Assembly (NCBI GenBank): GCA_902775485.1
Contig: CACYMJ010000007.1
Coordinates: forward strand, 79,210-143,209
Direction of reading: 5' to 3'
Origin: an uncultured Lachnospiraceae bacterium
GTDB lineage: Bacteria > Bacillota > Clostridia > Lachnospirales > Lachnospiraceae
DNA length: 64,000 nucleotides
A model generated the notes under the pieces. That model did not search any database, was not told the origin of the DNA, and was given only the letters and a program-made list of their open reading frames with translations. Shown piece after piece: positions 1 through 64,000 of the stretch (positions are counted from its first letter, which is position 1; every line of letters starts with the position of its first letter). The position numbers were made by a program, and so were the translations under genes.

Positions 1-825
1 CCGGTCTGCAAGGCGGTCTATTACAGTCTTTGCAACTACAAGATCAATTACCAGCCCAAGTATATCGGCATCAAGAATTATGTGATGCTCTTTACGAAGG
101 ACAAAACAATGGCGATAGCCTTCAGGAACTCCATGTTCTTCATGGTATTCTCGATCGTCACGCAGCTGGTATTCGGCCTCATACTTGCGGCACTTCTTAC
201 CAATATCAAGAAAGGCCGTAACCTCTTCAAGAATATATACTATCTGCCCTGCGTTCTTTCATCGGCAGCCCTGGGCCTTCTGTGGATGTTCGTGTTCATG
301 CCCAGACTCGGTATCAACCAGATGCTGGCTTCCCTTGGATTTTTCAACGGCGACTGTACGCTCGGTCCCCAATGGCTGTTTGCGACAGACGGATATATCA
401 TCCTTCCGATATGGGTCATCTCGTTTGTTGCGTTATGGCAGTATGTCGGACAGTCGATGATGCTTTATATGGCCCAGATATCCGGTATCAGTTCGGATAT
501 TTATGAGGCTTCATATATCGACGGATGCAGCAAGAAGCAGTCATTCTTCTACATAACGCTCCCGCTCATCAAGCCCATGGTGGCAACGGCTATGTCTCTT
601 AATGCCATCGGATCGCTTAAGTTCTTCGATCTTATCTACAACATGATCCCCGAAGGATTCCTAAGCCACAAGGCTGACGTTATCGCAACACATCTGTATA
701 CCCAGGCATTCAAGTTCAGTAAGCTCGGATACGGATCTGCGATAGGTGTTATCCTTCTTGTCCTTTGTCTGATAATGACGGTCATCATCAACAAGTTTGT
801 GAAGACCGAAAGTTATGATATGTAA
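1..825 (+). CDS. Carbohydrate ABC transporter permease, MalF type (5' end outside window)
   Basis: The frame is open from base 1, so the gene starts upstream of the window; about 274 codons are visible. The protein is a polytopic membrane subunit with several hydrophobic helices. It carries the permease EAA loop near residues 170-190 of the visible part (EASYIDGCSKKQSFFYITLP, with the conserved G and I-x-LP), which contacts the ATPase subunit. It pairs with the MalG-type permease that starts 14 bases after its stop. The following GH43 glycosidase and xylulokinase suggest uptake of pentose-containing oligosaccharides. The substrate-binding protein and ATPase are not in view, so specificity is inferred only from context. 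Confidence 0.93.
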   Translation, partial: PVCKAVYYSLCNYKINYQPKYIGIKNYVMLFTKDKTMAIAFRNSMFFMVFSIVTQLVFGLILAALLTNIKKGRNLFKNIYYLPCVLSSAALGLLWMFVFMPRLGINQMLASLGFFNGDCTLGPQWLFATDGYIILPIWVISFVALWQYVGQSMMLYMAQISGISSDIYEASYIDGCSKKQSFFYITLPLIKPMVATAMSLNAIGSLKFFDLIYNMIPEGFLSHKADVIATHLYTQAFKFSKLGYGSAIGVILLVLCLIMTVIINKFVKTESYDM

Positions 826-838
826 GGAGGACCGGAAG

Positions 839-1696
839 ATGACAAATACAATGACTATCAGTAAAGAAAAGAAAGAAGCCAGGATAGTATCGGGATTTAT
901 ATATACTTTCCTTGTTCTTCTTGCGATCATATACATCGTTCCGCTTTTATGGGTCGTTATCACATCCCTTAAGGACGACAGCACTCTCATGCTCTCGCCA
1001 TGGGCAATGCCCGCACAGCTCGAGTGGGGCAACTATACGTTTGCATGGACAAAGGGTCATCTCGGAACAGCGATGCTCAACTCGCTGATCGTCTGCTCGA
1101 TCACTCTCGTTGTATCAATGTTGTTCGGATCGATGGCGGCATATGCGATCGCAAAGCTGCGCTGGAAGCTTTCAAAGCTTGCGATGTACTACTTCCTTAT
1201 CGGTATGATGATCCCGATCCATACGATACTGATCCCTCTTTTCGTTCAGTTTTCCGGATGGGGAATGTCCAATACACTCATAGGAATAATCATTCCGTAT
1301 ATAACGTTCTCGCTTCCGATAACCATCTACATAATGGTTGGATTCTTTGAGGGTATCCCGAACGAGCTTTTTGAGGCAGCATGTATCGACGGATGTTCGG
1401 TTTACAAGATGTTCGGTACGGTAGCCATTCCTCTTGCCAAGACCGGATTTATGGTCACGGGCCTTATGTCATTTGTTGCAAACTGGAATGAACTTCTTGT
1501 TGCCATGGTATTTATCTCAAACGAAGCGAAGAAGACACTTCCCGTTTCGCTTACAAAGTTCGTAGGTCCTTACCACACGAACTACTGCCAGATGTTCGCG
1601 GCCATTATGATCGCCATAGTTCCTACGATCATCGCGTACGTGGCATTTGCAAACCAGATCGTTGAAGGTCTTACGGCAGGTGCCGTTAAAGGTTAA
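839..1696 (+). CDS. Carbohydrate ABC transporter permease, MalG type
   Basis: This is a 285-aa inner-membrane permease of the MalG/binding-protein-dependent family, partner of the preceding permease. The ATG at 839 is chosen because AAGGAGG lies at 824-830; an in-frame ATG at 815 overlaps the upstream gene and would sit before that ribosome site. There is an N-terminal helix at about residues 20-40, several further helices, and the EAA loop near residues 180-200 (EAACIDGCSVYKMFG, then IPLAKTG). The gene is co-transcribed with the permease before it and the GH43 gene after it. The likely substrate is arabino- or xylo-oligosaccharides, which is an inference from the neighbours. Confidence 0.94.
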   Translation: MTNTMTISKEKKEARIVSGFIYTFLVLLAIIYIVPLLWVVITSLKDDSTLMLSPWAMPAQLEWGNYTFAWTKGHLGTAMLNSLIVCSITLVVSMLFGSMAAYAIAKLRWKLSKLAMYYFLIGMMIPIHTILIPLFVQFSGWGMSNTLIGIIIPYITFSLPITIYIMVGFFEGIPNELFEAACIDGCSVYKMFGTVAIPLAKTGFMVTGLMSFVANWNELLVAMVFISNEAKKTLPVSLTKFVGPYHTNYCQMFAAIMIAIVPTIIAYVAFANQIVEGLTAGAVKG

Positions 1697-1722
1697 GCAG
1701 GAAGGAGTAAACAGGAGAGTCT

Positions 1723-2703
1723 ATGAGCGAACCGAGAAAACCTCTTGTGCGACACATGTTCACTGCCGATCCTTCGGCACATGTGTTTAACGACAAGATT
1801 TATATTTACCCGTCCCATGACATACCTCACGAAGGTGAGGATAATGATAACGGCGACGAATACCAGATGAGGGATTATCATGTCCTTTCGATGGACAGCC
1901 TTGAAGCGGAGTGCGTCGACAACGGTCTTGCGCTTTCAGAGGGTGATGTTCCGTGGGTCGGTAATCAGATGTGGGCACCTGATGCGGCATACGTGAACGG
2001 AAAATATTACCTGTTTTTTCCCGCAAGGGATAAGGAGGAGATATTCCGTCTCGGTGTAGCCGTATCCGACAGCCCGACAGGTCCGTTTGTTCCCGAAGAT
2101 AATTATATAGAGGGAAGCTACAGCATCGATCCCGCCGTGTTTGTTGACGATGACGGAAAGGTTATCGTTTATTACGGAGGATTGTGGGGAGGACAGCTTG
2201 AAAAGTGGCAGACGGGAAAGTTCGATCCGTCGGCACCGTTCTCGCCTGAGCCTGACCCCGAAGCGGATGCACTCGGACCCATGTGTGCTGTTATGAACGA
2301 TGACATGAAGAGTTTTGCCACAAAGCCCGTGATGCTTAAGATCCTTGATGAAAACGGTCAGCCTCTTAAGGCAAAGGACGAGGATAAAAGGTATTTTGAA
2401 GCACCGTGGATGCATAAATATAACGGTACATACTATCTGTCATACTCGACCGGATCGACGCATTATCTTGTATATGCCACAGCGGATAATCCGATGGGGC
2501 CGTTTACTTACCGCGGAAGACTGATGGAGCCTGTCATCGGGTGGACAACACATCACTCGATAGTGGAGTATCACGGAAAATGGTACATTTTCTATCATGA
2601 CTGTGAGATGTCGGACGGTATCAACCACAGAAGATGCGTTAAGTATACGGAGTTGACGATAAATGATGACGGCACTATTGACACTATAGATCCTTATAAA
2701 TAG
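1723..2703 (+). CDS. Glycoside hydrolase family 43 protein
   Basis: This 326-aa protein has the five-bladed propeller signature of GH43, the family of beta-xylosidases, alpha-L-arabinofuranosidases and arabinanases. The expected inverting triad is visible: Asp16 (TADPSAHVF) as general base, Asp136 (SIDPAVF) as pKa modulator and Glu226 (YFEAPWM) as general acid. No signal peptide is seen, so it probably works in the cytoplasm on oligosaccharides imported by the adjacent ABC permeases. A purine-rich ribosome site precedes the ATG. Xylulokinase follows after 23 bases, consistent with a pathway from imported pentosyl oligomers to free pentose to phosphorylated pentulose. The exact linkage cleaved cannot be read from the sequence. 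Confidence 0.92.
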   Translation: MSEPRKPLVRHMFTADPSAHVFNDKIYIYPSHDIPHEGEDNDNGDEYQMRDYHVLSMDSLEAECVDNGLALSEGDVPWVGNQMWAPDAAYVNGKYYLFFPARDKEEIFRLGVAVSDSPTGPFVPEDNYIEGSYSIDPAVFVDDDGKVIVYYGGLWGGQLEKWQTGKFDPSAPFSPEPDPEADALGPMCAVMNDDMKSFATKPVMLKILDENGQPLKAKDEDKRYFEAPWMHKYNGTYYLSYSTGSTHYLVYATADNPMGPFTYRGRLMEPVIGWTTHHSIVEYHGKWYIFYHDCEMSDGINHRRCVKYTELTINDDGTIDTIDPYK

Positions 2704-2726
2704 ACACTCATAAAAGGAGGAATAAA

Positions 2727-4184
2727 ATGCTTTATATTGGCGTAGATTTGGGAACATCCGCAGTTAAGCTGCTTCTTATGAACGAAAAGGGCGGAATAGA
2801 GAATATAGTTTCAAAGGAATATCCCCTGGAATTCCCGCATCCCGGCTGGTCACAGCAAAAGCCCGAAGACTGGTGGGAGCAGACCGTTGCGGGACTTAAA
2901 GAGCTTACGGCAAATGCCGACAAGAGCAAGATCGCGGGCATAAGCTTCGGCGGTCAGATGCATGGACTCGTAGTCCTTGACAAGGATGATAACGTTATCC
3001 GTCCCGCCATACTGTGGAATGACGGACGTACGACAAAAGAGACGGATTATCTTAATAACGTCATCGGAAAGGACAAGCTGTCCGAGTATACCGCAAACAT
3101 CGCTTTTGCGGGATTTACGGCACCGAAGATCCTGTGGATGAAGGAGAACGAACCTGAGAATTTTGCTAAGATAGCAAAGATCATGCTTCCGAAGGATTAT
3201 ATAGCATATAAGCTTTCAGGCGTGCACTGTACGGATGTATCCGATGCATCGGGAATGCTTTTGTTTGATGTTAAGAACAAATGCTGGTCAAAGGAGATGA
3301 TGGAGATCTGCTCCGTCAGGGAGGACCAGCTTGCAAAGATATTTGAAAGTTATGAGGTAGTCGGAACGATAAAGAGTGATGTGGCATCAGATCTCGGATT
3401 CCCGACAGATGTTAAGATCATAGCCGGTGCAGGCGATAATGCCGCTGCCGCTATCGGAACGGGAACGGTAGGAGACGGAAGATGCAACATCTCTTTGGGA
3501 ACGAGCGGAACGATCTTTATCTCAAGCAAGGATTTCTGCGTTGATGAGAATAATGCTCTTCATGCATTCGCACATTCCGACGGACATTACCATCTGATGG
3601 GCTGCATGCTTTCGGCTGCAAGCTGCAACAAGTGGTGGATGGAAGACATTATCGGAACGCAGGATTTTGCGGGCGAGCAGAAGGATATCACGAAGCTCGG
3701 CGAGAACAACGTTTTCTTCCTTCCTTATCTTATGGGAGAGAGAAGCCCTCACAACAATCCCGATGCAAGAGCAATGTTCATCGGAATGAGTATGGATACA
3801 ACCAGAGCGGATATGACGCAGGCTGTTTTGGAAGGTGTTGCGTTCGGCATAAGAGATTCTTTTGAAGTGGCAAGATCACTCGGGATCAATATCACGAAGA
3901 CGAAGATCTGCGGCGGCGGAGCCAAGAGTCCGCTGTGGAAGAAGATCATGGCCAACGTTTTAGGTATTACCGTTGAGGTCATTGAATCTGAAGAAGGTCC
4001 CGGATACGGCGGAGCTATCCTTGCCGCGGTCGGATGCGGTGAGTATGCGTCTGTCGAGGAAGCTGCGGATAAGCTTGTAAAGGTTGTCGGAACGGTTGAA
4101 CCCGATGCGGACCTTACGGCAAAATACGAGGAAAAGTATCAAAAGTTTAAAAAGATATATCCTACGGTAAAGTGTTTGTATTAA
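2727..4184 (+). CDS. xylB: Xylulokinase (FGGY family)
   Basis: This 485-aa sugar kinase phosphorylates D-xylulose to D-xylulose 5-phosphate, feeding the pentose phosphate route. It has the N-terminal phosphate loop with Asp7 (IGVDLGTSAVK), the xylulokinase-typical GQMHGLV substrate loop at about residues 76-82, the likely catalytic base Asp237 (AGAGDN), and the C-terminal nucleotide-binding GGGAKSPLWKK near residue 395. Length is normal for the family. A strong AAAAGGAGG lies just before the ATG. It sits in the pentose operon between GH43 and the DUF4867/isomerase-like genes. A closely related pentulose kinase such as ribulokinase is less likely because of the MHG loop. Confidence 0.95.
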   Translation: MLYIGVDLGTSAVKLLLMNEKGGIENIVSKEYPLEFPHPGWSQQKPEDWWEQTVAGLKELTANADKSKIAGISFGGQMHGLVVLDKDDNVIRPAILWNDGRTTKETDYLNNVIGKDKLSEYTANIAFAGFTAPKILWMKENEPENFAKIAKIMLPKDYIAYKLSGVHCTDVSDASGMLLFDVKNKCWSKEMMEICSVREDQLAKIFESYEVVGTIKSDVASDLGFPTDVKIIAGAGDNAAAAIGTGTVGDGRCNISLGTSGTIFISSKDFCVDENNALHAFAHSDGHYHLMGCMLSAASCNKWWMEDIIGTQDFAGEQKDITKLGENNVFFLPYLMGERSPHNNPDARAMFIGMSMDTTRADMTQAVLEGVAFGIRDSFEVARSLGINITKTKICGGGAKSPLWKKIMANVLGITVEVIESEEGPGYGGAILAAVGCGEYASVEEAADKLVKVVGTVEPDADLTAKYEEKYQKFKKIYPTVKCLY

Positions 4185-4231
4185 AATAGATATATCACTG
4201 CTGATAACGCAACAGAAAAGGAGAAGATATC

Positions 4232-4867
4232 ATGGAGATCAAAAAGGTTACGGATCCTGAATTTGCCGCATACGGCAAGGTTCTTGAAGGATATGATTTT
4301 AAGGGACTGCTTAAAGCGCTTGAAGATAAGACGCCGCTTCCTTCGGGAGTTGAGTATGTCGGAAGCTGTGCCGATCTTGAGTATACGGACGCATTCGGAG
4401 TGCTTCAGAACAATGTTTACGGCGGGATGCCGATACAGATCGGATACTGTAACGGACATAACACCAAGCTTAACTGTCTCGAGTACCATCGCGACAGCGA
4501 GATAAATCTCGGCTGTACCGATTTCATACTCCTTCTCGCAAAAGAGGATGACATCGTTGACGGTAAGCTTGATACATCAAAGGTCAAGGCTTTCCTCGCA
4601 AAGGCAGGACAGGCCGTCGAAGTATATGCAACGAGCCTTCATTATGCACCGTGCTCTGCCAAGGCAGGTGACGGCTTCAAGGTAGTTATAGTCCTTCCCA
4701 AGGGAACCAACGGCCCTGTACCCGCGCTTACGGCAAAGAATGAAGAGGACAAGTGGATGACAGCCTGCAACAAGTGGCTTCTTGCACATGCCGAATCTTC
4801 TGAGGCAAAGGATGGCGCATACGTGGGACTTACAGGCGTCAATATAGATATCGCAGGAGATATCTGA
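4232..4867 (+). CDS. DUF4867 family protein
   Basis: This 211-aa soluble protein matches, from recollection of the family, DUF4867, a small family found in gut Firmicutes beside L-fucose/L-arabinose isomerase-like and sugar kinase genes. The middle of the protein (about residues 75-95, NCLEYHRDSEINLG) has His and Glu residues in an arrangement reminiscent of a cupin metal site, and HYAPC follows near residue 138. That suggests a sugar-binding or sugar-epimerising role, but no activity can be assigned. An AAAAGGAG ribosome site precedes the ATG. It lies between xylB and the broken isomerase-like gene, and the conserved pairing implies a role in the same sugar pathway. Confidence 0.8.
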   Translation: MEIKKVTDPEFAAYGKVLEGYDFKGLLKALEDKTPLPSGVEYVGSCADLEYTDAFGVLQNNVYGGMPIQIGYCNGHNTKLNCLEYHRDSEINLGCTDFILLLAKEDDIVDGKLDTSKVKAFLAKAGQAVEVYATSLHYAPCSAKAGDGFKVVIVLPKGTNGPVPALTAKNEEDKWMTACNKWLLAHAESSEAKDGAYVGLTGVNIDIAGDI

Positions 4868-5008
4868 ACTCATATAAGAAAAAAATCAACCTTTTGAAGT
4901 GATTTTTACTGTGTACAAAACGCTGCGCATGCAATAAAATTTAATCAGTATGAAAAGACTCGTTTCCGGATCTGAGGAGATGGGATATTACAAACAGGAG
5001 GATTACAA

Positions 5009-6420
5009 ATGAACAACACACCCAAAATGAAGATCGGTATCGTTGGCGTTTCCCGTGACTGTTTCCCGGCTGAGCTTACGATCAGAAGAAGAAAGGCTCT
5101 CGTTGATGCATATGCCAAGAAGTATGATGCGGCTGATATCTATGAGTGTCCCGTTACCATCATTGAGAGCGAGATCCCGAGATTTCAGAGACAATGCTCG
5201 CCCAGCAGTACGACGGCCCCGTTATGTTCTGTGCTGCAGCAGAAGAAGATTATGAATCCGTAACAACAAGCGGAAGAGGAGATGCTTACTGTGGTATGCT
5301 CAACGCAAGCTACAATCTCGCTCTTCGTAACGTCAGGGCGTATATCCCCGAGTATCCCGTAGGTGATGCAGAGGATTGCGCGGACATGATCAATACTTTC
5401 ATCCCCGTTGCCAGAGCCGTATATGCACTTAAGAATCTCAAGATATTCACATTCGGTCCCAGACCTCAGAACTTCTTCGCTTGTAATGCTCCCATCAAGC
5501 AGCTTTACAACATCGGAGTAGAGATCGAGGAGAATTCCGAACTTGATCTTTTCGAATCTTTCAATAAGCATGCCGGCGATGCAAGGATCGCGGATGTAGC
5601 CAAGGATATGGCAGCAGAACTCGGTGACGGAAACAAGAAGCCCGAAGTTCTCGAAAAGCTCGCTCAGTATGAGATCACACTTCTCGACTGGATCGAGGAG
5701 CATAAGGGATCCAAGACATACTTCGCTATTGCAGGTAAGTGCTGGCCCGCATTCCAGACACAGTTCGGATTCGTTCCCTGCTTTGTCAATTCAAGACTTA
5801 CGGGACGCGGAATTCCCGTATCATGCGAAGTTGATATCTACGGTGCACTTTCAGAGTTCATCGGAACATGCGTAAGTGATGATATCGTAACCCTTCTTGA
5901 TATCAACAACTCTGTTCCGAAGTGCATGTACAAGGATTCGATCGAAGGCAAGTTCGACTACAAGCTTACGGATACATTCATGGGATTCCATTGCGGAAAT
6001 ACATGCAGCAAGAAGCTTACAAAGGGCGAGATGAAGTATCAGGCCATCATGGCACGTGCTCTTCCTATCGAGGTTACAAACGGAACACTCGAAGGAGACA
6101 TCGTACCCGGCGATATCACATTCTATCGTCTGCAGTCAACAAGCGACAACGTTCTTCGTGCATACGTTGCTGAAGGAGAAGTTCTTCCCGTTGCAACAAG
6201 ATCGTTCGGCGGTATCGGCGTATTCGCTATTCCTGAGATGGGAAGATTCTACAGATATGCACTTATCGACGGCAATTATCCTCATCACGGAGCAGTTGCA
6301 TTCGGACATCACGGCAAGGCTATTTTCGATGTATTCAAGTACATCGGTGTCTGCCCTGACGAGATCGAGTTCAACAGACCGGCAGGAAATCTTTACAAGG
6401 CAGAGAATCCTTACAAGTAA
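5009..6420 (+). pseudogene. L-fucose/L-arabinose isomerase-like gene, disrupted by an out-of-frame deletion
   Basis: The 5' part starts at 5009 after CAGGAGG and reads MNNTPKMKIGIVGVSRDCFP up to ESE at about 5173, then runs out of homology and stops at 5263. The 3' part resumes the family sequence in another frame from about 5176 (PEISETMLAQQYDGP) and runs to 6420, covering the middle and C-terminal domains (for example SFGGIGVF and HHGAVAFGHHG). By recollection of relatives, about 25 residues between ESE and GPE are absent, and the frame change requires a loss of 3n+1 bases. An internal ATG at 5194 could give 408 aa but has no clear ribosome site and would lack the N-terminal Rossmann-like region. 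Either this is a pseudogene or an assembly error at 5171-5185. Confidence 0.82.
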
Positions 6421-6434
6421 TAAGATCATCATCT

Positions 6435-6469
6435 GGAGACAGTCCGGTTTCGGGCTGTCTCCTTTTTTT
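6435..6469 (+). terminator. Rho-independent terminator after the isomerase-like gene
   Basis: GGAGACAG pairs with CTGTCTCC, with a short CC/GG extension across the GGTTTC-type loop, followed by seven T. It closes the pentose-utilisation operon. Confidence 0.9.
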
Positions 6470-6530
6470 AAACGGATCAGCCCGGCAGATACGAAGTGTT
6501 TTCATGGGTACGGCAGGTCTGTGTAATGCT

Positions 6531-6560
6531 TTGACACATATAAGGGGATTGCTGTATAAT
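6531..6560 (+). promoter_or_regulatory. Sigma-A promoter for plsY operon
   Basis: TTGACA (6531-6536), an 18-base spacer and TATAAT (6555-6560) are both perfect hexamers. The expected start of transcription, seven bases after the -10, is at 6567-6568, exactly at the plsY ATG, so the mRNA would have essentially no leader. Confidence 0.85.
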
Positions 6561-6567
6561 TTCGGTT

Positions 6568-7263
6568 ATGGAAACAAAAATACTGATAAACACAATAATC
6601 GGGAGCTTGATAATCGGGTATTTTATCGGGTGTGTCAATCTCTCATATATAATTTCGAAAATAAAGGGTTTTGATATAAGGCATGTCGGTTCCGGAAACG
6701 CCGGAGCTTCCAACCTTGTTATTGTTGTAGGCAAGAAGATAGGACTGCTCGTTGCGGTGCTTGAGATACTCAAATCGTTTCTTGCTTTCAGACTTGCCGA
6801 ATATCTGTTTCCCAATGCTTTTGCGGGTCCGATAAGCTGGGCGGGCACATTGGCCGGAGTAGCCGCTGTGTTCGGACATGTTTTTCCGTTTTACATGGGT
6901 TTTAAAGGCGGAAAGGGACTGGCATGTTTCGGCGGGATAGTGCTTGCCATAAATTATAAATTGTTTGTGATACTGTTCATTGCGGCATTTCTTATTGCGA
7001 TGATAACGGATTACATATGTTTTGCGCCGATAACCATGGCATTTATCGTGCCTGTTACCGTCGGATTTTTATACAAAACGTGGATCCCGCCGGCGCTGAT
7101 ATCGATCGCGTCAGTGCTTCTTTTGTTAAAGCACAGACAAAATCTGGAACGAATAAGAGCCGGAGAGGAACTGCGTTTTCATTTCCTGTGGCGGCGTAAG
7201 GATGAATCCGAAAGATTCGGCATCGTAGATGACGGAAAAGAGATATTTAACAGAAAGGTTTGA
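6568..7263 (+). CDS. plsY: Glycerol-3-phosphate acyltransferase PlsY
   Basis: This 231-aa membrane enzyme transfers an acyl group from acyl-phosphate to glycerol 3-phosphate in phospholipid synthesis. It has multiple hydrophobic helices and the three PlsY motifs: GSGNAGASN at 41-49 (usually GSGNxGATN), FGHVFPFYMGFKGGKG at about 102-117, and the C-terminal HRQNLERIRAGEE near residue 190. The ATG at 6568 gives the family's normal N-terminus, yet no Shine-Dalgarno precedes it and the promoter -10 ends at 6560, pointing to leaderless translation. It heads a run of closely spaced genes to the sirtuin gene at 11.98 kb. Confidence 0.93.
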   Translation: METKILINTIIGSLIIGYFIGCVNLSYIISKIKGFDIRHVGSGNAGASNLVIVVGKKIGLLVAVLEILKSFLAFRLAEYLFPNAFAGPISWAGTLAGVAAVFGHVFPFYMGFKGGKGLACFGGIVLAINYKLFVILFIAAFLIAMITDYICFAPITMAFIVPVTVGFLYKTWIPPALISIASVLLLLKHRQNLERIRAGEELRFHFLWRRKDESERFGIVDDGKEIFNRKV

Positions 7264-7271
7264 GGAGAATT

Positions 7272-8456
7272 ATGGAAGACAGTACAGTCAGCAAGAGTAA
7301 GCAGAAGAGAGAAGAGAGGGCTAAAAGCGTCGAGAAGAAGAAAAAGGAAGCCCTTATATGGAAGATCGTCGGGATCTGTCTGGGCGTTACCGCGCTCGGC
7401 CTTATAATATGGGGAATAGTTTCGATGGTCATCAGAGAGTCCAACAAGGTTGAGCCGAGCGGAGATTATTCGGCATATCTTGAGGACAACGGTTTTGTTA
7501 AGGGTATTAAGGCTACCGATTATGTGACGCTTTGCGATTATAAGAACATAGTCGTTCCGAGTTCCGAGGTAGTATACTCGGATGAGGAGTTTAAGGATGT
7601 CATCAACCAGGCCCTTTCGGCGCATCAGGTGCTAAAGGAAGAGGGAACCGTTGCTGATGGCGACAAGGTCAATATCGATTATGTCGGAACGATCGACGGA
7701 GTTGAATTTGAAGGCGGTAATTCCGGGGGTGAGGGATATGACCTTACCATAGGAAGCGGAACATTTATAGACGGTTTTGAGAGCCAGCTTATAGGACATA
7801 AGGCAGGCGATGACGTTACGGTCAAGGTTACGTTCCCGGAAGATTACGGTAAGGCCGAACTGGCAGGAAAGCCGGCTGAATTTGCCGTTAAGATCCACGG
7901 TATATATGTTGATCCCGAATATAACGATGATTTTGTAAAAGAATTCTATCCCGATATGGGTTCAACGGTTGCGGAGTATGAAAAGACCCTTCGCGACGAG
8001 CATTATGACGGCGCGCTCAGGGATTATGTTACTACTTTCCTGACGGACAGCTCTACTATCAACAGTTATCCCGCCAAGTATCTCAAAAACGTTAAGCAGA
8101 CTACCAAGTTCTCGGACGTTCAGTCGTATGAGTACATGAATCAGATGTATTCGCAGTACGGAATGCAGAGCGGAACATTCGAAGATTTCATCGGGATGAG
8201 CGATTCGGAATATGAGACGGATGTAACGGATCGTGCCGAGAAGTTTGTAAAAGCTGACCTTGTTTATCAGGCGGTTATTGAGACGGAAGGTGTTGACTTT
8301 ACTGCTGCAGAGGCTGAGTCGATGGTCAAGGAGATGTTCGGCGGAGACGATTATTACAATTCATCCGTTGAGACATACGGAAAAGGCTATACTATGAAAA
8401 ATGCGGTCAAGAATAAGGCCGTGGATATAGCAGTCGGCTACGCGACGGTAAAATAA
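7272..8456 (+). CDS. Membrane-anchored FKBP-type peptidyl-prolyl isomerase, trigger-factor-like
   Basis: This 394-aa protein has a lysine/arginine-rich N-terminus, one transmembrane helix at about residues 29-53, and an FKBP domain at about 128-211 (DKVNIDYVGT, GYDLTIGSG, FIDGFESQLIGHKAGD, then VTFPEDY), followed by a helical C-terminal part like the trigger factor chaperone domain. It lacks the ribosome-binding N-domain of true trigger factor. The topology suggests an extracytoplasmic folding catalyst. ATG 7272 is chosen for the GAGGAG at 7262-7267; a TTG at 7260 overlaps the plsY stop. It lies in the plsY transcription unit. The client proteins are unknown. Confidence 0.88.
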   Translation: MEDSTVSKSKQKREERAKSVEKKKKEALIWKIVGICLGVTALGLIIWGIVSMVIRESNKVEPSGDYSAYLEDNGFVKGIKATDYVTLCDYKNIVVPSSEVVYSDEEFKDVINQALSAHQVLKEEGTVADGDKVNIDYVGTIDGVEFEGGNSGGEGYDLTIGSGTFIDGFESQLIGHKAGDDVTVKVTFPEDYGKAELAGKPAEFAVKIHGIYVDPEYNDDFVKEFYPDMGSTVAEYEKTLRDEHYDGALRDYVTTFLTDSSTINSYPAKYLKNVKQTTKFSDVQSYEYMNQMYSQYGMQSGTFEDFIGMSDSEYETDVTDRAEKFVKADLVYQAVIETEGVDFTAAEAESMVKEMFGGDDYYNSSVETYGKGYTMKNAVKNKAVDIAVGYATVK

Positions 8457-8469
8457 GGTCGGGAATAGA

Positions 8470-10545
8470 ATGTCTGAATACATAAAACTGCGGGATCTGG
8501 CCGCACATCTCGGTCTGAATAAGGGTGACAGGGTATACGTTACAAGTGATGTCAAGGGACTTCTGTACGGCTGTATGCATCATGATGACGATACCGATCT
8601 TAACATTCTTATAGACGGTATAATAAACATAATAGGCGAAGAGGGTTCCCTCGTTCTGCCGACTTTCAACTGGAGCTTCTGTTCGGGAGCTCCGTTTGAT
8701 TACTATAAGACACCCGCCAAAACGGGGTCTTTGTGCAAGATCGCAATGGAGCGAAAAGATTTTCGCCGTACAAAACACCCGATCTATTCGTTCACATGCT
8801 GGGGTGCCGATACGGACGATCTGTGCGCCCTTGAGAACAAAAGCTCATTCGGTTCCGATTCGCCGTTTGCGTATATGGTAGAAAAGGGATACCGGAATCT
8901 GTTCATAGACAAGGATCTTGAGCATTCGTTCGTGTTTGTTCACTATGCCGAGCAGTCGGTCGGAAATCTTCACGGCAATTACCGGTATCTGAAGGATTTT
9001 ACCGGAGAATATACGGACGAGAACGGCATTACGACGACAAGAACTTACGATATGAACGTAAGGGCGCTCGATAAGGACGTTACGAATGTTATATATGCGT
9101 TCGAGGACGAGTTTATCGAAAAGGGGATAATGAAGCGGTTTTATATCAATGACCTTGAATATAAGATCATTGAGTTGGCCGCATCTCATCCGATACTTCA
9201 GGAAGACGTGCGCCATAACAGAAGCCGCAGGATATGTTCTTTCACAGGCCAGGATAATGCATATCTTGATGACGGCAGGGACATGTTCGCACTTGCGAGT
9301 GAGATTTTTCCGATATGCAGGAGCATTATGGGAGAAGGTGTCAGACAGACGTTTGATATCCTGCTTCGGGAAATGCCCGATATGAAGCTTTATGAAGTAC
9401 CGACCGGGACAAAAGTATTTGACTGGACCATTCCGAATGAATGGGCTATAAGAGATGCATATATAGAAAACGAAAACGGTGAGAAGATCGTTGACATGAA
9501 GGTCAACAATCTCCATGTAATGGGCTATTCCACACCGGTAGACGAGTGGATGAGCCTTGATGATCTTAAGGAGCACATTTATACGCTTAAGGATCAGCCG
9601 GATCTTATACCGTACTGTACTTCCTACTATAAGGAGCGCTGGGGATTCTGCATGAGCGAGGATCAGCTGGTCTCCCTTCCCGACGGAAGATATCACGCGT
9701 ATATAGATTCCGACCTGTTTGAGGGATCGTTAACGTACGGTGAACTCCTGATTCCGGGTGAGAGCCGTGAGGAGATATTCTTCAGTTCGTATATATGTCA
9801 TCCGTCAATGGCCAACAATGAATGTTCCGGCCCGGTAGTGATGACAAAACTTGCAAAATACATCGCGGCGATGCCGAAAAGAAGATACTCATACAGGCTG
9901 GTTCTTCTCCCCGAGACAATAGGCGCGATCACATATATCTCGAGAAATCTGGAAACACTGAAGAAAAACGTGATCGCCGGATTCAACATTACGTGCGTCG
10001 GTGATGACAGGGCATATTCGATAGTACATTCCAGATATGCCAATACACTTGCCGACAGAGTCCTGATGAATGTGCTTGCCGGAATGGACCCGGATTTTAA
10101 GGAATACTCTTATCTCGAAAGAGGAAGTGATGAGAGACAGTATCAGGCTCCGGGAGTTGACATTCCGCTCGTATGTTTCTGCAGATCAAAATACCATGTT
10201 TATCCGGAATATCATACAAGCGGTGATAATCTTGATATCATATCCGCCGACGGACTTGCGGGCAGTCTTGAAGTACTGCTGAAATGTACGGAGGCGCTTG
10301 AGAACAACTACAAGTACAGGATCAAATGCCTGTGTGAACCCCAGCTCGGACGGCGCGGACTGATGCCGACTACGAGCAACAAGGAAAGTTACAAGGATAC
10401 GCTCATACTCAAGGATATCTCGGCGTATGCGGACGGTACGAATGACATATTTGAACTGAGCGATCATATAGGCCATGCAGTTTGCGACATGCTGCCCACC
10501 CTTAAGAAGATGGTTGAGGCGGGACTGCTTGAGGCCGTAAAATAA
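8470..10545 (+). CDS. Fusion protein: AAC(3)-like acyltransferase domain plus DUF4910 (M28-like) domain and C-terminal winged helix
   Basis: This 691-aa protein joins two enzymes. Residues about 10-255 resemble the aminoglycoside 3-N-acetyltransferase (Antibiotic_NAT) fold, including a candidate catalytic H158xxE161 (VHYAEQ). Residues about 270-610 resemble DUF4910, an aminopeptidase-like zinc fold; possible metal ligands are H444 and E451 (YICHPSMANNECSG), D554/E555 (GSDERQ) and H582 (EYHTSGDN). The last 80 residues look like the winged helix that usually accompanies DUF4910. In other genomes both domains occur in surface-sugar or flagellin modification clusters rather than resistance loci. 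The next genes encode an acyl carrier protein and a MaoC hydratase, so acyl transfer to an amino sugar or small amine is a reasonable inference. The substrate is unknown. Confidence 0.8.
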   Translation: MSEYIKLRDLAAHLGLNKGDRVYVTSDVKGLLYGCMHHDDDTDLNILIDGIINIIGEEGSLVLPTFNWSFCSGAPFDYYKTPAKTGSLCKIAMERKDFRRTKHPIYSFTCWGADTDDLCALENKSSFGSDSPFAYMVEKGYRNLFIDKDLEHSFVFVHYAEQSVGNLHGNYRYLKDFTGEYTDENGITTTRTYDMNVRALDKDVTNVIYAFEDEFIEKGIMKRFYINDLEYKIIELAASHPILQEDVRHNRSRRICSFTGQDNAYLDDGRDMFALASEIFPICRSIMGEGVRQTFDILLREMPDMKLYEVPTGTKVFDWTIPNEWAIRDAYIENENGEKIVDMKVNNLHVMGYSTPVDEWMSLDDLKEHIYTLKDQPDLIPYCTSYYKERWGFCMSEDQLVSLPDGRYHAYIDSDLFEGSLTYGELLIPGESREEIFFSSYICHPSMANNECSGPVVMTKLAKYIAAMPKRRYSYRLVLLPETIGAITYISRNLETLKKNVIAGFNITCVGDDRAYSIVHSRYANTLADRVLMNVLAGMDPDFKEYSYLERGSDERQYQAPGVDIPLVCFCRSKYHVYPEYHTSGDNLDIISADGLAGSLEVLLKCTEALENNYKYRIKCLCEPQLGRRGLMPTTSNKESYKDTLILKDISAYADGTNDIFELSDHIGHAVCDMLPTLKKMVEAGLLEAVK

Positions 10546-10563
10546 TGCTGGAAGGTAAATACA

Positions 10564-10803
10564 ATGACACATGAACAGATAATGGAAAAAGTTCAGCAGA
10601 TCTTTCGTGAGGTTTTTGATGATGACTCTCTTGTTATCACAGATTCGACCAATTCTTCCGACATAGAAGACTGGGACTCGCTTGAACACATAGCACTTGT
10701 TGTTTCAATGGAAAAGGAATTTGATCTGAAGTTCGATCTGAAAGAAGTAAACGAACTTGCAAATGTCGGAGAGATGGTTGATCTGATCGCGTCTAAACTG
10801 TAG
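10564..10803 (+). CDS. Acyl carrier protein (discrete)
   Basis: This 79-aa acidic, helical carrier protein has the phosphopantetheine attachment serine at Ser39 in DWDSLEH. The flanking hydrophobic pattern (ALVVSMEKEFDLKF, then LANVGEMVDLI) is typical of carrier proteins used in secondary or sugar-modification pathways; fatty-acid AcpP usually has DSLD at this place. It begins 18 bases after the AAC(3)/DUF4910 fusion gene and is followed immediately by a MaoC hydratase gene, so it probably carries the acyl group used by those enzymes. The activating enzyme could be the acyl-CoA synthetase-like protein encoded at 13.3 kb, which is speculative. Confidence 0.92.
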   Translation: MTHEQIMEKVQQIFREVFDDDSLVITDSTNSSDIEDWDSLEHIALVVSMEKEFDLKFDLKEVNELANVGEMVDLIASKL

Positions 10804-10812
10804 GTGATGAAG

Positions 10813-11229
10813 ATGAACGAATACAGATATGAGGATATCCGGATCGGACATAAAGAGAGTTTTACCGTTACCCTTACCGAAGAGATGATGGCATCATTTA
10901 AGGATATCACGAAAGATGTCAACCCTCTTCACAACGATGAGGAGTACGCAAGGTCAAAGGGCCATAGAGGCCGCGTGGCATTCGGGATGTTGACGGCATC
11001 TTTTTTGTCAACGCTTGCAGGAGTTTATCTTCCGGGAAAAAGAAGCCTCATTCATGAGGTGAAGATCAAATTTGCGAAACCCGTTTATATCGGTGATACA
11101 CTTACCGTCGAAGGTATTGTTGAGGAAAAGAATGACACGTACAGCCTGCTGATGGTAAAGGTTACGATACGAAACGGCGACGGCGACAAAGTGTGCAGGG
11201 CAAAGATGCAGATCGGAGTCGATTCATAA
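10813..11229 (+). CDS. MaoC family hydratase (R-specific enoyl hydratase-like)
   Basis: This 138-aa hot-dog-fold protein has the MaoC active-site signature D35-V-N37-P-L-H40, with Asp and His as the likely catalytic pair for adding water to an enoyl thioester. FGMLTASFLSTLAG and the downstream FAKPVYIGDTL strand are also typical. ATG 10813 is preferred: AGGTG at 10802-10806 sits six bases upstream, while GTG 10804 and ATG 10807 overlap that site. The gene overlaps the region just after the ACP stop, so the two are probably translationally coupled. It would act on an enoyl-ACP or enoyl-CoA in the same pathway; the chain length is unknown. Confidence 0.9.
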   Translation: MNEYRYEDIRIGHKESFTVTLTEEMMASFKDITKDVNPLHNDEEYARSKGHRGRVAFGMLTASFLSTLAGVYLPGKRSLIHEVKIKFAKPVYIGDTLTVEGIVEEKNDTYSLLMVKVTIRNGDGDKVCRAKMQIGVDS

Positions 11230-11255
11230 GCTTTATTATAATAAGGAGGACAGAC

Positions 11256-11978
11256 ATGAGTGCACAGGAAACATTGCAGCAATGGATAAGCGCATCGGAC
11301 AATATCGTTTTTTTCGGCGGAGCCGGAGTTTCGACGGAAAGCGGAATACCGGATTTTCGAAGTGTGGACGGACTGTACAATCAGAAGTATGACTATCCTC
11401 CGGAAACGATACTGTCTCATACTTTTTACAGGAGTAAGCCCGAGGAATTCTACAGATTCTATCGTGACAAAATGCTGTGTACGACAGCAAAGCCCAACAA
11501 AGCCCATCTGAAACTGGCCGAACTTGAGAGGGCGGGCAAGCTCAAAGCGGTAGTTACGCAGAACATAGACGGCCTGCATCAGGCGGCGGGCAGCAGGGAA
11601 GTTCTCGAACTACACGGAAGCGTACTTCGCAATTACTGTGAATCCTGCAAAAAAGCATTTGATGTCGATTACATCATAAACAGCGAGGGCGTTCCCAAAT
11701 GCGACAAGTGCGGCGGACCGATAAAGCCGGATGTTGTTCTTTATGAAGAGGGACTTGACAGCAATACAATGTCAAAATCGATAAAATACATTTCCGAAGC
11801 GGATATCCTCATCATAGGAGGAACATCTCTTGCGGTGTATCCGGCTGCCGGACTTATTGATTATTACAGGGGAAACAAGCTGGTTTTGATCAATAAGTCA
11901 AAAACACCCATGGACTCAAGAGCCGATCTTGTGATAAATGACAGTATAGGAGAGGTTTTGGGGGCGATCACAGTCTGA
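11256..11978 (+). CDS. cobB: NAD-dependent protein deacylase of the SIR2 family
   Basis: This 240-aa sirtuin has the full set of motifs: GGAGVSTESGIPDFR at 21-35 for NAD binding, TQNIDGLH at 101-108, catalytic His120 (LHG), a zinc site at C128/C131/C149/C152 (CESC and CDKC), and GTSLAVYP. It removes acyl groups from lysine side chains using NAD. AAGGAGG precedes ATG 11256. As last gene of the plsY-to-sirtuin run it stands next to acyl carrier and acyltransferase genes; whether it serves that pathway or general protein deacylation cannot be decided. No strong terminator follows it. Confidence 0.94.
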   Translation: MSAQETLQQWISASDNIVFFGGAGVSTESGIPDFRSVDGLYNQKYDYPPETILSHTFYRSKPEEFYRFYRDKMLCTTAKPNKAHLKLAELERAGKLKAVVTQNIDGLHQAAGSREVLELHGSVLRNYCESCKKAFDVDYIINSEGVPKCDKCGGPIKPDVVLYEEGLDSNTMSKSIKYISEADILIIGGTSLAVYPAAGLIDYYRGNKLVLINKSKTPMDSRADLVINDSIGEVLGAITV

Positions 11979-11997
11979 TTTTTGTTACCGAAAACCC

Positions 11998-12026
11998 TTG
12001 AAAACGTGTGTGGTATGTGTTATCAT
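11998..12026 (+). promoter_or_regulatory. Sigma-A promoter for rpsF-ssb-rpsR
   Basis: TTGAAA (11998-12003), a 17-base spacer and TATCAT (12021-12026) precede rpsF. Transcription would start near 12033, leaving a leader of about 100 bases. Confidence 0.7.
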
Positions 12027-12033
12027 ACCATCT

Positions 12034-12111
12034 CGTGATACAATTTTTTCCTTGCTCCCGGAAGGGTTCGGGGGCCAAAGAGCGGTCACATGTATCATCG
12101 AAGTGACGCTC
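12034..12111 (+). promoter_or_regulatory. Structured rpsF leader, candidate S6:S18 autoregulatory element
   Basis: Two hairpins can form. The first is GCTCCCG (12054-12060) with CGGGGGC (12069-12075). The second is GAGCG-G-TCAC (12080-12089) with GTGACGCTC (12103-12111), with one bulged G. TGATACA (12036-12042) is also complementary to TGTATCA (12091-12097) inside the second loop, giving an alternative pairing. A ribosomal-protein leader bound by the S6:S18 complex is known before rpsF in many bacteria; this region has the right position, but the match to that motif is not proven by eye. Confidence 0.55.
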
Positions 12112-12134
12112 AAAGACCAGAAGGAGGTACAGGC

Positions 12135-12422
12135 ATGAGCAAATATGAATTATGCGTTGTTCTTAATGCTAAGATCGAAGACGATGAGAGAGCTGCCATA
12201 ATCGAAAAGATCAAGAGTTACGTTGATCGTTTCGGTGGTGCGGTTACGAACGTTGACGAGTGGGGCAAGAAGAGACTTGCTTATGAAGTCCAGAAAATGA
12301 GAGAAGGCTTCTACTACTTTGTCCAGTTCGATGCAGAGCCGTCCACGCCGCTTGAGATCGAAAATCGTGTCCGCATTATGGATAACGTTCTTCGTTATCT
12401 CTGCGTTAAGGCAGAAGCGTAA
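12135..12422 (+). CDS. rpsF: 30S ribosomal protein S6
   Basis: This 95-aa small-subunit protein binds the 16S rRNA platform together with S18. The sequence has the usual S6 opening (YELCVVLNAKI) and the conserved WGKKRLAYEVQKMREGFYY segment, and normal length. ATG 12135 is chosen because AAGGAGG lies at 12121-12127. An upstream in-frame codon at 12090 would place the start inside the structured leader. It forms the conserved rpsF-ssb-rpsR operon, which lets S6 and S18 be made together. Its synthesis is probably regulated through the leader described separately. Confidence 0.97.
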   Translation: MSKYELCVVLNAKIEDDERAAIIEKIKSYVDRFGGAVTNVDEWGKKRLAYEVQKMREGFYYFVQFDAEPSTPLEIENRVRIMDNVLRYLCVKAEA

Positions 12423-12438
12423 TAGAAAGTGAGTTTAT

Positions 12439-12888
12439 ATGAACAAGGTAATATTAGTAGGAAGATTAACCCGTGATCCCAATGTCAGCTATTCGGCAGG
12501 AAATGAGCCGAGAGCGGTTGCGAGATACACGCTTGCCGTTGACAGAAGAGTAAGAAGAGACAGCGGCAGCAACGATCAACCGACAGCGGATTTTATAAGC
12601 ATTGTTGCGTTTGGTCGTGACGGCGAATTTGCCGAGAAGTATCTTCGCAAGGGTTCGAGAATACTTGTCGAGGGACATATCCAGACAGGCAGCTACACAA
12701 ACAAGGACGGACAGAAAGTCTATACCACAGACGTAGTTGTTGAAAGACATGAGTTTGTCGACAGTAAGTCATCACAGGGTTCCGATCAGTTTGTTCCCGC
12801 AAATGACGGCGGAGCAGCCGGCAATGACAGTGGCGACGGATTCATGAACATTCCGGATGGGATCGACGAGGAACTTCCTTTCAGTTAA
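12439..12888 (+). CDS. ssb: Single-stranded DNA-binding protein
   Basis: This 149-aa protein has an N-terminal OB fold at about residues 1-105 ([50 protein letters not shown]) that wraps single-stranded DNA as a tetramer. It has a glycine/asparagine/aspartate-rich linker and the acidic C-terminal tip IDEELPFS that recruits replication and repair proteins. It lies 16 bases after rpsF and 23 bases before rpsR, the standard order. Nothing is unusual. Confidence 0.97.
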
Positions 12889-12911
12889 GTCAGATCAGGA
12901 GGACAGTTATT

Positions 12912-13187
12912 ATGGCTTTTGGAAAACCGCAAGGTGAAGGCGATAGAGCAGATGCACCGGTAAGAAGAAGAAATACGATGCACAGACGTAAGAAGGTCTG
13001 CGTATTCTGTGGCAAGGAAAAGGCACTTGATTATAAAGATGTTGCTACTCTCAAGAGATACGTATCAGAGAGAGGAAAGATCCTTCCCAGAAGGATCACG
13101 GGAAACTGTGCAAGACATCAGAGAGCCCTTACAGTTGCAGTAAAACGTGCACGCCACGTAGCATTAATGCCTTACACAGCTGAATAA
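12912..13187 (+). CDS. rpsR: 30S ribosomal protein S18
   Basis: This 91-aa protein has the S18 core ([20 protein letters not shown], then [13 protein letters not shown]) that binds 16S rRNA next to S6. It has an N-terminal extension with CVFC at about 30-33 and a further Cys in TGNC, consistent with the zinc-binding form of S18. A GGAGGA ribosome site precedes the ATG. A strong terminator follows directly, so this is the last gene of the rpsF operon. Confidence 0.97.
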
Positions 13188-13200
13188 TGACGGTAATCAC

Positions 13201-13232
13201 AGACCGATCGTCTTCGGACGGTCGGTCTTTTA
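13201..13232 (+). terminator. Rho-independent terminator after rpsR
   Basis: AGACCGATCGTC pairs with GACGGTCGGTCT around a stable TTCG tetraloop and is followed by TTTTA. Confidence 0.93.
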
Positions 13233-13261
13233 TTGACATTTATATCGGGAAAAGATAAACT
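13233..13261 (+). promoter_or_regulatory. Sigma-A promoter for the acyl-CoA synthetase gene
   Basis: TTGACA (13233-13238), a 17-base spacer and TAAACT (13256-13261). Downstream, AACGCT-TTAT-AGCGTT (13278-13293) is an inverted repeat in the leader that could be an operator or a small hairpin. Confidence 0.72.
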
Positions 13262-13327
13262 AATTCATGTGCGCTTGAACGCTTTATAGCGTTAAAGTAA
13301 TATCTTTTTTATACGGAGGACTATCAA

Positions 13328-14962
13328 ATGCCCATCACAGAACTTCTTGAGAGAAATGCGAGAGAATATCCGAATGATATCGCACTCATAGAGATCAATC
13401 CCAAGATCAAGGAAAACAGACGTGTTACCTGGAAGGAATACGAACTTATAGAAAGCACAAAAAAAGAATCTTATCGCCGCGAGATCACATGGAGTGTTTT
13501 TGATGAAAAGGCAAACAGATTTGCAAATTATCTTATGTCCAGAGGGATCAAAAGGGGCGATAAAGTAGGCATCATAATGATGAACTGTCTTGAATGGCTT
13601 CCCATATACTTCGGTGTTCTTAAGACCGGAGCCATGGCCGTGCCGTTCAATTTCAGATATTCTTCGGATGAGATCATGTACTGCGCAAAACTGTCGCAGA
13701 TAGACGTGCTCGTGTTCGGCCCCGAGTTTATCGGACGAATTGAAGAGATATGCGATGAACTTTCCAAAAAGAGACTGTTGATATATGTCGGAGACAACTG
13801 CCCGACATTTGCAGATGATTATAAGGAAGCGGTTGCAAACTGTTCAAGCGTAAAACCCGATGTATCAATTACGGATGATGACGAGGCTGCGATCTATTTT
13901 TCATCAGGAACGACGGGATTCCCCAAAGCTATACTTCACAAACACCGCTCACTTATGCATTCGGCGGCATGCGAACAGAACCATCACGGTCAGCAGAGGG
14001 ATGACACGTTCCTTCTGATACCGCCGCTTTATCATACGGGCGCGAAGATGCATTGGTTCGGAAGTCTTCTGTCGGCATCCAAGGCCGTCCTTCTTCAGGG
14101 TACGGCTCCCGAACTGATACTTGAAGCGGTTTCAAAGGAGAAGTGCACGATAGTCTGGCTCCTTGTTCCGTGGGCGCAGGACATACTTGAAGCGATCGAA
14201 AGCGGACGGGTGAATCTTGATGATTATGAGCTTGACCAGTGGAGACTGATGCATATAGGAGCCCAGCCCGTTCCTAGGAGTCTGATCAAAAAGTGGAAGG
14301 AGATATTCCCGAATCATCAGTATGATACAAACTACGGTCTTTCCGAATCGATAGGTCCCGGCTGTGTACATCTCGGCGTTGAGAATATCGATAAGGTAGG
14401 GTGTATCGGAAAAGCCGGGTACGGATGGGAAACGGCCATTGTAGGAGAAGACCGCAAACCAGTTAAACGCGGCGAGGTCGGTGAACTTGCCGTTAAGGGA
14501 CCCGGAGTCATGGAGTGTTACTATCATGACCCCAAATCGACAAAGGAAGTACTTGCCGACGGGTGGCTTTATACAGGAGATATGGCTACGGAAGACGAGG
14601 ACGGATTCATTATGCTCGTTGACCGTAAGAAGGATGTTATCATAAGCGGCGGTGAAAATATCTATCCGGTACAGATCGAGGATTTCATACGTACAAATGA
14701 GGCTGTTCATGATGTTGCTGTCATAGGTATACCGGATAAACGTCTTGGTGAAGTCAGCTGTGCGATCATTGAACTTAAGAAGGACTACGTTGTCACGGAA
14801 GATGAAATGAATGAATTCTGTATGGCACTTCCGAGGTATAAACGGCCCCGCAAGATCATTTTTGCGGATATACCCCGTAATCCTACCGGAAAGATCGAGA
14901 AGCCGAAACTTCGCGAGATGTATGGAGGCAAGGGACTGGTTGAGGCCCAAAACATGGGATAG
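13328..14962 (+). CDS. AMP-binding acyl-CoA synthetase / acid-thiol ligase
   Basis: This 544-aa adenylate-forming enzyme activates a carboxylic acid with ATP and transfers it to CoA or a carrier thiol. Motifs in order are the phosphate loop YFSSGTTGFPKA (about 188-199), NYGLSESIGP (about 337), the hinge and A8 region YTGDMATEDEDGFI with DRKKDVIISGGENIYP (about 415-450), and the catalytic lysine in NPTGKIEKPKL near the C-terminus. It resembles medium- or long-chain fatty acid ligases and lacks the acetyl-CoA synthetase tryptophan signature by eye. It has its own promoter and is followed after 49 bases by the GH18 gene. It could charge the ACP encoded at 10.6 kb, but this is conjecture. Confidence 0.9.
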   Translation: MPITELLERNAREYPNDIALIEINPKIKENRRVTWKEYELIESTKKESYRREITWSVFDEKANRFANYLMSRGIKRGDKVGIIMMNCLEWLPIYFGVLKTGAMAVPFNFRYSSDEIMYCAKLSQIDVLVFGPEFIGRIEEICDELSKKRLLIYVGDNCPTFADDYKEAVANCSSVKPDVSITDDDEAAIYFSSGTTGFPKAILHKHRSLMHSAACEQNHHGQQRDDTFLLIPPLYHTGAKMHWFGSLLSASKAVLLQGTAPELILEAVSKEKCTIVWLLVPWAQDILEAIESGRVNLDDYELDQWRLMHIGAQPVPRSLIKKWKEIFPNHQYDTNYGLSESIGPGCVHLGVENIDKVGCIGKAGYGWETAIVGEDRKPVKRGEVGELAVKGPGVMECYYHDPKSTKEVLADGWLYTGDMATEDEDGFIMLVDRKKDVIISGGENIYPVQIEDFIRTNEAVHDVAVIGIPDKRLGEVSCAIIELKKDYVVTEDEMNEFCMALPRYKRPRKIIFADIPRNPTGKIEKPKLREMYGGKGLVEAQNMG

Positions 14963-15011
14963 GCAGTATATCACTAAAAGACGGTTATTGTTAAGCGAGC
15001 GGAGATAGATA

Positions 15012-16814
15012 ATGAGTTATAACAGTTCCAGACAGGCAAGAAGAAGGAGAAGATACAGGAGAAGGATCCTGCAGGCGGTGATACCCGTTGCCGTGGCAAT
15101 GGTCCTTATCGGCGTGATTCTTCTGATAGCACAGAGTACGGGATTGTTCGAAGACTGGGGATATTCGAGCAAACAGGCGGACCTTTACGAGTATTTCGGA
15201 CAACCCGGAGCGGATGAGGCGGTTATTGTCGAAAACGGTGAGATAACAGGGGAAAAGATCAAGGTCAATAACGGAAGAATGTATGTACCGTACGAAACGG
15301 TGATCGAAAAATATAATCCCAATTTCTACTGGGAGGCTGTCAGCAACAGACTTCTTTACACTACGGGGGAAGGGGTATACAGTGCCACCCCCGGAGATAA
15401 CTATTACAATCTGGACGGAACCGGAATACAATCGGGTTATCCCGCCTGTTATATGGAGGGTGACGTCCTGATGGTCTGCCTTGATTATGTCAGGGTATTT
15501 ACGAACTTTGAATACAAACTGTTTGGAAACGGTTCTAAAGAGCCTTTCCGCGCAGAGATCAAAAATGAATGGTCGACTCAGGTTGTTGCCGATGTCAAAA
15601 AAGACGATGTCGCCATAAGACGTGAGCCTGACAAAGAAGGTGATGTGTTAAAGGAGCTACGCAAGGGAAGCACTCTTCTTGTCATTGATTCCGAAAATGA
15701 GAAGTGGATGAAAGTGATGTCGGATGATCTTATCACCGGATACATTGAGACCAAGCATCTCGGAGATAAATATGACCGTCCGGAGACACCTGTAAATGAT
15801 GTTGCCCCCATATCCATTGCACAGGTTGCGGATTATTCGCAGCCCGTGGTACTTGCATGGCACAATGTAACGGGCGACGGCTCGGTGTCATCACTTAAGG
15901 ATAACGAGAAATATCTTTCATATATAAATACCATATCGCCGACGTGGTTCTCTCTGGCCGATGATACCGGAGCGGTTGATTCGATCGCATCATCTGCGTA
16001 TGTACAGACATGTCACGCGAAAGGCATCAAGGTATGGGGACTTGTTAGTAATCTTACCCATCCCGAGGTCAATACCACCGCAGTGCTTTCCGATCCGGAT
16101 AAAAGAGCATACGTGACCGAGCAGCTGCTGACGTATGCAAATCAGCTCGGACTTGACGGTATCAATCTTGATTTTGAATCCATTCCTTCCGATGCGGGTC
16201 CGGCATATGTTCAGTTCATAAGGGAATTCTGCCTGAAGGCACATGCTGCCAACCTTGTTGTTTCGGTAGATAACTACGTTCCCAAGGAATACTCAATGCA
16301 CTATAACAGGATGGAGCAGGGTGTATTTGCGGATTATGTCATCATCATGGGATATGATGAGCATACAAGCGCTTCGGATGAGGCAGGTTCGGTAGCTTCG
16401 ATCGGTTTTGTGACAGAAGGTATAGAAAAAACCCTTGAGGAAGTTCCGAAGGAAAAAGTGATAAATGCACTTCCGTTCTATGTCAGAAGCTGGACGGTAG
16501 ATGAGAATGAAAAGATACTCGATGTCCAGACATATGCTATGTCAAAAGCTGCCGAGGTTGCATCCGCAGCCGGAGCGACGCCGGTATGGGATGAGGGAAC
16601 CGGCCAGAATTATGCCGAGTGGCAGCAGGAAGGCGGGACATGCAAGATGTGGCTTGAAGATGTTCAGTCCCTGAAGGCCAAACTCGATGTCATGAAGGCT
16701 CACGATATCGGAGGCGCTGCCGTATGGCAGCTTGCATTCGGTACGGATGAAGCTTTTGCACTGGTCAACGGTTACTATTCATCAGCTGCTCCGACAGAAA
16801 CACAGACCGAATGA
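15012..16814 (+). CDS. Membrane-anchored GH18 glycosidase with SH3-like domain
   Basis: This 600-aa protein has an Arg-rich N-terminus, a transmembrane helix at about residues 22-42, and a copper-amine-oxidase-N-like segment near 75-115 (NGRMYVPYETVIEKY, LLYTT). A bacterial SH3 domain follows at about 185-255 (VAIRREP, GDVLKELRKGSTLLV, GYIETKHL), then a GH18 barrel from about 275 to 590. The GH18 catalytic motif is intact: DGINLDFE at 382-389 with Glu389 as acid. Such proteins act outside the membrane on N-acetylglucosamine-containing polymers; similar ones are spore or cell-wall hydrolases. No cell-wall sorting motif is seen. It follows the acyl-CoA synthetase gene and is followed by a long gene-free stretch. 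Confidence 0.88.
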   Translation: MSYNSSRQARRRRRYRRRILQAVIPVAVAMVLIGVILLIAQSTGLFEDWGYSSKQADLYEYFGQPGADEAVIVENGEITGEKIKVNNGRMYVPYETVIEKYNPNFYWEAVSNRLLYTTGEGVYSATPGDNYYNLDGTGIQSGYPACYMEGDVLMVCLDYVRVFTNFEYKLFGNGSKEPFRAEIKNEWSTQVVADVKKDDVAIRREPDKEGDVLKELRKGSTLLVIDSENEKWMKVMSDDLITGYIETKHLGDKYDRPETPVNDVAPISIAQVADYSQPVVLAWHNVTGDGSVSSLKDNEKYLSYINTISPTWFSLADDTGAVDSIASSAYVQTCHAKGIKVWGLVSNLTHPEVNTTAVLSDPDKRAYVTEQLLTYANQLGLDGINLDFESIPSDAGPAYVQFIREFCLKAHAANLVVSVDNYVPKEYSMHYNRMEQGVFADYVIIMGYDEHTSASDEAGSVASIGFVTEGIEKTLEEVPKEKVINALPFYVRSWTVDENEKILDVQTYAMSKAAEVASAAGATPVWDEGTGQNYAEWQQEGGTCKMWLEDVQSLKAKLDVMKAHDIGGAAVWQLAFGTDEAFALVNGYYSSAAPTETQTE

Positions 16815-17315
16815 CAGGACACGGATCCCCGGGATATGCGGTATCGGAAAACTCCTTTTTATTTTCCCGGGAATCCGGTCCGGAGGTACCTGCAATCGAT
16901 CAATAGGTACCGTGATACAATTTTGTAAGATCGCACTTCGCGTGTGGAGAATACTTTTGCTTTTCGTTTGCTTTTTCGGTTGAAAACGCTGTTTGAATCT
17001 GATTACGAACAACCAATTTACATTATAAAACCTGGGAGTTATCGATAGATCGATTTTTGTTGAAATCTTCGGGGATTACCCGATAAGAAACTCCTGAAAT
17101 GTGCAAATCCCTGTGTTCACAGGAAATTCACTGGAAATAATAAGACATATATCTTACAATAAAGATAAGAGATATGAATAATCTCTGCCCTCCTTTCGCC
17201 ACTGATTGCGAAGGAGCGATCTTGTTTCAGATTTTATCCGAACGGTGCCGTTTTATCAAGTACTAGATATAGTGATGCGAAAAAAACGGTCCACAAGAAA
17301 TGTAATCTGATATTA
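16815..17315. other. Gene-free, hairpin-rich intergenic region; candidate structured RNA
   Basis: No credible reading frame was found in about 500 bases. The sequence holds many inverted repeats: a GGATCCCCGGGA-type arm near 16822 with a matching arm near 16870; GGTACC repeated around a 15-base loop near 16884-16910; GGAGTT paired with AACTCC near 17035-17095; CCTGTG/CACAGG at 17110-17123; and CTCCTTTCGC (17190-17199) with GCGAAGGAG (17208-17216). ATATCTTA (17149-17156)/TAAGAGATAT (17166-17175) and AGAGAT (17168-17173)/ATCTCT (17181-17186) are mutually exclusive hairpins. A TATAAA at 17024-17029 could be a -10. I do not recognise a known RNA family. Confidence 0.4.
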
Positions 17316-17344
17316 TTTGACAATTTGTTTTTGCCGATATATAA
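17316..17344 (+). promoter_or_regulatory. Sigma-A promoter for mecA
   Basis: TTGACA (17316-17321), a 17-base spacer and TATAAC (17339-17344) would start transcription about 42 bases before mecA. Confidence 0.75.
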
Positions 17345-17392
17345 CATATATACTTAAACGTGAATTTCTGATCGAGGATGGGAGGTGGATAT

Positions 17393-18139
17393 ATGAAACT
17401 GGAACGTGTTAATGAGCATCAGATCAGATGTACTCTGACGAAAGCGGATCTTGCAGACAGGCAGCTGAAGCTTTCCGAGCTTGCCTATGGAACGGAGAAG
17501 GCAAAGACATTGTTTCGCGACATGATGCAGCAGGCCTCTTATGAACTCGGTTTTGAAGCAAACGATATACCTCTTATGATAGAGGCGATTCCTCTTTCAT
17601 CGGAATCCATCATCCTTATAATAACCAAGGTTGAGGATCCGGATGAACTGGATACGAGATTTGCGAACTTTGCTCCGAATATAAGGGATGAAGAGGACGA
17701 TGTGATATCCGAACTGTTCAGATCGGTATCCGAAGAAATGCCGGAAGTTCTTGATCTGTTCAAGAAACTTTCACAGGAAGTGTCCAAGAACCCCGAACTG
17801 CTGGAAGAGGCGAAGGAGAAGCTGATAGAGCAGGCAAATGCGGCTGCGGAACTGTCAAGGGCATTTGCTTTCGATACGCTTGCCGATGTTATCAAAGCCG
17901 CCGGTGTCGTTTCAAAGTTTTACAGGGGCAAGAATTCCCTGTACCACGATCTGACGGATGACTGTTATATCCTTGCACTTTCAAAGGGCGAACACAAGAC
18001 CGAAGAATTCAACAGAATATGTAATGTTCTTTCGGAATACGGTTCGATGGAGAGGTCAACACCTGCTTCCGAAGCGTTCTTCGAAGAGCATAACAATTGC
18101 ATCATTGCCGATAATGCCATAGAGACTTTGCTTTCATAG
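17393..18139 (+). CDS. mecA: Adaptor protein MecA
   Basis: This 248-aa protein resembles MecA/YpbH, the adaptor that delivers substrates such as unfolded proteins and ComK-type regulators to the ClpC-ClpP protease. The N-terminal substrate-binding part has the family opening MKLERVNEHQIRCTLTKADL. The C-terminal part (after a glutamate- and alanine-rich linker at about 120-155) has the ClpC-binding domain with TLADVIKAA and SLYHDLTDDCYIL. GGAGGTG precedes ATG 17393. It has its own promoter and a bidirectional terminator after it, so it is monocistronic. A ComK pathway is not visible here. Confidence 0.92.
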   Translation: MKLERVNEHQIRCTLTKADLADRQLKLSELAYGTEKAKTLFRDMMQQASYELGFEANDIPLMIEAIPLSSESIILIITKVEDPDELDTRFANFAPNIRDEEDDVISELFRSVSEEMPEVLDLFKKLSQEVSKNPELLEEAKEKLIEQANAAAELSRAFAFDTLADVIKAAGVVSKFYRGKNSLYHDLTDDCYILALSKGEHKTEEFNRICNVLSEYGSMERSTPASEAFFEEHNNCIIADNAIETLLS

Positions 18140-18158
18140 GCGGTATCGGACAGGACAT

Positions 18159-18192
18159 AAAAAGAACGACCCTTTACGGGTCGTTCTTTTTT
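18159..18192. terminator. Bidirectional terminator between mecA and the DUF1858 gene
   Basis: AAAGAACGACCC pairs with GGGTCGTTCTTT across a TTTAC loop. A T run follows on the plus strand and an A run precedes it, so it works for the convergent minus-strand gene as well. Confidence 0.92.
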
Positions 18193-18208
18193 ATGCACAT
18201 CGTCCGTA

Positions 18209-18400
18209 TCAGTCGAGAGCGGAGATCTTTTCCATAAGTGCATCGATATCCATGCCATGTACCATCGCAGCCTCTTCGAGAGACTCGCCCTGGGATGCGG
18301 GGCATCCGAGACAGTGCATTCCTGCTTCCATAAGAATCGGTGCAACCTCGGGCTTTGTAACGAGGATCTCGCCGATCGTCATATCTTTTGTTATTGCCAT
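18209..18400 (-). CDS. DUF1858 small redox-disulfide domain protein
   Basis: This 63-aa protein is of the DUF1858 type, a small helical domain often found with hybrid-cluster or other redox proteins. It has a CxxC pair at C30 and C33 ([19 protein letters not shown]), expected to form a redox-active disulfide or bind metal. The ribosome site GGAGGT lies just upstream on the minus strand. It is transcribed away from the pyruvate formate-lyase locus, with the two promoters back to back in about 250 bases. A role in anaerobic redox control or in protection of the glycyl-radical system is possible from position only. Confidence 0.85.
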
Positions 18401-18453
18401 GATCTATACCTCCAGATAACATGTCTTAAATGCTTACCATATGAAACGCAGTT

Positions 18454-18482
18454 AGAGTAGCATCTTTTATAAATCAAGTCAA
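18454..18482 (-). promoter_or_regulatory. Sigma-A promoter for the DUF1858 gene
   Basis: On the minus strand TTGACT (18477-18482), a 17-base spacer and TACTCT (18454-18459). Confidence 0.55.
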
Positions 18483-18547
18483 GGAAATATGTCTATTATG
18501 CCTAGTGAAATAAGGGATTTGTACGCAAAAAAATACAGATATCTGCC

Positions 18548-18577
18548 TTGACGTGTATACAATCCACAAACTATAAT
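18548..18577 (+). promoter_or_regulatory. Sigma-A promoter for the pyruvate formate-lyase operon
   Basis: TTGACG (18548-18553), an 18-base spacer and a perfect TATAAT (18572-18577). The leader of about 70 bases holds a small hairpin, TCCGC-GAA-GCGGA (18601-18613), just before the ribosome site. Confidence 0.78.
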
Positions 18578-18652
18578 AACAATTACCAAAACACGAAACA
18601 TCCGCGAAGCGGATTTAGCAAAATTAACAAGTTTAGTTTAGGAGGCGTTACA

Positions 18653-20692
18653 ATGAGATCAGAATGGAATGGTTTCGTAGGCGGTAAGTGGGAAAGCGAA
18701 GTCAACGTACGTGACTTCATCCAGAAGAACTATACTCCTTATGACGGAGATGATTCTTTCCTTGCAGGACCTACACAGAACACAAAAGACTTGTGGCAGA
18801 TGGTTCTCGACCTTCAGAAGAAGGAAAGAGAAAACGGTGGTGTGCTTGATATGGATACAAAGGTTGTTTCCACGATCACTTCACACGGCCCCGGCTATCT
18901 TGACAAGAGCAAGGAGACCATCGTAGGTTTCCAGACAGATAAGCCTTTCAAGCGTTCACTTCAGCCTTACGGCGGTATCCGTATGGCAGAGAAGGCCTGC
19001 TCGGACAACGGCTACGAAGTTGATCCCGAGATCAGTGAATTCTTCTCAACACATCGTAAGACTCATAATGCAGGTTGTTTCGATGCATACAATCAGGAAA
19101 TGAGAGCATGCCGTACATCTCATATCATAACAGGTCTTCCGGATGCATACGGAAGAGGCCGTATCATCGGTGACTACAGAAGGGTTGCTCTTTACGGTAT
19201 CGATTTCCTTATAGAAGACAAGCAGGCTCAGAAGGATTCAACAGGACGTGTTATGACTGATGATGTTATCCGTCTTCGTGAAGAGCTTTCAGAGCAGATG
19301 GTAGCTCTTAAGATGATGAAGGAAATGGCTGCTTCTTACGGATGCGATATTTCAAAGCCCGCAACAAACGTTAAGGAAGCTATCCAGGCTACATACTTCG
19401 GATACCTTTGCTCGGTTAAGGAGCAGAACGGTGCAGCAATGTCACTCGGACGTACATCAACATTCATCGACTGCTACGCAGAGCGTGACCTTAAGAACGG
19501 TACATTTACCGAGGAACAGATCCAGGAGTTCGTTGATCACTTCATCATGAAGCTTCGCTGCGTTAAGTTCGCACGTACACCTGAATACAACCAGATCTTT
19601 GCCGGCGATCCCGTTTGGGTAACCGAGTCTATCGGTGGTATCGGTGTTGACGGACGTCATATGGTAACAAAGATGAGCTTCCGTTATCTTCATACACTTG
19701 AGAACCTTGGTGCAGCTCCCGAGCCCAACCTTACGGTTCTCTGGTCAACAAGACTTCCTCAGAACTTCAAGAAGTTCTGTGCTAAGACTTCCATCAATAC
19801 ATCATCGATCCAGTACGAGAACGATGACCTTATGAGACCTGTACACGGTGATGACTATGGTATCGCATGCTGCGTATCTTCAATGGTCATCGGTAAGGAA
19901 ATGCAGTTCTTCGGAGCTCGTGCAAACCTTGCAAAGTGCCTTCTGTACGCTCTTAACGGCGGTATCGACGAGAAGACCAAGAAGCAGGTTGGTCCGAAGT
20001 ATCGTCCTTACGAAGGTGATGTTCTTGATTACGATAAGGTTATGGAACTGTTCATCGACATGGTTGAGTGGCAGGCAGATGTATATGTAAATACACTTAA
20101 CATCATCCACTACATGCATGACAAGTACTGCTATGAGAGAGCAGAGATGGCTCTTCATGACAGAGACGTTAAGAGATACTTTGCAACAGGTATCGCAGGT
20201 CTGTCGATCGTTGCCGATTCATTCTCAGCTATGAAGTATGCAAAGGTTGAGTGTATCAGAGACGAAGACGGTATCATCACAGACTTCAAGATCACAGGCG
20301 ACTTCCCTAAATACGGTAACGATGATGACCGTGTTGATGCGATCGCAAAGGAAGTTGTTCATAAGTTCATGACAGCTATCAGACGTCATCATACATACAG
20401 GAACGGTATTCCTACAACGTCTATCCTTACCATCACATCAAACGTTACATACGGTAAGGCAACAGGTAACACACCTGACGGACGTCGTGCAGGACAGCCT
20501 TTCGCACCCGGTGCTAACCCGATGCACGGCCGTGATACACACGGAGCTATCGCTTCGCTTTCATCTGTATCAAAGCTTCCGTTCAATGATGCACAGGATG
20601 GTATCTCTAATACATTTACCATCATCCCCGCTGCACTTGGTAAGGAAGATCAGGTATTTGCAGGCGATATCGAGCTCGATCTGAATAAATAA
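18653..20692 (+). CDS. pflB: Pyruvate formate-lyase catalytic core lacking the glycyl-radical domain
   Basis: This 679-aa protein covers the 10-stranded barrel of formate C-acetyltransferase, which converts pyruvate and CoA to acetyl-CoA and formate. The N-terminus is normal ([21 protein letters not shown]), and the active-site cysteines are C406-C407 in YGIACCVSS. It also has [22 protein letters not shown] and [25 protein letters not shown]. It stops after [18 protein letters not shown], where a full-length enzyme (about 740-760 aa) would continue into the glycine loop, so RVSGYA is absent from this polypeptide. AGGAGG precedes ATG 18653. The missing domain is encoded separately at 20962. 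Alone this protein cannot hold the radical, so it must work with a partner. Confidence 0.93.
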
Positions 20693-20713
20693 TGCAGACA
20701 GGAGGTGACATTT

Positions 20714-20908
20714 ATGGATCAGATAGATGATCTTGTAGCATTCCTTGACGGTTCCGTCGAGGCCGGAGTCGGACATTTGAACGTAGATGTCGATGAGGAA
20801 CAAAAAGAAGCAAGAAGTACTGAAACCATGGGCTGTACCGATTGCTCGAGGACACCGCTCGCATGCAGTGTTCCGACACTTCATCAGGGCCTCGATGATT
20901 ACAGATAG
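20714..20908 (+). CDS. 64-aa protein related to the start of the glycyl-radical domain, with Cys-containing tail
   Basis: The N-terminal half (DDLVAFLDGSVEAGVGHLNV) matches the start of the neighbouring 80-aa radical-domain protein ([20 protein letters not shown]) at 12 of 22 positions when extended by two residues. The second half is unrelated: it lacks the RVSGYA glycine loop and instead has GCTDCSRTPLACSVPTLHQ, with three cysteines including a CxxC. The gene has its own GGAGGTG (20701-20707) six bases before ATG 20714, and starts 21 bases after the pflB core. It may be a specialised third subunit that occupies the radical-domain site, or a decayed duplicate. No known family is recognised for the tail. 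Confidence 0.8.
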   Translation: MDQIDDLVAFLDGSVEAGVGHLNVDVDEEQKEARSTETMGCTDCSRTPLACSVPTLHQGLDDYR

Positions 20909-20961
20909 GAGCGACCCATCGAAGATGGGAAGAAACAGATTAAAAAAAGGAGGAAAATATT

Positions 20962-21204
20962 ATGGCAGCTAATCAGGCACAGGTTGATAACCTTGTAAAT
21001 CTTTTAGACGGATACGCAACAAAAGGTGGACATCACCTTAACGTTAACGTACTTAACAGAGAGACTCTTCTTGATGCTCAGGCACATCCCGAGAATTATC
21101 CTCAGCTTACGATCAGAGTAAGCGGATATGCCGTTAACTTCATCAAGCTTACACCGGAGCAGCAGGCAGACGTTATCTCTCGTACATTCCACGAGGCTAT
21201 CTGA
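20962..21204 (+). CDS. Stand-alone glycyl-radical domain of pyruvate formate-lyase (GrcA/YfiD-like)
   Basis: This 80-aa protein equals the C-terminal domain of pyruvate formate-lyase: [18 protein letters not shown], then [14 protein letters not shown], with radical-bearing Gly55, then [14 protein letters not shown], the normal C-terminus of the full enzyme. AAAGGAGG lies just before ATG 20962. In E. coli the similar GrcA protein replaces an oxygen-damaged domain of an intact enzyme. Here the main enzyme lacks the domain altogether, so this small protein should be the normal radical carrier, activated by the PflA encoded next. It is the third gene of the operon; a hairpin follows. Confidence 0.93.
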
Positions 21205-21220
21205 ACCAGGTAATCTATTG

Positions 21221-21249
21221 CGAGCCCGAAACACAGCGTTTCGGGCTCG
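21221..21249 (+). terminator. Hairpin between the radical-domain gene and pflA
   Basis: CGAGCCCGAAAC pairs with GTTTCGGGCTCG around a short ACAGC loop. The T run after it is poor (TATGTCTTTT), so it may attenuate rather than end transcription, giving less pflA message than structural-gene message, or it may protect the upstream RNA. Confidence 0.7.
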
Positions 21250-21272
21250 TATGTCTTTTGCGGAGGAATAAA

Positions 21273-22040
21273 ATGACCAAAGGCCGCATACATTCACTTG
21301 AAAGTTTCGGTACCGTAGACGGACCGGGAACAAGATACGTAGTATTCGTACAGGGCTGTCCGATGAGGTGTATGTATTGCCACAATCCCGATACGTGGGC
21401 AATGACAGGCGGAGAGATGATGGACCCCGAGTACATTATCGAGCAGTATCTTCATAATGAACCTTTTTATAAAAACGGCGGCGGACTGACCGTTACGGGC
21501 GGGGAACCGCTTATGCAGGTCGATTTTCTGATCGATCTGTTCACGCTGTGCAAACAGCATAATATCCACACATGCATCGATTCATCGGGTATTGCCTACA
21601 AACCCGATAATAAGGTCCTTATCGAAAAACTTGACAGACTCATGGAACTGACGGATCTTGTCATGCTCGATATCAAACACATAGATCCGGATATGCACAT
21701 GAAGATAACGGGTCAGCCCAATGACGGGATACTTGCTTTTGCACAGTATCTTTCCGAAAAGGGTGTGGACACCTGGATCAGACATGTTATCGTTCCGGGT
21801 CTTACGGATGACGATAAGTACCTGTATGATCTCGGATATTTTATCGGGGGGCTGAAAATGCTCAAAGCCCTCGATGCACTCCCGTATCACACGATGGGAA
21901 AGGCAAAATACGAAAAACTGGGATTTGATTACCCGCTAAAGGACACGCCTCCGATGGACAAGAAGGATCTTATAGCCAAAAAGGAAGTCATTCTCCAGGG
22001 TATCAGGGACAGGAGAAAAACGGACGGTGTGCCGGTATAG
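21273..22040 (+). CDS. pflA: Pyruvate formate-lyase-activating enzyme
   Basis: This 255-aa radical SAM enzyme uses a [4Fe-4S] cluster and S-adenosylmethionine to create the glycyl radical. The cluster cysteines are C29, C33 and C36 in GCPMRCMYCHNPDTW. TVTGGEPLMQ and DIKHIDPDMH are the other family motifs. CGGAGG precedes ATG 21273. It follows the split pyruvate formate-lyase genes and would install the radical on Gly55 of the 80-aa protein. Its length and motifs are those of the ordinary activase, so no special adaptation to the split enzyme can be seen by eye. Confidence 0.96.
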   Translation: MTKGRIHSLESFGTVDGPGTRYVVFVQGCPMRCMYCHNPDTWAMTGGEMMDPEYIIEQYLHNEPFYKNGGGLTVTGGEPLMQVDFLIDLFTLCKQHNIHTCIDSSGIAYKPDNKVLIEKLDRLMELTDLVMLDIKHIDPDMHMKITGQPNDGILAFAQYLSEKGVDTWIRHVIVPGLTDDDKYLYDLGYFIGGLKMLKALDALPYHTMGKAKYEKLGFDYPLKDTPPMDKKDLIAKKEVILQGIRDRRKTDGVPV

Positions 22041-22043
22041 GAT

Positions 22044-22679
22044 ATGGGAACAGCACAGCGATTAAACAGCGAATTCAGGATCATACTTGCATCGGCATCT
22101 CCGCGCCGCAAACAGCTGATGGAGATGGCGGATCTTGAGTTCGAGATATGGCCGTCAGAGGCAGAAGAGGTCGTAAATACTACGGTTCCCGAAAAGATCT
22201 GTACGCAGCTGGCGAGGCAGAAGGCGCTGGATGTGGCATCCCAGATCCGGACATACAATGAGACGCACCCGGACCTGACGGTTGAAACGGATATACTGGT
22301 GATCGGAGCCGATACGATAGTGGCAAAGGACGATACCGTGTTCGGAAAACCGAAGGATGAGGAAGATGCCGCGGGAATGCTCAGATCGCTTTCAGGAAGC
22401 ACACACAGTGTGTTCACCGGTGTTACCCTCGTGTTCATGAACGGGTCCGGTCGTGTCGGGGAACATACCTTTTATGAGGAGACAAAGGTTACGTTTTATC
22501 CGCTTGATGAGGATGATATCACATCCTACATCCGTCGGGAGGACGTGCTGGATAAGGCCGGAGCATACGGCATTCAGTCGGGCGCGGCAGTTTTTGTGAA
22601 GTCCATAGAAGGAGATTTTTACAATGTTGTAGGTCTTCCGATAGCAAGGATTCTCAGTGAAATTAAGAACATTTTGTGA
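22044..22679 (+). CDS. maf: Maf-like nucleotide pyrophosphatase
   Basis: This 211-aa protein is of the Maf family, which hydrolyses non-canonical or surplus nucleoside triphosphates (dTTP/UTP-type or modified pyrimidines). The phosphate-binding SASPRRKQLMEMA is near residue 15, the conserved GADTIVAKDDTVFGKPKDEEDA near residue 90, and AGAYGIQSGAAVFVKSIEGDFYNVVGLP near the C-terminus. The ATG is three bases after the pflA stop, so the two are co-transcribed and coupled. A functional tie to pyruvate formate-lyase is not evident. Confidence 0.93.
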   Translation: MGTAQRLNSEFRIILASASPRRKQLMEMADLEFEIWPSEAEEVVNTTVPEKICTQLARQKALDVASQIRTYNETHPDLTVETDILVIGADTIVAKDDTVFGKPKDEEDAAGMLRSLSGSTHSVFTGVTLVFMNGSGRVGEHTFYEETKVTFYPLDEDDITSYIRREDVLDKAGAYGIQSGAAVFVKSIEGDFYNVVGLPIARILSEIKNIL

Positions 22680-22694
22680 ACCGGGCGGTTTTGT

Positions 22695-22723
22695 TTGAGT
22701 TTTTCGTCCGGTTGTTGTACAAT
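22695..22723 (+). promoter_or_regulatory. Sigma-A promoter for the ferredoxin gene
   Basis: TTGAGT (22695-22700), a 17-base spacer and TACAAT (22718-22723). Confidence 0.65.
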
Positions 22724-22770
22724 ATCTTCGAATCAGGAAGGATTGACAGATTCAAAAGGAGGAGATTGAA

Positions 22771-22941
22771 ATGGCATTTGTTATCAAAGACGGATGTATT
22801 TCCTGTGGAGCATGCGCAGGTCAGTGTCCCGTAGGTGCTATCGCTGAAGGCGACGGAAAGTACGAGATCGACGAGAATACATGTGTAAGTTGCGGTGCTT
22901 GTGCTGCACAGTGCCCTGTCGGAGCTATCGAAGAGGGCTGA
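22771..22941 (+). CDS. Clostridial-type 2[4Fe-4S] ferredoxin
   Basis: This 56-aa electron carrier is made of two near-repeats, each with CxxCxxCxxxCP: CISCGACAGQCPVGAI and CVSCGACAAQCPVGAI. It has the typical length of clostridial ferredoxins and would carry low-potential electrons between pyruvate- or flavin-based oxidoreductases and hydrogenase or Rnf-type acceptors; none of these partners is in the window. AAAGGAGGAG precedes ATG 22771. It has its own promoter and terminator, so it is made from a short, probably abundant, single-gene message. Confidence 0.96.
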   Translation: MAFVIKDGCISCGACAGQCPVGAIAEGDGKYEIDENTCVSCGACAAQCPVGAIEEG

Positions 22942-22998
22942 TAAGAGTGCAGATAGCTGCAGGACCGCGGAAAATGCGCTTTGCAGATCACGAAAGAG

Positions 22999-23036
22999 AA
23001 TGCTGACTGTGTATACAGCCGGCATTTTCTTTTTTT
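22999..23036 (+). terminator. Rho-independent terminator after the ferredoxin gene
   Basis: AATGCTGACTGT pairs with ACAGCCGGCATT around GTAT, with two wobble or mismatched positions, followed by TTTCTTTTTT. Confidence 0.85.
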
Positions 23037-23094
23037 GACAATATGAGTTATAATATCCTTCAATGGGAATTTAGTATTCTGTAACGAGGAAATC

Positions 23095-25143
23095 ATGAGC
23101 GGTAACTTTAGATTTAAGGGACAGATCCATACCTATATCATGTGGCCGGTGTGGATGACACTGTTTGTTGCAATCTTTGCGGCAGCGATGTATTTTGTTG
23201 ACATCAGGGCCGGAGTAAGTGCGACGGTGTTCTTTGTTATATACTCAGGTGTGGCTTATTTCCTGTATTTTCGCGACAGGGGGAAGGTAGCCAAAGACCT
23301 GGTTTCTTTTGCGACACAATACGGACAGGTTCAGAAACAGCTGTTAAAGGATCTGGAGGTTCCGTATGCACTGCTCGATGAATCGGGAAAGGTCATCTGG
23401 ACGAATGATGCATTCGACCAGACGATGCATATCACCAAAAAGTTTTCCAAGAACATATCCAATCTGATACCGGAGATCACAAACGAAAAGCTGCCCGGGA
23501 TGGAACATGAGACCGAGATCGTTATCACGGTCGATGAACATGATTTCAGGGCCAGCATGAACAAGGTGCCGATGGATGCGCTGATGGATGCGCCTGAGAA
23601 TGTCGAAGCAGTTGATTATGACAGCTATCTGATCGCACTTTATATGTTTGATGTTACCGAAGTCAATTCGCTGACCAGACAGCTGGAAGAACAGAAAACG
23701 GTCTGCGGACTTATTTACATGGATAATTATGATGAGGCGCTTGAGAGTGTGGATGAGGCCAGACGTTCGCTTGTTGTCGCACTCATCGACAGACAGATCA
23801 ATAAATATTTCTCGAAGGTCGATGCCATCGTTAAAAAGATGGAGAAGGACAAGTTCCTTGTTGTCATGAAGAGAAAAGAACTTGATAACATGATCGACAA
23901 CCGCTTCGGAATTCTCGAAGAGGTCAAAAATGCCAACATAGGAAATGAGCTGTCGTTCACGCTGTCAATAGGATTCGGAGCGGGATCCGATTCGTTCATG
24001 CAAAACTATGAATATGCCAGAACGGCGATCGACCTTGCACTCGGGCGCGGAGGTGACCAGGCGATCATCAAGACTGATGACGAGATCAGTTACTTCGGAG
24101 GAAAACGTGAAGTAACGGCCAAGAACACGAGAGTCAAGGCAAGGGTTAAGGCGCATGCACTTCGCGAGATAATCGAGAGCAGTGACCAGATCATAATAAT
24201 GGGACACAAGATACTCGATGTCGATGCGTTCGGATCATCGATCGGTATCTTCCGCGTGGCCAGAACATTCAATAAAAAGGTAAACATAGTCGTGGATGAG
24301 GTCACAACATCCATACGTCCCATGCTTGAGATGGTCACACGGGACGGAGCGCATGATAACAGCATTTTCGTATCCAAGGATGAGGCCATCGAGATCGCAT
24401 CAAACAATGAATGTACGCTGGTGGTCGTTGATGTGAACAGACCGAGCTTTACGGGATGTCCTGAGCTGCTTGAACTATGTCAGCCCATAGTTGTGCTCGA
24501 TCATCACAGACAGGGAGCGGAAAAGATCGAAAAGGCAACGCTATCATATATAGAGCCGTATGCATCAAGTGCGTCCGAAATGGTTTCGGAGGTTCTGCAG
24601 TATATAAGCGATCATGTAAAACTGATGCCGGATGAAGCAGACTGCCTGTATTCGGGGATGATGATCGACACCAATAACTTTATGACCAAGACGGGCGTCA
24701 GAACTTTTGAGGCGGCCGCCTATCTACGCAGGAACGGTGCGGATATCACGAGAGTGCGCAAGATGTTCAGGGACGATGCGGTCTCGTATATGGCCAAGGC
24801 TGAGATAGTCAGAAGCGCGGAGATTTATGACAATGCATTTGCCATAGCGATCACACCGGATACGATCGTTGACAGTCCTACGATCATAGGTGCGGAAGCA
24901 GCAAATGAACTTCTGAACATAAACGGTATCAGGGCATCATTCGTGTTTACCCTGTATCAGGACGAAGTGTATATCAGCGCACGTTCGATCGATGATGTTA
25001 ACGTACAGGTGATAATGGAAAAGCTCGGCGGCGGAGGACATATGAATGTTGCCGGTGCACAGCTTCGGGATATAACGATCGATGAGGCCAAGAAGTCACT
25101 GATATCTGTCATCTCCGAGATGAAGGGAAAGGGAGAACTCTGA
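23095..25143 (+). CDS. gdpP: Cyclic-di-AMP phosphodiesterase GdpP
   Basis: This 682-aa membrane protein degrades the second messenger c-di-AMP. It has two N-terminal helices (about 13-35 and 40-60), a PAS-like sensor domain at about 75-150, a degenerate GGDEF-like domain at about 190-330, and a DHH/DHHA1 phosphoesterase from about 355. Metal-binding motifs include GHKILDVDAFGSS, VVVDVNRP, VVLDHHRQG and MMIDTNNF, with the terminal GGGGHMNVAGA. The stop overlaps the rplI start. The gdpP-rplI-dnaB order is conserved in Firmicutes. Confidence 0.95.
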   Translation: MSGNFRFKGQIHTYIMWPVWMTLFVAIFAAAMYFVDIRAGVSATVFFVIYSGVAYFLYFRDRGKVAKDLVSFATQYGQVQKQLLKDLEVPYALLDESGKVIWTNDAFDQTMHITKKFSKNISNLIPEITNEKLPGMEHETEIVITVDEHDFRASMNKVPMDALMDAPENVEAVDYDSYLIALYMFDVTEVNSLTRQLEEQKTVCGLIYMDNYDEALESVDEARRSLVVALIDRQINKYFSKVDAIVKKMEKDKFLVVMKRKELDNMIDNRFGILEEVKNANIGNELSFTLSIGFGAGSDSFMQNYEYARTAIDLALGRGGDQAIIKTDDEISYFGGKREVTAKNTRVKARVKAHALREIIESSDQIIIMGHKILDVDAFGSSIGIFRVARTFNKKVNIVVDEVTTSIRPMLEMVTRDGAHDNSIFVSKDEAIEIASNNECTLVVVDVNRPSFTGCPELLELCQPIVVLDHHRQGAEKIEKATLSYIEPYASSASEMVSEVLQYISDHVKLMPDEADCLYSGMMIDTNNFMTKTGVRTFEAAAYLRRNGADITRVRKMFRDDAVSYMAKAEIVRSAEIYDNAFAIAITPDTIVDSPTIIGAEAANELLNINGIRASFVFTLYQDEVYISARSIDDVNVQVIMEKLGGGGHMNVAGAQLRDITIDEAKKSLISVISEMKGKGEL

Positions 25144-25589
25144 TGAAGGTAATACTTTTACAGGATGTAAGATCAGTCGGTAAACGCGGCGATGTCGTTG
25201 AAGTTTCCGACGGATATGCAAAAAATTTCATATTCAAGAAAAAACTGGGAACACCCGCGGATGCCAAGAATCTGAACGATCTTAAACTCAGAAAAGAGAA
25301 TGAGGAAAAGGTTGCCGCGGAAAATCTTGCCGATGCCGAAAAGTTCGCTGAAGTGATCGCCTCAAAGACGGTAACTGTCAGGCTGAAAGCAGGCGAGGGA
25401 GGCAAGACCTTCGGAAGTGTTTCCAGCAAAGAGATCGCACAGGAAGCGAAGACACAGTTCGATATGGATATCGACAAAAAGAAGATAGTCCTTCCCGAGG
25501 CGATCAAGTCGTTCGGGGTATTTGAGGTTCCCGTCAAACTGCATCCAAAGGTTACTGCGACGCTTAAGGTAAAGGTCGAGGAGTTATAG
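25143..25589 (+). CDS. rplI: 50S ribosomal protein L9
   Basis: This 148-aa two-domain protein has the N-terminal rRNA-binding domain (MKVILLQDVRSVGKRGDVV, VSDGYAKNFIF), a long connecting helix rich in Lys/Glu at about residues 40-75, and the C-terminal domain (TFGSVSSKEIAQ). Length is standard. The start overlaps the gdpP stop and dnaB follows after one base, so all three genes are translationally coupled. Confidence 0.97.
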   Translation: MKVILLQDVRSVGKRGDVVEVSDGYAKNFIFKKKLGTPADAKNLNDLKLRKENEEKVAAENLADAEKFAEVIASKTVTVRLKAGEGGKTFGSVSSKEIAQEAKTQFDMDIDKKKIVLPEAIKSFGVFEVPVKLHPKVTATLKVKVEEL

Positions 25590-25590
25590 T

Positions 25591-26925
25591 ATGGATGAAA
25601 ATGTTATAAAAAAACTCCCTCCACACCATGCGGAGTCCGAGCGCGGAGTGGTAGGCGGCATGATGATGGACAGAGATGCCGCTATCACCGCTATGGGTGC
25701 ACTTTGTGCGGATGATTTTTACCAGAAGGAATGCGCGTACGTTTTTGAAGCGGTAAGATCCATAGTCGACGAAGGACTGACGATCGATCCGACAACTGTC
25801 TCAAATAAACTTATGGAAATGAACGCTCCTGCCGAGTATGCATCCGGAGAATTCCTTCGCAATCTGGCAATGTGGGCGTCCACATCCGCACTTATAGAAC
25901 AGCATATAGATATAGTCAAGAAAAAATCCCTTCTTCGCAAGCTGATCAAACTCAGTCAGGATATTGAGAACAAGTGCTTTGCCGATTCCGGTGAAGCTGA
26001 TGACATACTTGAGGAAGCCGAGAAGAAGATATTTGAGATAACAAGCAGCAGGACTACGGGAGACAATATCCCTATCAGGCAGATCGTCAAAGAGGCCATA
26101 GAGAAAATAGTTCTTGCGGCAAAGGCCGACGGACCGATAACCGGTGTGGCAACGGGATTTTCCGATATCGATTTCAAGACCGCTGGACTTCAGCCTTCCG
26201 ACCTGATACTTATAGCGGCCAGACCGTCAATGGGCAAGACCGCGTTTGTGCTGAATATGGCACAGAATATCTGCATTAAGGATAAAAAGAGCGCGGTTAT
26301 ATTTTCACTGGAAATGTCGCATGAGCAGCTGATGAACCGACTGCTCTCGCTCGAGAGTCATGTTGATGCGAGCCTTATCAGGAACGGAAATGTTGATGCG
26401 AGGCAGTGGGAAGGCCTAATCGAGGCAGCCAGTTCCATCGGTGAGTCGGGCATGATAATCGATGACACTCCCGGAATAACCATAGGAGAACTAAGGTCAA
26501 AATGCCGTAAATACAAGGCCGAGCATAAGGACCTTTCGGTAATAATAATCGACTATCTCCAGCTGATGTCGGGATCGGGGAGAACGGATTCGAGACAGCA
26601 GGAAATATCGGACATATCAAGAGCACTGAAATCACTTGCCAGGGAACTGAATATTCCGGTGGTTGCACTGTCACAGCTCTCCCGTGCGGTCGAAAAACGT
26701 GAGGACCGAAGGCCCATGCTGTCGGATCTTCGTGAATCCGGTGCGATAGAACAGGATGCCGATGTAGTTATGTTTTTGTACAGGGATGATTACTACAATC
26801 ATGATTCCGAGAAAAAGGGGATCGCCGAAGTGATCATCGCCAAACAGAGAAACGGTCCGATAGGAACCGTTGAACTAGTATGGTTACCCGAGCAGACTAA
26901 ATTTGCGAACAAGGCAAAGAACTGA
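25591..26925 (+). CDS. dnaB: Replicative DNA helicase DnaB
   Basis: This 444-aa hexameric helicase unwinds DNA at the replication fork. The N-terminal primase-interacting domain (PPHHAESERGVVGGMMMD) spans about 1-110. The C-terminal RecA-like ATPase has Walker A ARPSMGKTAF near residue 210, Walker B VIIIDYLQLMSG near 315, SQLSRAVEKREDRRP near 365, and the arginine-finger region SDLRESGAIEQDADVV. No intein is present. It is co-transcribed with gdpP and rplI. Confidence 0.97.
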   Translation: MDENVIKKLPPHHAESERGVVGGMMMDRDAAITAMGALCADDFYQKECAYVFEAVRSIVDEGLTIDPTTVSNKLMEMNAPAEYASGEFLRNLAMWASTSALIEQHIDIVKKKSLLRKLIKLSQDIENKCFADSGEADDILEEAEKKIFEITSSRTTGDNIPIRQIVKEAIEKIVLAAKADGPITGVATGFSDIDFKTAGLQPSDLILIAARPSMGKTAFVLNMAQNICIKDKKSAVIFSLEMSHEQLMNRLLSLESHVDASLIRNGNVDARQWEGLIEAASSIGESGMIIDDTPGITIGELRSKCRKYKAEHKDLSVIIIDYLQLMSGSGRTDSRQQEISDISRALKSLARELNIPVVALSQLSRAVEKREDRRPMLSDLRESGAIEQDADVVMFLYRDDYYNHDSEKKGIAEVIIAKQRNGPIGTVELVWLPEQTKFANKAKN

Positions 26926-26939
26926 TGTAAGGAGAGTGC

Positions 26940-27434
26940 ATGAACAGGCCGGTTTTATATCGTCAGAGGATCATACCCGAAGAGATCATCCTGCTGGATA
27001 AGGATGAGATATTGTTCTCGGATGATGATCATATAGTTACCAGATGGAATACCATCAAACCGAAAAAGATACTGCATCACGGCTGTTCATGTTATTTTCT
27101 GAAAGAGGGTTTTAAAGTAAGTAAATTCTACAGAGAAGACGGATCCCTGATGTATTGGTACTGCGATATTATCAGTTACAGATACGATCCGGATGCCGAT
27201 TCATATGTGTTTACCGACCTGCTTGCGGACGTTTTGGTATATCCGGACGGGAAGGTCGAGGTAGTCGATGTCGGAGAGATCGCTGATGCACTCGAGGGCG
27301 GAACGCTCACAACAGAGGAAATGATACCGGCGCTCAGGAGTCTCGACAAGCTGCTTACGGTCATATATTCCGGCGGTTTTTCGGATATACAGAAAATGAT
27401 AAACGATATTGAGGAGGGGAAAACCCCTTCATAA
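26940..27434 (+). CDS. DUF402 domain protein
   Basis: This 164-aa soluble protein has the DUF402 core in its middle: MYWYCDIISYRYDPDADSYVFTDLLADVLVYPDGKVEVVDVGE. Some DUF402 proteins are nucleoside-phosphate phosphatases that use acidic residues to bind magnesium; the aspartates here fit that, but activity is inferred. AAGGAGAG precedes the ATG. Its last codons overlap the start of the Sua5 gene, so the two are coupled. The C-terminal 40 residues are helical and charged. Confidence 0.85.
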   Translation: MNRPVLYRQRIIPEEIILLDKDEILFSDDDHIVTRWNTIKPKKILHHGCSCYFLKEGFKVSKFYREDGSLMYWYCDIISYRYDPDADSYVFTDLLADVLVYPDGKVEVVDVGEIADALEGGTLTTEEMIPALRSLDKLLTVIYSGGFSDIQKMINDIEEGKTPS

Positions 27435-28486
27435 TGAAGACTGAATATATAAAAACAGATGCGGACAATATTGACCTGCAGGCCATAAAAAAGGCAGGGA
27501 GGATAATACGGTCGGGCGGACTGGTGGCTTTTCCGACGGAGACCGTATACGGGCTTGGCGGCGATGCGCTAAATGCCGGTTCCTCTCAAAAGATATACGA
27601 AGCAAAGGGACGTCCTTCGGATAACCCTCTTATCGTGCATATCGCACAGTTTGACAGCATTTACAAAATAGCGTCATATATTCCGCCCGCAGCCGAAAAG
27701 CTTGCAAAAATGTACTGGCCGGGACCGCTTACAATAATCCTGAAAAAGACCCGGATCGTTCCCGACGAGACGACCGGGAATCTTCCGACAGTTGCGGTCA
27801 GGTTTCCGTCACATCCGGTGGCACAGCTGCTCATAAAGGAAGCGGGGGGCTATATTGCCGCTCCTTCGGCAAATATTTCGGGCAGACCTTCACCGACAAC
27901 GGGAGAACACGTGGCTGTTGATATGGACGGAAGGATAGATATGATCATAGATTCGGGACCGTGCCGGATAGGGCTTGAATCTACCATAGTAGATTTTACC
28001 TGCGACGTTCCCATGATGCTAAGGCCCGGATATGTCAGCCAGCAAATGCTTGAAGATGTCATAGGAACCGTCGAAAAGGATCCTGCGGTATTCGGTGAGG
28101 CGTCAGAGGGAGTAAAGCCGAAGGCTCCGGGAATGAAATACCGTCATTATGCCCCCAGGGGTGTGCTTACTATAGTGTCCGGCAAAAAAGCAGATGTTAT
28201 AAATCTCATCAATGACAGGACGGCAAAAAACAGCAGCAAAGTACGCACGGCCGTACTATGCCGAAGCGAAAACACATCGTGTTATCCGCAGGCGGACCTG
28301 GTCATTGATATGGGAGATGACAAAAACGAGGAAAAGATCGCATCAAGACTGTATGATTCGCTGAGAAAATGCGATGAAGAGAACATCGACGAGATTTACT
28401 CGGAAGAGTTTGATACACCGGGGCTTGGGCTTGCGATAATGAACAGGCTGATCAAGGCTGCGGGTCATAATTTGATCCGCGTTTAA
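27434..28486 (+). CDS. sua5: L-threonylcarbamoyladenylate synthase (Sua5 type)
   Basis: This 350-aa enzyme makes threonylcarbamoyl-AMP from threonine, bicarbonate and ATP for the t6A modification of tRNAs reading ANN codons. The YrdC domain (about 10-210) has GGLVAFPTETVYGLGGDA, KGRPSDNPLIVHI, VAVRFPSHPVA and APSANISGRPSPT. The Sua5 C-terminal domain (about 235-345) follows the linker KAPGMKYRHYAP. The length separates it from the shorter TsaC. The partners TsaB/D/E are not in view. Confidence 0.95.
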   Translation: MKTEYIKTDADNIDLQAIKKAGRIIRSGGLVAFPTETVYGLGGDALNAGSSQKIYEAKGRPSDNPLIVHIAQFDSIYKIASYIPPAAEKLAKMYWPGPLTIILKKTRIVPDETTGNLPTVAVRFPSHPVAQLLIKEAGGYIAAPSANISGRPSPTTGEHVAVDMDGRIDMIIDSGPCRIGLESTIVDFTCDVPMMLRPGYVSQQMLEDVIGTVEKDPAVFGEASEGVKPKAPGMKYRHYAPRGVLTIVSGKKADVINLINDRTAKNSSKVRTAVLCRSENTSCYPQADLVIDMGDDKNEEKIASRLYDSLRKCDEENIDEIYSEEFDTPGLGLAIMNRLIKAAGHNLIRV

Positions 28487-28514
28487 AAATAACCGAAACA
28501 AAGGAGAATATGAA

Positions 28515-28955
28515 ATGAAGATTGCCATAGGGGCAGATCACGGTGCATTTGACCGGAAGGCCGACGTGATCGAACATTTGAAAAACTGCGGTCATGAAGT
28601 AAAGGATTTCGGGACATATACACCCGACAGCTGCGACTATCCGGCTATAGGAAACAGTGTTGCAAAAGCGGTTGCATCAGGTGAGTTTGACAGAGGCATC
28701 GTTATGTGCACGACAGGTATAGGCATATCCATAGTGGCAAACAAGGTAAAGGGAATAAGATGTGCACTCTGTTCGGATGTCACAAGCGCCAGGCTGACAA
28801 GACAGCACAATGACGCAAATATGCTTTCAATGGGAGCGGGGATTATCGGGCCGAATCTTATGATGGATATAATCGATGTGTTCATGAACACGGAATTTTC
28901 AAATGAGGAAAAACACGTACGCAGGCTGTCACAGGTAAAACAGCTGGAACAATAA
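28515..28955 (+). CDS. rpiB: Ribose 5-phosphate isomerase B
   Basis: This 146-aa RpiB/LacAB-family isomerase interconverts ribose 5-phosphate and ribulose 5-phosphate. It has the family opening [13 protein letters not shown], the catalytic cysteine in [16 protein letters not shown] (near residue 65-80), and [35 protein letters not shown] precedes the ATG. It sits before upp, a nucleotide-salvage neighbour that uses the PRPP derived from ribose 5-phosphate. An allose 6-phosphate or galactose 6-phosphate isomerase role is possible but less likely. Confidence 0.94.
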
Positions 28956-28983
28956 ATCTTTCTTGATAAATGGAGGGCTAACA

Positions 28984-29631
28984 ATGCAACAGTATCCGGG
29001 AATGGAAAATGTCTTTATCATGGATCACCCGCTCATTCAGCATAAGATCGGGTATATCCGCAGAAAGGAAACAGGTACAAAAGATTTTCGCCAGACTATC
29101 GGAGAGATAGCCATGCTGATCTGCTATGAGGCAACAAGGAATCTCGAACTGTCCGATGTAAAGGTTGAAACTCCCATCTGCGAAACGACGGTAAAGGAAC
29201 TTAAGGGTAAAAAGATGGCCATCGTTCCTATACTCCGTGCGGGACTGGGAATGGTCGACGGAATGCTTTCGCTCATTCCAGCTGCGAAGGTCGGGCATAT
29301 CGGACTGTATCGCGATCCCGAGACATTAAAGCCCGTTGAGTATTACTGCAAGCTTCCCGAAGACTGTGCGAACAGGGAAGTGTTTGTTGTGGATCCCATG
29401 CTTGCAACAGGCGGATCATCATGTGCGGCAATAACGATGCTCAAAGAGAAGGGATGCAGGAACATTCACTTTATGTGCATAATAGGAGCACCCGAGGGCA
29501 TCAACGAGATGCACAGGGTTCACCCCGATGTTGACGTATATGTCGGAGCACTCGATGAGAAGCTTAACGATCACGGTTATATAGTTCCGGGTCTCGGTGA
29601 TGCCGGCGACAGGATATTCGGTACAAAATAA
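28984..29631 (+). CDS. upp: Uracil phosphoribosyltransferase
   Basis: This 215-aa salvage enzyme converts uracil and PRPP to UMP. It has [11 protein letters not shown] near residue 83, the PRPP-binding loop [12 protein letters not shown] near 138, and the uracil-binding C-terminal loop [22 protein letters not shown] precedes ATG 28984; an upstream in-frame codon at 28963 would include the ribosome site. The stop overlaps the start of the deaminase gene that follows (TAATG), so pyrimidine salvage genes are coupled. Confidence 0.96.
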
Positions 29632-30116
29632 TGAGTGATAAGAGACTTGATTATATATCATGGGATGAGTATTTCATGGCGGTGGCAAAGCTTGCCGGAA
29701 TGCGTTCCAAGGATCCCAATACCCAGGTCGGTGCATGCATCGTCAGCAGCGACAACAAGATATTGTCAATGGGTTACAACGGCTTCCCCAAGGGATGCTC
29801 GGATGATGAGTTTCCGTGGGCAAGAGAAGGCGAAACGCTGTCGACAAAGTACGTCTATACCGTTCACAGCGAGTTAAACGCGATACTTAACTACCGGGGA
29901 GGATCTTTGGAGGGAGCAAAGCTTTACGTCTCTCTTTTCCCGTGCAATGAATGTGCCAAGGCGATCATACAGAGCGGGATAAAGACCGTTATATATGACT
30001 GCGACAAATATTCCGGAACGGATCCGGTGATAGCATCCAAGAAAATGTTCGATGCAGCGGGCGTCAATTATTACAGATACGAACCGACCGACAGGCAGAT
30101 AGTCATTACGGTTTGA
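29631..30116 (+). CDS. dCMP deaminase family protein (ComEB-like)
   Basis: This 161-aa zinc-dependent deaminase is of the deoxycytidylate family. It has the zinc and proton-shuttle motif HSELNAI near residue 81 and PCNECAKAI near residue 105, plus GYNGFPKGCSD, the dCMP-deaminase-typical loop. It would convert dCMP to dUMP for thymidylate synthesis. The start overlaps the upp stop. In B. subtilis the related gene is called comEB although it has no direct role in uptake of DNA. Confidence 0.93.
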   Translation: MSDKRLDYISWDEYFMAVAKLAGMRSKDPNTQVGACIVSSDNKILSMGYNGFPKGCSDDEFPWAREGETLSTKYVYTVHSELNAILNYRGGSLEGAKLYVSLFPCNECAKAIIQSGIKTVIYDCDKYSGTDPVIASKKMFDAAGVNYYRYEPTDRQIVITV

Positions 30117-30139
30117 TATCCGGCCGGTCAGCTACTGAT

Positions 30140-31315
30140 ATGAGGAAAAGACGTATACATTTCATAACTGCATATTGTCTTTGTGCTGTATTATCAGTTT
30201 CGTGTATCTTGCAAAGCGCTCCGGCCAATGTGTATGCATCGGTTGAGAGTACATCGAAAAAGATCAAAGATGCAGAGGAGCTCAAGAAGGCTACCGAGCA
30301 GATGAAAGAGGCCACCGAGCTTAAAAAGGAAGGCCTGCGGGATCAGAAACAGGAACTGGAATCCTACCTGTCGGAACTTAATGAAAATCTTACACAGATC
30401 ACCGAGAATATCGGTCAGATCGAGGTAAGGATAAGCGAAAAACAGGAAGAGATCCTGGCAGCCCAGGCAGATCTTCAGGTAGCGGTGGATGAAGAACACG
30501 GTCAGTATGAACTGATGAAAAAAAGAGTTAAGTTCATGTATGAGCGTGGCAGCAAGAATCTTCTGGCGACTTTTTTTTCCGCAAAAAGTTATGCGGATTT
30601 TCTGAATAAGGCCGAGTATGTCGACAGGATCGAAGAGTACGACAAAAAGATGTACGATAACCTCATTCAGATGCGAACACAGATAGAGGAAAAGGAAGCA
30701 TCCCTGCGTGCCGAGGAGGAACAGCTGCAAAGCCTGAAAAAACAGGCACAGACCGAAGAGATGAAGGTCAACAGTCTGGTCACTTCGACAAACGGATCGA
30801 TAGCGCAGACCGACGGACAGCTGTCGGCCGCGGAACTTGAGACCGCTGCTTATGAAGCTGAACTTAAAGCGCAGGAAGAAAACCTTGCGGCCCTTCGAAA
30901 ACAGCTCGCCGAAGAACAGGCAATGATCGCAAAAGCGGCCAAGATGTCGTGGAGGGACATTTCCGAGGTCCAATTTCAGGACGGTGACAGAGACCTGCTG
31001 GCATGTCTTATTTACTGCGAAGCCGGAAATCAGCCATATACGGGCCAGGTTGCCGTGGGAGCGGTCGTTATCAACCGCGTAAGATCAGCAGCGTATCCTA
31101 ATACCGTTTCGGGAGTCATATATCAGAGCAGACAGTTTTCTCCCGTGGGAAGCGGAAGACTGGCAACAAGGCTGGCACTTGGAGCACCTTCGGCATGTTA
31201 TCAGGCGGCCGATGAAGCGATGAGAGGAGCCACGCCGGTAGGTAACTGCCTGTATTTCAGAACGGTCATTCCCGAGATAAACGGAACGATAATAGGCGAT
31301 CACGTATTCTATTAG
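30140..31315 (+). CDS. Secreted coiled-coil protein with C-terminal SleB-type cell wall hydrolase domain
   Basis: This 391-aa protein has a signal peptide at about 1-30 (cleavage near VYASVES) and a long coiled coil from about 35 to 250 resembling the N-terminal regulatory part of PcsB/CwlO. A Hydrolase_2 (SleB) domain lies at about 275-391, with the catalytic glutamate in LIYCEAGNQPYTGQVAVGAVVINRV. It would cut peptidoglycan glycan strands, held in check by the coiled coil. ATG 30140 is chosen because upstream in-frame sequence overlaps the deaminase gene; no clear ribosome site is seen. The combination differs from spore SleB, which has no such coiled coil. Confidence 0.88.
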   Translation: MRKRRIHFITAYCLCAVLSVSCILQSAPANVYASVESTSKKIKDAEELKKATEQMKEATELKKEGLRDQKQELESYLSELNENLTQITENIGQIEVRISEKQEEILAAQADLQVAVDEEHGQYELMKKRVKFMYERGSKNLLATFFSAKSYADFLNKAEYVDRIEEYDKKMYDNLIQMRTQIEEKEASLRAEEEQLQSLKKQAQTEEMKVNSLVTSTNGSIAQTDGQLSAAELETAAYEAELKAQEENLAALRKQLAEEQAMIAKAAKMSWRDISEVQFQDGDRDLLACLIYCEAGNQPYTGQVAVGAVVINRVRSAAYPNTVSGVIYQSRQFSPVGSGRLATRLALGAPSACYQAADEAMRGATPVGNCLYFRTVIPEINGTIIGDHVFY

Positions 31316-31327
31316 ATGTGAAATCAG

Positions 31328-31356
31328 TGGACTATTTGGGAATTCGCGGTTATAAT
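31328..31356 (+). promoter_or_regulatory. Promoter for the ATP synthase operon
   Basis: TATAAT (31351-31356) is perfect; the best -35 at 17 bases is TGGACT (31328-31333), a partial match. Confidence 0.6.
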
Positions 31357-31387
31357 ATAAGATGCGTTTTGTGTGAAAGGTTAGATA

Positions 31388-31726
31388 TTGAAGTATCAGA
31401 GAAGTGTGTTTCGAAGTCTTTCTATGGTGTTACAGTTCGGTATCAATATGATAGTACCGATACTTTTGTGCACATTCGCGGGCATATTTCTTGACAGACT
31501 CTTTTCCACATCGTTTATAGTCATAATCCTTTTCTTTCTTGGTGCGCTTGCGGGATTTCGCAACATATATGTTTTTGCGAAGAGCGAGAACAGGAAAACG
31601 ACACATCTGGGAAGCGATGTCGACGAGGCGGTCTCGGGGCATGAAAAAGAGGATTTTGTACAGAGTATGGACAGGGTATACAGGGAAAATATGAATGAAC
31701 AGACTGAAGATCATTCTGAGAGATAA
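31388..31726 (+). CDS. AtpZ/AtpI-family membrane protein
   Basis: This 112-aa protein has two hydrophobic helices (about 14-36 and 40-62) and a hydrophilic tail, like the AtpZ/AtpI family found at the head of F-ATPase operons, where it helps c-ring assembly or ion supply. The first codon is TTG 31388 with AAAGG about nine bases upstream; the next Met codon would delete part of the first helix region. Its end overlaps the next gene by 32 bases. Two small helper genes precede atpB, as in several sodium-type ATP synthase operons. Confidence 0.8.
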   Translation: MKYQRSVFRSLSMVLQFGINMIVPILLCTFAGIFLDRLFSTSFIVIILFFLGALAGFRNIYVFAKSENRKTTHLGSDVDEAVSGHEKEDFVQSMDRVYRENMNEQTEDHSER

Positions 31727-32099
31727 TCGTACCCTCCATGAGATGCTGCTCGGCATCGTTTTGATCAACACCGTTTTGGCCGTCATCGCATTATTTGTAA
31801 GCGATACGAAAAAGGCGCTTTTAGGTGTGGCGATCGGAGCGGCGAGCGCGATGGTATATACAATACATATGGCGGTCACTGTTGATGATGCGCTCTGTCT
31901 TGATGAAAAGGGTGCAGCCGGTGCAATGCGAAAACAGATGATCATAAGATATGTGTTTGTGTGCGTTGTAGTCGCTGTCTGTTCATATTTCGGTATCACC
32001 CATCCGGTGTTTCTGATCATATCGATAATTACGATAAAAGCGGGTGCATATCTGCAGCCGACGATACATAAAATCTTATGCAGGAGGTACGATAAGTGA
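31695..32099 (+). CDS. atpI: ATP synthase subunit I
   Basis: This 134-aa polytopic protein has about four helices and resembles the ATP synthase I family, a non-structural assembly factor for the c-ring. It overlaps the previous gene by 32 bases and the atpB start by four (GTGA), so it is tightly coupled. Sequence conservation in the family is low, so the call rests on hydrophobicity, size and position. Confidence 0.8.
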   Translation: MNRLKIILRDNRTLHEMLLGIVLINTVLAVIALFVSDTKKALLGVAIGAASAMVYTIHMAVTVDDALCLDEKGAAGAMRKQMIIRYVFVCVVVAVCSYFGITHPVFLIISIITIKAGAYLQPTIHKILCRRYDK

Positions 32100-32812
32100 A
32101 CAGCGTTATTCTGGCAGCCGATGTCAACTTCATGATAAAGGGCATATTCTCTTATCAGATATTCGGCCAGACTGTATGGATCACAACGACCCATGTCAGT
32201 CTTGCGATAGTCTTTCTTCTGTTTATTGTATTCGCATGTTGCGCTCATCACGTTATTGTGAATGCGGATCCTTACGCAAAGCCCGGAACATTCCAGAACA
32301 TTGTAGAGCTCATGGTGGAGATGCTTGACAACATGATCACGGGATGTATGGGAAAGAGCGCAAGACCATTCCTCGGTTATATCTCCACACTTTTCTCGTT
32401 TATTCTCATAAGCAACTTCTCGGGACTGTTGGGACTTCGTCCGCCGACAGCGGACTACGGCGTAACATTCCCGCTCGGACTTATAACATTCGGATTGATA
32501 TTCTTCAATAAGATCAAGCATCAGGGTGTCGGCGGATTCATAAAGGGACTGTGTGATCCGTGGCCGATATGGGCTCCGATCAATGTTATAGGCGATATAG
32601 CGGTCCCGGTTTCGATATCCCTTCGTTTGTTTGCAAATATACTGTCGGGTACGGTTATGATGGCTCTTGTATACGGCCTTCTTAACAAGATAGCATGGGG
32701 GTGGCCCGGATTCCTGCATCTGTACTTCGATCTGTTCTCGGGCGCGATCCAGACATACGTATTCTGTATGCTGACAATGACGTATGTGGCGGATGCTATT
32801 GGAGATGGCTAA
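32096..32812 (+). CDS. atpB: ATP synthase F0 subunit a
   Basis: This 238-aa membrane subunit forms the ion half-channels against the c-ring. It has the essential arginine in the penultimate helix region (SISLRLFANILSGTVMM) and typical SNFSGLLGLRPPT. GTG 32096 is the start, overlapping the atpI stop, with AGGAGGT a few bases upstream. About 100 bases without a gene separate it from atpE; they contain GC-rich partial repeats (GGAGCGCCGC, GAGCGGG) and the atpE ribosome site. Confidence 0.95.
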   Translation: MNSVILAADVNFMIKGIFSYQIFGQTVWITTTHVSLAIVFLLFIVFACCAHHVIVNADPYAKPGTFQNIVELMVEMLDNMITGCMGKSARPFLGYISTLFSFILISNFSGLLGLRPPTADYGVTFPLGLITFGLIFFNKIKHQGVGGFIKGLCDPWPIWAPINVIGDIAVPVSISLRLFANILSGTVMMALVYGLLNKIAWGWPGFLHLYFDLFSGAIQTYVFCMLTMTYVADAIGDG

Positions 32813-32901
32813 CGGGCGAGCGTCCACAGGGCGGAGCGCCGCTTGAGCGGGTATGGCTCACTTTATTTAGGGATTTATTTTTACATAAACATAAATCATA
32901 G

Positions 32902-33168
<267 letters not shown>

Positions 33169-33210
33169 TCTTTACGAAGAAGATAAAGATAATCGAAAGG
33201 AGGCAAAAAC

Positions 33211-33768
33211 TTGGATCAGATTATTACAGCTGTTCTGCTTGAAGGCGAGCAGATGGAGCGTCTGTTTGATCTCGATTTTCAACTGCTTCATGACGCGGTC
33301 ATAACAGCGGTTGCCGTTTTTGTGCTTTTCCTTTTTCTGTCCTATATGCTGTTCAAGCCTGCGCGTGATCTTTTAAGAAAGCGCCAGGAGAGGATCAAAA
33401 CAGATCTTGATACGGCAAAACAGGACAGAGATGATGCTCTCGCTTTAAAGGATGAATACGAAGCGAAGATGGCCGGTGCCCAGAAGGATGCAGACCAGAT
33501 CCTTTCGGAGGCACGCAAAAAAGCCGTCAAGAACGAAGAGACGATCATCTCAAAGGCAAAGGAAGAAGCTGCCGGTATCATCCGTCAGGCACATACGGAA
33601 GCTGAACTTGAAAAACAGAAAGCTGCCGATGAAGTGAAGACTCAGATCATAGACGTTGCATCGCTTATGGCAGGTAAGGTTGTTGCAGCATCTATCGATA
33701 CAAGCATTCAGGATTCTCTGATAGAAGAGACGCTCAAAGAAGTAGGTGAGAGTACATGGCAAAGCTAG
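33211..33768 (+). CDS. atpF: ATP synthase F0 subunit b
   Basis: This 185-aa peripheral-stalk protein has one N-terminal helix at about 30-50 and a long charged coiled coil (alanine/lysine/glutamate-rich, about 55-160). The start is TTG 33211 with AAAGGAGG seven bases upstream; the next Met (residue 15) would also keep the membrane helix. It overlaps the atpH start by 13 bases. Compared with typical b subunits of 160-170 aa it has a slightly longer N-terminus. Confidence 0.93.
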   Translation: MDQIITAVLLEGEQMERLFDLDFQLLHDAVITAVAVFVLFLFLSYMLFKPARDLLRKRQERIKTDLDTAKQDRDDALALKDEYEAKMAGAQKDADQILSEARKKAVKNEETIISKAKEEAAGIIRQAHTEAELEKQKAADEVKTQIIDVASLMAGKVVAASIDTSIQDSLIEETLKEVGESTWQS

Positions 33769-34310
33769 TTGCAAAAACTTATGCCGATGCGCTTTTTCAG
33801 TTAGCGGTGGAGGAAAACAAGGTTGACGAATTGTTTTCGGAAGTTACCATGCTTGCCGATATTCTCGACCAAAATCCCGATCTTGAGAGGATAATGACCC
33901 ACCCGAGTGTCGACAAAAATCAGAAGATCGATACGATCAGGAACATTTTTTCCGAAAGAATGTCGGGAGAGATCTGCGGACTGCTCAATCAGGTAGTTAC
34001 AAATAACCGCTACGAAGAAATAAACGGCATTCTTGACAGTTTTATCGACAGTGTCAAGGAATATAAAAAGATCGGTGTGGCTTATGTCAAAACACCGGTT
34101 GAACTTACCGATGCGCAGAAGGCAAAGATCGAACAGAAACTGCTCGATACTACCGACTATGTCAAGATGGAAATGAACTATGCAGTTGATGCTTCGCTTA
34201 TCGGTGGAATGACCATCCGTATAGGCGACAGAGTGGTTGACAGCAGCGTTTCCACGAAGATAAACGAATTGGCGAAGAGTCTTCGCCGAATTCAGCTTAA
34301 TACAATATAA
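33756..34310 (+). CDS. atpH: ATP synthase F1 subunit delta
   Basis: This 184-aa subunit links the peripheral stalk to the top of the alpha-beta hexamer. The N-terminal helical domain opens with [19 protein letters not shown]. The C-terminal signature [21 protein letters not shown] is clear. The start lies inside the end of atpF and atpA follows after 16 bases. Confidence 0.94.
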
Positions 34311-34326
34311 GAAAGGTAATGGATCC

Positions 34327-35832
34327 ATGAATTTAAGACCAGAAGAGATCAGTTCGGTAATCAAGGATCAGATTAAGAGATACGCAGATTGTCTGGAAGT
34401 ATCCGAAGTGGGAACGGTCATCCAGGTGGCAGACGGTATCGCACGTGTACACGGACTTGAGAAGGCAATGCAGGGAGAACTGCTTGAGTTCCCCGGAGAA
34501 GTGTACGGCATGGTCATGAACCTCGAGGAGGACAATGTCGGAGCGGTGCTTCTCGGAGCCGGTGCGATAAATGAGGGTGATACAGTCAAGACGACGGGAA
34601 GAGTTGTGGAAGTTCCTGCCGGAGATGCACTGCTTGGGCGTGTTGTAAATGCGCTTGGACAGCCCATTGACGGAAAGGGTCCCATACAGACAGATAAGTA
34701 TCGTAAGATCGAACGTGTCGCAAGCGGTGTTATCACGAGAAAATCAGTCGATACGCCTCTTCAGACAGGTATCAAAGCCATCGATTCGATGATCCCTATC
34801 GGACGTGGACAAAGAGAATTGATCATCGGCGACAGACAGACCGGTAAAACGGCGATCGCCATTGATACTATCATCAATCAGAAGGGCCAGAACGTTAAGT
34901 GTATATATGTTGCCATCGGACAGAAGGCTTCAACGGTCGCTTCGATCGTCAAAACACTTGAGGAATACGGTGCAATGGCATATACGACGGTTGTCGCTTC
35001 AACCGCAAGCGAGATGGCGCCCCTTCAGTATATAGCACCTTACAGCGGATGTGCCATAGGTGAGGAATGGATGGAGAATGGCGAGGATGTTCTCGTTATC
35101 TATGATGACCTCTCCAAGCACGCTACAGCATACAGAACACTTTCACTGCTGCTTCGTCGTCCGCCCGGACGTGAAGCCTATCCCGGTGACGTATTCTATC
35201 TGCATTCAAGACTGCTTGAACGTGCAGCCAGAATGAGCGACGAATACGGCGGAGGATCCCTTACGGCTCTTCCTATCATCGAGACGCAGGCCGGTGATGT
35301 AAGCGCATACATTCCCACAAACGTTATATCGATCACCGACGGACAGATTTATCTTGAGACAGAGATGTTCAACTCGGGATTCAGACCCGCAGTCAATGCC
35401 GGACTGTCGGTATCCCGTGTCGGCGGCGCAGCACAGATCAAGGCAATGAAGAAGATCGCTGCTCCGATACGTACGGAACTTGCTCAGTACAGAGAGCTTG
35501 CTGCATTTGCACAGTTTGGTTCGGAACTTGATGCGGATACGAGAGAAAAGCTTGCTCAGGGTGAAAGGATAAGGGAAGTTCTGAAACAGGGACAGTATAA
35601 TCCCATGCCGGTTGAATTCCAGATCCTGATCATATATGTCGTAACGAGAAAAATGCTTCTTGATGTTCCCGTTAACAGGATCGGGGAGTTTGAAGAGAAA
35701 TTCTTCGAATATATCAAGACAAGCTATCCCGAGATCCCGAGCTCAATAGCCGAAACAAAAGAGCTTTCAGCGGATATGGAAGAGAAGCTTAAGAAAGCCA
35801 TTAATGATTTCAAGGCTGATTTTCTCAAATGA
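34327..35832 (+). CDS. atpA: ATP synthase F1 subunit alpha
   Basis: This 501-aa subunit is the regulatory nucleotide-binding partner of beta. It has Walker [12 protein letters not shown] near residue 169, [11 protein letters not shown], the signature [14 protein letters not shown] near residue 360, and the usual beta-barrel N-terminus. Length and order are standard. GAAAGG precedes the ATG. Confidence 0.97.
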
Positions 35833-35858
35833 TAATGATTACCGGGAGGGTATAGTTT

Positions 35859-36767
35859 ATGGCGTCAATGCGCGACATAAAAAGACGTAAGGTCAGCATA
35901 CAGAGTACCCAGCAGATCACCAAGGCGATGAAGCTTGTGTCGACCGTTAAGCTTCAGCGGGCAAAGGCCCGTGCGGAACAGAGCAAGAACTATACGATGC
36001 AGATGTATGATACCATCGTATCGATAGGGCAGAAGTCGGGATATATCGATCATCCTTTCATGAAGCCAAACGGTTCCGACAAAAAGGCGGTTATCCTCAT
36101 AACATCGAACAGAGGTCTTGCCGGCGGATACAACAGCAACATCACCAAGCTTGTCACCCAGAGCGGGTGGGATACAGATAAGACGATCGTTTACGCCATA
36201 GGAAAAAAGGGACGTGACGGCGTCAAAAGAAAAGGCTATGAGGTCGTTTACGAAAATGCCGGGATGATAGAGGAACCGGTATATGCGGATGCGATGGAAC
36301 TTACAAGCGATCTGCTTGACAAGTATTCTGCCGGAGAGATCGGTGAGATATATGTTGCATATACGATCTTTAAAAATACGGTAGTACATGTTCCGAAACT
36401 TCAGAAGCTTCTTCCGCTGGGAGAATACAGTACTCCTACCGAGTCGGTTACGGGAAGTGAAGATGAGGAGTCGATCAAACCCGACGCTGAAAGCGAAAGC
36501 GCAAAGCGTGCACTCATGACATATGAGCCGGACGAGGATGAGGCATTAAATGCCATCATTCCAAAGTACGTAACAAGTCTTTTGTACGGTGCGCTTATCG
36601 AAGCGGTTGCCAGTGAGAACGGAGCCAGGATGCAGGCAATGGATTCGGCTACCGATAATGCCGAGAAGATGATCTCATCTCTCGAACTTCAGTATAACCG
36701 TGCAAGACAGGGCGCGATAACGCAGGAACTTACGGAAATAATCGGCGGTGCCGAAGCACTGGGATAG
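35859..36767 (+). CDS. atpG: ATP synthase F1 subunit gamma
   Basis: This 302-aa central shaft protein has N- and C-terminal coiled-coil helices (MRDIKRRKVSIQSTQQITKAMKLVS and the end MDSATDNAEKMI, ELTEIIGGAEAL). A Rossmann-like middle lies between them. An acidic insertion at about 195-225 (GSEDEESIKPDAESE) makes it somewhat longer than the usual 285-290 aa. GGGAGG precedes the ATG. Confidence 0.96.
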   Translation: MASMRDIKRRKVSIQSTQQITKAMKLVSTVKLQRAKARAEQSKNYTMQMYDTIVSIGQKSGYIDHPFMKPNGSDKKAVILITSNRGLAGGYNSNITKLVTQSGWDTDKTIVYAIGKKGRDGVKRKGYEVVYENAGMIEEPVYADAMELTSDLLDKYSAGEIGEIYVAYTIFKNTVVHVPKLQKLLPLGEYSTPTESVTGSEDEESIKPDAESESAKRALMTYEPDEDEALNAIIPKYVTSLLYGALIEAVASENGARMQAMDSATDNAEKMISSLELQYNRARQGAITQELTEIIGGAEALG

Positions 36768-36792
36768 GTGCCGACAGAAAAATAAAAGATAA

Positions 36793-38211
<1,419 letters not shown>

Positions 38212-38220
38212 GGAGTTATT

Positions 38221-38625
38221 ATGGCGCAAACGTTTCATCTTAAGATCACAAGCCCTGACAGGATCTTTTATGAGGGTGAAGTGACCATGGTGGAGATCAA
38301 TACAACCGAAGGACAGATAGGTGTGCTTGCAAATCACATCCCGCTTACGAGTGTTTTGTCCCCGGGAGTATGTTATATCCATGTTCCGGACGGCGATCCG
38401 AAAGTGTGTGCCGTTCACGGAGGATTCTTCGAGATATTGCAGGATTCCATGACGATCCTTGCAGAGGTCTGTGAGTGGCCTGATGAGATCGATCTGGAAA
38501 GAGCCGAAGCGGCACGAAAACGTGCGGAAGGATTTCTTACCGACAAACCTGCCGGAACGGACATAGATCGTGCAATGCTCGCACTCAAGAGAAGTGTGGC
38601 AAGGATCGAAGCAGTAAAGAAGTAA
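38221..38625 (+). CDS. atpC: ATP synthase F1 subunit epsilon
   Basis: This 134-aa subunit has the N-terminal beta sandwich (TFHLKITSPDRIFYEGEV, TEGQIGVLANHIPL) and the C-terminal two-helix inhibitory arm. It is the last gene of the ATP synthase operon, followed directly by a terminator. AAGGAG lies just before the ATG. Confidence 0.96.
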   Translation: MAQTFHLKITSPDRIFYEGEVTMVEINTTEGQIGVLANHIPLTSVLSPGVCYIHVPDGDPKVCAVHGGFFEILQDSMTILAEVCEWPDEIDLERAEAARKRAEGFLTDKPAGTDIDRAMLALKRSVARIEAVKK

Positions 38626-38631
38626 TGAGCA

Positions 38632-38665
38632 GTGACGGCGAAAGATTTTCGTCGTCACACTTTTT
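38632..38665 (+). terminator. Rho-independent terminator ending the ATP synthase operon
   Basis: GTGACGGCGAA pairs with TTCGTCGTCAC around an AGATT-type loop, followed by ACTTTTT. It ends only a few bases before the next start codon. Confidence 0.88.
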
Positions 38666-38668
38666 CTT

Positions 38669-41281
38669 ATGGATAAAAACAAACTAAAAAGAAGAGCAAT
38701 AAAGCTTAGTGCCACTTTTGTCCTGTTCCTTATTTCCCTGTTTGTTTCAAATATAGTCCTTAACAGGGGCAATACCGACATGACATCGGAAATGAGCGGC
38801 GCAACGCTTCCAATCGTATATATGAACGTCAATGACGTATATGTCAATCCACTCCACGGTTACGTGACCGAAATGGAGGGGAGTTTTCTGCGTGGGCCTA
38901 TAACACCCCTGATGGCAAACAGATCTGTAACATTTCGGGCTGATCTTTATGATGCCGTAATCGCAAAAGTATCCTACGAAGTCAGGCCGGTCGATATGTC
39001 CAGGCTTATCGAAGAGACGGAGATATCCGATTACACGAACGAAGGTAATGTGATATATGCCACGGCAACGCTGAAGGATCTTATCGAGGATGAAAAAGAA
39101 TACATGCTCATCATAAAACTGACAACATCCGGCGGTGATGTTATCAGGTATTATGCAAGAGTGATAAACAGGGCGGAATTGTATCTGACCGAAAAGATGG
39201 ACTTCGTGCGCGATTTTTCCGACAGAACATTTGATAAAGAAGCAGCGGCGGAAATAAAAAAGTATATGGAAACCAATGCTGACGGTGACAACAGCAGTTA
39301 TGCATATGTCAACATACATTCCAATTTCAACCAGTTGACATGGGGCGATCTTGAACCGAAGCTTGTAACCGACAAGGACATGGAACTGCTTGAGATCGAT
39401 GAGACAACGGCATCGATAATGCTTAAGTATCAGGTGGAGATACAGTCGGAAAAGCACAATGTTTCGGAGTTTTTCCGCCTGCAGCGCGGCAAGAGGATGT
39501 ATCTCATGGAATACGAGAGGATAATGGACCAGGTATTCGATGAGGAAAAGAATGTTGTCGTAAACGGCAAGATCCTTCACGGAATGATACATGAACGTCC
39601 GGTAAGGATAGAAAACGATGCCGGAAGCATATATGCGTTCGTACAGCAGAACGCTCTTTATTCATATAACATTTCATCGCAGACGATGGCCAGACTGTTT
39701 GCTTTTGCCGACAAGAACAATGACGATGCGAGAACGAGATATAATGCTCATTCGATCAAGCCGATGATGATAGACGGTGTAGGAAACATCTGGTTCATTG
39801 TATACGGGTATATGAACCGCGGCCTGAATGAGGGAAGGACAGGTGTCGCACTGTATTATTATGACTGTGCGGTAAATACGATAGAAGAAGAGCTGTTCAT
39901 ACCCTATACCAAATCATACGATATCCTGGCAAAAGACATAGATAACCTTGCGTATATCAGTTCAAGAAACAGAATGTATATCCTTCTTGACGGAACGGTA
40001 TATACGATCAACATTGCCACGAGGGATTCTGAGGTGATGCAGGACAGCATAAGTGAGACAGGATTCTATTCTTCGGATGACGAAAGTACCATAGCGTGGC
40101 AGACCGGTGAATCGGTGATAGACCGTACGCAGATACAGCTTTTTAAACTGGACAGCATGACTCCTTCCGTAATATCTTCGGTTGCCGGCGAGATCGTGAT
40201 CCCGCTCGGATTCATGGATAATGATGTTATATACGGTGTGGCAAAGGTTTCGGATGTAACGACCGATTATACCGGAAGGACGCTGATCCCGATGTACAGT
40301 ATCAGGATACAGGATCAGAACGGAAATATCATGAAGGATTACGGTATGGACGGCATATTTGTCACGAATGTTGAAAAACGGGACAATATGCTGATCCTGA
40401 CAAGAGTTGTAAAGGATCCCGAAACCGGAGAGTATGTTGCCATAGAAGACGATCAGATAGTTAACAATAAGGCAAGAACAACGCTGAAAAACGTTTTGTC
40501 CACAGTCGTGACCGAAAAAACCGAGACTACGTATCAGACGGTTTTATATAAACCCGGTAATACCGAAAAGGTATCAGTAAAGATCACTAATCCCAAAGAG
40601 GTTGTTTTTGAAGGCGGCAGAGATGTTAAGCTGACCGGTGAGGATCCGCTTCGCCGATATTATGTCTATGCAAAGGGCGAACTGTCGGATATATACACAT
40701 CAGCATCGGAAGCTGTTGATGAAGCAAGTTCTCTTTACGGAGTCGTTACCGATAAAAGAATGGCGTATATCTGGGAGACAGGGAACCGCAAGGCTTCCGC
40801 AAAACTGTCGGGACTTGAAGCCGGAGGTCAGGGACCGGGAGGGTCCGCAAAGGATAAGGACGCACAGGGCGCGGATGACAAAACCGAAGAAGATCAGGAA
40901 AGTGAAGAGGAGACGGCAGAGGGAACCTCGTCATCGTATGTGAAATGTATAGATAAGATGCTGCAATACGGCGGAGTTTACAAAAGCTCCGAGGAAGAGA
41001 TCAGGACAAAATCTCTCGTTAAGGTTCTGTCCGACAATCTGGATGCAGATGTCCTTGATCTGTCGGGGTGTAATCTGGCGGATATGCTGTACTACGTTTC
41101 CAACGGTTATCCTGTCATGGCCATGACCGAGGACGGAGGTGCTGTGATCATAATCGGATATGACAGCAAGAACACGATACTGTATGATCCGAAGGATGAT
41201 ACCGTATATAAACTTGGCATGAACGATTCGAAAAACATGTTTGAAAAAGCGGGTAACCGCTTCGTTACGTATGTAATGTAG
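38669..41281 (+). CDS. Large membrane-anchored protein with C-terminal C39-like (probably inactive) domain
   Basis: This 870-aa protein was not assigned to a named family. It has one N-terminal membrane helix at about 12-30, then a long extracytoplasmic beta-rich region to about residue 700; repeated patterns such as SIYAFVQQNALYSYNI and GNIWFIVYGYM suggest a propeller-like fold. A low-complexity linker at about 715-755 is rich in Gly, Asp, Glu and Lys. The last 110 residues resemble a C39-like peptidase domain (KCIDKMLQYGGV, IIIGYDSKNTILYDPKD), but the usual catalytic His before the GYD motif is absent (GGAVIIIGYD). The start has no visible ribosome site and lies just after the atp terminator. 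Confidence 0.75.
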   Translation: MDKNKLKRRAIKLSATFVLFLISLFVSNIVLNRGNTDMTSEMSGATLPIVYMNVNDVYVNPLHGYVTEMEGSFLRGPITPLMANRSVTFRADLYDAVIAKVSYEVRPVDMSRLIEETEISDYTNEGNVIYATATLKDLIEDEKEYMLIIKLTTSGGDVIRYYARVINRAELYLTEKMDFVRDFSDRTFDKEAAAEIKKYMETNADGDNSSYAYVNIHSNFNQLTWGDLEPKLVTDKDMELLEIDETTASIMLKYQVEIQSEKHNVSEFFRLQRGKRMYLMEYERIMDQVFDEEKNVVVNGKILHGMIHERPVRIENDAGSIYAFVQQNALYSYNISSQTMARLFAFADKNNDDARTRYNAHSIKPMMIDGVGNIWFIVYGYMNRGLNEGRTGVALYYYDCAVNTIEEELFIPYTKSYDILAKDIDNLAYISSRNRMYILLDGTVYTINIATRDSEVMQDSISETGFYSSDDESTIAWQTGESVIDRTQIQLFKLDSMTPSVISSVAGEIVIPLGFMDNDVIYGVAKVSDVTTDYTGRTLIPMYSIRIQDQNGNIMKDYGMDGIFVTNVEKRDNMLILTRVVKDPETGEYVAIEDDQIVNNKARTTLKNVLSTVVTEKTETTYQTVLYKPGNTEKVSVKITNPKEVVFEGGRDVKLTGEDPLRRYYVYAKGELSDIYTSASEAVDEASSLYGVVTDKRMAYIWETGNRKASAKLSGLEAGGQGPGGSAKDKDAQGADDKTEEDQESEEETAEGTSSSYVKCIDKMLQYGGVYKSSEEEIRTKSLVKVLSDNLDADVLDLSGCNLADMLYYVSNGYPVMAMTEDGGAVIIIGYDSKNTILYDPKDDTVYKLGMNDSKNMFEKAGNRFVTYVM

Positions 41282-41316
41282 ACAGGGCAGGGCCCCTGTA
41301 AAAAGGAGGTAATCAA

Positions 41317-42432
41317 ATGGATCCGAGATTAAAAAAACTGGCACATAATCTTGTGAATTATTCCGTGGCGGTAAAGCCCGGTGATAAGGTATGGATAAAC
41401 TATATCGGAGAGAGTACGACCGAACTTGCGGGGGAACTGGTAAAAGAAGTTTATGCTGCCGGAGGTCTGCCGTTTCCGCACAGCGAAAACCAGCGTGTTC
41501 ACAGGCAGCTTCTGATGGGAGTGAGCGAGGAGCAGCTTGATCTGATGTGCCGTACGGACAGCATGATGATGTCGGAGATGGACTGTTTTATCGGAGTCAG
41601 GGCAGCGGATAATGCGTCGGAGCTTGCAGATGTTCCGTCGGAGAAGATGGGTCTTTATAACAAACTGTACTCTTCGCCGGTTCATCACGGGATACGTGTT
41701 CCGAAAACAAGATGGGTCGTTCTGCGTTATCCGACGGATGCTATGGCACAGTTAATGGACTCAAGCTTTGAGGAGTTTGAGGATTTTTACTATAATGTCT
41801 GCAATCTCGATTATGCGAAGATGGGAAAGGCCATGCAAAACCTTGTGGATCTGATGAACAGGACCGACAGGGTAAGGATCAGGGCAGTGGATACGGATAT
41901 TTCATTCTCTATAAAAGGAATACCCGCGATCGCATGCGATGGACACATGAATATTCCAGACGGCGAAGTATATACCGCTCCTGTTAAAGATTCGGTCAAC
42001 GGGGTCATTACTTACAATACACCCTCCAGATATGAGGGATTTACATATGAGAATGTATCTCTCGAGTTTAAGGACGGTAAGATCGTAAAAGCAACGGCAA
42101 ACGACAGCGAGCGGGCAAACAGGATATTTGACACCGATGAAGGAGCCAGATATGTCGGAGAGTTTGCCATAGGGGTCAATCCGTATGTCAAAAAACCCAT
42201 GAAGGAGATACTGTTTGACGAAAAGATATGCGGAAGCATCCATTTTACGCCGGGCATGAGCTATGATGATGCACCAAACGGAAACAAATCCGCCGTCCAC
42301 TGGGATCTGGTACTGATACAGACACCCGAGTATGGCGGCGGAGAAATATGGTTTGATGATGTACTTATCAGAAAGGACGGCCGGTTTGTGATACCGGAAC
42401 TTGAATGTCTCAATCCCGAGAGACTGGTTTAG
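41317..42432 (+). CDS. M29 family aminopeptidase
   Basis: This 371-aa thermophilic-type metalloaminopeptidase (AmpS/PepS family) trims N-terminal residues from peptides in the cytoplasm. Metal ligands expected in the C-terminal half are visible: an acidic segment (DEGARYVGEFAIG), the His in GSIHFTPG, and the SAVHWDLV segment with the following ELECLNPERL end. AAAAAGGAGG precedes the ATG. Its stop overlaps the end of the convergent glycosyltransferase gene by a few bases. Confidence 0.92.
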   Translation: MDPRLKKLAHNLVNYSVAVKPGDKVWINYIGESTTELAGELVKEVYAAGGLPFPHSENQRVHRQLLMGVSEEQLDLMCRTDSMMMSEMDCFIGVRAADNASELADVPSEKMGLYNKLYSSPVHHGIRVPKTRWVVLRYPTDAMAQLMDSSFEEFEDFYYNVCNLDYAKMGKAMQNLVDLMNRTDRVRIRAVDTDISFSIKGIPAIACDGHMNIPDGEVYTAPVKDSVNGVITYNTPSRYEGFTYENVSLEFKDGKIVKATANDSERANRIFDTDEGARYVGEFAIGVNPYVKKPMKEILFDEKICGSIHFTPGMSYDDAPNGNKSAVHWDLVLIQTPEYGGGEIWFDDVLIRKDGRFVIPELECLNPERLV

Positions 42433-43136
42433 AGCTTATCGTTGATCGCGGTAAAACTATGAAGAGAAGATATCCCGACCTTGAAGATCTTGATAAGATT
42501 GATGGAGTTGGTACCTCCCTGTCTCGGACGGAATGATATCGGTATGAAATGAACCTTCTGACCGCGTTTTTTGTAGATCGCCGTAAGAGCGACATTGGTA
42601 AGGAAAAAATCTTCCGGTATCAGCTTGAGGTTGTCGCGAAGCGTTTGAGCGCTCATTATCCTGTACGGGGTGTTGGCGTCAAGAACATATACTCTGAAGC
42701 ACAGGAATACAACAAGGCGGAGAATTCTGGTGACCAATACACGGGATAATCCGTCTTTTCTCTTGTTTCTGTATCCTACGGATATGTCGTATTTTGTGCG
42801 GGAAATCCAGAAAGGCTCGAATTCCGAAGGGAGTGTCTGCCCGTCCGAATCGGTCTGAAATACATAATCTGCACCGTGTTCGAGAGCATATTTGTATCCG
42901 TACATAACGGTTGCACCGTGTCCGGCATTGGGCTTGGTAAGTGCGGTCAGCTTCGGCATATCCTTTGAAAGATCCTGCAGGATCCTGTATGTGCCATCCT
43001 TGCTGCCGTCATCGATAACGACCAGACGTGAATCGGTGCCGTATTTTTCAACAACGGGATACCAGTCCTGTACAACCTGCTTGATATTGGCCTGCTCATT
43101 ATATGCGGGAATAATTATAAATAATCTGTCACCCAT
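42429..43136 (-). CDS. Family 2 glycosyltransferase (dolichyl-phosphate mannosyltransferase-like)
   Basis: This 235-aa GT-A protein is encoded on the minus strand. The N-terminus has IIIPAYNEQANI, VVIDDGSKDGTY for nucleotide-sugar binding, QTDSDGQTLP as the metal-binding acidic motif, and the acceptor region DANTPYRIM. This pattern resembles polyprenyl-phosphate glycosyltransferases. No C-terminal membrane helices are seen. GGGAGG precedes its ATG. It is one of only two minus-strand genes in the window and converges on the aminopeptidase gene. The sugar and acceptor are unknown. Confidence 0.9.
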   Translation of the reverse strand: MGDRLFIIIPAYNEQANIKQVVQDWYPVVEKYGTDSRLVVIDDGSKDGTYRILQDLSKDMPKLTALTKPNAGHGATVMYGYKYALEHGADYVFQTDSDGQTLPSEFEPFWISRTKYDISVGYRNKRKDGLSRVLVTRILRLVVFLCFRVYVLDANTPYRIMSAQTLRDNLKLIPEDFFLTNVALTAIYKKRGQKVHFIPISFRPRQGGTNSINLIKIFKVGISSLHSFTAINDKL

Positions 43137-43224
43137 TTCTTATCGCCTCCCATCCATAATATTTTACAACAAAAGAACATGTAATAAAAGAGTGTTTTGG
43201 CATGCGCCGCATCTTGTCAAATTC

Positions 43225-43253
43225 TTGCCCAAATGGAACTTGCGTGATATACT
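43225..43253 (+). promoter_or_regulatory. Extended -10 promoter for the VanW-family gene
   Basis: TTGCCC (43225-43230), a 17-base spacer and TATACT (43248-43253) preceded by TGA, giving the extended -10 TGaTATACT. Confidence 0.72.
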
Positions 43254-43288
43254 ACAGTTTGGTGTGCTATGCATTAAGGAGAGATATT

Positions 43289-44290
43289 ATGAAAAAGCAT
43301 TTTCGATTTGTTTCGGCGGCTCTTGCGCTGATATCGGCATCGATCATTTTGATGCCGTCAAACGTTTTTGCCGAGACGGTTGCGAGCATCGTAATGACCT
43401 ATCAGGACAAGGTATATACCAAGCAGATATACGGTCCTGAGATCGAGCAGATAAAAACCGGAGCCGACACCGACGGACTCCGTGATCTCGGCGGGCTTAT
43501 CGACAGTCTTACTTTTGTTACGAACGGAGAGGTTCAGATAGACAAAAATGCCGTGATCTCCGCCGCGAAAGCAGCGGTAGCAGCGGGTCAGACCGGGATC
43601 AACATAGATCTTACAAAGTATGTAAAGGGTGCAGCAGCTGCCGCAAATACATCAGCTGTGCTTCCGGCAGCGGGGCAGGCCGTTACGGCAGATCCCGATT
43701 CGACGGGGATAGATACAAGGTTATCAGAAGCATCCACGAGATTCCGTGCAAATGAGGACAGAGCGAAGAATATCAGAAATGCAGCTGCAAAGATCAACGG
43801 AATGATCATTTTGCCCGGACAGGCATTTTCATGTGATGCGGCATTCGGTCCGAGAACGGTTGCAAACGGATACGGATTCGGCAATGTCATATCCGGAGAT
43901 ACCTATGTGAAGGGTCTCGGGGGAGGCATATGCCAGGTAAGTTCCACGCTCAACCTTGCAATGCTGCGTGCGGGCATAGTTCCGATAGAACGTCATAACC
44001 ACAGTCATCGTTCGAGTTATATCGCATCGGGACTGGATGCGACGATCTCAGGGGCATCGCTCGATTACAAATTCGTCAATCCTTACTCTTATCCGATACA
44101 GATCATGGCGGTTTGTGACGGAGGAGTTATTTCGGTTTCGGTATACAGTAATCACAACGCTACGGGCGGAGTCGTGTATGAGCCGGTTGTAACAGGCGGT
44201 AAGATGGCTAACACGACACATGTCATAGGAAAACTGGCAGGCATTCAGGTCAGTGACCGTGTGGCCTACAGTAGCAGATATAAACAGTAG
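43289..44290 (+). CDS. VanW family secreted protein
   Basis: This 333-aa protein has a signal peptide at about 1-27 (ending NVFAET) and a VanW domain at about 150-320. The domain has the family core FSCDAAFGPRTVANGYG, GGGICQVSSTLNLAML, IVPIERHNHS and DYKFVNPYSYPIQI. VanW proteins are common in Gram-positive bacteria and were first seen in some vancomycin-resistance clusters; their activity is unknown and this copy has no van genes nearby. AAGGAGAG precedes ATG 43289. The queT gene follows after 10 bases. Confidence 0.9.
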   Translation: MKKHFRFVSAALALISASIILMPSNVFAETVASIVMTYQDKVYTKQIYGPEIEQIKTGADTDGLRDLGGLIDSLTFVTNGEVQIDKNAVISAAKAAVAAGQTGINIDLTKYVKGAAAAANTSAVLPAAGQAVTADPDSTGIDTRLSEASTRFRANEDRAKNIRNAAAKINGMIILPGQAFSCDAAFGPRTVANGYGFGNVISGDTYVKGLGGGICQVSSTLNLAMLRAGIVPIERHNHSHRSSYIASGLDATISGASLDYKFVNPYSYPIQIMAVCDGGVISVSVYSNHNATGGVVYEPVVTGGKMANTTHVIGKLAGIQVSDRVAYSSRYKQ

Positions 44291-44300
44291 GAGATGCAGG

Positions 44301-44876
44301 ATGGGTAAGAAGATAGGAAGATTTATCATACAGACTCTTGTCATTGCGGTACTGTATTTCGTGCTTACATATATCGCGAATGAATTCCAGCTTGCCAACG
44401 GGCTTAATTTTCAGTTAAGGATATCGGAAGCGCTCACGGTACTGCCGTATTATACTCCCGCAGCCATACCGGGATTGTTCATAGGATGCCTGAGTGCCAA
44501 TAATGCAATGAACCTTCCGATGAGTGACGTGATATTCGGAAGTCTTGCCACGCTCGTGGCTTCGATAGTCAGTTATCTGATCCGGAAGAAAAAATTCCTT
44601 GTTCCGGCTGCGCCGATCATCATCAACGCTTTTGCTGTTCCGGCCGTATATACGTTTCTGCTCGGATTTGATGAGCCTCCCTTCTGGAGGAGCGTTATCA
44701 TGGTCGGGCTCGGTGAGATGGTCACCTGCGGAGTGCTTGGTATAGCTCTCATGCTCGGGCTTGAGGATTACAGGGAAAAACTGTTCCCGGCATTTAAGGA
44801 AAACAAAGAAGACGGACAAAGTGAAAATGCAGGCGAAAAAAAGCCTGATGAGAATAAAGAAACAACAGGAGAATGA
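44301..44876 (+). CDS. queT: QueT-family membrane transporter
   Basis: This 191-aa protein has five or so helices and the QueT core QLRISEALTVLPYYTPAAIPGLFIGCL. In other Firmicutes QueT imports a queuosine precursor and is often under a preQ1 riboswitch; here it lies in an operon behind VanW with no room for a riboswitch. The C-terminal 30 residues are hydrophilic and rich in Glu and Lys. ATG 44301 is chosen for the match to the family start. The following ileS start lies six bases after its stop. Confidence 0.88.
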   Translation: MGKKIGRFIIQTLVIAVLYFVLTYIANEFQLANGLNFQLRISEALTVLPYYTPAAIPGLFIGCLSANNAMNLPMSDVIFGSLATLVASIVSYLIRKKKFLVPAAPIIINAFAVPAVYTFLLGFDEPPFWRSVIMVGLGEMVTCGVLGIALMLGLEDYREKLFPAFKENKEDGQSENAGEKKPDENKETTGE

Positions 44877-44881
44877 TCAAA

Positions 44882-47800
44882 ATGTACGAAAAGGTGTCAA
44901 CGGACCTCGGATTTACCGACAGGGAAAAACAGGTCGAGAAGTTCTGGGCTGATAATGATATTTTTGAAAAGAGTCTGAAAAACCGCGAAGGAAATCAGAC
45001 ATACATGTTCTATGACGGACCGCCCACGGCTAACGGAAAGCCGCATATCGGGCATGTCCTTACCCGTGTTATCAAGGATATGATCCCCAGATACCGCACG
45101 ATGAAGGGATACTATGTTCCGCGTAAGGCCGGATGGGATACTCACGGACTGCCTGTTGAACTTGAGGTCGAAAAACTCCTCGGACTTGACGGCAAGGAGC
45201 AGATAGAAGAATACGGACTGGCGCCGTTTATAGATAAGTGTAAGGAAAGTGTCTGGAAATATAAGGGCATGTGGGAGGATTTCTCGGGAACGGTAGGTTT
45301 CTGGGCAGATATGAACGACCCTTATGTAACTTATCATGATGATTTTATCGAAAGTGAATGGTGGGCTCTTAAGACCATATGGGACAAGGGTCTTTTGTAT
45401 AAGGGATTCAAGATCGTTCCCTACTGTCCGAGATGCGGCACCCCTCTTTCTTCGCATGAGGTGGCACAGGGCTACAAGACGCTGAAGGAACGTACAGCGA
45501 TCGTAAGGTTCAAGATCAAGGATGAGGATGCATATTTCCTTGCATGGACGACAACTCCCTGGACACTTGCGAGCAACATCGGACTGTGCGTAAATCCCGA
45601 AGATACATACATCAGGGTTAAGGCTGCGGACGGATATACATATATTCTTGCCGAAGCCCTTGCCGACAGCGTTCTCGGAGGGATAGAGCGCGCTGAGGGC
45701 ACTCCTGCTTATGAGGTACTTGAAACATACAAAGGCACGGATCTTGAGTACAAAGAGTACGAACCGCTTTATCAGTGTGCAAAGGATTGCGCCGATGCAC
45801 AGAACAAGAAAGCGTTTTTCGTATACTGCGACGACTACGTAACAATGGCCGACGGTACAGGCATTGTTCATATCGCACCGGCTTTCGGTGAAGACGATGC
45901 AAGAGTCGGAAGAAAATATGACGCTCCATTTGTTCAGATGGTTGATGAAAAGGGTGTGATGAAGGATGAGACACCTTTTGCCGGAATGCGTGCAAAACCG
46001 ACGCAGGCCGAGATCGATGCCGGAGCGGTCAGTGCCGATCCCGAAGTTCTCAAGGAACTTGATGCAAGAGGAATACTGTTCTCGGCTCCCAAGGTTGAGC
46101 ATGATTATCCTCACTGCTGGAGATGTTCGACACCCCTTATATACTATGCCCGCGAGTCATGGTATATAGAGATGACAAAGGTAAGGGATGACCTTATAAA
46201 GAATAACAATACGATCAACTGGATCCCGGAATCGATAGGAACCGGACGATTCGGAAACTGGCTTGAGAACATTCAGGACTGGGCCGTATCACGAAACCGT
46301 TACTGGGGAACTCCGCTTAACGTGTGGGAGTGCGAATGCGGACACAGGGAATCCATCGGAAGCCGCGAGGAACTCAGGGAAAAATCGGGACGTGATGACG
46401 CCCTTACGGTTGAACTTCACAGGCCGTATATCGATGAATTCACGATAACATGTCCGAAGTGCGGCAAACAGATGAAGCGTGTTCCTGAAGTCATAGACTG
46501 CTGGTTTGATTCGGGTGCAATGCCGTTTGCACAGTATCATTATCCGTTTGAGAATAAGGAACTGTTTGAGTCAAGATTCCCTGCACAGTTCATATCCGAG
46601 GCGGTCGACCAGACGAGAGGATGGTTCTATTCACTGCTTGCCGAATCAACGCTTCTGTTCAACAAAGCACCGTATGAGAATGTTATAGTCCTCGGACTGG
46701 TTCTTGATGAAAACGGCGAGAAGATGAGTAAGTCCAAGGGTAATGCGGTAGATCCGTTTGATGCTCTTGCAACGATGGGCGCAGATGCGATCCGCTGGTA
46801 TTTCTATATCAATTCGGCCCCCTGGCTTCCGAACAGATTCCATGACAAGGCCGTCATGGAAGGTCAGAGAAAGTTTATGGGAACGCTTTGGAACACGTAT
46901 GCGTTCTTTGTACTGTATGCGAATATAGATGATTTCGATGCAACAAAATACAGTCTCGATTATGACAGTCTTACCGTTATGGATAAGTGGATATTGTCCA
47001 AGCTGTATTCAACGATAGACGATGTAGATAAGAATCTTGACAGGTATCAGATCCCCGAGGCTGCAAGAGCCCTTCAGGACTTTGTCGAGGATCTTTCAAA
47101 CTGGTATGTCAGACGATGCCGTGAACGTTTCTGGGCAAAGGGAATGGAGCAGGACAAGATCAATGCTTACATGACATTGTACACGGCGCTCGTAGAGATA
47201 TCCAAGACGGCCGCTCCGATGATCCCGTTCATGACGGAACAGATCTACCGTAATCTTGTATGCTCGATAGATAAAAATGCTCCCGAGAGTGTTCATCTGT
47301 GCGACTTCCCCAAAGTTCGCAGCGAATGGATAGACGCGGAACTTGAAGCCGATATGGACCATGTGTTAAAGACCGTTGTTATGGGAAGGGCGTGCAGGAA
47401 TGCGGCGAACATCAAGAACAGACAGCCCATAGCAAAGATGCTTATCAAAGCGGAGTTTACGCTCGGAGATTTTTACAAAGAGATAATCGAGGACGAGCTG
47501 AATGTCAAATCTGTTGAGTTTACCGACGATGTCCGTGCATTCACCACGTATACCTTCAAACCTCAGCTTAAAACCGTCGGACCCAGGTACGGCAAATTCC
47601 TCGGCGGCATACAGAAGTATCTGGCAGCTGTTGACGGAAACGAAGCGATGGATACGCTGAACGCATCAGGAGTGCTTACGTTTGAAGTTGACGGAAACAG
47701 CATTGAGCTTGGTAAAGATGACCTTCTTATAGAGATGACAAAACAGGAAGGATTTGAGTCTCTTAGTGAGGGCAGCATCACTGTCGTGCTTGATACGAAG

Positions 47801-48070
47801 CTTACAGATGAACTTATCGAGGAAGGTTTTGTCCGCGAGATCGTATCCAAGGTTCAGACGATGCGTAAAGAAGCCGGATTCGAGGTCATGGACAGGATAA
47901 TCGTGTATTCGAAAGACAACGATAAGATCGCAAAGATACTGTCGGATAATAAAGATGTGATCATGAAGGAAGTACTTGCCGATGATATCGTAACGACGGG
48001 TACTGACGGATATGTCAAAGAGTGGAACATAAACGGCGAGACAGTCACTCTCGGTGTAAAGAAACAATAA
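44882..48070 (+). CDS. ileS: Isoleucine--tRNA ligase, type 2 (long form)
   Basis: This 1062-aa class I synthetase charges tRNA-Ile. It has the signature HIGH in GKPHIGHVLTRV near residue 52, the editing domain inserted at about 200-410 (WTTTPWTLASN), the KMSKS loop in GEKMSKSKGNAVDPF near residue 617, and a tRNA-binding C-terminal region. The FYDGPPTANGKPHIGH form and length above 1000 resemble the eukaryote-like IleS2 group, which is naturally less sensitive to mupirocin. Start 44882 follows AGGAG; an in-frame ATG nine bases earlier overlaps the queT stop. Confidence 0.95.
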   Translation: MYEKVSTDLGFTDREKQVEKFWADNDIFEKSLKNREGNQTYMFYDGPPTANGKPHIGHVLTRVIKDMIPRYRTMKGYYVPRKAGWDTHGLPVELEVEKLLGLDGKEQIEEYGLAPFIDKCKESVWKYKGMWEDFSGTVGFWADMNDPYVTYHDDFIESEWWALKTIWDKGLLYKGFKIVPYCPRCGTPLSSHEVAQGYKTLKERTAIVRFKIKDEDAYFLAWTTTPWTLASNIGLCVNPEDTYIRVKAADGYTYILAEALADSVLGGIERAEGTPAYEVLETYKGTDLEYKEYEPLYQCAKDCADAQNKKAFFVYCDDYVTMADGTGIVHIAPAFGEDDARVGRKYDAPFVQMVDEKGVMKDETPFAGMRAKPTQAEIDAGAVSADPEVLKELDARGILFSAPKVEHDYPHCWRCSTPLIYYARESWYIEMTKVRDDLIKNNNTINWIPESIGTGRFGNWLENIQDWAVSRNRYWGTPLNVWECECGHRESIGSREELREKSGRDDALTVELHRPYIDEFTITCPKCGKQMKRVPEVIDCWFDSGAMPFAQYHYPFENKELFESRFPAQFISEAVDQTRGWFYSLLAESTLLFNKAPYENVIVLGLVLDENGEKMSKSKGNAVDPFDALATMGADAIRWYFYINSAPWLPNRFHDKAVMEGQRKFMGTLWNTYAFFVLYANIDDFDATKYSLDYDSLTVMDKWILSKLYSTIDDVDKNLDRYQIPEAARALQDFVEDLSNWYVRRCRERFWAKGMEQDKINAYMTLYTALVEISKTAAPMIPFMTEQIYRNLVCSIDKNAPESVHLCDFPKVRSEWIDAELEADMDHVLKTVVMGRACRNAANIKNRQPIAKMLIKAEFTLGDFYKEIIEDELNVKSVEFTDDVRAFTTYTFKPQLKTVGPRYGKFLGGIQKYLAAVDGNEAMDTLNASGVLTFEVDGNSIELGKDDLLIEMTKQEGFESLSEGSITVVLDTKLTDELIEEGFVREIVSKVQTMRKEAGFEVMDRIIVYSKDNDKIAKILSDNKDVIMKEVLADDIVTTGTDGYVKEWNINGETVTLGVKKQ

Positions 48071-48082
48071 GGAGGATATTTG

Positions 48083-50545
48083 ATGGCAGCACGTAAGACG
48101 GGTTTTAACAAGGAAACATTTAAAAAACAGGTAAAGGAAAACGTTAAGGCGCTTTTCAGAAAGACTCTTGAAGAGGCAAATGAGCAACAGATATACCAGG
48201 CCGTTGCCTATACCGTAAAGGACACGATAATCGATAACTGGCTTGAGACACAGAAGGCCTATGAAAAACAGGACCCCAAGACCGTCTACTATCTGTCGAT
48301 GGAATTTCTTATGGGAAGAGCCCTCGGCAATGCGATGATCAATCTCAAAGAGTATAAAGAGATCGCGGAAGCGCTTGATGAACTCGGCATAAATATCGAT
48401 CTTGTTGAGGACCAGGAGAGAGATCCCGCACTCGGAAACGGAGGTCTTGGAAGACTTGCGGCATGTTTCCTCGATTCACTCGCAACACTCGGATACAACG
48501 CATACGGATGCGGTATCCGTTACCGTTACGGAATGTTCCGCCAGAAGATAAAGGACGGATTCCAGGTTGAGGCTCCCGATAACTGGCTCAAGGACGGTTA
48601 CCCGTTCGAGCTTCGCCGCCCGGAATATGCCAAGATCGTCAAGTTCGGCGGTAATGTTGTGGTTAATGTGGACGAGAAGGGTGAAAATCATTTCTCACAG
48701 GAGAACTACCAGAGCGTTCAGGCTATTCCCTATGACCTTCCGATACCCGGATACGGAAACGGTGTTGTAAATACGCTTCGTATATGGGATGCACAGCCGG
48801 TGGAATGCTTCCAGCTTGACTCCTTTGACAAGGGTGATTACCGCCTTGCCGTCGAGCAGGAAAACCTCGCAAGAAACATCTGTGAAGTTCTCTATCCCAA
48901 CGACAACCATTATGCAGGTAAGGAACTGCGTCTTAAACAGCAGTATTTCTTCGTGTCGGCAAGTGTACAGGAAGCTGTTGAAAAATACATGAGAAAACAC
49001 GATGACATCAGGAAGCTTTACGAGAAAGTGACCTTCCAGATGAACGATACTCATCCGACACTTACAGTTCCCGAACTTATGAGGATACTTATGGATGACT
49101 ACGGACTCGGCTGGGAAGAGGCATGGTCTGTTACGACCAAGACTGTTGCCTATACGAACCATACGATCATGTCCGAGGCACTTGAGAAATGGCCTATCGA
49201 ACTGTTCTCAAGCCTTCTTCCGAGAATCTACCAGATCGTTGAGGAGATCAACAGAAGGTTCTGTCTTCTTATCGAGGCTTCTCATCCCGGCAATGTGGAA
49301 AAGATCCGCAAGATGGCCATCATTTATGACGGACAGGTAAAAATGGCTCACATGGCGATCTGCGCTTCATATTCGGTAAACGGTGTTGCAAGGCTTCATA
49401 CTGAGATACTTAAGAAACAGGAGCTGCGCGATTTTTATGAGCTTATGCCGGATAAGTTCAACAACAAGACAAACGGTATCACACAGAGGAGATTCCTCCT
49501 TCATGCCAATCCGCTTCTTGCCGACTGGGTAACGGCGCATGTTGGTGATGAGTGGATAACGGATCTTACCGTACTTCGTCATCTGAAGGTTTATGCTGAT
49601 GACAAGAAGGCTCAGCATGAGTTCATGAACATAAAGTACCAGAACAAGGTAAGACTTGCAAAGTACATCCTCGAGCATAACGGTATCGAGGTCGATCCCA
49701 GATCGATATTCGATGTTCAGGTAAAGCGTCTGCACGAGTATAAGCGACAGCTCATGAACATCCTGCATATCATGTATCTGTACAACGAGCTCAAGGAACA
49801 TCCCGACATGGAGTTTACTCCCCGTACGTTCATATTCGGTGCGAAAGCGGCAGCGGGCTACAAGAATGCAAAGCTTACGATCAAACTGATCAACTCCGTC
49901 GCTGATGTGATCAATAATGACGGTTCGATAAACGGAAAGATAAAGGTTGTGTTCATAGAGGATTACTGCGTATCAAATGCCGAACTGATCATTGCGGCAG
50001 CGGATGTATCCGAACAGATCTCAACCGCATCCAAGGAAGCATCGGGAACGGGTAACATGAAGTTCATGCTCAACGGCGCCATCACGATAGGAACGATGGA
50101 CGGTGCAAACGTGGAGATGCATGAAGAAGTCGGAGCGGAGAACATTTTCATCTTCGGTCTGTCATCGGATGAGGTCATCAACTACGAGCAGAACGGCGGA
50201 TACGATCCCAACGTGATCTTCAATAACAATGCCGCCATCAGAAAAGTCCTGATGCAGCTCGTTAACGGAACGTACAGTAAGGATACGGAACTGTTCAGGG
50301 ATCTTTACAATTCGCTCCTTAATACGCAGTGCACCGCAAAGGCGGATACATATTTCATCCTCAAGGATTTTGAGTCATATGCCGAGACCCAGAAACAGAT
50401 CGAGGAAGCATACAAGGATACTAAGCGTTGGAACAAGATGGCCATAATGAATGTTGCATGTTCCGGCAAGTTCTCATCAGACAGGACCATTCAGGAATAT
50501 GTTGATGATATATGGCATCTTGACAAGGTTATCGTCAAAAAGTAA
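48083..50545 (+). CDS. glgP: Glycogen/starch/alpha-glucan phosphorylase
   Basis: This 820-aa PLP enzyme releases glucose 1-phosphate from alpha-1,4-glucans. It has YLSMEFLMGRALGNA near residue 75, DPALGNGGLGRLAACFLDS, the cofactor lysine in EASGTGNMKFMLNG near residue 660, TIGTMDGANVEM, and VKRLHEYKRQL. Length is standard. AAGGAGG precedes ATG 48083. No branching or synthesis genes are adjacent, so the glucan may be glycogen or imported maltodextrin. Confidence 0.96.
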   Translation: MAARKTGFNKETFKKQVKENVKALFRKTLEEANEQQIYQAVAYTVKDTIIDNWLETQKAYEKQDPKTVYYLSMEFLMGRALGNAMINLKEYKEIAEALDELGINIDLVEDQERDPALGNGGLGRLAACFLDSLATLGYNAYGCGIRYRYGMFRQKIKDGFQVEAPDNWLKDGYPFELRRPEYAKIVKFGGNVVVNVDEKGENHFSQENYQSVQAIPYDLPIPGYGNGVVNTLRIWDAQPVECFQLDSFDKGDYRLAVEQENLARNICEVLYPNDNHYAGKELRLKQQYFFVSASVQEAVEKYMRKHDDIRKLYEKVTFQMNDTHPTLTVPELMRILMDDYGLGWEEAWSVTTKTVAYTNHTIMSEALEKWPIELFSSLLPRIYQIVEEINRRFCLLIEASHPGNVEKIRKMAIIYDGQVKMAHMAICASYSVNGVARLHTEILKKQELRDFYELMPDKFNNKTNGITQRRFLLHANPLLADWVTAHVGDEWITDLTVLRHLKVYADDKKAQHEFMNIKYQNKVRLAKYILEHNGIEVDPRSIFDVQVKRLHEYKRQLMNILHIMYLYNELKEHPDMEFTPRTFIFGAKAAAGYKNAKLTIKLINSVADVINNDGSINGKIKVVFIEDYCVSNAELIIAAADVSEQISTASKEASGTGNMKFMLNGAITIGTMDGANVEMHEEVGAENIFIFGLSSDEVINYEQNGGYDPNVIFNNNAAIRKVLMQLVNGTYSKDTELFRDLYNSLLNTQCTAKADTYFILKDFESYAETQKQIEEAYKDTKRWNKMAIMNVACSGKFSSDRTIQEYVDDIWHLDKVIVKK

Positions 50546-50548
50546 TTT

Positions 50549-51406
50549 ATGAACATTTCACGAGCCAGACAACTCCGGATCCCCGGGCCCGATAAAAAAA
50601 CGAGCTACGGGGGTGATCAGACGTGGTTTTCGTCAAATACGAAAGCCGCGGGAGGCTGCGGCTCGGTCGCGGGAGCAAATGCTCTGCGGTCTCTTGCGCA
50701 GACAGATGCCGATTTCAGAAAAAAGATCGCGCTTGCAAAGAATATCCCCGCACAGATCAAGGATGCATTGTGCTCGCAGTGCCCCGGTCATGAAAGCTTC
50801 TCGCTTTTAATGACGGGGGTATACGAGACAATGGGATCTATTGAGATATTCCCGCTCAATCTCATCTATGACCGGAAGGAAAGGTCATCCAAACCGTTTA
50901 CCGTTTTAAAAAGTACATACGGCCTTACCAATATGGGCTTTATCACGGGTATCATAAGATTTTGCCGCAAACTGTCGATAGATATAGAGGTAAGATCGGT
51001 ATCCGCAGCTTTTCTGTCCAAGGATGAGGCCGAAAAGTTCATAAGGGAAGGCCTGAAAAAAAGCGGGGCCGTAGTCCTGCTGACATGCCGGAACAAACAC
51101 AATGCCCGGCTTTTTAAGCGGGATGCCGATTTAGGCGAAAGGCTGACGGACGGGACGGACTCTCCGATAAAAAGCCATTTTACGACGATCACGGACATAG
51201 ACAATGACAGACTCCTTATAACGACATGGGGAAGGCCCGGTATAGTCGATTTTAACGAACTTGCGGGAAGCTGGAAGAGTATAAGGGCATATGAGGCGTC
51301 GCTTATGTACATTGTTCCGTCAACAAGAAAAGAAGCCACATCCTGTATGATAAATGCCTGGAAATTGTTTGCATCAGGCATCGGACATGCACTCATGAGA
51401 AGATAG
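50549..51406 (+). CDS. Putative papain-like cysteine peptidase, unknown family
   Basis: This 285-aa soluble protein was not assigned to a named family. The segment GGCGSVAGANALRSL at about 36-50 looks like the active-site Cys on the first helix of papain/C39-type peptidases. KSHFTTITDID near residue 210, followed by LLITTWGRPG, looks like the His strand and the strand after it. The middle part is helical. It starts three bases after the glgP stop and so is co-transcribed. It could be a peptidase or a transglutaminase-like acyltransferase. Confidence 0.6.
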   Translation: MNISRARQLRIPGPDKKTSYGGDQTWFSSNTKAAGGCGSVAGANALRSLAQTDADFRKKIALAKNIPAQIKDALCSQCPGHESFSLLMTGVYETMGSIEIFPLNLIYDRKERSSKPFTVLKSTYGLTNMGFITGIIRFCRKLSIDIEVRSVSAAFLSKDEAEKFIREGLKKSGAVVLLTCRNKHNARLFKRDADLGERLTDGTDSPIKSHFTTITDIDNDRLLITTWGRPGIVDFNELAGSWKSIRAYEASLMYIVPSTRKEATSCMINAWKLFASGIGHALMRR

Positions 51407-51450
51407 AGGCGGAGATCGCATTTTTTTATAAAAAAATTTTCCGTTACCGT

Positions 51451-51476
51451 TAAGAAAAAATAAGATGTGCCGATAA
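51451..51476 (+). promoter_or_regulatory. Sigma-28 (SigD/FliA)-type promoter for flgM
   Basis: TAAG (51451-51454), a 14-base spacer and GCCGATAA (51469-51476), a close match to the flagellar sigma consensus TAAA-N15-GCCGATAT. It precedes flgM, so the anti-sigma factor is probably controlled by the sigma it inhibits. Confidence 0.78.
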
Positions 51477-51555
51477 ATATACTGTAAACCATGTATGGGT
51501 TACGGTACTTAAGGGGATAAACGGGGAGTGATCTCCAGGGAAGGAGGAAAATGTT

Positions 51556-51837
51556 ATGCGTATAGAAGCATACAATGCCGTAAGTCAGATCTATTCGGCC
51601 CAGAAGCCTTCAAAGATCAACAAAGCACAGGCTGCTTACGGAAAAGATCAGGTTCAGATTTCCAGTATCGGAAAGGATATCCAGACTGCGAAATCAGCAG
51701 TGGCAAACGCTTCAGACATCAGAAAGGAAGTTACGGAGCCTATTAAAGCTGCCATTGCAAACGGTACTTATAATGTGAGCAATGATGATTTTGCATCAAA
51801 ACTGCTTGCAAAGTACGAGGAAAAGCTTAGCTTCTGA
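51556..51837 (+). CDS. flgM: Anti-sigma-28 factor FlgM
   Basis: This 93-aa protein binds and holds the flagellar sigma factor until hook completion, when it is exported. The C-terminal half has the FlgM helices (SDIRKEVTEPIKAAIANGTY, DFASKLLAKYEEKL). GGAAGGAGG precedes the ATG. It opens the late flagellar operon: flgM, flgN and two hook-associated protein genes. Its sigma-28-type promoter indicates feedback control. Confidence 0.93.
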   Translation: MRIEAYNAVSQIYSAQKPSKINKAQAAYGKDQVQISSIGKDIQTAKSAVANASDIRKEVTEPIKAAIANGTYNVSNDDFASKLLAKYEEKLSF

Positions 51838-51889
51838 TAAACAAACATATCAGAAGCTAAGGTTGCTGACTTAGTGAAGGGGACTGACA

Positions 51890-52405
51890 GTGGCAAGCCT
51901 TATCGAAGAACTCATTGAAACACTTAATAAGGAAAATGAAGAATACGAGAAGTTGCTGGAAATGTCCAAACGCAAATCGGCCGTTATAGTATCAAGAGAT
52001 ATACCGGCCCTTGAAAAAATCACGGATGATGAACAGATCGTTGTGTCAAGGATCGCTAATCTGGACTCAAAAAGAGCCCAGGTAACGAGTGACATCGCGA
52101 ATGTGATCAACAAGGATGTTGAAACATTAAAGCTGTCCGTACTGATCGAACTGCTTTCAAAACAACCGAACGAGCAGCGTGCTCTTGCAGAGATTCACGA
52201 TAAGCTTAAAACCACGGTTGAATCGGTTCGTGCGATAAATGAAAGCAACAAACAGTTGATCGACCAGTCGCTTGAAATGGTGGAATTTGATCTTAACATG
52301 ATCAGAGCCATGAGACAGGCACCTGAGACCAACAACTACGGCAGGAGCGCTGTAAGCGTGGGAGATACACTCGGATCGGTAAGAGGCTTTGATGCGAAGC
52401 AGTAG
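51890..52405 (+). CDS. flgN: FlgN family flagellar export chaperone
   Basis: This 171-aa all-helical protein resembles FlgN, the cytoplasmic chaperone that delivers FlgK and FlgL to the export gate. It has heptad patterns throughout, and its C-terminal 40 residues are less structured. The start is GTG 51890 with AAGGGG upstream. It lies between flgM and flgK, the usual place. Confidence 0.88.
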   Translation: MASLIEELIETLNKENEEYEKLLEMSKRKSAVIVSRDIPALEKITDDEQIVVSRIANLDSKRAQVTSDIANVINKDVETLKLSVLIELLSKQPNEQRALAEIHDKLKTTVESVRAINESNKQLIDQSLEMVEFDLNMIRAMRQAPETNNYGRSAVSVGDTLGSVRGFDAKQ

Positions 52406-52439
52406 GTAATGATTTTGCCGGAAGGCAAGAGGTGATCCC

Positions 52440-54158
52440 ATGTCGTTGATGAGCGGTCTTTTCGTCGGTGCAACCGGACTTCAGACAAGCCAGAATTCGC
52501 TGCATACAACAGCACATAACCTTTCGAACGTCGAAACACCGGGTTATGTCCGTCAGCAGACGCTGCACGCGGACATGACTTATAATAATATATCAAACGC
52601 ACCCGTTTCAAAAATGCAGATAGGCCTCGGGGTTGAGTACGATATCGTACGCCAGGTCAGGGATGAGTTCCTTGACAAGTCGTATCGTAGGGAAACCGGC
52701 AGGTCTTCTTTTTATGAGATCTGTCAGGAGACCACGCAGGAGATCGAAACACTCCTCGGGGAATTTGACGGAGTGGCATTTCAGGAATCCATCGGGGGTC
52801 TGTGGACTTCCGTGCAGGAACTTCAAAAGGATCCGCTCAGTTCGGTAACAAAGGGCGCGTTCGTTAACACGGCTGCCCAGTTTTTGGAAAGAGCGCAGGC
52901 GGTTTATAACGGACTGTCGGATTATCAGGATAATCTCAATGCACGTATAAAGGAATTCGTTGACAGGATCAATGATCTCGGAGATCAGATCCATAAGCTT
53001 AACGATGCCATACACAAGGAAGAACTCGGCGAGCAGGAAGCCAATGACCTCAGGGATCAGAGGAACAAAGCTCTCGATGAACTGTCTTCGCTCGTGAACA
53101 TATCCTATTTTACAAACGCTGACGGAGCTACGGAAGTGCTTGTGGAGGGAGTGGAACTTGTAGCAAGGGACAGAGTCTTCCATATGGATACCGTTATCGA
53201 TGAAGGTACCGGTTTTTACACACCGGTATGGCCCCAGAACATGAACGCGGAAGTGTTCATAAGAAATGAAGAGATCGCAACGGCATTCAACACGGATATA
53301 GGCGAACTCAAATCCATCGTTCTTGCAAGGGGCGATCGAAGAGCAAACTATACCGATATGAACTATGAAACGTATATCAACGGTAAATACACATTTAATC
53401 CGGATCCTTCCGATCCTGCTCAGGAAGTTACTCAGAACCTTATTCCCACATCCAAATCCGTGGTAATGAAGGTTCAGGCTGAACTTGACCAGATGGTCCA
53501 CTCTCTTATGACGGAAGTGAACAATATACTGACAGGTGAGAAGAAAGAGATAGATGCGGGAGGAAAGCCTTCATACGATCCCGATGAAAATCTTCCGAAG
53601 GAACTGTTTGTAAGGCTCGGAACGCCCAGATATGAGATCGATCCCGGAACAGGCAAGTATGTGTACGTTGAGGAAGATAAGCAGCCTTCACATGCCGATA
53701 TAGACAAACTTTACACGATAACAAACATGAAGATCAATCCCGATCTGTTAAAGACACCTTCGCTTCTGGGTAAGTCCGCGGGGACAGCAAAGGATGAGCC
53801 GGGATTTATGACCATCCAGGGTGAAGTCGATCATGCAAAAGCGGATGCTCTTGTTGATGCGTTTAACGCAAACTTTTCGACATTGTCTCCGGATCTTACG
53901 ACGACATATAACTACAGGGACTATTATTCGGCACTTGTCGGTCAGGTAGCTATCGAGGGATCTGTTTATTCAAGCATAGTGGAAGCACAGCAGGTGGCCA
54001 CGCATAACCTTAATGACAGCAGGGATGCGATAATGGGCGTATCCTCAAACGAAGAGCTGACGAACATGATCAAGTACCAGAACGCATACAATGCGGCATC
54101 AAGATATATCACGGCATGTAATGATCTGCTTGAGAACCTTATCCAGAACCTGACATGA
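52440..54158 (+). CDS. flgK: Flagellar hook-associated protein FlgK (first copy)
   Basis: This 572-aa protein forms the hook-filament junction. The N-terminus has the rod/hook signature GLFVGATGLQTSQNSLHTTAHNLSNVETPGYVRQQ and the C-terminus the matching helix (SNEELTNMIKYQNAYNAASR, then TACNDLLENLIQNL). The middle domain is variable. GAGGTG precedes the ATG. A second FlgK-like gene follows after 47 bases; the two share the terminal motifs but differ in the middle. Confidence 0.93.
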   Translation: MSLMSGLFVGATGLQTSQNSLHTTAHNLSNVETPGYVRQQTLHADMTYNNISNAPVSKMQIGLGVEYDIVRQVRDEFLDKSYRRETGRSSFYEICQETTQEIETLLGEFDGVAFQESIGGLWTSVQELQKDPLSSVTKGAFVNTAAQFLERAQAVYNGLSDYQDNLNARIKEFVDRINDLGDQIHKLNDAIHKEELGEQEANDLRDQRNKALDELSSLVNISYFTNADGATEVLVEGVELVARDRVFHMDTVIDEGTGFYTPVWPQNMNAEVFIRNEEIATAFNTDIGELKSIVLARGDRRANYTDMNYETYINGKYTFNPDPSDPAQEVTQNLIPTSKSVVMKVQAELDQMVHSLMTEVNNILTGEKKEIDAGGKPSYDPDENLPKELFVRLGTPRYEIDPGTGKYVYVEEDKQPSHADIDKLYTITNMKINPDLLKTPSLLGKSAGTAKDEPGFMTIQGEVDHAKADALVDAFNANFSTLSPDLTTTYNYRDYYSALVGQVAIEGSVYSSIVEAQQVATHNLNDSRDAIMGVSSNEELTNMIKYQNAYNAASRYITACNDLLENLIQNLT

Positions 54159-54205
54159 TAAATGAAGACAGGGGACGGAGTGCAGTTTTTGCATAGGAGA
54201 AAAAC

Positions 54206-56113
54206 ATGAGTACATCACAATTTTTCGGACTGAATATCGGATATACGGGACTGCAGGCTGCAAATGCGGCTCTTAACGTTACGGGCAACAATATCTCAAA
54301 TGTTGAGACAAAGGGCTATACGAGGCAGGAGGCATCACGTGTTGCCGCCGATGCTCTTCGCACGAACACGTCCTACGGTATGGCAGGTGCCGGTGTTGAC
54401 ACCAAGTCCATAGACCAGATAAGGGACGAATACTACGATCTTAAATACTGGGCCAACAATGCCAGCAAGGGAATATATGACATCAAACAGCAGTACTACC
54501 GTCAGATCGAGGATTACTTTACGGATACCGATGATGTGATGGGGTTCAATGCTGTTTTTTCCGATATGTTCGATGCACTTGATGAAGTATACAAAAGCTC
54601 CGGCGATGATACGAAGAAGGCAGCATTCCTGTCGCAGTGCAAGAGCCTGACAGAATACTTCAACAATATGCATACATCCCTTCAGAAGCTTCAGCTTGAT
54701 GTTAATAGCGAGATTCAGAACAAGGTGGATCAGGTCAACTCCATCGCGTCGGAGATCGCAACGATCAACAAACAGATAAATATGATAGAGGTCAACAAGG
54801 TCAGGGCAAATGAACTTCGTGACAAGAGAAATCTTCTGATAGACGAACTGTCGGAGATAGTTGATGTACATATAACGGAGATACCTATATATACAACTGA
54901 GGGCGGATCCGAGGAATCCGGTATATACAGATATATCGTAGATATCGCAGGCGGGCAGAACCTTGTCAACAGTTACGAGTATTCAAAACTTGAATGTGTT
55001 GCAAGAGACGGTAATGAAAGGGTCAACCAGTCGGATGCTGACGGTCTGTTTGATATATATCTGACGGGAATCCCGTTAAATCTTTACGGAGGCAGTCTTG
55101 GCGGACAGCTCAAGGGTCTTATAGAGATGCGTGACGGAAACAACGGTGAGAACTTCTCATCAAAGGGAACCGATGCGTCCGGAAACAATCTTGTCAGCTG
55201 CACGGACAGCACTGTGATCGTTAAGATCGATAAGTCAAATCCGAACTACGATTTCCTGACGGATATGAACAAGGTTACAATGAACCCGAAAGGGACAATA
55301 GTTGTGGGAAATGTGAAATTCCAGTATGAATCGTGGACATTTGACAAGGATCCAATCAGTGGCGAATACAGATATATATTCCAAATGAAACCCGGAACAT
55401 CTGAGCATCCGAACAACCCGTCAGGACTTAGCGGAAAGGATGCATATATCGGAGTCAATATAGACTATCAGGGAATCCCGTATTATATGGCTCAGATGAA
55501 TGAGTGGGTAAGAAGTTTTGCACAGGCCATGAACAAGATCGAGAAGCAGGCGCAGACTGCTATTACCGGTACAACCCCGACCTATGCGGAGGTTATGTTC
55601 ACAAGCGGAAGCGATGAGATGAAGTTTGACAACTATAACTATGATACGGGATATGACGGTACCGGAAGTTCTGTCAGTACACTGTCTAAAAATTATCTGC
55701 AGCTTACGGCCGGAACTTTTAATATCAACTCAAGCATGATAAGGGATGTCAGCCTGTTCGGAACAACGGCTGACTATACGAAAGGACAGGATGCGCAGGA
55801 CATCACGCATCTTCTGATGGAAGTGCGGACCGACAAGTCCAAGATGACGTACAGAGGGTGTTCGGCGGAAGAGTTCCTGCAGTGTATGACGAGTGACGTT
55901 GCGCTCGGTGCTTCAAGTGCCAACAACTTCTACTCGAACTTTGACAAGATCAGCAAGGCCATTGTAGCTCAGAGAACAAGCGTATCCGGTGTCGATAATG
56001 ACGAGGAAGCGCTCAATCTCGTGAAGTTCCAGGAGGCATACAACCTCTCATCAAAGATGATCCAGGTCATGACCGAGATCTATGACAGGCTGATACTTCA
56101 GACCGGTGTTTAA
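54206..56113 (+). CDS. Second FlgK-like flagellar hook-associated protein
   Basis: This 635-aa protein has the same family signatures at both ends: GLNIGYTGLQAANAALNVTG, NNISNVETKGYTRQEAS at the N-terminus, and DNDEEALNLVKFQEAYNLSS with MIQVMTEIYDRLI at the C-terminus. The C-terminal form EEALNLVKFQEAY is typical of canonical FlgK. The length and middle domain differ from the first copy, so it is a paralogue and not a recent duplicate. Two different junction proteins may be stacked or used alternatively. An inverted-repeat element follows directly. Confidence 0.92.
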   Translation: MSTSQFFGLNIGYTGLQAANAALNVTGNNISNVETKGYTRQEASRVAADALRTNTSYGMAGAGVDTKSIDQIRDEYYDLKYWANNASKGIYDIKQQYYRQIEDYFTDTDDVMGFNAVFSDMFDALDEVYKSSGDDTKKAAFLSQCKSLTEYFNNMHTSLQKLQLDVNSEIQNKVDQVNSIASEIATINKQINMIEVNKVRANELRDKRNLLIDELSEIVDVHITEIPIYTTEGGSEESGIYRYIVDIAGGQNLVNSYEYSKLECVARDGNERVNQSDADGLFDIYLTGIPLNLYGGSLGGQLKGLIEMRDGNNGENFSSKGTDASGNNLVSCTDSTVIVKIDKSNPNYDFLTDMNKVTMNPKGTIVVGNVKFQYESWTFDKDPISGEYRYIFQMKPGTSEHPNNPSGLSGKDAYIGVNIDYQGIPYYMAQMNEWVRSFAQAMNKIEKQAQTAITGTTPTYAEVMFTSGSDEMKFDNYNYDTGYDGTGSSVSTLSKNYLQLTAGTFNINSSMIRDVSLFGTTADYTKGQDAQDITHLLMEVRTDKSKMTYRGCSAEEFLQCMTSDVALGASSANNFYSNFDKISKAIVAQRTSVSGVDNDEEALNLVKFQEAYNLSSKMIQVMTEIYDRLILQTGV

Positions 56114-56123
56114 TATGCAGATT

Positions 56124-56199
56124 GTGTCAAGGGGACGGTTCTTTTGACACACTTTTAACTCAATTAAAGAGTGTGTCAAAAGAACCGTCCCCTTGACAC
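56124..56199. repeat. REP/MITE-like inverted repeat (about 76 bp)
   Basis: The left arm (56124-56153) begins GTGTCAAGGGGACGGTTCTT and the right arm (56170-56199) is its perfect reverse complement over 30 bases, with near-complementary bases extending the stem and a short central loop. Such GGGGACGGTTCTTTTGACA palindromes occur as dispersed repeats in many Firmicutes and are associated with REP-type transposases; none is in the window. It lies just upstream of the sigma-28 promoter of flgL and would form a long RNA hairpin. Confidence 0.9.
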
Positions 56200-56202
56200 A
56201 CT

Positions 56203-56230
56203 TAAGTATTGCGGGATAGTGACCGATATA
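56203..56230 (+). promoter_or_regulatory. Sigma-28-type promoter for flgL
   Basis: TAAG (56203-56206), a 16-base spacer and CCGATATA (56223-56230). The -35 lies only a few bases after the end of the inverted repeat. Confidence 0.68.
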
Positions 56231-56346
56231 TAATTAAATAAAGCATGGCGAAACGGATTTTGCCTCATAGATCCTGACAAAAAACGGAAACGGATATCCG
56301 TTGGTTGTCACAGTATTTTCTATGTTCCGAAACGGAGGATGCGGTT

Positions 56347-57915
56347 ATGATGCGAATCACCAACGCCATGATGACAAGCAACACCAAGAATAATATCAAC
56401 ATCAACAAGCTCAACGAGGACAGGCTCAACACCCAGATCGCAACGGGACAGGTAATATCACGCCCGTCGGAAGATCCGGTTGTTGCCATCCGCGCTCTTC
56501 GCCTTAATACGAATCTTTCTCAGCTTACCCAGTATTACAAGAAGAATATACCCGATGCCCAGGCATGGATGAACGTTACCGAGACGGCGTTAAAACAGAC
56601 CGATCAGATATTTACGAGCATCAAGGAAAACCTTACAACGGGCGCAAGTGATACGAACACTCCGTCTGACCGCCAGAAGATCCTCGAGAGTCTTAAGGGT
56701 CTTCGTGCCGAACTGTATTCATCGGGTAATGCGGATTATGCTGAGCGTACCGTGTTTACGGATTACAGGACACAGAAGTCACTTACGTTCCTCGAGACCG
56801 ATACGGATCTTGACTGGAACTACAAGATACACGAAACATTTGATGTTAAGGAACTTGACAAGATCAATTACGTAACGACCTATAATTCTTCGACGGATCC
56901 GATAAGTGATTCGAGCGTTACACAGAACCCTATCCACAGGATAAGGCTGTCATATGATAATCTTAATGAGACGGATGAGGGAGAGGTTCCATTTAAATAT
57001 TATAACGGAACGACACCGAATACGTTTGATCTTAAAGTCCAATCCATAACAGGTAAGACACAGGAGCAGATCGATGCAATATATATGAGTGTCGTCAATA
57101 ATGACAATGCAGCCATCCTCATCCCGGAAACAGGGGAGATACTGCTTGGAAAGACAAAAGCGTATGATGTCCAGACTGCGGCACAGACGCCCGGCTCTCT
57201 TCCGGCATGCCTCGATTATAATAAAAATGAGTGGAAATCAGGAGATCTGCGGCCCGAACACTACTTCGCATGTATTCAGGATGATCCGAGAACTACGGCA
57301 ACGGATGATAATTACTACAATTATGACCAGAAAGAGATTTCGGGAAAACTGGTTCCGGATCCTGATAAACCCAACTTCCAAAATAAGGATATGGAAGTTG
57401 AGATAAGCTTTAACCAGAAAATAACTATTAACACGCACGCAAATGAAGTGTATACTCATGATATAGGACGCGATATCGATGAACTGATCAAGGTAACACA
57501 GTCGGTCGTCGATGCCGATGAGAAGGTAACGGCTCTTGAGAAAAAGCTTGCCGAAACATCGGATGAGACTGCCAAGGCGAAGGTTCAGGCCGAACTTGAT
57601 GCGGCATCCAAGGAGTATTCCCTGAAAAAAGGCAAGATGCAGAAAATGTTTGCAGAAGGCCTTGATAAGTTTGAGGGATATGCTGACAGGAATAACCTGG
57701 CTATCGCCAATATTGGAAGTCTTCAGCAGAGACTTGAGATCACGAAGGACAGAGTTGCCGACCAGCTTCAGAGCTTTAAGGAACTTGCCGATGCAAACAT
57801 CAATATCGAGCTTACGGAGTCGTCCATAGATTTTGCAAGTGCGAAACTTGCACTTGAAGCCGCGCAGATGGCTGCCGGCAAGATAGCACAGCAGACATTG
57901 CTTAACTATCTGTAG
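56347..57915 (+). CDS. flgL: Flagellar hook-associated protein FlgL
   Basis: This 522-aa protein is the second junction protein. The N-terminus has the flagellin-like signature MRITNAMMTSNTKNNININK, TQIATGQVISRPSEDPVVAIRAL; the C-terminus has the helix DANINIELTESSIDFASAKLAL. Length is above the usual 300 aa because of a large middle domain. ATG 56347 is chosen for GGAGG at 56334-56338; ATG 56350 is also possible. It has its own sigma-28-type promoter and begins the fliW/csrA unit. Confidence 0.93.
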   Translation: MMRITNAMMTSNTKNNININKLNEDRLNTQIATGQVISRPSEDPVVAIRALRLNTNLSQLTQYYKKNIPDAQAWMNVTETALKQTDQIFTSIKENLTTGASDTNTPSDRQKILESLKGLRAELYSSGNADYAERTVFTDYRTQKSLTFLETDTDLDWNYKIHETFDVKELDKINYVTTYNSSTDPISDSSVTQNPIHRIRLSYDNLNETDEGEVPFKYYNGTTPNTFDLKVQSITGKTQEQIDAIYMSVVNNDNAAILIPETGEILLGKTKAYDVQTAAQTPGSLPACLDYNKNEWKSGDLRPEHYFACIQDDPRTTATDDNYYNYDQKEISGKLVPDPDKPNFQNKDMEVEISFNQKITINTHANEVYTHDIGRDIDELIKVTQSVVDADEKVTALEKKLAETSDETAKAKVQAELDAASKEYSLKKGKMQKMFAEGLDKFEGYADRNNLAIANIGSLQQRLEITKDRVADQLQSFKELADANINIELTESSIDFASAKLALEAAQMAAGKIAQQTLLNYL

Positions 57916-57954
57916 GCGAAAACCTTAAATAAAAAACAGGAGGTTACACAAGGC

Positions 57955-58413
57955 ATGAAGATCACAACAAAGTTATTCGGAGAGATAGAAGTCGATGAGG
58001 ATAAGCTCATCACATTTCCTCAAGGTATAGTAGGGTTTCCGAACCTTAGGGATTTCCTTCTCGTTCATGACAGCGAGTCCGAAGGAGGCATCAGATGGAT
58101 GCAGTCGATACAGGAGCCGGCATTTGCGATGCCTGTGATCGATCCGCTCATTGTAATGCCGGATTACAATCCGCGCATCGAGGATGATCTTCTGACACCG
58201 CTCGGTGATGTCAAAGAGGAGAATACGCTTGTTCTCGTAACTATCACGGTACCTCATGAGATAGAGAATATGACGGTAAATCTTAAGGCCCCGATAGTGA
58301 TAAACGGGGAAAACCGCAAGGCCAACCAGATAATCACAGATGACGAGCAGTATGTTGTCAAGTTCCCGATCTATCAGATACTCAAGGATAATATGGAAAG
58401 GGCAGGTGAATAA
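57955..58413 (+). CDS. fliW: Flagellar assembly factor FliW
   Basis: This 152-aa protein binds flagellin and, when free, binds CsrA to relieve repression of flagellin translation. Family motifs are [20 protein letters not shown] near residue 19 and the C-terminal [27 protein letters not shown] precedes the ATG. csrA follows after two bases, the conserved pair seen in Firmicutes. Confidence 0.96.
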
Positions 58414-58415
58414 TC

Positions 58416-58631
58416 ATGTTGGCATTATCAAGAAAGAAAAACGAAGCACTTGTCATAGACAATAAGATAGAAGTTACGATACTTGAGATAAAGGGCGACC
58501 AGGTCAAGGTCGGCATATCCGCGCCGAAGGAAGTTCCGATATACCGCAAGGAAGTATATCTGCAGATCCAGGAAGCCAATAAACAGGCACTTGAGACAGA
58601 AAGTCTCGAGGCTTTGAAAAAAATATTTTAA
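58416..58631 (+). CDS. csrA: Carbon storage regulator CsrA (translational repressor)
   Basis: This 71-aa RNA-binding protein has the CsrA core [44 protein letters not shown]. It binds GGA motifs over ribosome sites, most notably of flagellin mRNA. It is coupled with fliW, which antagonises it. The probable target, the flagellin leader with GGA motifs, is in this window at 63.6 kb. Confidence 0.97.
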
Positions 58632-58637
58632 AAAAGG

Positions 58638-58665
58638 TTAATTAAATCAGTCAGTATGTCGATAT
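58638..58665 (+). promoter_or_regulatory. Sigma-28-type promoter for flaG-fliD
   Basis: TTAA (58638-58641), a 16-base spacer and GTCGATAT (58658-58665), one mismatch from the GCCGATAT consensus. It lies just after csrA and before flaG. Confidence 0.55.
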
Positions 58666-58731
58666 AAACGACAAGAAACCATCAGTGTCGGTTTCTGCAG
58701 TTTTGTTTTATGTCACATGGAGGTGATAAAA

Positions 58732-59175
58732 ATGGCAATAGAACCAATCAGCAGTGCAATGACGTTTACTGCTCAGCCGATCGCACAGCAGCAGATTGCT
58801 CCGAGACCGGTTGAAAAGAGTGCAGAAGAATTCACGGAAGGGTCTATGCAAAATGCCGCTCAGCCGGTGGACAATGTAACACTGGAAGTAAATTCGGCAC
58901 AGGCCAAGGATGGCGAAAACGGCGGACAGAGCCAGCAGCAGGAACAGCCCAGCGCAAGCGCGGAAGCTGTTAAGAAGGCTGTTGAGGAAATGAACAAGAA
59001 GATGGCAAATTCGGTTGCTCAGTTTGGTATTCACGAGGAAACGAATCATATAACCATCAAGATTGTTGATAAGGAAACCAAGAAAGTCATCAAGGAACTT
59101 CCTCCCGAAAAAACCCTGGATATGATCGCCAAGGTATGGGAAATGGCCGGACTCCTCGTGGACGAGAAGAGATAA
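58732..59175 (+). CDS. flaG: FlaG family flagellar protein
   Basis: This 147-aa protein has a flexible N-terminal half rich in Gln, Ser and Ala and the FlaG core at the C-terminus (VAQFGIHEETNHITIKIVD, VIKELPPEKTLDMIAKVWEMAGLLVDEK). FlaG proteins influence filament length and lie beside fliD. ATG 58732 is chosen because GGAGGTG (58719-58725) is before it. Confidence 0.93.
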   Translation: MAIEPISSAMTFTAQPIAQQQIAPRPVEKSAEEFTEGSMQNAAQPVDNVTLEVNSAQAKDGENGGQSQQQEQPSASAEAVKKAVEEMNKKMANSVAQFGIHEETNHITIKIVDKETKKVIKELPPEKTLDMIAKVWEMAGLLVDEKR

Positions 59176-59187
59176 GGAGGTCTGAGA

Positions 59188-60732
59188 ATGGGTGGAAAGA
59201 TCAGAATAACAGGTATGAATTCCGGGCTCGATACCGATTCTATGGTACGCGAGCTTGTAAATGCATACGAAAAACAGGGCGAAAAATACACCAAGGCCAA
59301 AACCAAGACAGAGTGGAAGCAGGAAGCCTGGAATACGCTTAACGGCAAGATCAAGAATTTCTTCTCAAAATCTGTAAACAATATGAGGTTTTCTTCTGCA
59401 TACAGCAAGAAGAAAACATCTGTTTCGGATACCTCAAAGGCAAGCGTTGTGACAAGTACGGGAGCCGTTAACGGCAGTCAGTCCCTCGAGATTACAGATC
59501 TTGCAAAGACTGCTTATCTTACCGGAAAAGAGCTTAAAACAGACAGTAGCGGAAAAGCGGTAACCGGAAAGACAACTCTTGCGGATTTGGGTTACACCGG
59601 TGGTGAAACGGAGATCAGAATCGGAAAGGGAGCAAAGAATGCCGGAGGTACATATGATACCTTTGTTACTCCCAATATCAAAGTAGACGGCTCGACTACG
59701 CTTGAGGATTTCGCGAACCAGGTAAAGAAGGCGGGATATAATGCCAACTTTGACGAATCTACGGGCAGATTTTTTATCAGCAGCAAGGAATCCGGTACAG
59801 TTAACAATTTTGATTTTGTATCAACCGATTCAAAGTCGGCATCGGCCATGGAGTTCCTGGGCGTAAAGGTCACGAACGATGATACGGGCGCGTATAAGAC
59901 GGACGGTTCTGATGCTGTCATTAAGCTTAACGGAGCAACATTTAGATCCGCATCTAATACTTTCTCGATAAACGGACTGACAATAACCGCAAAAGAGACA
60001 ACTACATCAGCTATATCTCTTGTTACCGATACGGATTACGATGAGATTTATGATAATGTCAAGAATTTCCTGAAAGAATACAACAGCCTCGTCAATGAAT
60101 TTGATAAACTTTATAACGCCAAGTCTTCAAAGGGATTTGAGCCTCTTACATCCGAAGAAAAGGATGCAATGACAGATGACGAGATTGATAAGTGGGAATC
60201 CAGGATTAAGGACGCGCTCCTCAAGAGCGATTCCGAACTTGATACAATTGCGTCAACGATGCATAACGCAATGCTTCAGTCATTTAAGATCGGTGATAAT
60301 ACGTTTTCTCTTTCGAGCTTTGGCATACATACTCTCGGATATTTTGAGGCGGCTGATAATGAGAAGAATGCATATCATATTGATGGGGACAAGGATGACG
60401 CGGAAACATCAGGCAACGAAGACCGTCTGCGCGCCATGATAGCATCGGATCCGGAAGCTACGGCAAACTTCTTTCAGCAGTTATCGCAGGGATTATATGA
60501 TGCGATGAACAAGATATCGAGTACATCGAACAATTATAAATCATTCGGTAATTTCTTCTCGGATAAGAAGCTCCAGAAGGATCTTGATGATCAGGGCAAG
60601 CAGGTTACCAAGTGGGAAGAGTATGTTGCAAAGATGGAAGATAAGTATTACAAACAGTTTACCGCGATGGAATCGGCGATGTCTTCGCTCAACTCCCAGC
60701 AGTCATACATCTCGCAGTTGTTTGCCGGGTGA
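59188..60732 (+). CDS. fliD: Flagellar filament cap protein FliD
   Basis: This 514-aa protein forms the cap on the growing filament. The N-terminal FliD domain has GMNSGLDTDSMVRELVNAYEK near residue 7 and KTEWKQEAWNTLN. The C-terminal domain carries DDQGKQVTKWEEYVAKMEDKYYKQFTAMESAMSSLNSQQSYI, the family's helical end. The middle contains the flagellin-hook-IN-like repeat. AAGGAGG precedes the ATG. fliS and a FliT-like gene follow. Confidence 0.95.
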   Translation: MGGKIRITGMNSGLDTDSMVRELVNAYEKQGEKYTKAKTKTEWKQEAWNTLNGKIKNFFSKSVNNMRFSSAYSKKKTSVSDTSKASVVTSTGAVNGSQSLEITDLAKTAYLTGKELKTDSSGKAVTGKTTLADLGYTGGETEIRIGKGAKNAGGTYDTFVTPNIKVDGSTTLEDFANQVKKAGYNANFDESTGRFFISSKESGTVNNFDFVSTDSKSASAMEFLGVKVTNDDTGAYKTDGSDAVIKLNGATFRSASNTFSINGLTITAKETTTSAISLVTDTDYDEIYDNVKNFLKEYNSLVNEFDKLYNAKSSKGFEPLTSEEKDAMTDDEIDKWESRIKDALLKSDSELDTIASTMHNAMLQSFKIGDNTFSLSSFGIHTLGYFEAADNEKNAYHIDGDKDDAETSGNEDRLRAMIASDPEATANFFQQLSQGLYDAMNKISSTSNNYKSFGNFFSDKKLQKDLDDQGKQVTKWEEYVAKMEDKYYKQFTAMESAMSSLNSQQSYISQLFAG

Positions 60733-60757
60733 TGAAACTATAACAAAACAATAACGT

Positions 60758-60786
60758 GTCAGCACACCCGTACAGGATGTGCTGAC
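60758..60786. other. Hairpin between fliD and fliS
   Basis: GTCAGCACA (60758-60766) pairs with TGTGCTGAC (60778-60786). There is no T run, so it is more likely an RNA-processing or operator element than a terminator. Confidence 0.6.
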
Positions 60787-60787
60787 G

Positions 60788-60796
60788 TGTTATAAT
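60788..60796 (+). promoter_or_regulatory. Extended -10 promoter before fliS
   Basis: TGTTATAAT (60788-60796) is an extended -10 with a perfect TATAAT; no good -35 is seen, which is usual for this type. Confidence 0.5.
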
Positions 60797-60835
60797 GTGA
60801 ATACCGCGAATGCCTACAACAGGGAGGTTATCTAC

Positions 60836-61219
60836 ATGGCAGTTATGACAGGCAATCCATATGCACAATACAACCAGAATAAGATCCTTACTGCTTCACC
60901 GGCAGAGTTGACTCTGATGCTTTATGATGGAGCGATAAAATTCTGTAATATTGCGATAATGGGAGTTGAACAGGGAGATGTTCAAAAAGCCCATAACAAT
61001 ATAATGAAAGTCCAAAAGATCATAGAGGAGTTTCAGCTAACATTGAACTTCAAGTATGAGATTGCCAATGATTTTAACAATGTGTACAATTATCTTATGA
61101 GAAGGCTTCGTGAAGCAAACATGACAAAAGATAAGGCAATACTTGAAGAAATTGATGAACATCTTCATACAATGCGGGACACATGGAAAGAGGTCATGAG
61201 ACTTAATCATAAAGCTTAA
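60836..61219 (+). CDS. fliS: Flagellin export chaperone FliS
   Basis: This 127-aa helical protein binds the C-terminus of flagellin in the cytoplasm and stops it polymerising early. It has the FliS core NPYAQYNQNKILTASPAEL, TLMLYDGAIKFCNIA and a C-terminal helix. GGGAGG precedes ATG 60836. The gene lies after fliD and before a FliT-like gene, the common order. Confidence 0.95.
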   Translation: MAVMTGNPYAQYNQNKILTASPAELTLMLYDGAIKFCNIAIMGVEQGDVQKAHNNIMKVQKIIEEFQLTLNFKYEIANDFNNVYNYLMRRLREANMTKDKAILEEIDEHLHTMRDTWKEVMRLNHKA

Positions 61220-61239
61220 CAGCAGGATAGGGGTAGAAT

Positions 61240-61707
61240 ATGCCGGTTGACGATTATGTTCAGATAATGATAGAAAGCCTGTCAAAAAAATCAGAGCTTC
61301 TTGATAAGATCATCCGCAATAATGAGGAACAGCATGAGTGCGTTGCCAACAAGACATTTGATGAGATTGATTGGGATTCGTTTAATCTTATAGTCGAACA
61401 GAAGCAACAGTCGATAGACCGGATTGTTAAGATGGATGAAGGCTTCCAGACACTTTATGACAGGGTTAAGGAGCAGCTTAACGAGAACAAGGATAAATAT
61501 GCCGATAAGATTCAGGAGATCCAGAGACTGATAGGGATCATAACCGATCAGGGGGCCAAGATCACAACAGGTGAACAAAGAAACCGTAAGATCATAGAGA
61601 AAACGTTCGGAAACAGAAAAAGAGAGATCAAGCGGACGCGGAACAGCCTGAAAGTGGCAAGTAGTTATGCACAGACAATGAGCGGTGATTTTGGGACTGG
61701 AAATTAA
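61240..61707 (+). CDS. FliT/FlgN-like flagellar chaperone
   Basis: This 155-aa protein is all helical and charged, and lies 20 bases after fliS, the place where fliT is usually found. It has no strong motif; the size, coiled coil at about 15-115 and position support a FliT- or FlgN-type export chaperone for the filament cap or junction proteins. The C-terminal 30 residues are basic (GNRKREIKRTRNSLK). A terminator follows. Confidence 0.68.
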   Translation: MPVDDYVQIMIESLSKKSELLDKIIRNNEEQHECVANKTFDEIDWDSFNLIVEQKQQSIDRIVKMDEGFQTLYDRVKEQLNENKDKYADKIQEIQRLIGIITDQGAKITTGEQRNRKIIEKTFGNRKREIKRTRNSLKVASSYAQTMSGDFGTGN

Positions 61708-61717
61708 AGACGTTTTT

Positions 61718-61745
61718 GGAAGCGCTGAAGGCGCTTCCTTTTTTA
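61718..61745 (+). terminator. Rho-independent terminator after the FliT-like gene
   Basis: GGAAGCGC pairs with GCGCTTCC around a TGAAG loop, followed by TTTTTT. It closes the late flagellar operon. Confidence 0.93.
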
Positions 61746-61785
61746 TTGTCAAAAACTGTGGTAAACTACTGTTAGGAGTGAGCAT

Positions 61786-62589
61786 ATGGATGTGATAATG
61801 GCATTTAATACGGGATTTTTATTACCGGCACTAACGGCGATATATTCGTTGTTTGTTAATAATGATAATATCAGGCTGCGGATTTTATATGTTGAATTAT
61901 CCGCCCAGGCGAAGATCGTATTGAGATTGCTCGAAAAGGCAGGAAACAACAATACGATTGAGTTTGTACCCGTTGAGGGAGCTCTTCTTGAACGAATAAA
62001 AGTATCGACCGGAAGATGGAGACAGGAAACGTTTTTCAGATACTATGCAACCGAAATACTGCCCGAACTGGACAGGGTTTTGTGGCTTGATGCGGATATT
62101 ATGGTAAGAGCCGGCATAGAAGAACTCTATAATGTTGATTTTGAGGGAAGATCATATGCGGGAGTATGGGATAATTCAAGCAATCCCGAAGAAAGGCTTG
62201 GGATAAAGGATTACATTAATGCCGGTATCCTTATGATCAATACCGAAAAGATCAAAAGAACCGAAAAGATCAATGAATTTTGGAATCTTGTTGCATCGCC
62301 GGACTATGAGGGTGAACTTCCGGATCAGGATGCACTTAATATAGTGTTTAGGGATGATATAAAGCTGATTGATGATATATATAACGTTTTTCCGTTAAAC
62401 CCGAATGAGTTGGCTGATTATGTGATAGCGAGTGCTGTAATAGTTCATTTTGTGTCCGGACATAAGCCATGGAAAGCGGAAGATGTGGAGTACTATAATA
62501 TTGCTTCAGAAAGATATCGTACTGCGAAAGTTTTTGTACAGGAATACCGACTTGCATGCGACAAGGCTGTTGCATTTGTGGAAAGATAA
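61786..62589 (+). CDS. Family 8 glycosyltransferase
   Basis: This 267-aa GT8 protein has the metal-binding DxD motif in RVLWLDADIMVR near residue 105, YINAGILMIN near residue 145, and the C-terminal IVHFVSGHKPW near residue 224. These match the galactosyl/glucosyltransferases that build short glycans. GGAG precedes ATG 61786. It lies between the flagellar operon and flagellin together with a DUF6492 gene, so flagellin glycosylation is a reasonable inference. Sugar and acceptor are unknown. Confidence 0.9.
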   Translation: MDVIMAFNTGFLLPALTAIYSLFVNNDNIRLRILYVELSAQAKIVLRLLEKAGNNNTIEFVPVEGALLERIKVSTGRWRQETFFRYYATEILPELDRVLWLDADIMVRAGIEELYNVDFEGRSYAGVWDNSSNPEERLGIKDYINAGILMINTEKIKRTEKINEFWNLVASPDYEGELPDQDALNIVFRDDIKLIDDIYNVFPLNPNELADYVIASAVIVHFVSGHKPWKAEDVEYYNIASERYRTAKVFVQEYRLACDKAVAFVER

Positions 62590-62592
62590 AAA

Positions 62593-63567
62593 ATGACTGA
62601 TAGAGTTCAAGTGATTATACCGACGATCCTAAAAGACTATAAACGGATGAGGCATCTTGTGCCAGAGAATGTGTTTGCACATCTGCCGGTCAGAGAACTG
62701 ATATTTATAGGAAATAGCGAGCTGTGTGACAGTGTGAATGATGATAAAGATACTTTTTTTCATGATCTTTCCATAAGGGTTTTGAATGAAGACGAACTTC
62801 TTTTAAGACAGCCGGTGATTGACTGCATAAAAAAAAGGGTAAAGCAGATCGATCCGGAATTACAAGATCGCGTCAGACCGGGATGGTATTATCAGCAGTT
62901 TTTGAAGATGTCGTTCTCCGGAATATGCGAAGGAGATTACTACATGTCATGGGACATGGATACAGTACCGCTAAGGACTCTCTCTCCTTTTGACAATGAT
63001 GGGAAACCGTTCTTTGATATGAAAAGTGAGCATAATCCAGGATATTTTAAAACGATAGAGAATCTTTTGGGATTAGAAAAGAAAACGGAGGGTTCATTTA
63101 TATCCGAACATATGGTTTTTGCAAAGGATTATATGAAAGAACTGATAGAGGCCATAGAGTCGTCAACGGCAGGGGGACAGACATATTGGGAAAGAGTAAT
63201 CGGATTGATCGATGACGATTATCTTGCACTCGGTTTTTCGGAATTTGAAACATACGGTACGTTCGTAACGGAAAAACACCCGAATGCATATGAGCGTCGG
63301 AGTTTTGCTTCGTTCAGGCGCGGCAGCTGGTTTGTAAATGAGAGAGATATTGACAAGGACGATATGGCATGGCTTGCGCTCGACTATGATGCAATAACTT
63401 TTGAAAATGCCGCACAGATACCCGATATGGTCAGCCTGTTTAAAAATCCAAAATACAGGAATAATATGTCGGCAAGAAAATTTTATGAGACAATTCTTGA
63501 GAGCGGATATTTCGGTGAATATAAGGATGGAAGGATAAATGCGGGAGACTGGTTTGCGCCCGTTTGA
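62593..63567 (+). CDS. DUF6492 family glycosyltransferase-like protein
   Basis: This 324-aa protein resembles, from recollection, DUF6492, a GT-A-like family. It has the nucleotide-binding start RVQVIIPTI, the segment RPGWYYQQFLKMSFSG near residue 95, and the DxD-type motif MSWDMDTVPLR near residue 118. It is coupled to the GT8 gene (three bases between). The pair precedes the flagellin gene and probably modifies flagellin, which is inferred only from position. Confidence 0.78.
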   Translation: MTDRVQVIIPTILKDYKRMRHLVPENVFAHLPVRELIFIGNSELCDSVNDDKDTFFHDLSIRVLNEDELLLRQPVIDCIKKRVKQIDPELQDRVRPGWYYQQFLKMSFSGICEGDYYMSWDMDTVPLRTLSPFDNDGKPFFDMKSEHNPGYFKTIENLLGLEKKTEGSFISEHMVFAKDYMKELIEAIESSTAGGQTYWERVIGLIDDDYLALGFSEFETYGTFVTEKHPNAYERRSFASFRRGSWFVNERDIDKDDMAWLALDYDAITFENAAQIPDMVSLFKNPKYRNNMSARKFYETILESGYFGEYKDGRINAGDWFAPV

Positions 63568-63598
63568 AGAAAAAATAAAAAAATTTCAAAAAAGGGGT

Positions 63599-63625
63599 TA
63601 AGTAATCGGTTCTTACTCCGATATA
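63599..63625 (+). promoter_or_regulatory. Sigma-28-type promoter for flagellin
   Basis: TAAG (63599-63602), a 15-base spacer and CCGATATA (63618-63625), very close to the flagellar sigma consensus and at the optimal spacing. Confidence 0.85.
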
Positions 63626-63636
63626 TAGTACAGGTA

Positions 63637-63685
63637 AAGGAAAACAAAGGCGCCCGGCGCCTACACATTCAAGGAGGAAAAGGTT
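63637..63685 (+). promoter_or_regulatory. Flagellin mRNA leader with likely CsrA sites and hairpin
   Basis: The leader has a GGA at 63639-63641, a hairpin GGCGC (63649-63653)/GCGCC (63657-63661), and AAGGAGGA (63671-63678) containing two GGA triplets at the ribosome site. In B. subtilis CsrA blocks the flagellin ribosome site through two GGA-containing sites, relieved by FliW; both regulators are encoded here at 58 kb. The sites are a prediction. Confidence 0.6.
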
Positions 63686-64000
63686 ATGGTAGTACAGCAC
63701 AATATGCAGGCGATGAACGCCAACAGACAGTTAGGAGTAACGACAGATTCTCAAAAGAAAGTTACAGAGAAGCTTTCAAGTGGTTTCAAGATCAACCGTG
63801 CAGCAGATGATGCAGCAGGCCTTACAATCAGTGAGAAGATGAGAAGCCAGATCCGTGGACTTACACAGGCTTCTGCAAATGCTCAGGACGGAATCTCCTG
63901 TGTACAGACAGCAGAAGGTGCTCTTACAGAAGTTCACTCAATGCTTCAGAGAATGAACGAGCTGGCAGTTAAGTCGGCAAACGGAACCAACACTTCCGCA
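63686..64000 (+). CDS. hag: Flagellin (3' end outside window)
   Basis: The first 105 codons of flagellin are visible. The N-terminal D0/D1 sequence [55 protein letters not shown] and [15 protein letters not shown] is the classical family signature. AAGGAGGAAAAGG precedes ATG 63686. Expression is expected to depend on sigma-28 and on CsrA/FliW. The gene continues past the end of the window. Confidence 0.97.

Follow-up and report, generated by a model that had tools for sequence, protein, structure and literature searches.

The pyruvate formate-lyase (PFL) of an uncultured Lachnospiraceae bacterium is encoded in pieces: a core gene that stops short of the glycyl-radical loop is followed by a separate gene for an 80-aa radical subunit, and between the two lies a third gene, whose 64-aa product carries cysteines and lacks the radical glycine. 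The locus belongs to a stretch of 64,000 nucleotides, hereafter the window. Judged from its sequence, the enzyme is very probably a two-part PFL, in which a radical subunit of the GrcA3 family, loaded by PflA, would dock into the core; quite probably, too, the split goes with a third element, two cysteines close together that come from the middle gene or else from a tail of the core. As a full explanation we lean towards a multi-polypeptide PFL with a cysteine element that would most likely act as a cap. The features of the locus are the following:

18548..18577, + strand: sigma-70-like promoter TTGACG-18-TATAAT, 5' of the core gene (11 of 12 matches to the consensus; overall, the scan gave 5 sites against a shuffle mean of 6.9, i.e. 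no excess)
18653..20692, + strand: pflB core, 679 aa plus stop, with the catalytic barrel and Cys406-Cys407 and no glycyl-radical loop (TIGR01255 and alignment)
20714..20908, + strand: middle gene, 64 aa, between the core and radical genes, with an AGGAGG ribosome site and no radical glycine
20962..21204, + strand: glycyl-radical subunit of the GrcA3 family, 80 aa, with the radical Gly55 in RVSGYA (NF038360, 161.8 bits)
21219..21251, + strand: 14-pair hairpin with a T-rich tail in the gap between the radical-subunit gene and pflA, a terminator or attenuator (consensus scan; 4 such sites against 2.5 expected)
21273..22040, + strand: pflA, a radical-SAM activase by sequence (GCPMRCMYCHNPDTW)

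The pflA motif GCPMRCMYCHNPDTW occurs downstream, within 4 kb, in 49 of the 67 split loci among the matches listed. An Rfam scan of the whole window gave no match at gathering scores. On the minus strand, at 18209-18400 of the window, lies a 63-aa cysteine-containing ORF (HCLGCP) whose transcription points away from the pfl run, and which presumably resembles a DUF1858-type protein.

The core protein scores 1104.5 bits against TIGR01255 (cut-off 994.2), matching positions 2-665 of the 744 in the profile, and residues 9-681 of Escherichia coli PFL (PDB 1h16) align to it. The Cys406-Cys407 pair is retained in this alignment and RVSGY is absent from the core sequence; TIGR01255 also expects the radical motif in the same chain, and here that motif sits in the 80-aa protein. 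The latter aligns in turn to residues 680-758 of the E. coli enzyme, with Gly55 falling on Gly734, and exceeds the cut-off of 158 bits for NF038360 (GrcA3), and its 101.2 bits against TIGR04365 (GrcA) lie below the cut-off of 170. Because these alignments are complementary, the two proteins split PFL near residue 680 and lose little or nothing of it. The 80-aa gene follows the core stop codon after 269 nt and is preceded by the ribosome site AAAGGAGG; it and the 64-aa gene each have a site of the AGGAGG type. The profile and structure alignments thus bear out the initial annotation, which had described a core that ends before the glycine loop, keeps Cys406-Cys407 and lacks RVSGYA, and a downstream 80-aa protein that carries the missing domain, with Gly55 and a ribosome site of its own.

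The same break recurs in other organisms. For the named-genome sample we took the best 80 relatives of the core among the matches listed, which are no census, and with the window these make 81 loci: 67 are split and show their radical gene, two are of the split type with the contig ending before the small gene (L078 and L112, which we counted for tails only), eight are fused, and in the remaining four the contig ends inside the core, so that they stand outside every split or fused count. The check proposed at the outset, that the small gene should follow the same break point, thus came out in 67 of the 69 split-type loci among the matches listed. The relatives listed come from Lachnospiraceae, Oscillospiraceae (including Ruminococcus bicirculans), Erysipelotrichaceae, Collinsella and others, and further from one Spirochaetales bin and two Gastranaerophilales bins. 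The sequence IACCVSSM was found in all 77 cores checked among these matches, the eight fused ones included.

That the split is correctly observed and not an artefact is confirmed. An assembly error was rejected as its source because the split is found in more than 50 genera. A frameshift or read-through joining the core to the small gene was likewise rejected as a general explanation: the gap between core and radical gene leaves a remainder of 0 in 16, 1 in 29 and 2 in 22 of the 67 split loci (window included, among the matches listed) when divided by three, and a variable frame offset disfavours programmed events of either kind.

Within the window's family we surveyed 140 genomes, no two from the same genus, and found 54 with a split core and a radical gene within 1.5 kb, and two more (G022 and G128) with the same parts interrupted by contig ends, hence 56 split genomes in all; 52 others had a fused PFL alone, three had a partial core only, and no PFL of this type was found at E <= 1e-60 in 29. 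Strong matches to the middle gene (E < 1e-8) were found in 36 of the 56 split genomes, in none of the 52 fused-only genomes, and in G006. The third element therefore goes with the split and not with PFL as such. In an even draw of 159 genomes across the phylum, the middle profile found no match besides the window's genome at E <= 1e-6, and the radical domain was matched in 46 (E <= 1e-22), in open frames of 741-819 aa with two exceptions, the window (86 aa) and G333 (198 aa). In this draw the split is thus rare outside the window's family; it is concentrated in that family, with a scatter of other lineages among the relatives listed above.

The middle protein is composed of two parts. The N-terminal one (IDDLVAFLDGSVEAGVGHLNVDV) resembles the start of the glycyl-radical domain: the first half of the protein matches the beginning of the radical subunit as far as the HxNV strand ahead of the radical loop (hhalign 95.1%, E 3e-8, 31 columns), and this part alone, with no RVSGYA, yields 21.8 bits against NF038360, well below the cut-off of 158, so that the protein does not qualify as GrcA3. 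The C-terminal part is a cysteine segment (GCTDCSRTPLACSVPTLHQGLDDY) that takes the place of the radical loop; the loop and everything after it are missing, and in the window a segment ending ACSVPTLHQGLDDYR stands there instead. Our alignments covered 38 of the 46 middle proteins (A1), 31 of the 67 radical subunits (A3) and all 22 core tails (A4). D12, H21, C51 and P54 are invariant across the 38 middle proteins aligned, and the 46 proteins among the matches listed contain two to four cysteines each. The middle gene is under purifying selection: dN/dS between the window and its nearest relative, L034, is 0.047, equal to that of the radical subunit, and the median over the 116 scorable of 406 pairs from 29 close loci is 0.114. 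In G012 and G026 the gene is shortened and stops just past a CxxC.

Searches of Pfam and NCBIfam with the middle protein returned no family at cut-off, and none pointing to an Fe-S small subunit, and no PDB chain was matched at E <= 10; its AlphaFold model is weak (mean pLDDT 63). As far as these searches and those of the literature reach, the cysteine element is undescribed in both of its forms, gene and tail. Weak profile matches led to another family of small proteins, akin to the middle protein, in which GVxRxKV replaces GHxNV and a YHHGRCDxGSPxAxG motif is present. Its members are L144:2960-3154, L147:969-1163 and L148:2600-2812 and, on the reverse complement, L145 2655-2852 and L146 1569-1787; they belong to five genomes (G100, G116, G112, G060 and G080), with no adjoining PFL core in the stretches read, and reached no cut-off in NCBIfam (L144, L145 and L147) or Pfam (L145 and L147).

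Where a split locus lacks the middle gene, its core extends beyond the usual end into a segment such as ...DCDNGACSTPTLFEGLDAE. An hhalign-type profile comparison matches the middle-protein profile to the 22 core tails across the cysteine part (95.5%, E 1.4e-8). The tails have no radical-domain homology, and the cysteine segment alone is common to tails and middle protein. Gene and tail are complementary. Among the 54 split loci of the survey, 32 have the gene between core and radical subunit, 20 have a cysteine tail, and the two with neither (G002 and G130) carry the middle gene elsewhere in the genome, so that the cysteine element is present in all 54, whether in cis or in trans. Of the 34 survey genomes in which the middle gene is linked, we read the core end in 31 (29 of the 32 loci plus G022 and G128, with G073, G110 and G127 left out), and no cysteine was found there in any of the 31. 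The 69 split-type loci of the named-genome sample (the window plus 68, among the matches listed) divide into 46 with the gene, 22 with a tail and one with neither, and none of the 46 gene-bearing loci has a cysteine within the last 22 residues of its core. The locus with neither is that of Collinsella aerofaciens (L102), in whose whole genome no middle gene was found. The two sets of counts are not fully independent, as some organisms of the survey may recur among the named loci. The initial annotation, which had described a two-part system, thus overlooked a third, cysteine-bearing element that accompanies nearly every split enzyme.

Each of the 46 middle proteins and 22 tails among the matches listed has at least two cysteines, the nearest pair being separated by none to eight residues, and only two cysteines are present in 10 of these middle proteins and 16 of these tails. 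Copies of the middle gene that stand apart from a core, and that contig ends do not explain, occur in three genomes, G002, G130 and G006. At the G130 locus (L178, G130:C48) the core gene is followed by pflA and then by the radical-subunit gene, and a different contig (L187) carries the middle gene, an arrangement from which it follows that the parts need not adjoin. In G006, a genome 67% complete in which no PFL was found, the middle-type gene (L151, 1379-1579 on the reverse complement; G006:C13) is flanked by two genes that do not resemble PFL genes.

In the tree of cores (76 of 91 rows, close middle-type rows having been thinned, L079 being absent and L061 left out as too short), the split enzymes form one large group, and eight distant fused enzymes lie outside it. 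This is a quick tree, with 20 of its 73 inner branches under 80% support, and its outgroup is not clean, since L006, one of four outgroup rows, fell inside a nested fused group. The label fused or split changes four times on the tree, at least three changes being required even if only well-supported branches count; the tree reads most simply as one split followed by three re-fusions. The apparent re-fusion groups are a Roseburia-like group of 13 rows (11 distinct loci, two genomes appearing twice), the pair L096 and L111, and G096. Most re-fused enzymes lack the cysteine element: no cysteine follows the core in the Roseburia-like fused group, one is kept there in L096 and L111, and the fused enzyme of G096 (L154, G096:C26) has five. 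In the last, a core tail seems to have been joined in frame with a radical subunit; this enzyme is an exception to the loss of cysteines on re-fusion, and shows how re-fusion might happen. Searches of the whole genomes G011, G074, G096 and G108 returned no match to the middle gene at E <= 0.001; for the named fused loci, the gene was sought in the stretch around the locus.

Several known systems resemble parts of this one. PflB (TIGR01255; E. coli 1h16) is like the window's enzyme in core sequence, cysteine pair and PflA partner, and the two window proteins together cover it; unlike PflB, the window's enzyme has its radical domain on a separate polypeptide and an extra cysteine element. The radical domain of GrcA/YfiD (TIGR04365; 6owr) is the same by sequence as that of the 80-aa protein. 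However, YfiD repairs an oxygen-cleaved PFL that was originally one chain, whereas no intact PFL was found in the window's genome, and YfiD begins with 60 disordered residues that are absent from the 80-aa carrier. The radical-subunit half of the system is partly known, GrcA3 being already a named NCBI family, and in this respect the system is not unique; the NCBI entry, which we compared by name and scores, reads 'autonomous cofactor', and its name mentions neither a truncated core nor a cysteine element. By sequence, the solved structures nearest to the core are two formate acetyltransferases, PDB 38la and 38lb. The 38la chain stops at LGKED, at about the break point, and may be a natural split or a truncated construct; in 38lb, 44 residues follow the core match. 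Neither entry contributes a chain to the PDB matches of the 80-aa radical subunit. With GrcA3 named and these structures solved, others may be working on split PFL; our literature search, whose scope ends short of preprints and most subscription papers, found no paper on split PFL or GrcA3.

One study of the E. coli proteins (PMC8683613) reports that YfiD can serve as a separate radical carrier, and that PFL truncated at residue 695 has wild-type activity once it carries activated YfiD. In the same study, no binding of YfiD to the truncated enzyme was detectable by ITC and the radical yield was down 32-fold, with PFL residues 696-733 and the first 60 residues of YfiD both mattering for binding (PMC8683613). 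The natural split core ends earlier still than residue 695, and its radical subunit is without the YfiD N-terminus. Since the E. coli truncation binds and activates YfiD poorly, a natural enzyme cut at about 680 plausibly needs a helper. Either the split parts have evolved contacts of their own or something else helps, and the cysteine element would be the obvious candidate.

Two further readings are, in our view, very unlikely. One holds that GrcA3 is a mere spare part and that the working enzyme is a full-length PFL encoded elsewhere. Three of the 56 split survey genomes (G085, G119 and G132) do contain a fused PFL of this type besides the split one, a 756-aa frame in the genome of Claveliimonas bilis (L103, split) includes a complete glycyl-radical domain, and the window's assembly is only 83.85% complete. 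Against this, the Pfam PFL-like and Gly_radical searches of that assembly found no second PFL besides the window locus, no fused PFL was seen in 53 of the 56 split genomes (35 of these 53 being at least 95% complete), and in Ruminococcus bicirculans (G301) Gly_radical matched, apart from the split locus, no more than a 724-aa frame that to us looks like NrdD and, weakly, a 760-aa one. In a genome of the window's genus that is 99% complete (G193), Gly_radical matched just twice, and the best E-value is similar. We regard the spare-part reading as scarcely credible, and the radical carrier, as first proposed, looks obligatory as well as separate. The further suggestion that it is exchangeable gains some support from seven split survey genomes with an extra standalone radical-subunit gene away from the core (neighbours read in four of the seven). 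The advantage suggested at first, cheap replacement of a small subunit after oxygen damage, is hypothetical. In genomes that have a split PFL, extra GrcA3-type genes away from the core were seen at L149 (G041:C33), L150 (G112:C18), L162 (G064:C61), L163 (G031:C17), G080:C21, G042:C178, G097:C33 (near a contig end) and G305:C1:901985-902173; it is possible that such genes are spare radical carriers. The other reading, in which the middle gene is a functionless, decaying duplicate of GrcA and the cysteine tails are unrelated to it, could draw on the weak 21.8-bit match of the N-terminal part to GrcA3 and on the shortened versions in G012 and G026, but the low dN/dS values, the four invariant residues, the match of the tail to the C-terminal part and the complementarity of gene and tail make it very unlikely.

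It is the task of the cysteine element that divides the remaining readings. We propose that the core would hold substrate and the catalytic cysteine pair, and that the 80-aa GrcA3 subunit would supply the strand, radical loop and C-terminal helix (E. coli PFL ~680-759); PflA would place the radical on Gly55 of GrcA3, which, once loaded, would dock in the core. The middle protein appears to keep the core-facing helix and the strand of the radical domain, with cysteines at the position of the loop, and may occupy the vacant radical-domain site whenever GrcA3 is missing, is away for activation or has been lost to oxygen. Its cysteines would then sit where the loop would enter the active site, beside Cys406-Cys407, and the cap would shield or quench the catalytic thiols until active GrcA3 displaces it. 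That the element's job is that of a removable cap is a fair guess at somewhat less than even confidence, with binding, capping and redox chemistry all deduced from sequence. More tentative still is the specific form of the idea, in which the middle protein would be a glycine-free counterfeit of the glycyl-radical domain, using the same docking site as a displaceable thiol cap, and the cysteine tail of the core an equivalent cap in cis. Since the tails have no strand mimic, the function common to both forms cannot be competition for the strand site. Counting against our explanation as a whole are the Collinsella locus L102 with neither form, the fused enzymes of G096 and L096/L111 that keep cysteines, the middle-type gene without a PFL in G006, and the shortened genes of G012 and G026. 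The AlphaFold models are too weak to place the cysteines near the active site, or to separate a cap from the adaptor considered next, with a pLDDT of 63 for the middle protein and under 50 for the cysteine tail of a tailed core.

Nearly as good as the cap, and itself somewhat doubtful, is a loading adaptor: the element would recruit GrcA3, PflA or both to the core, standing in for PFL 696-733 and YfiD 1-60. The natural split pair resembles truncated E. coli PFL with truncated YfiD, each of which binds poorly and with lowered activation (PMC8683613); the middle protein bears a homologue of part of that very stretch; and the element accompanies separate radical subunits and, apart from a few exceptions, does not occur without them. 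Yet the tails have no radical-domain homology and only the cysteine segment in common with the middle protein, and an adaptor leaves the cysteine pair, the sole constant feature, unexplained. The presence of at least two cysteines in every one of the 46 middle proteins and 22 tails among the matches listed would also suit a metal-binding small subunit, whose cysteines would bind Zn or an Fe-S cluster as a clamp on the radical domain. Other glycyl-radical enzymes, such as 4-hydroxyphenylacetate decarboxylase and benzylsuccinate synthase, have small cysteine-rich accessory subunits, and the analogy favours this reading. We nevertheless think it improbable: the spacing of the nearest pair varies among the matches listed, which suggests thiol chemistry over a metal site, and a dithiol fits the proteins and tails with only two cysteines better than a fixed metal site does.

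Among glycyl-radical enzymes PFL is the textbook case, and in the gut it is an important formate source. It appears that many gut bacteria assemble it from pieces, with the oxygen-sensitive radical on a small, detachable protein. A lineage that runs PFL with a detachable radical carrier, and appears to have re-fused the enzyme some three times, offers a natural experiment on why one chain normally holds both the radical and the active site, and the spare-part idea from E. coli becomes testable in an enzyme whose part looks obligatory. The cysteine element, as an unnamed protein family with a sharp pattern of presence and absence, offers a handle on how a radical enzyme may be protected while its radical domain is out.
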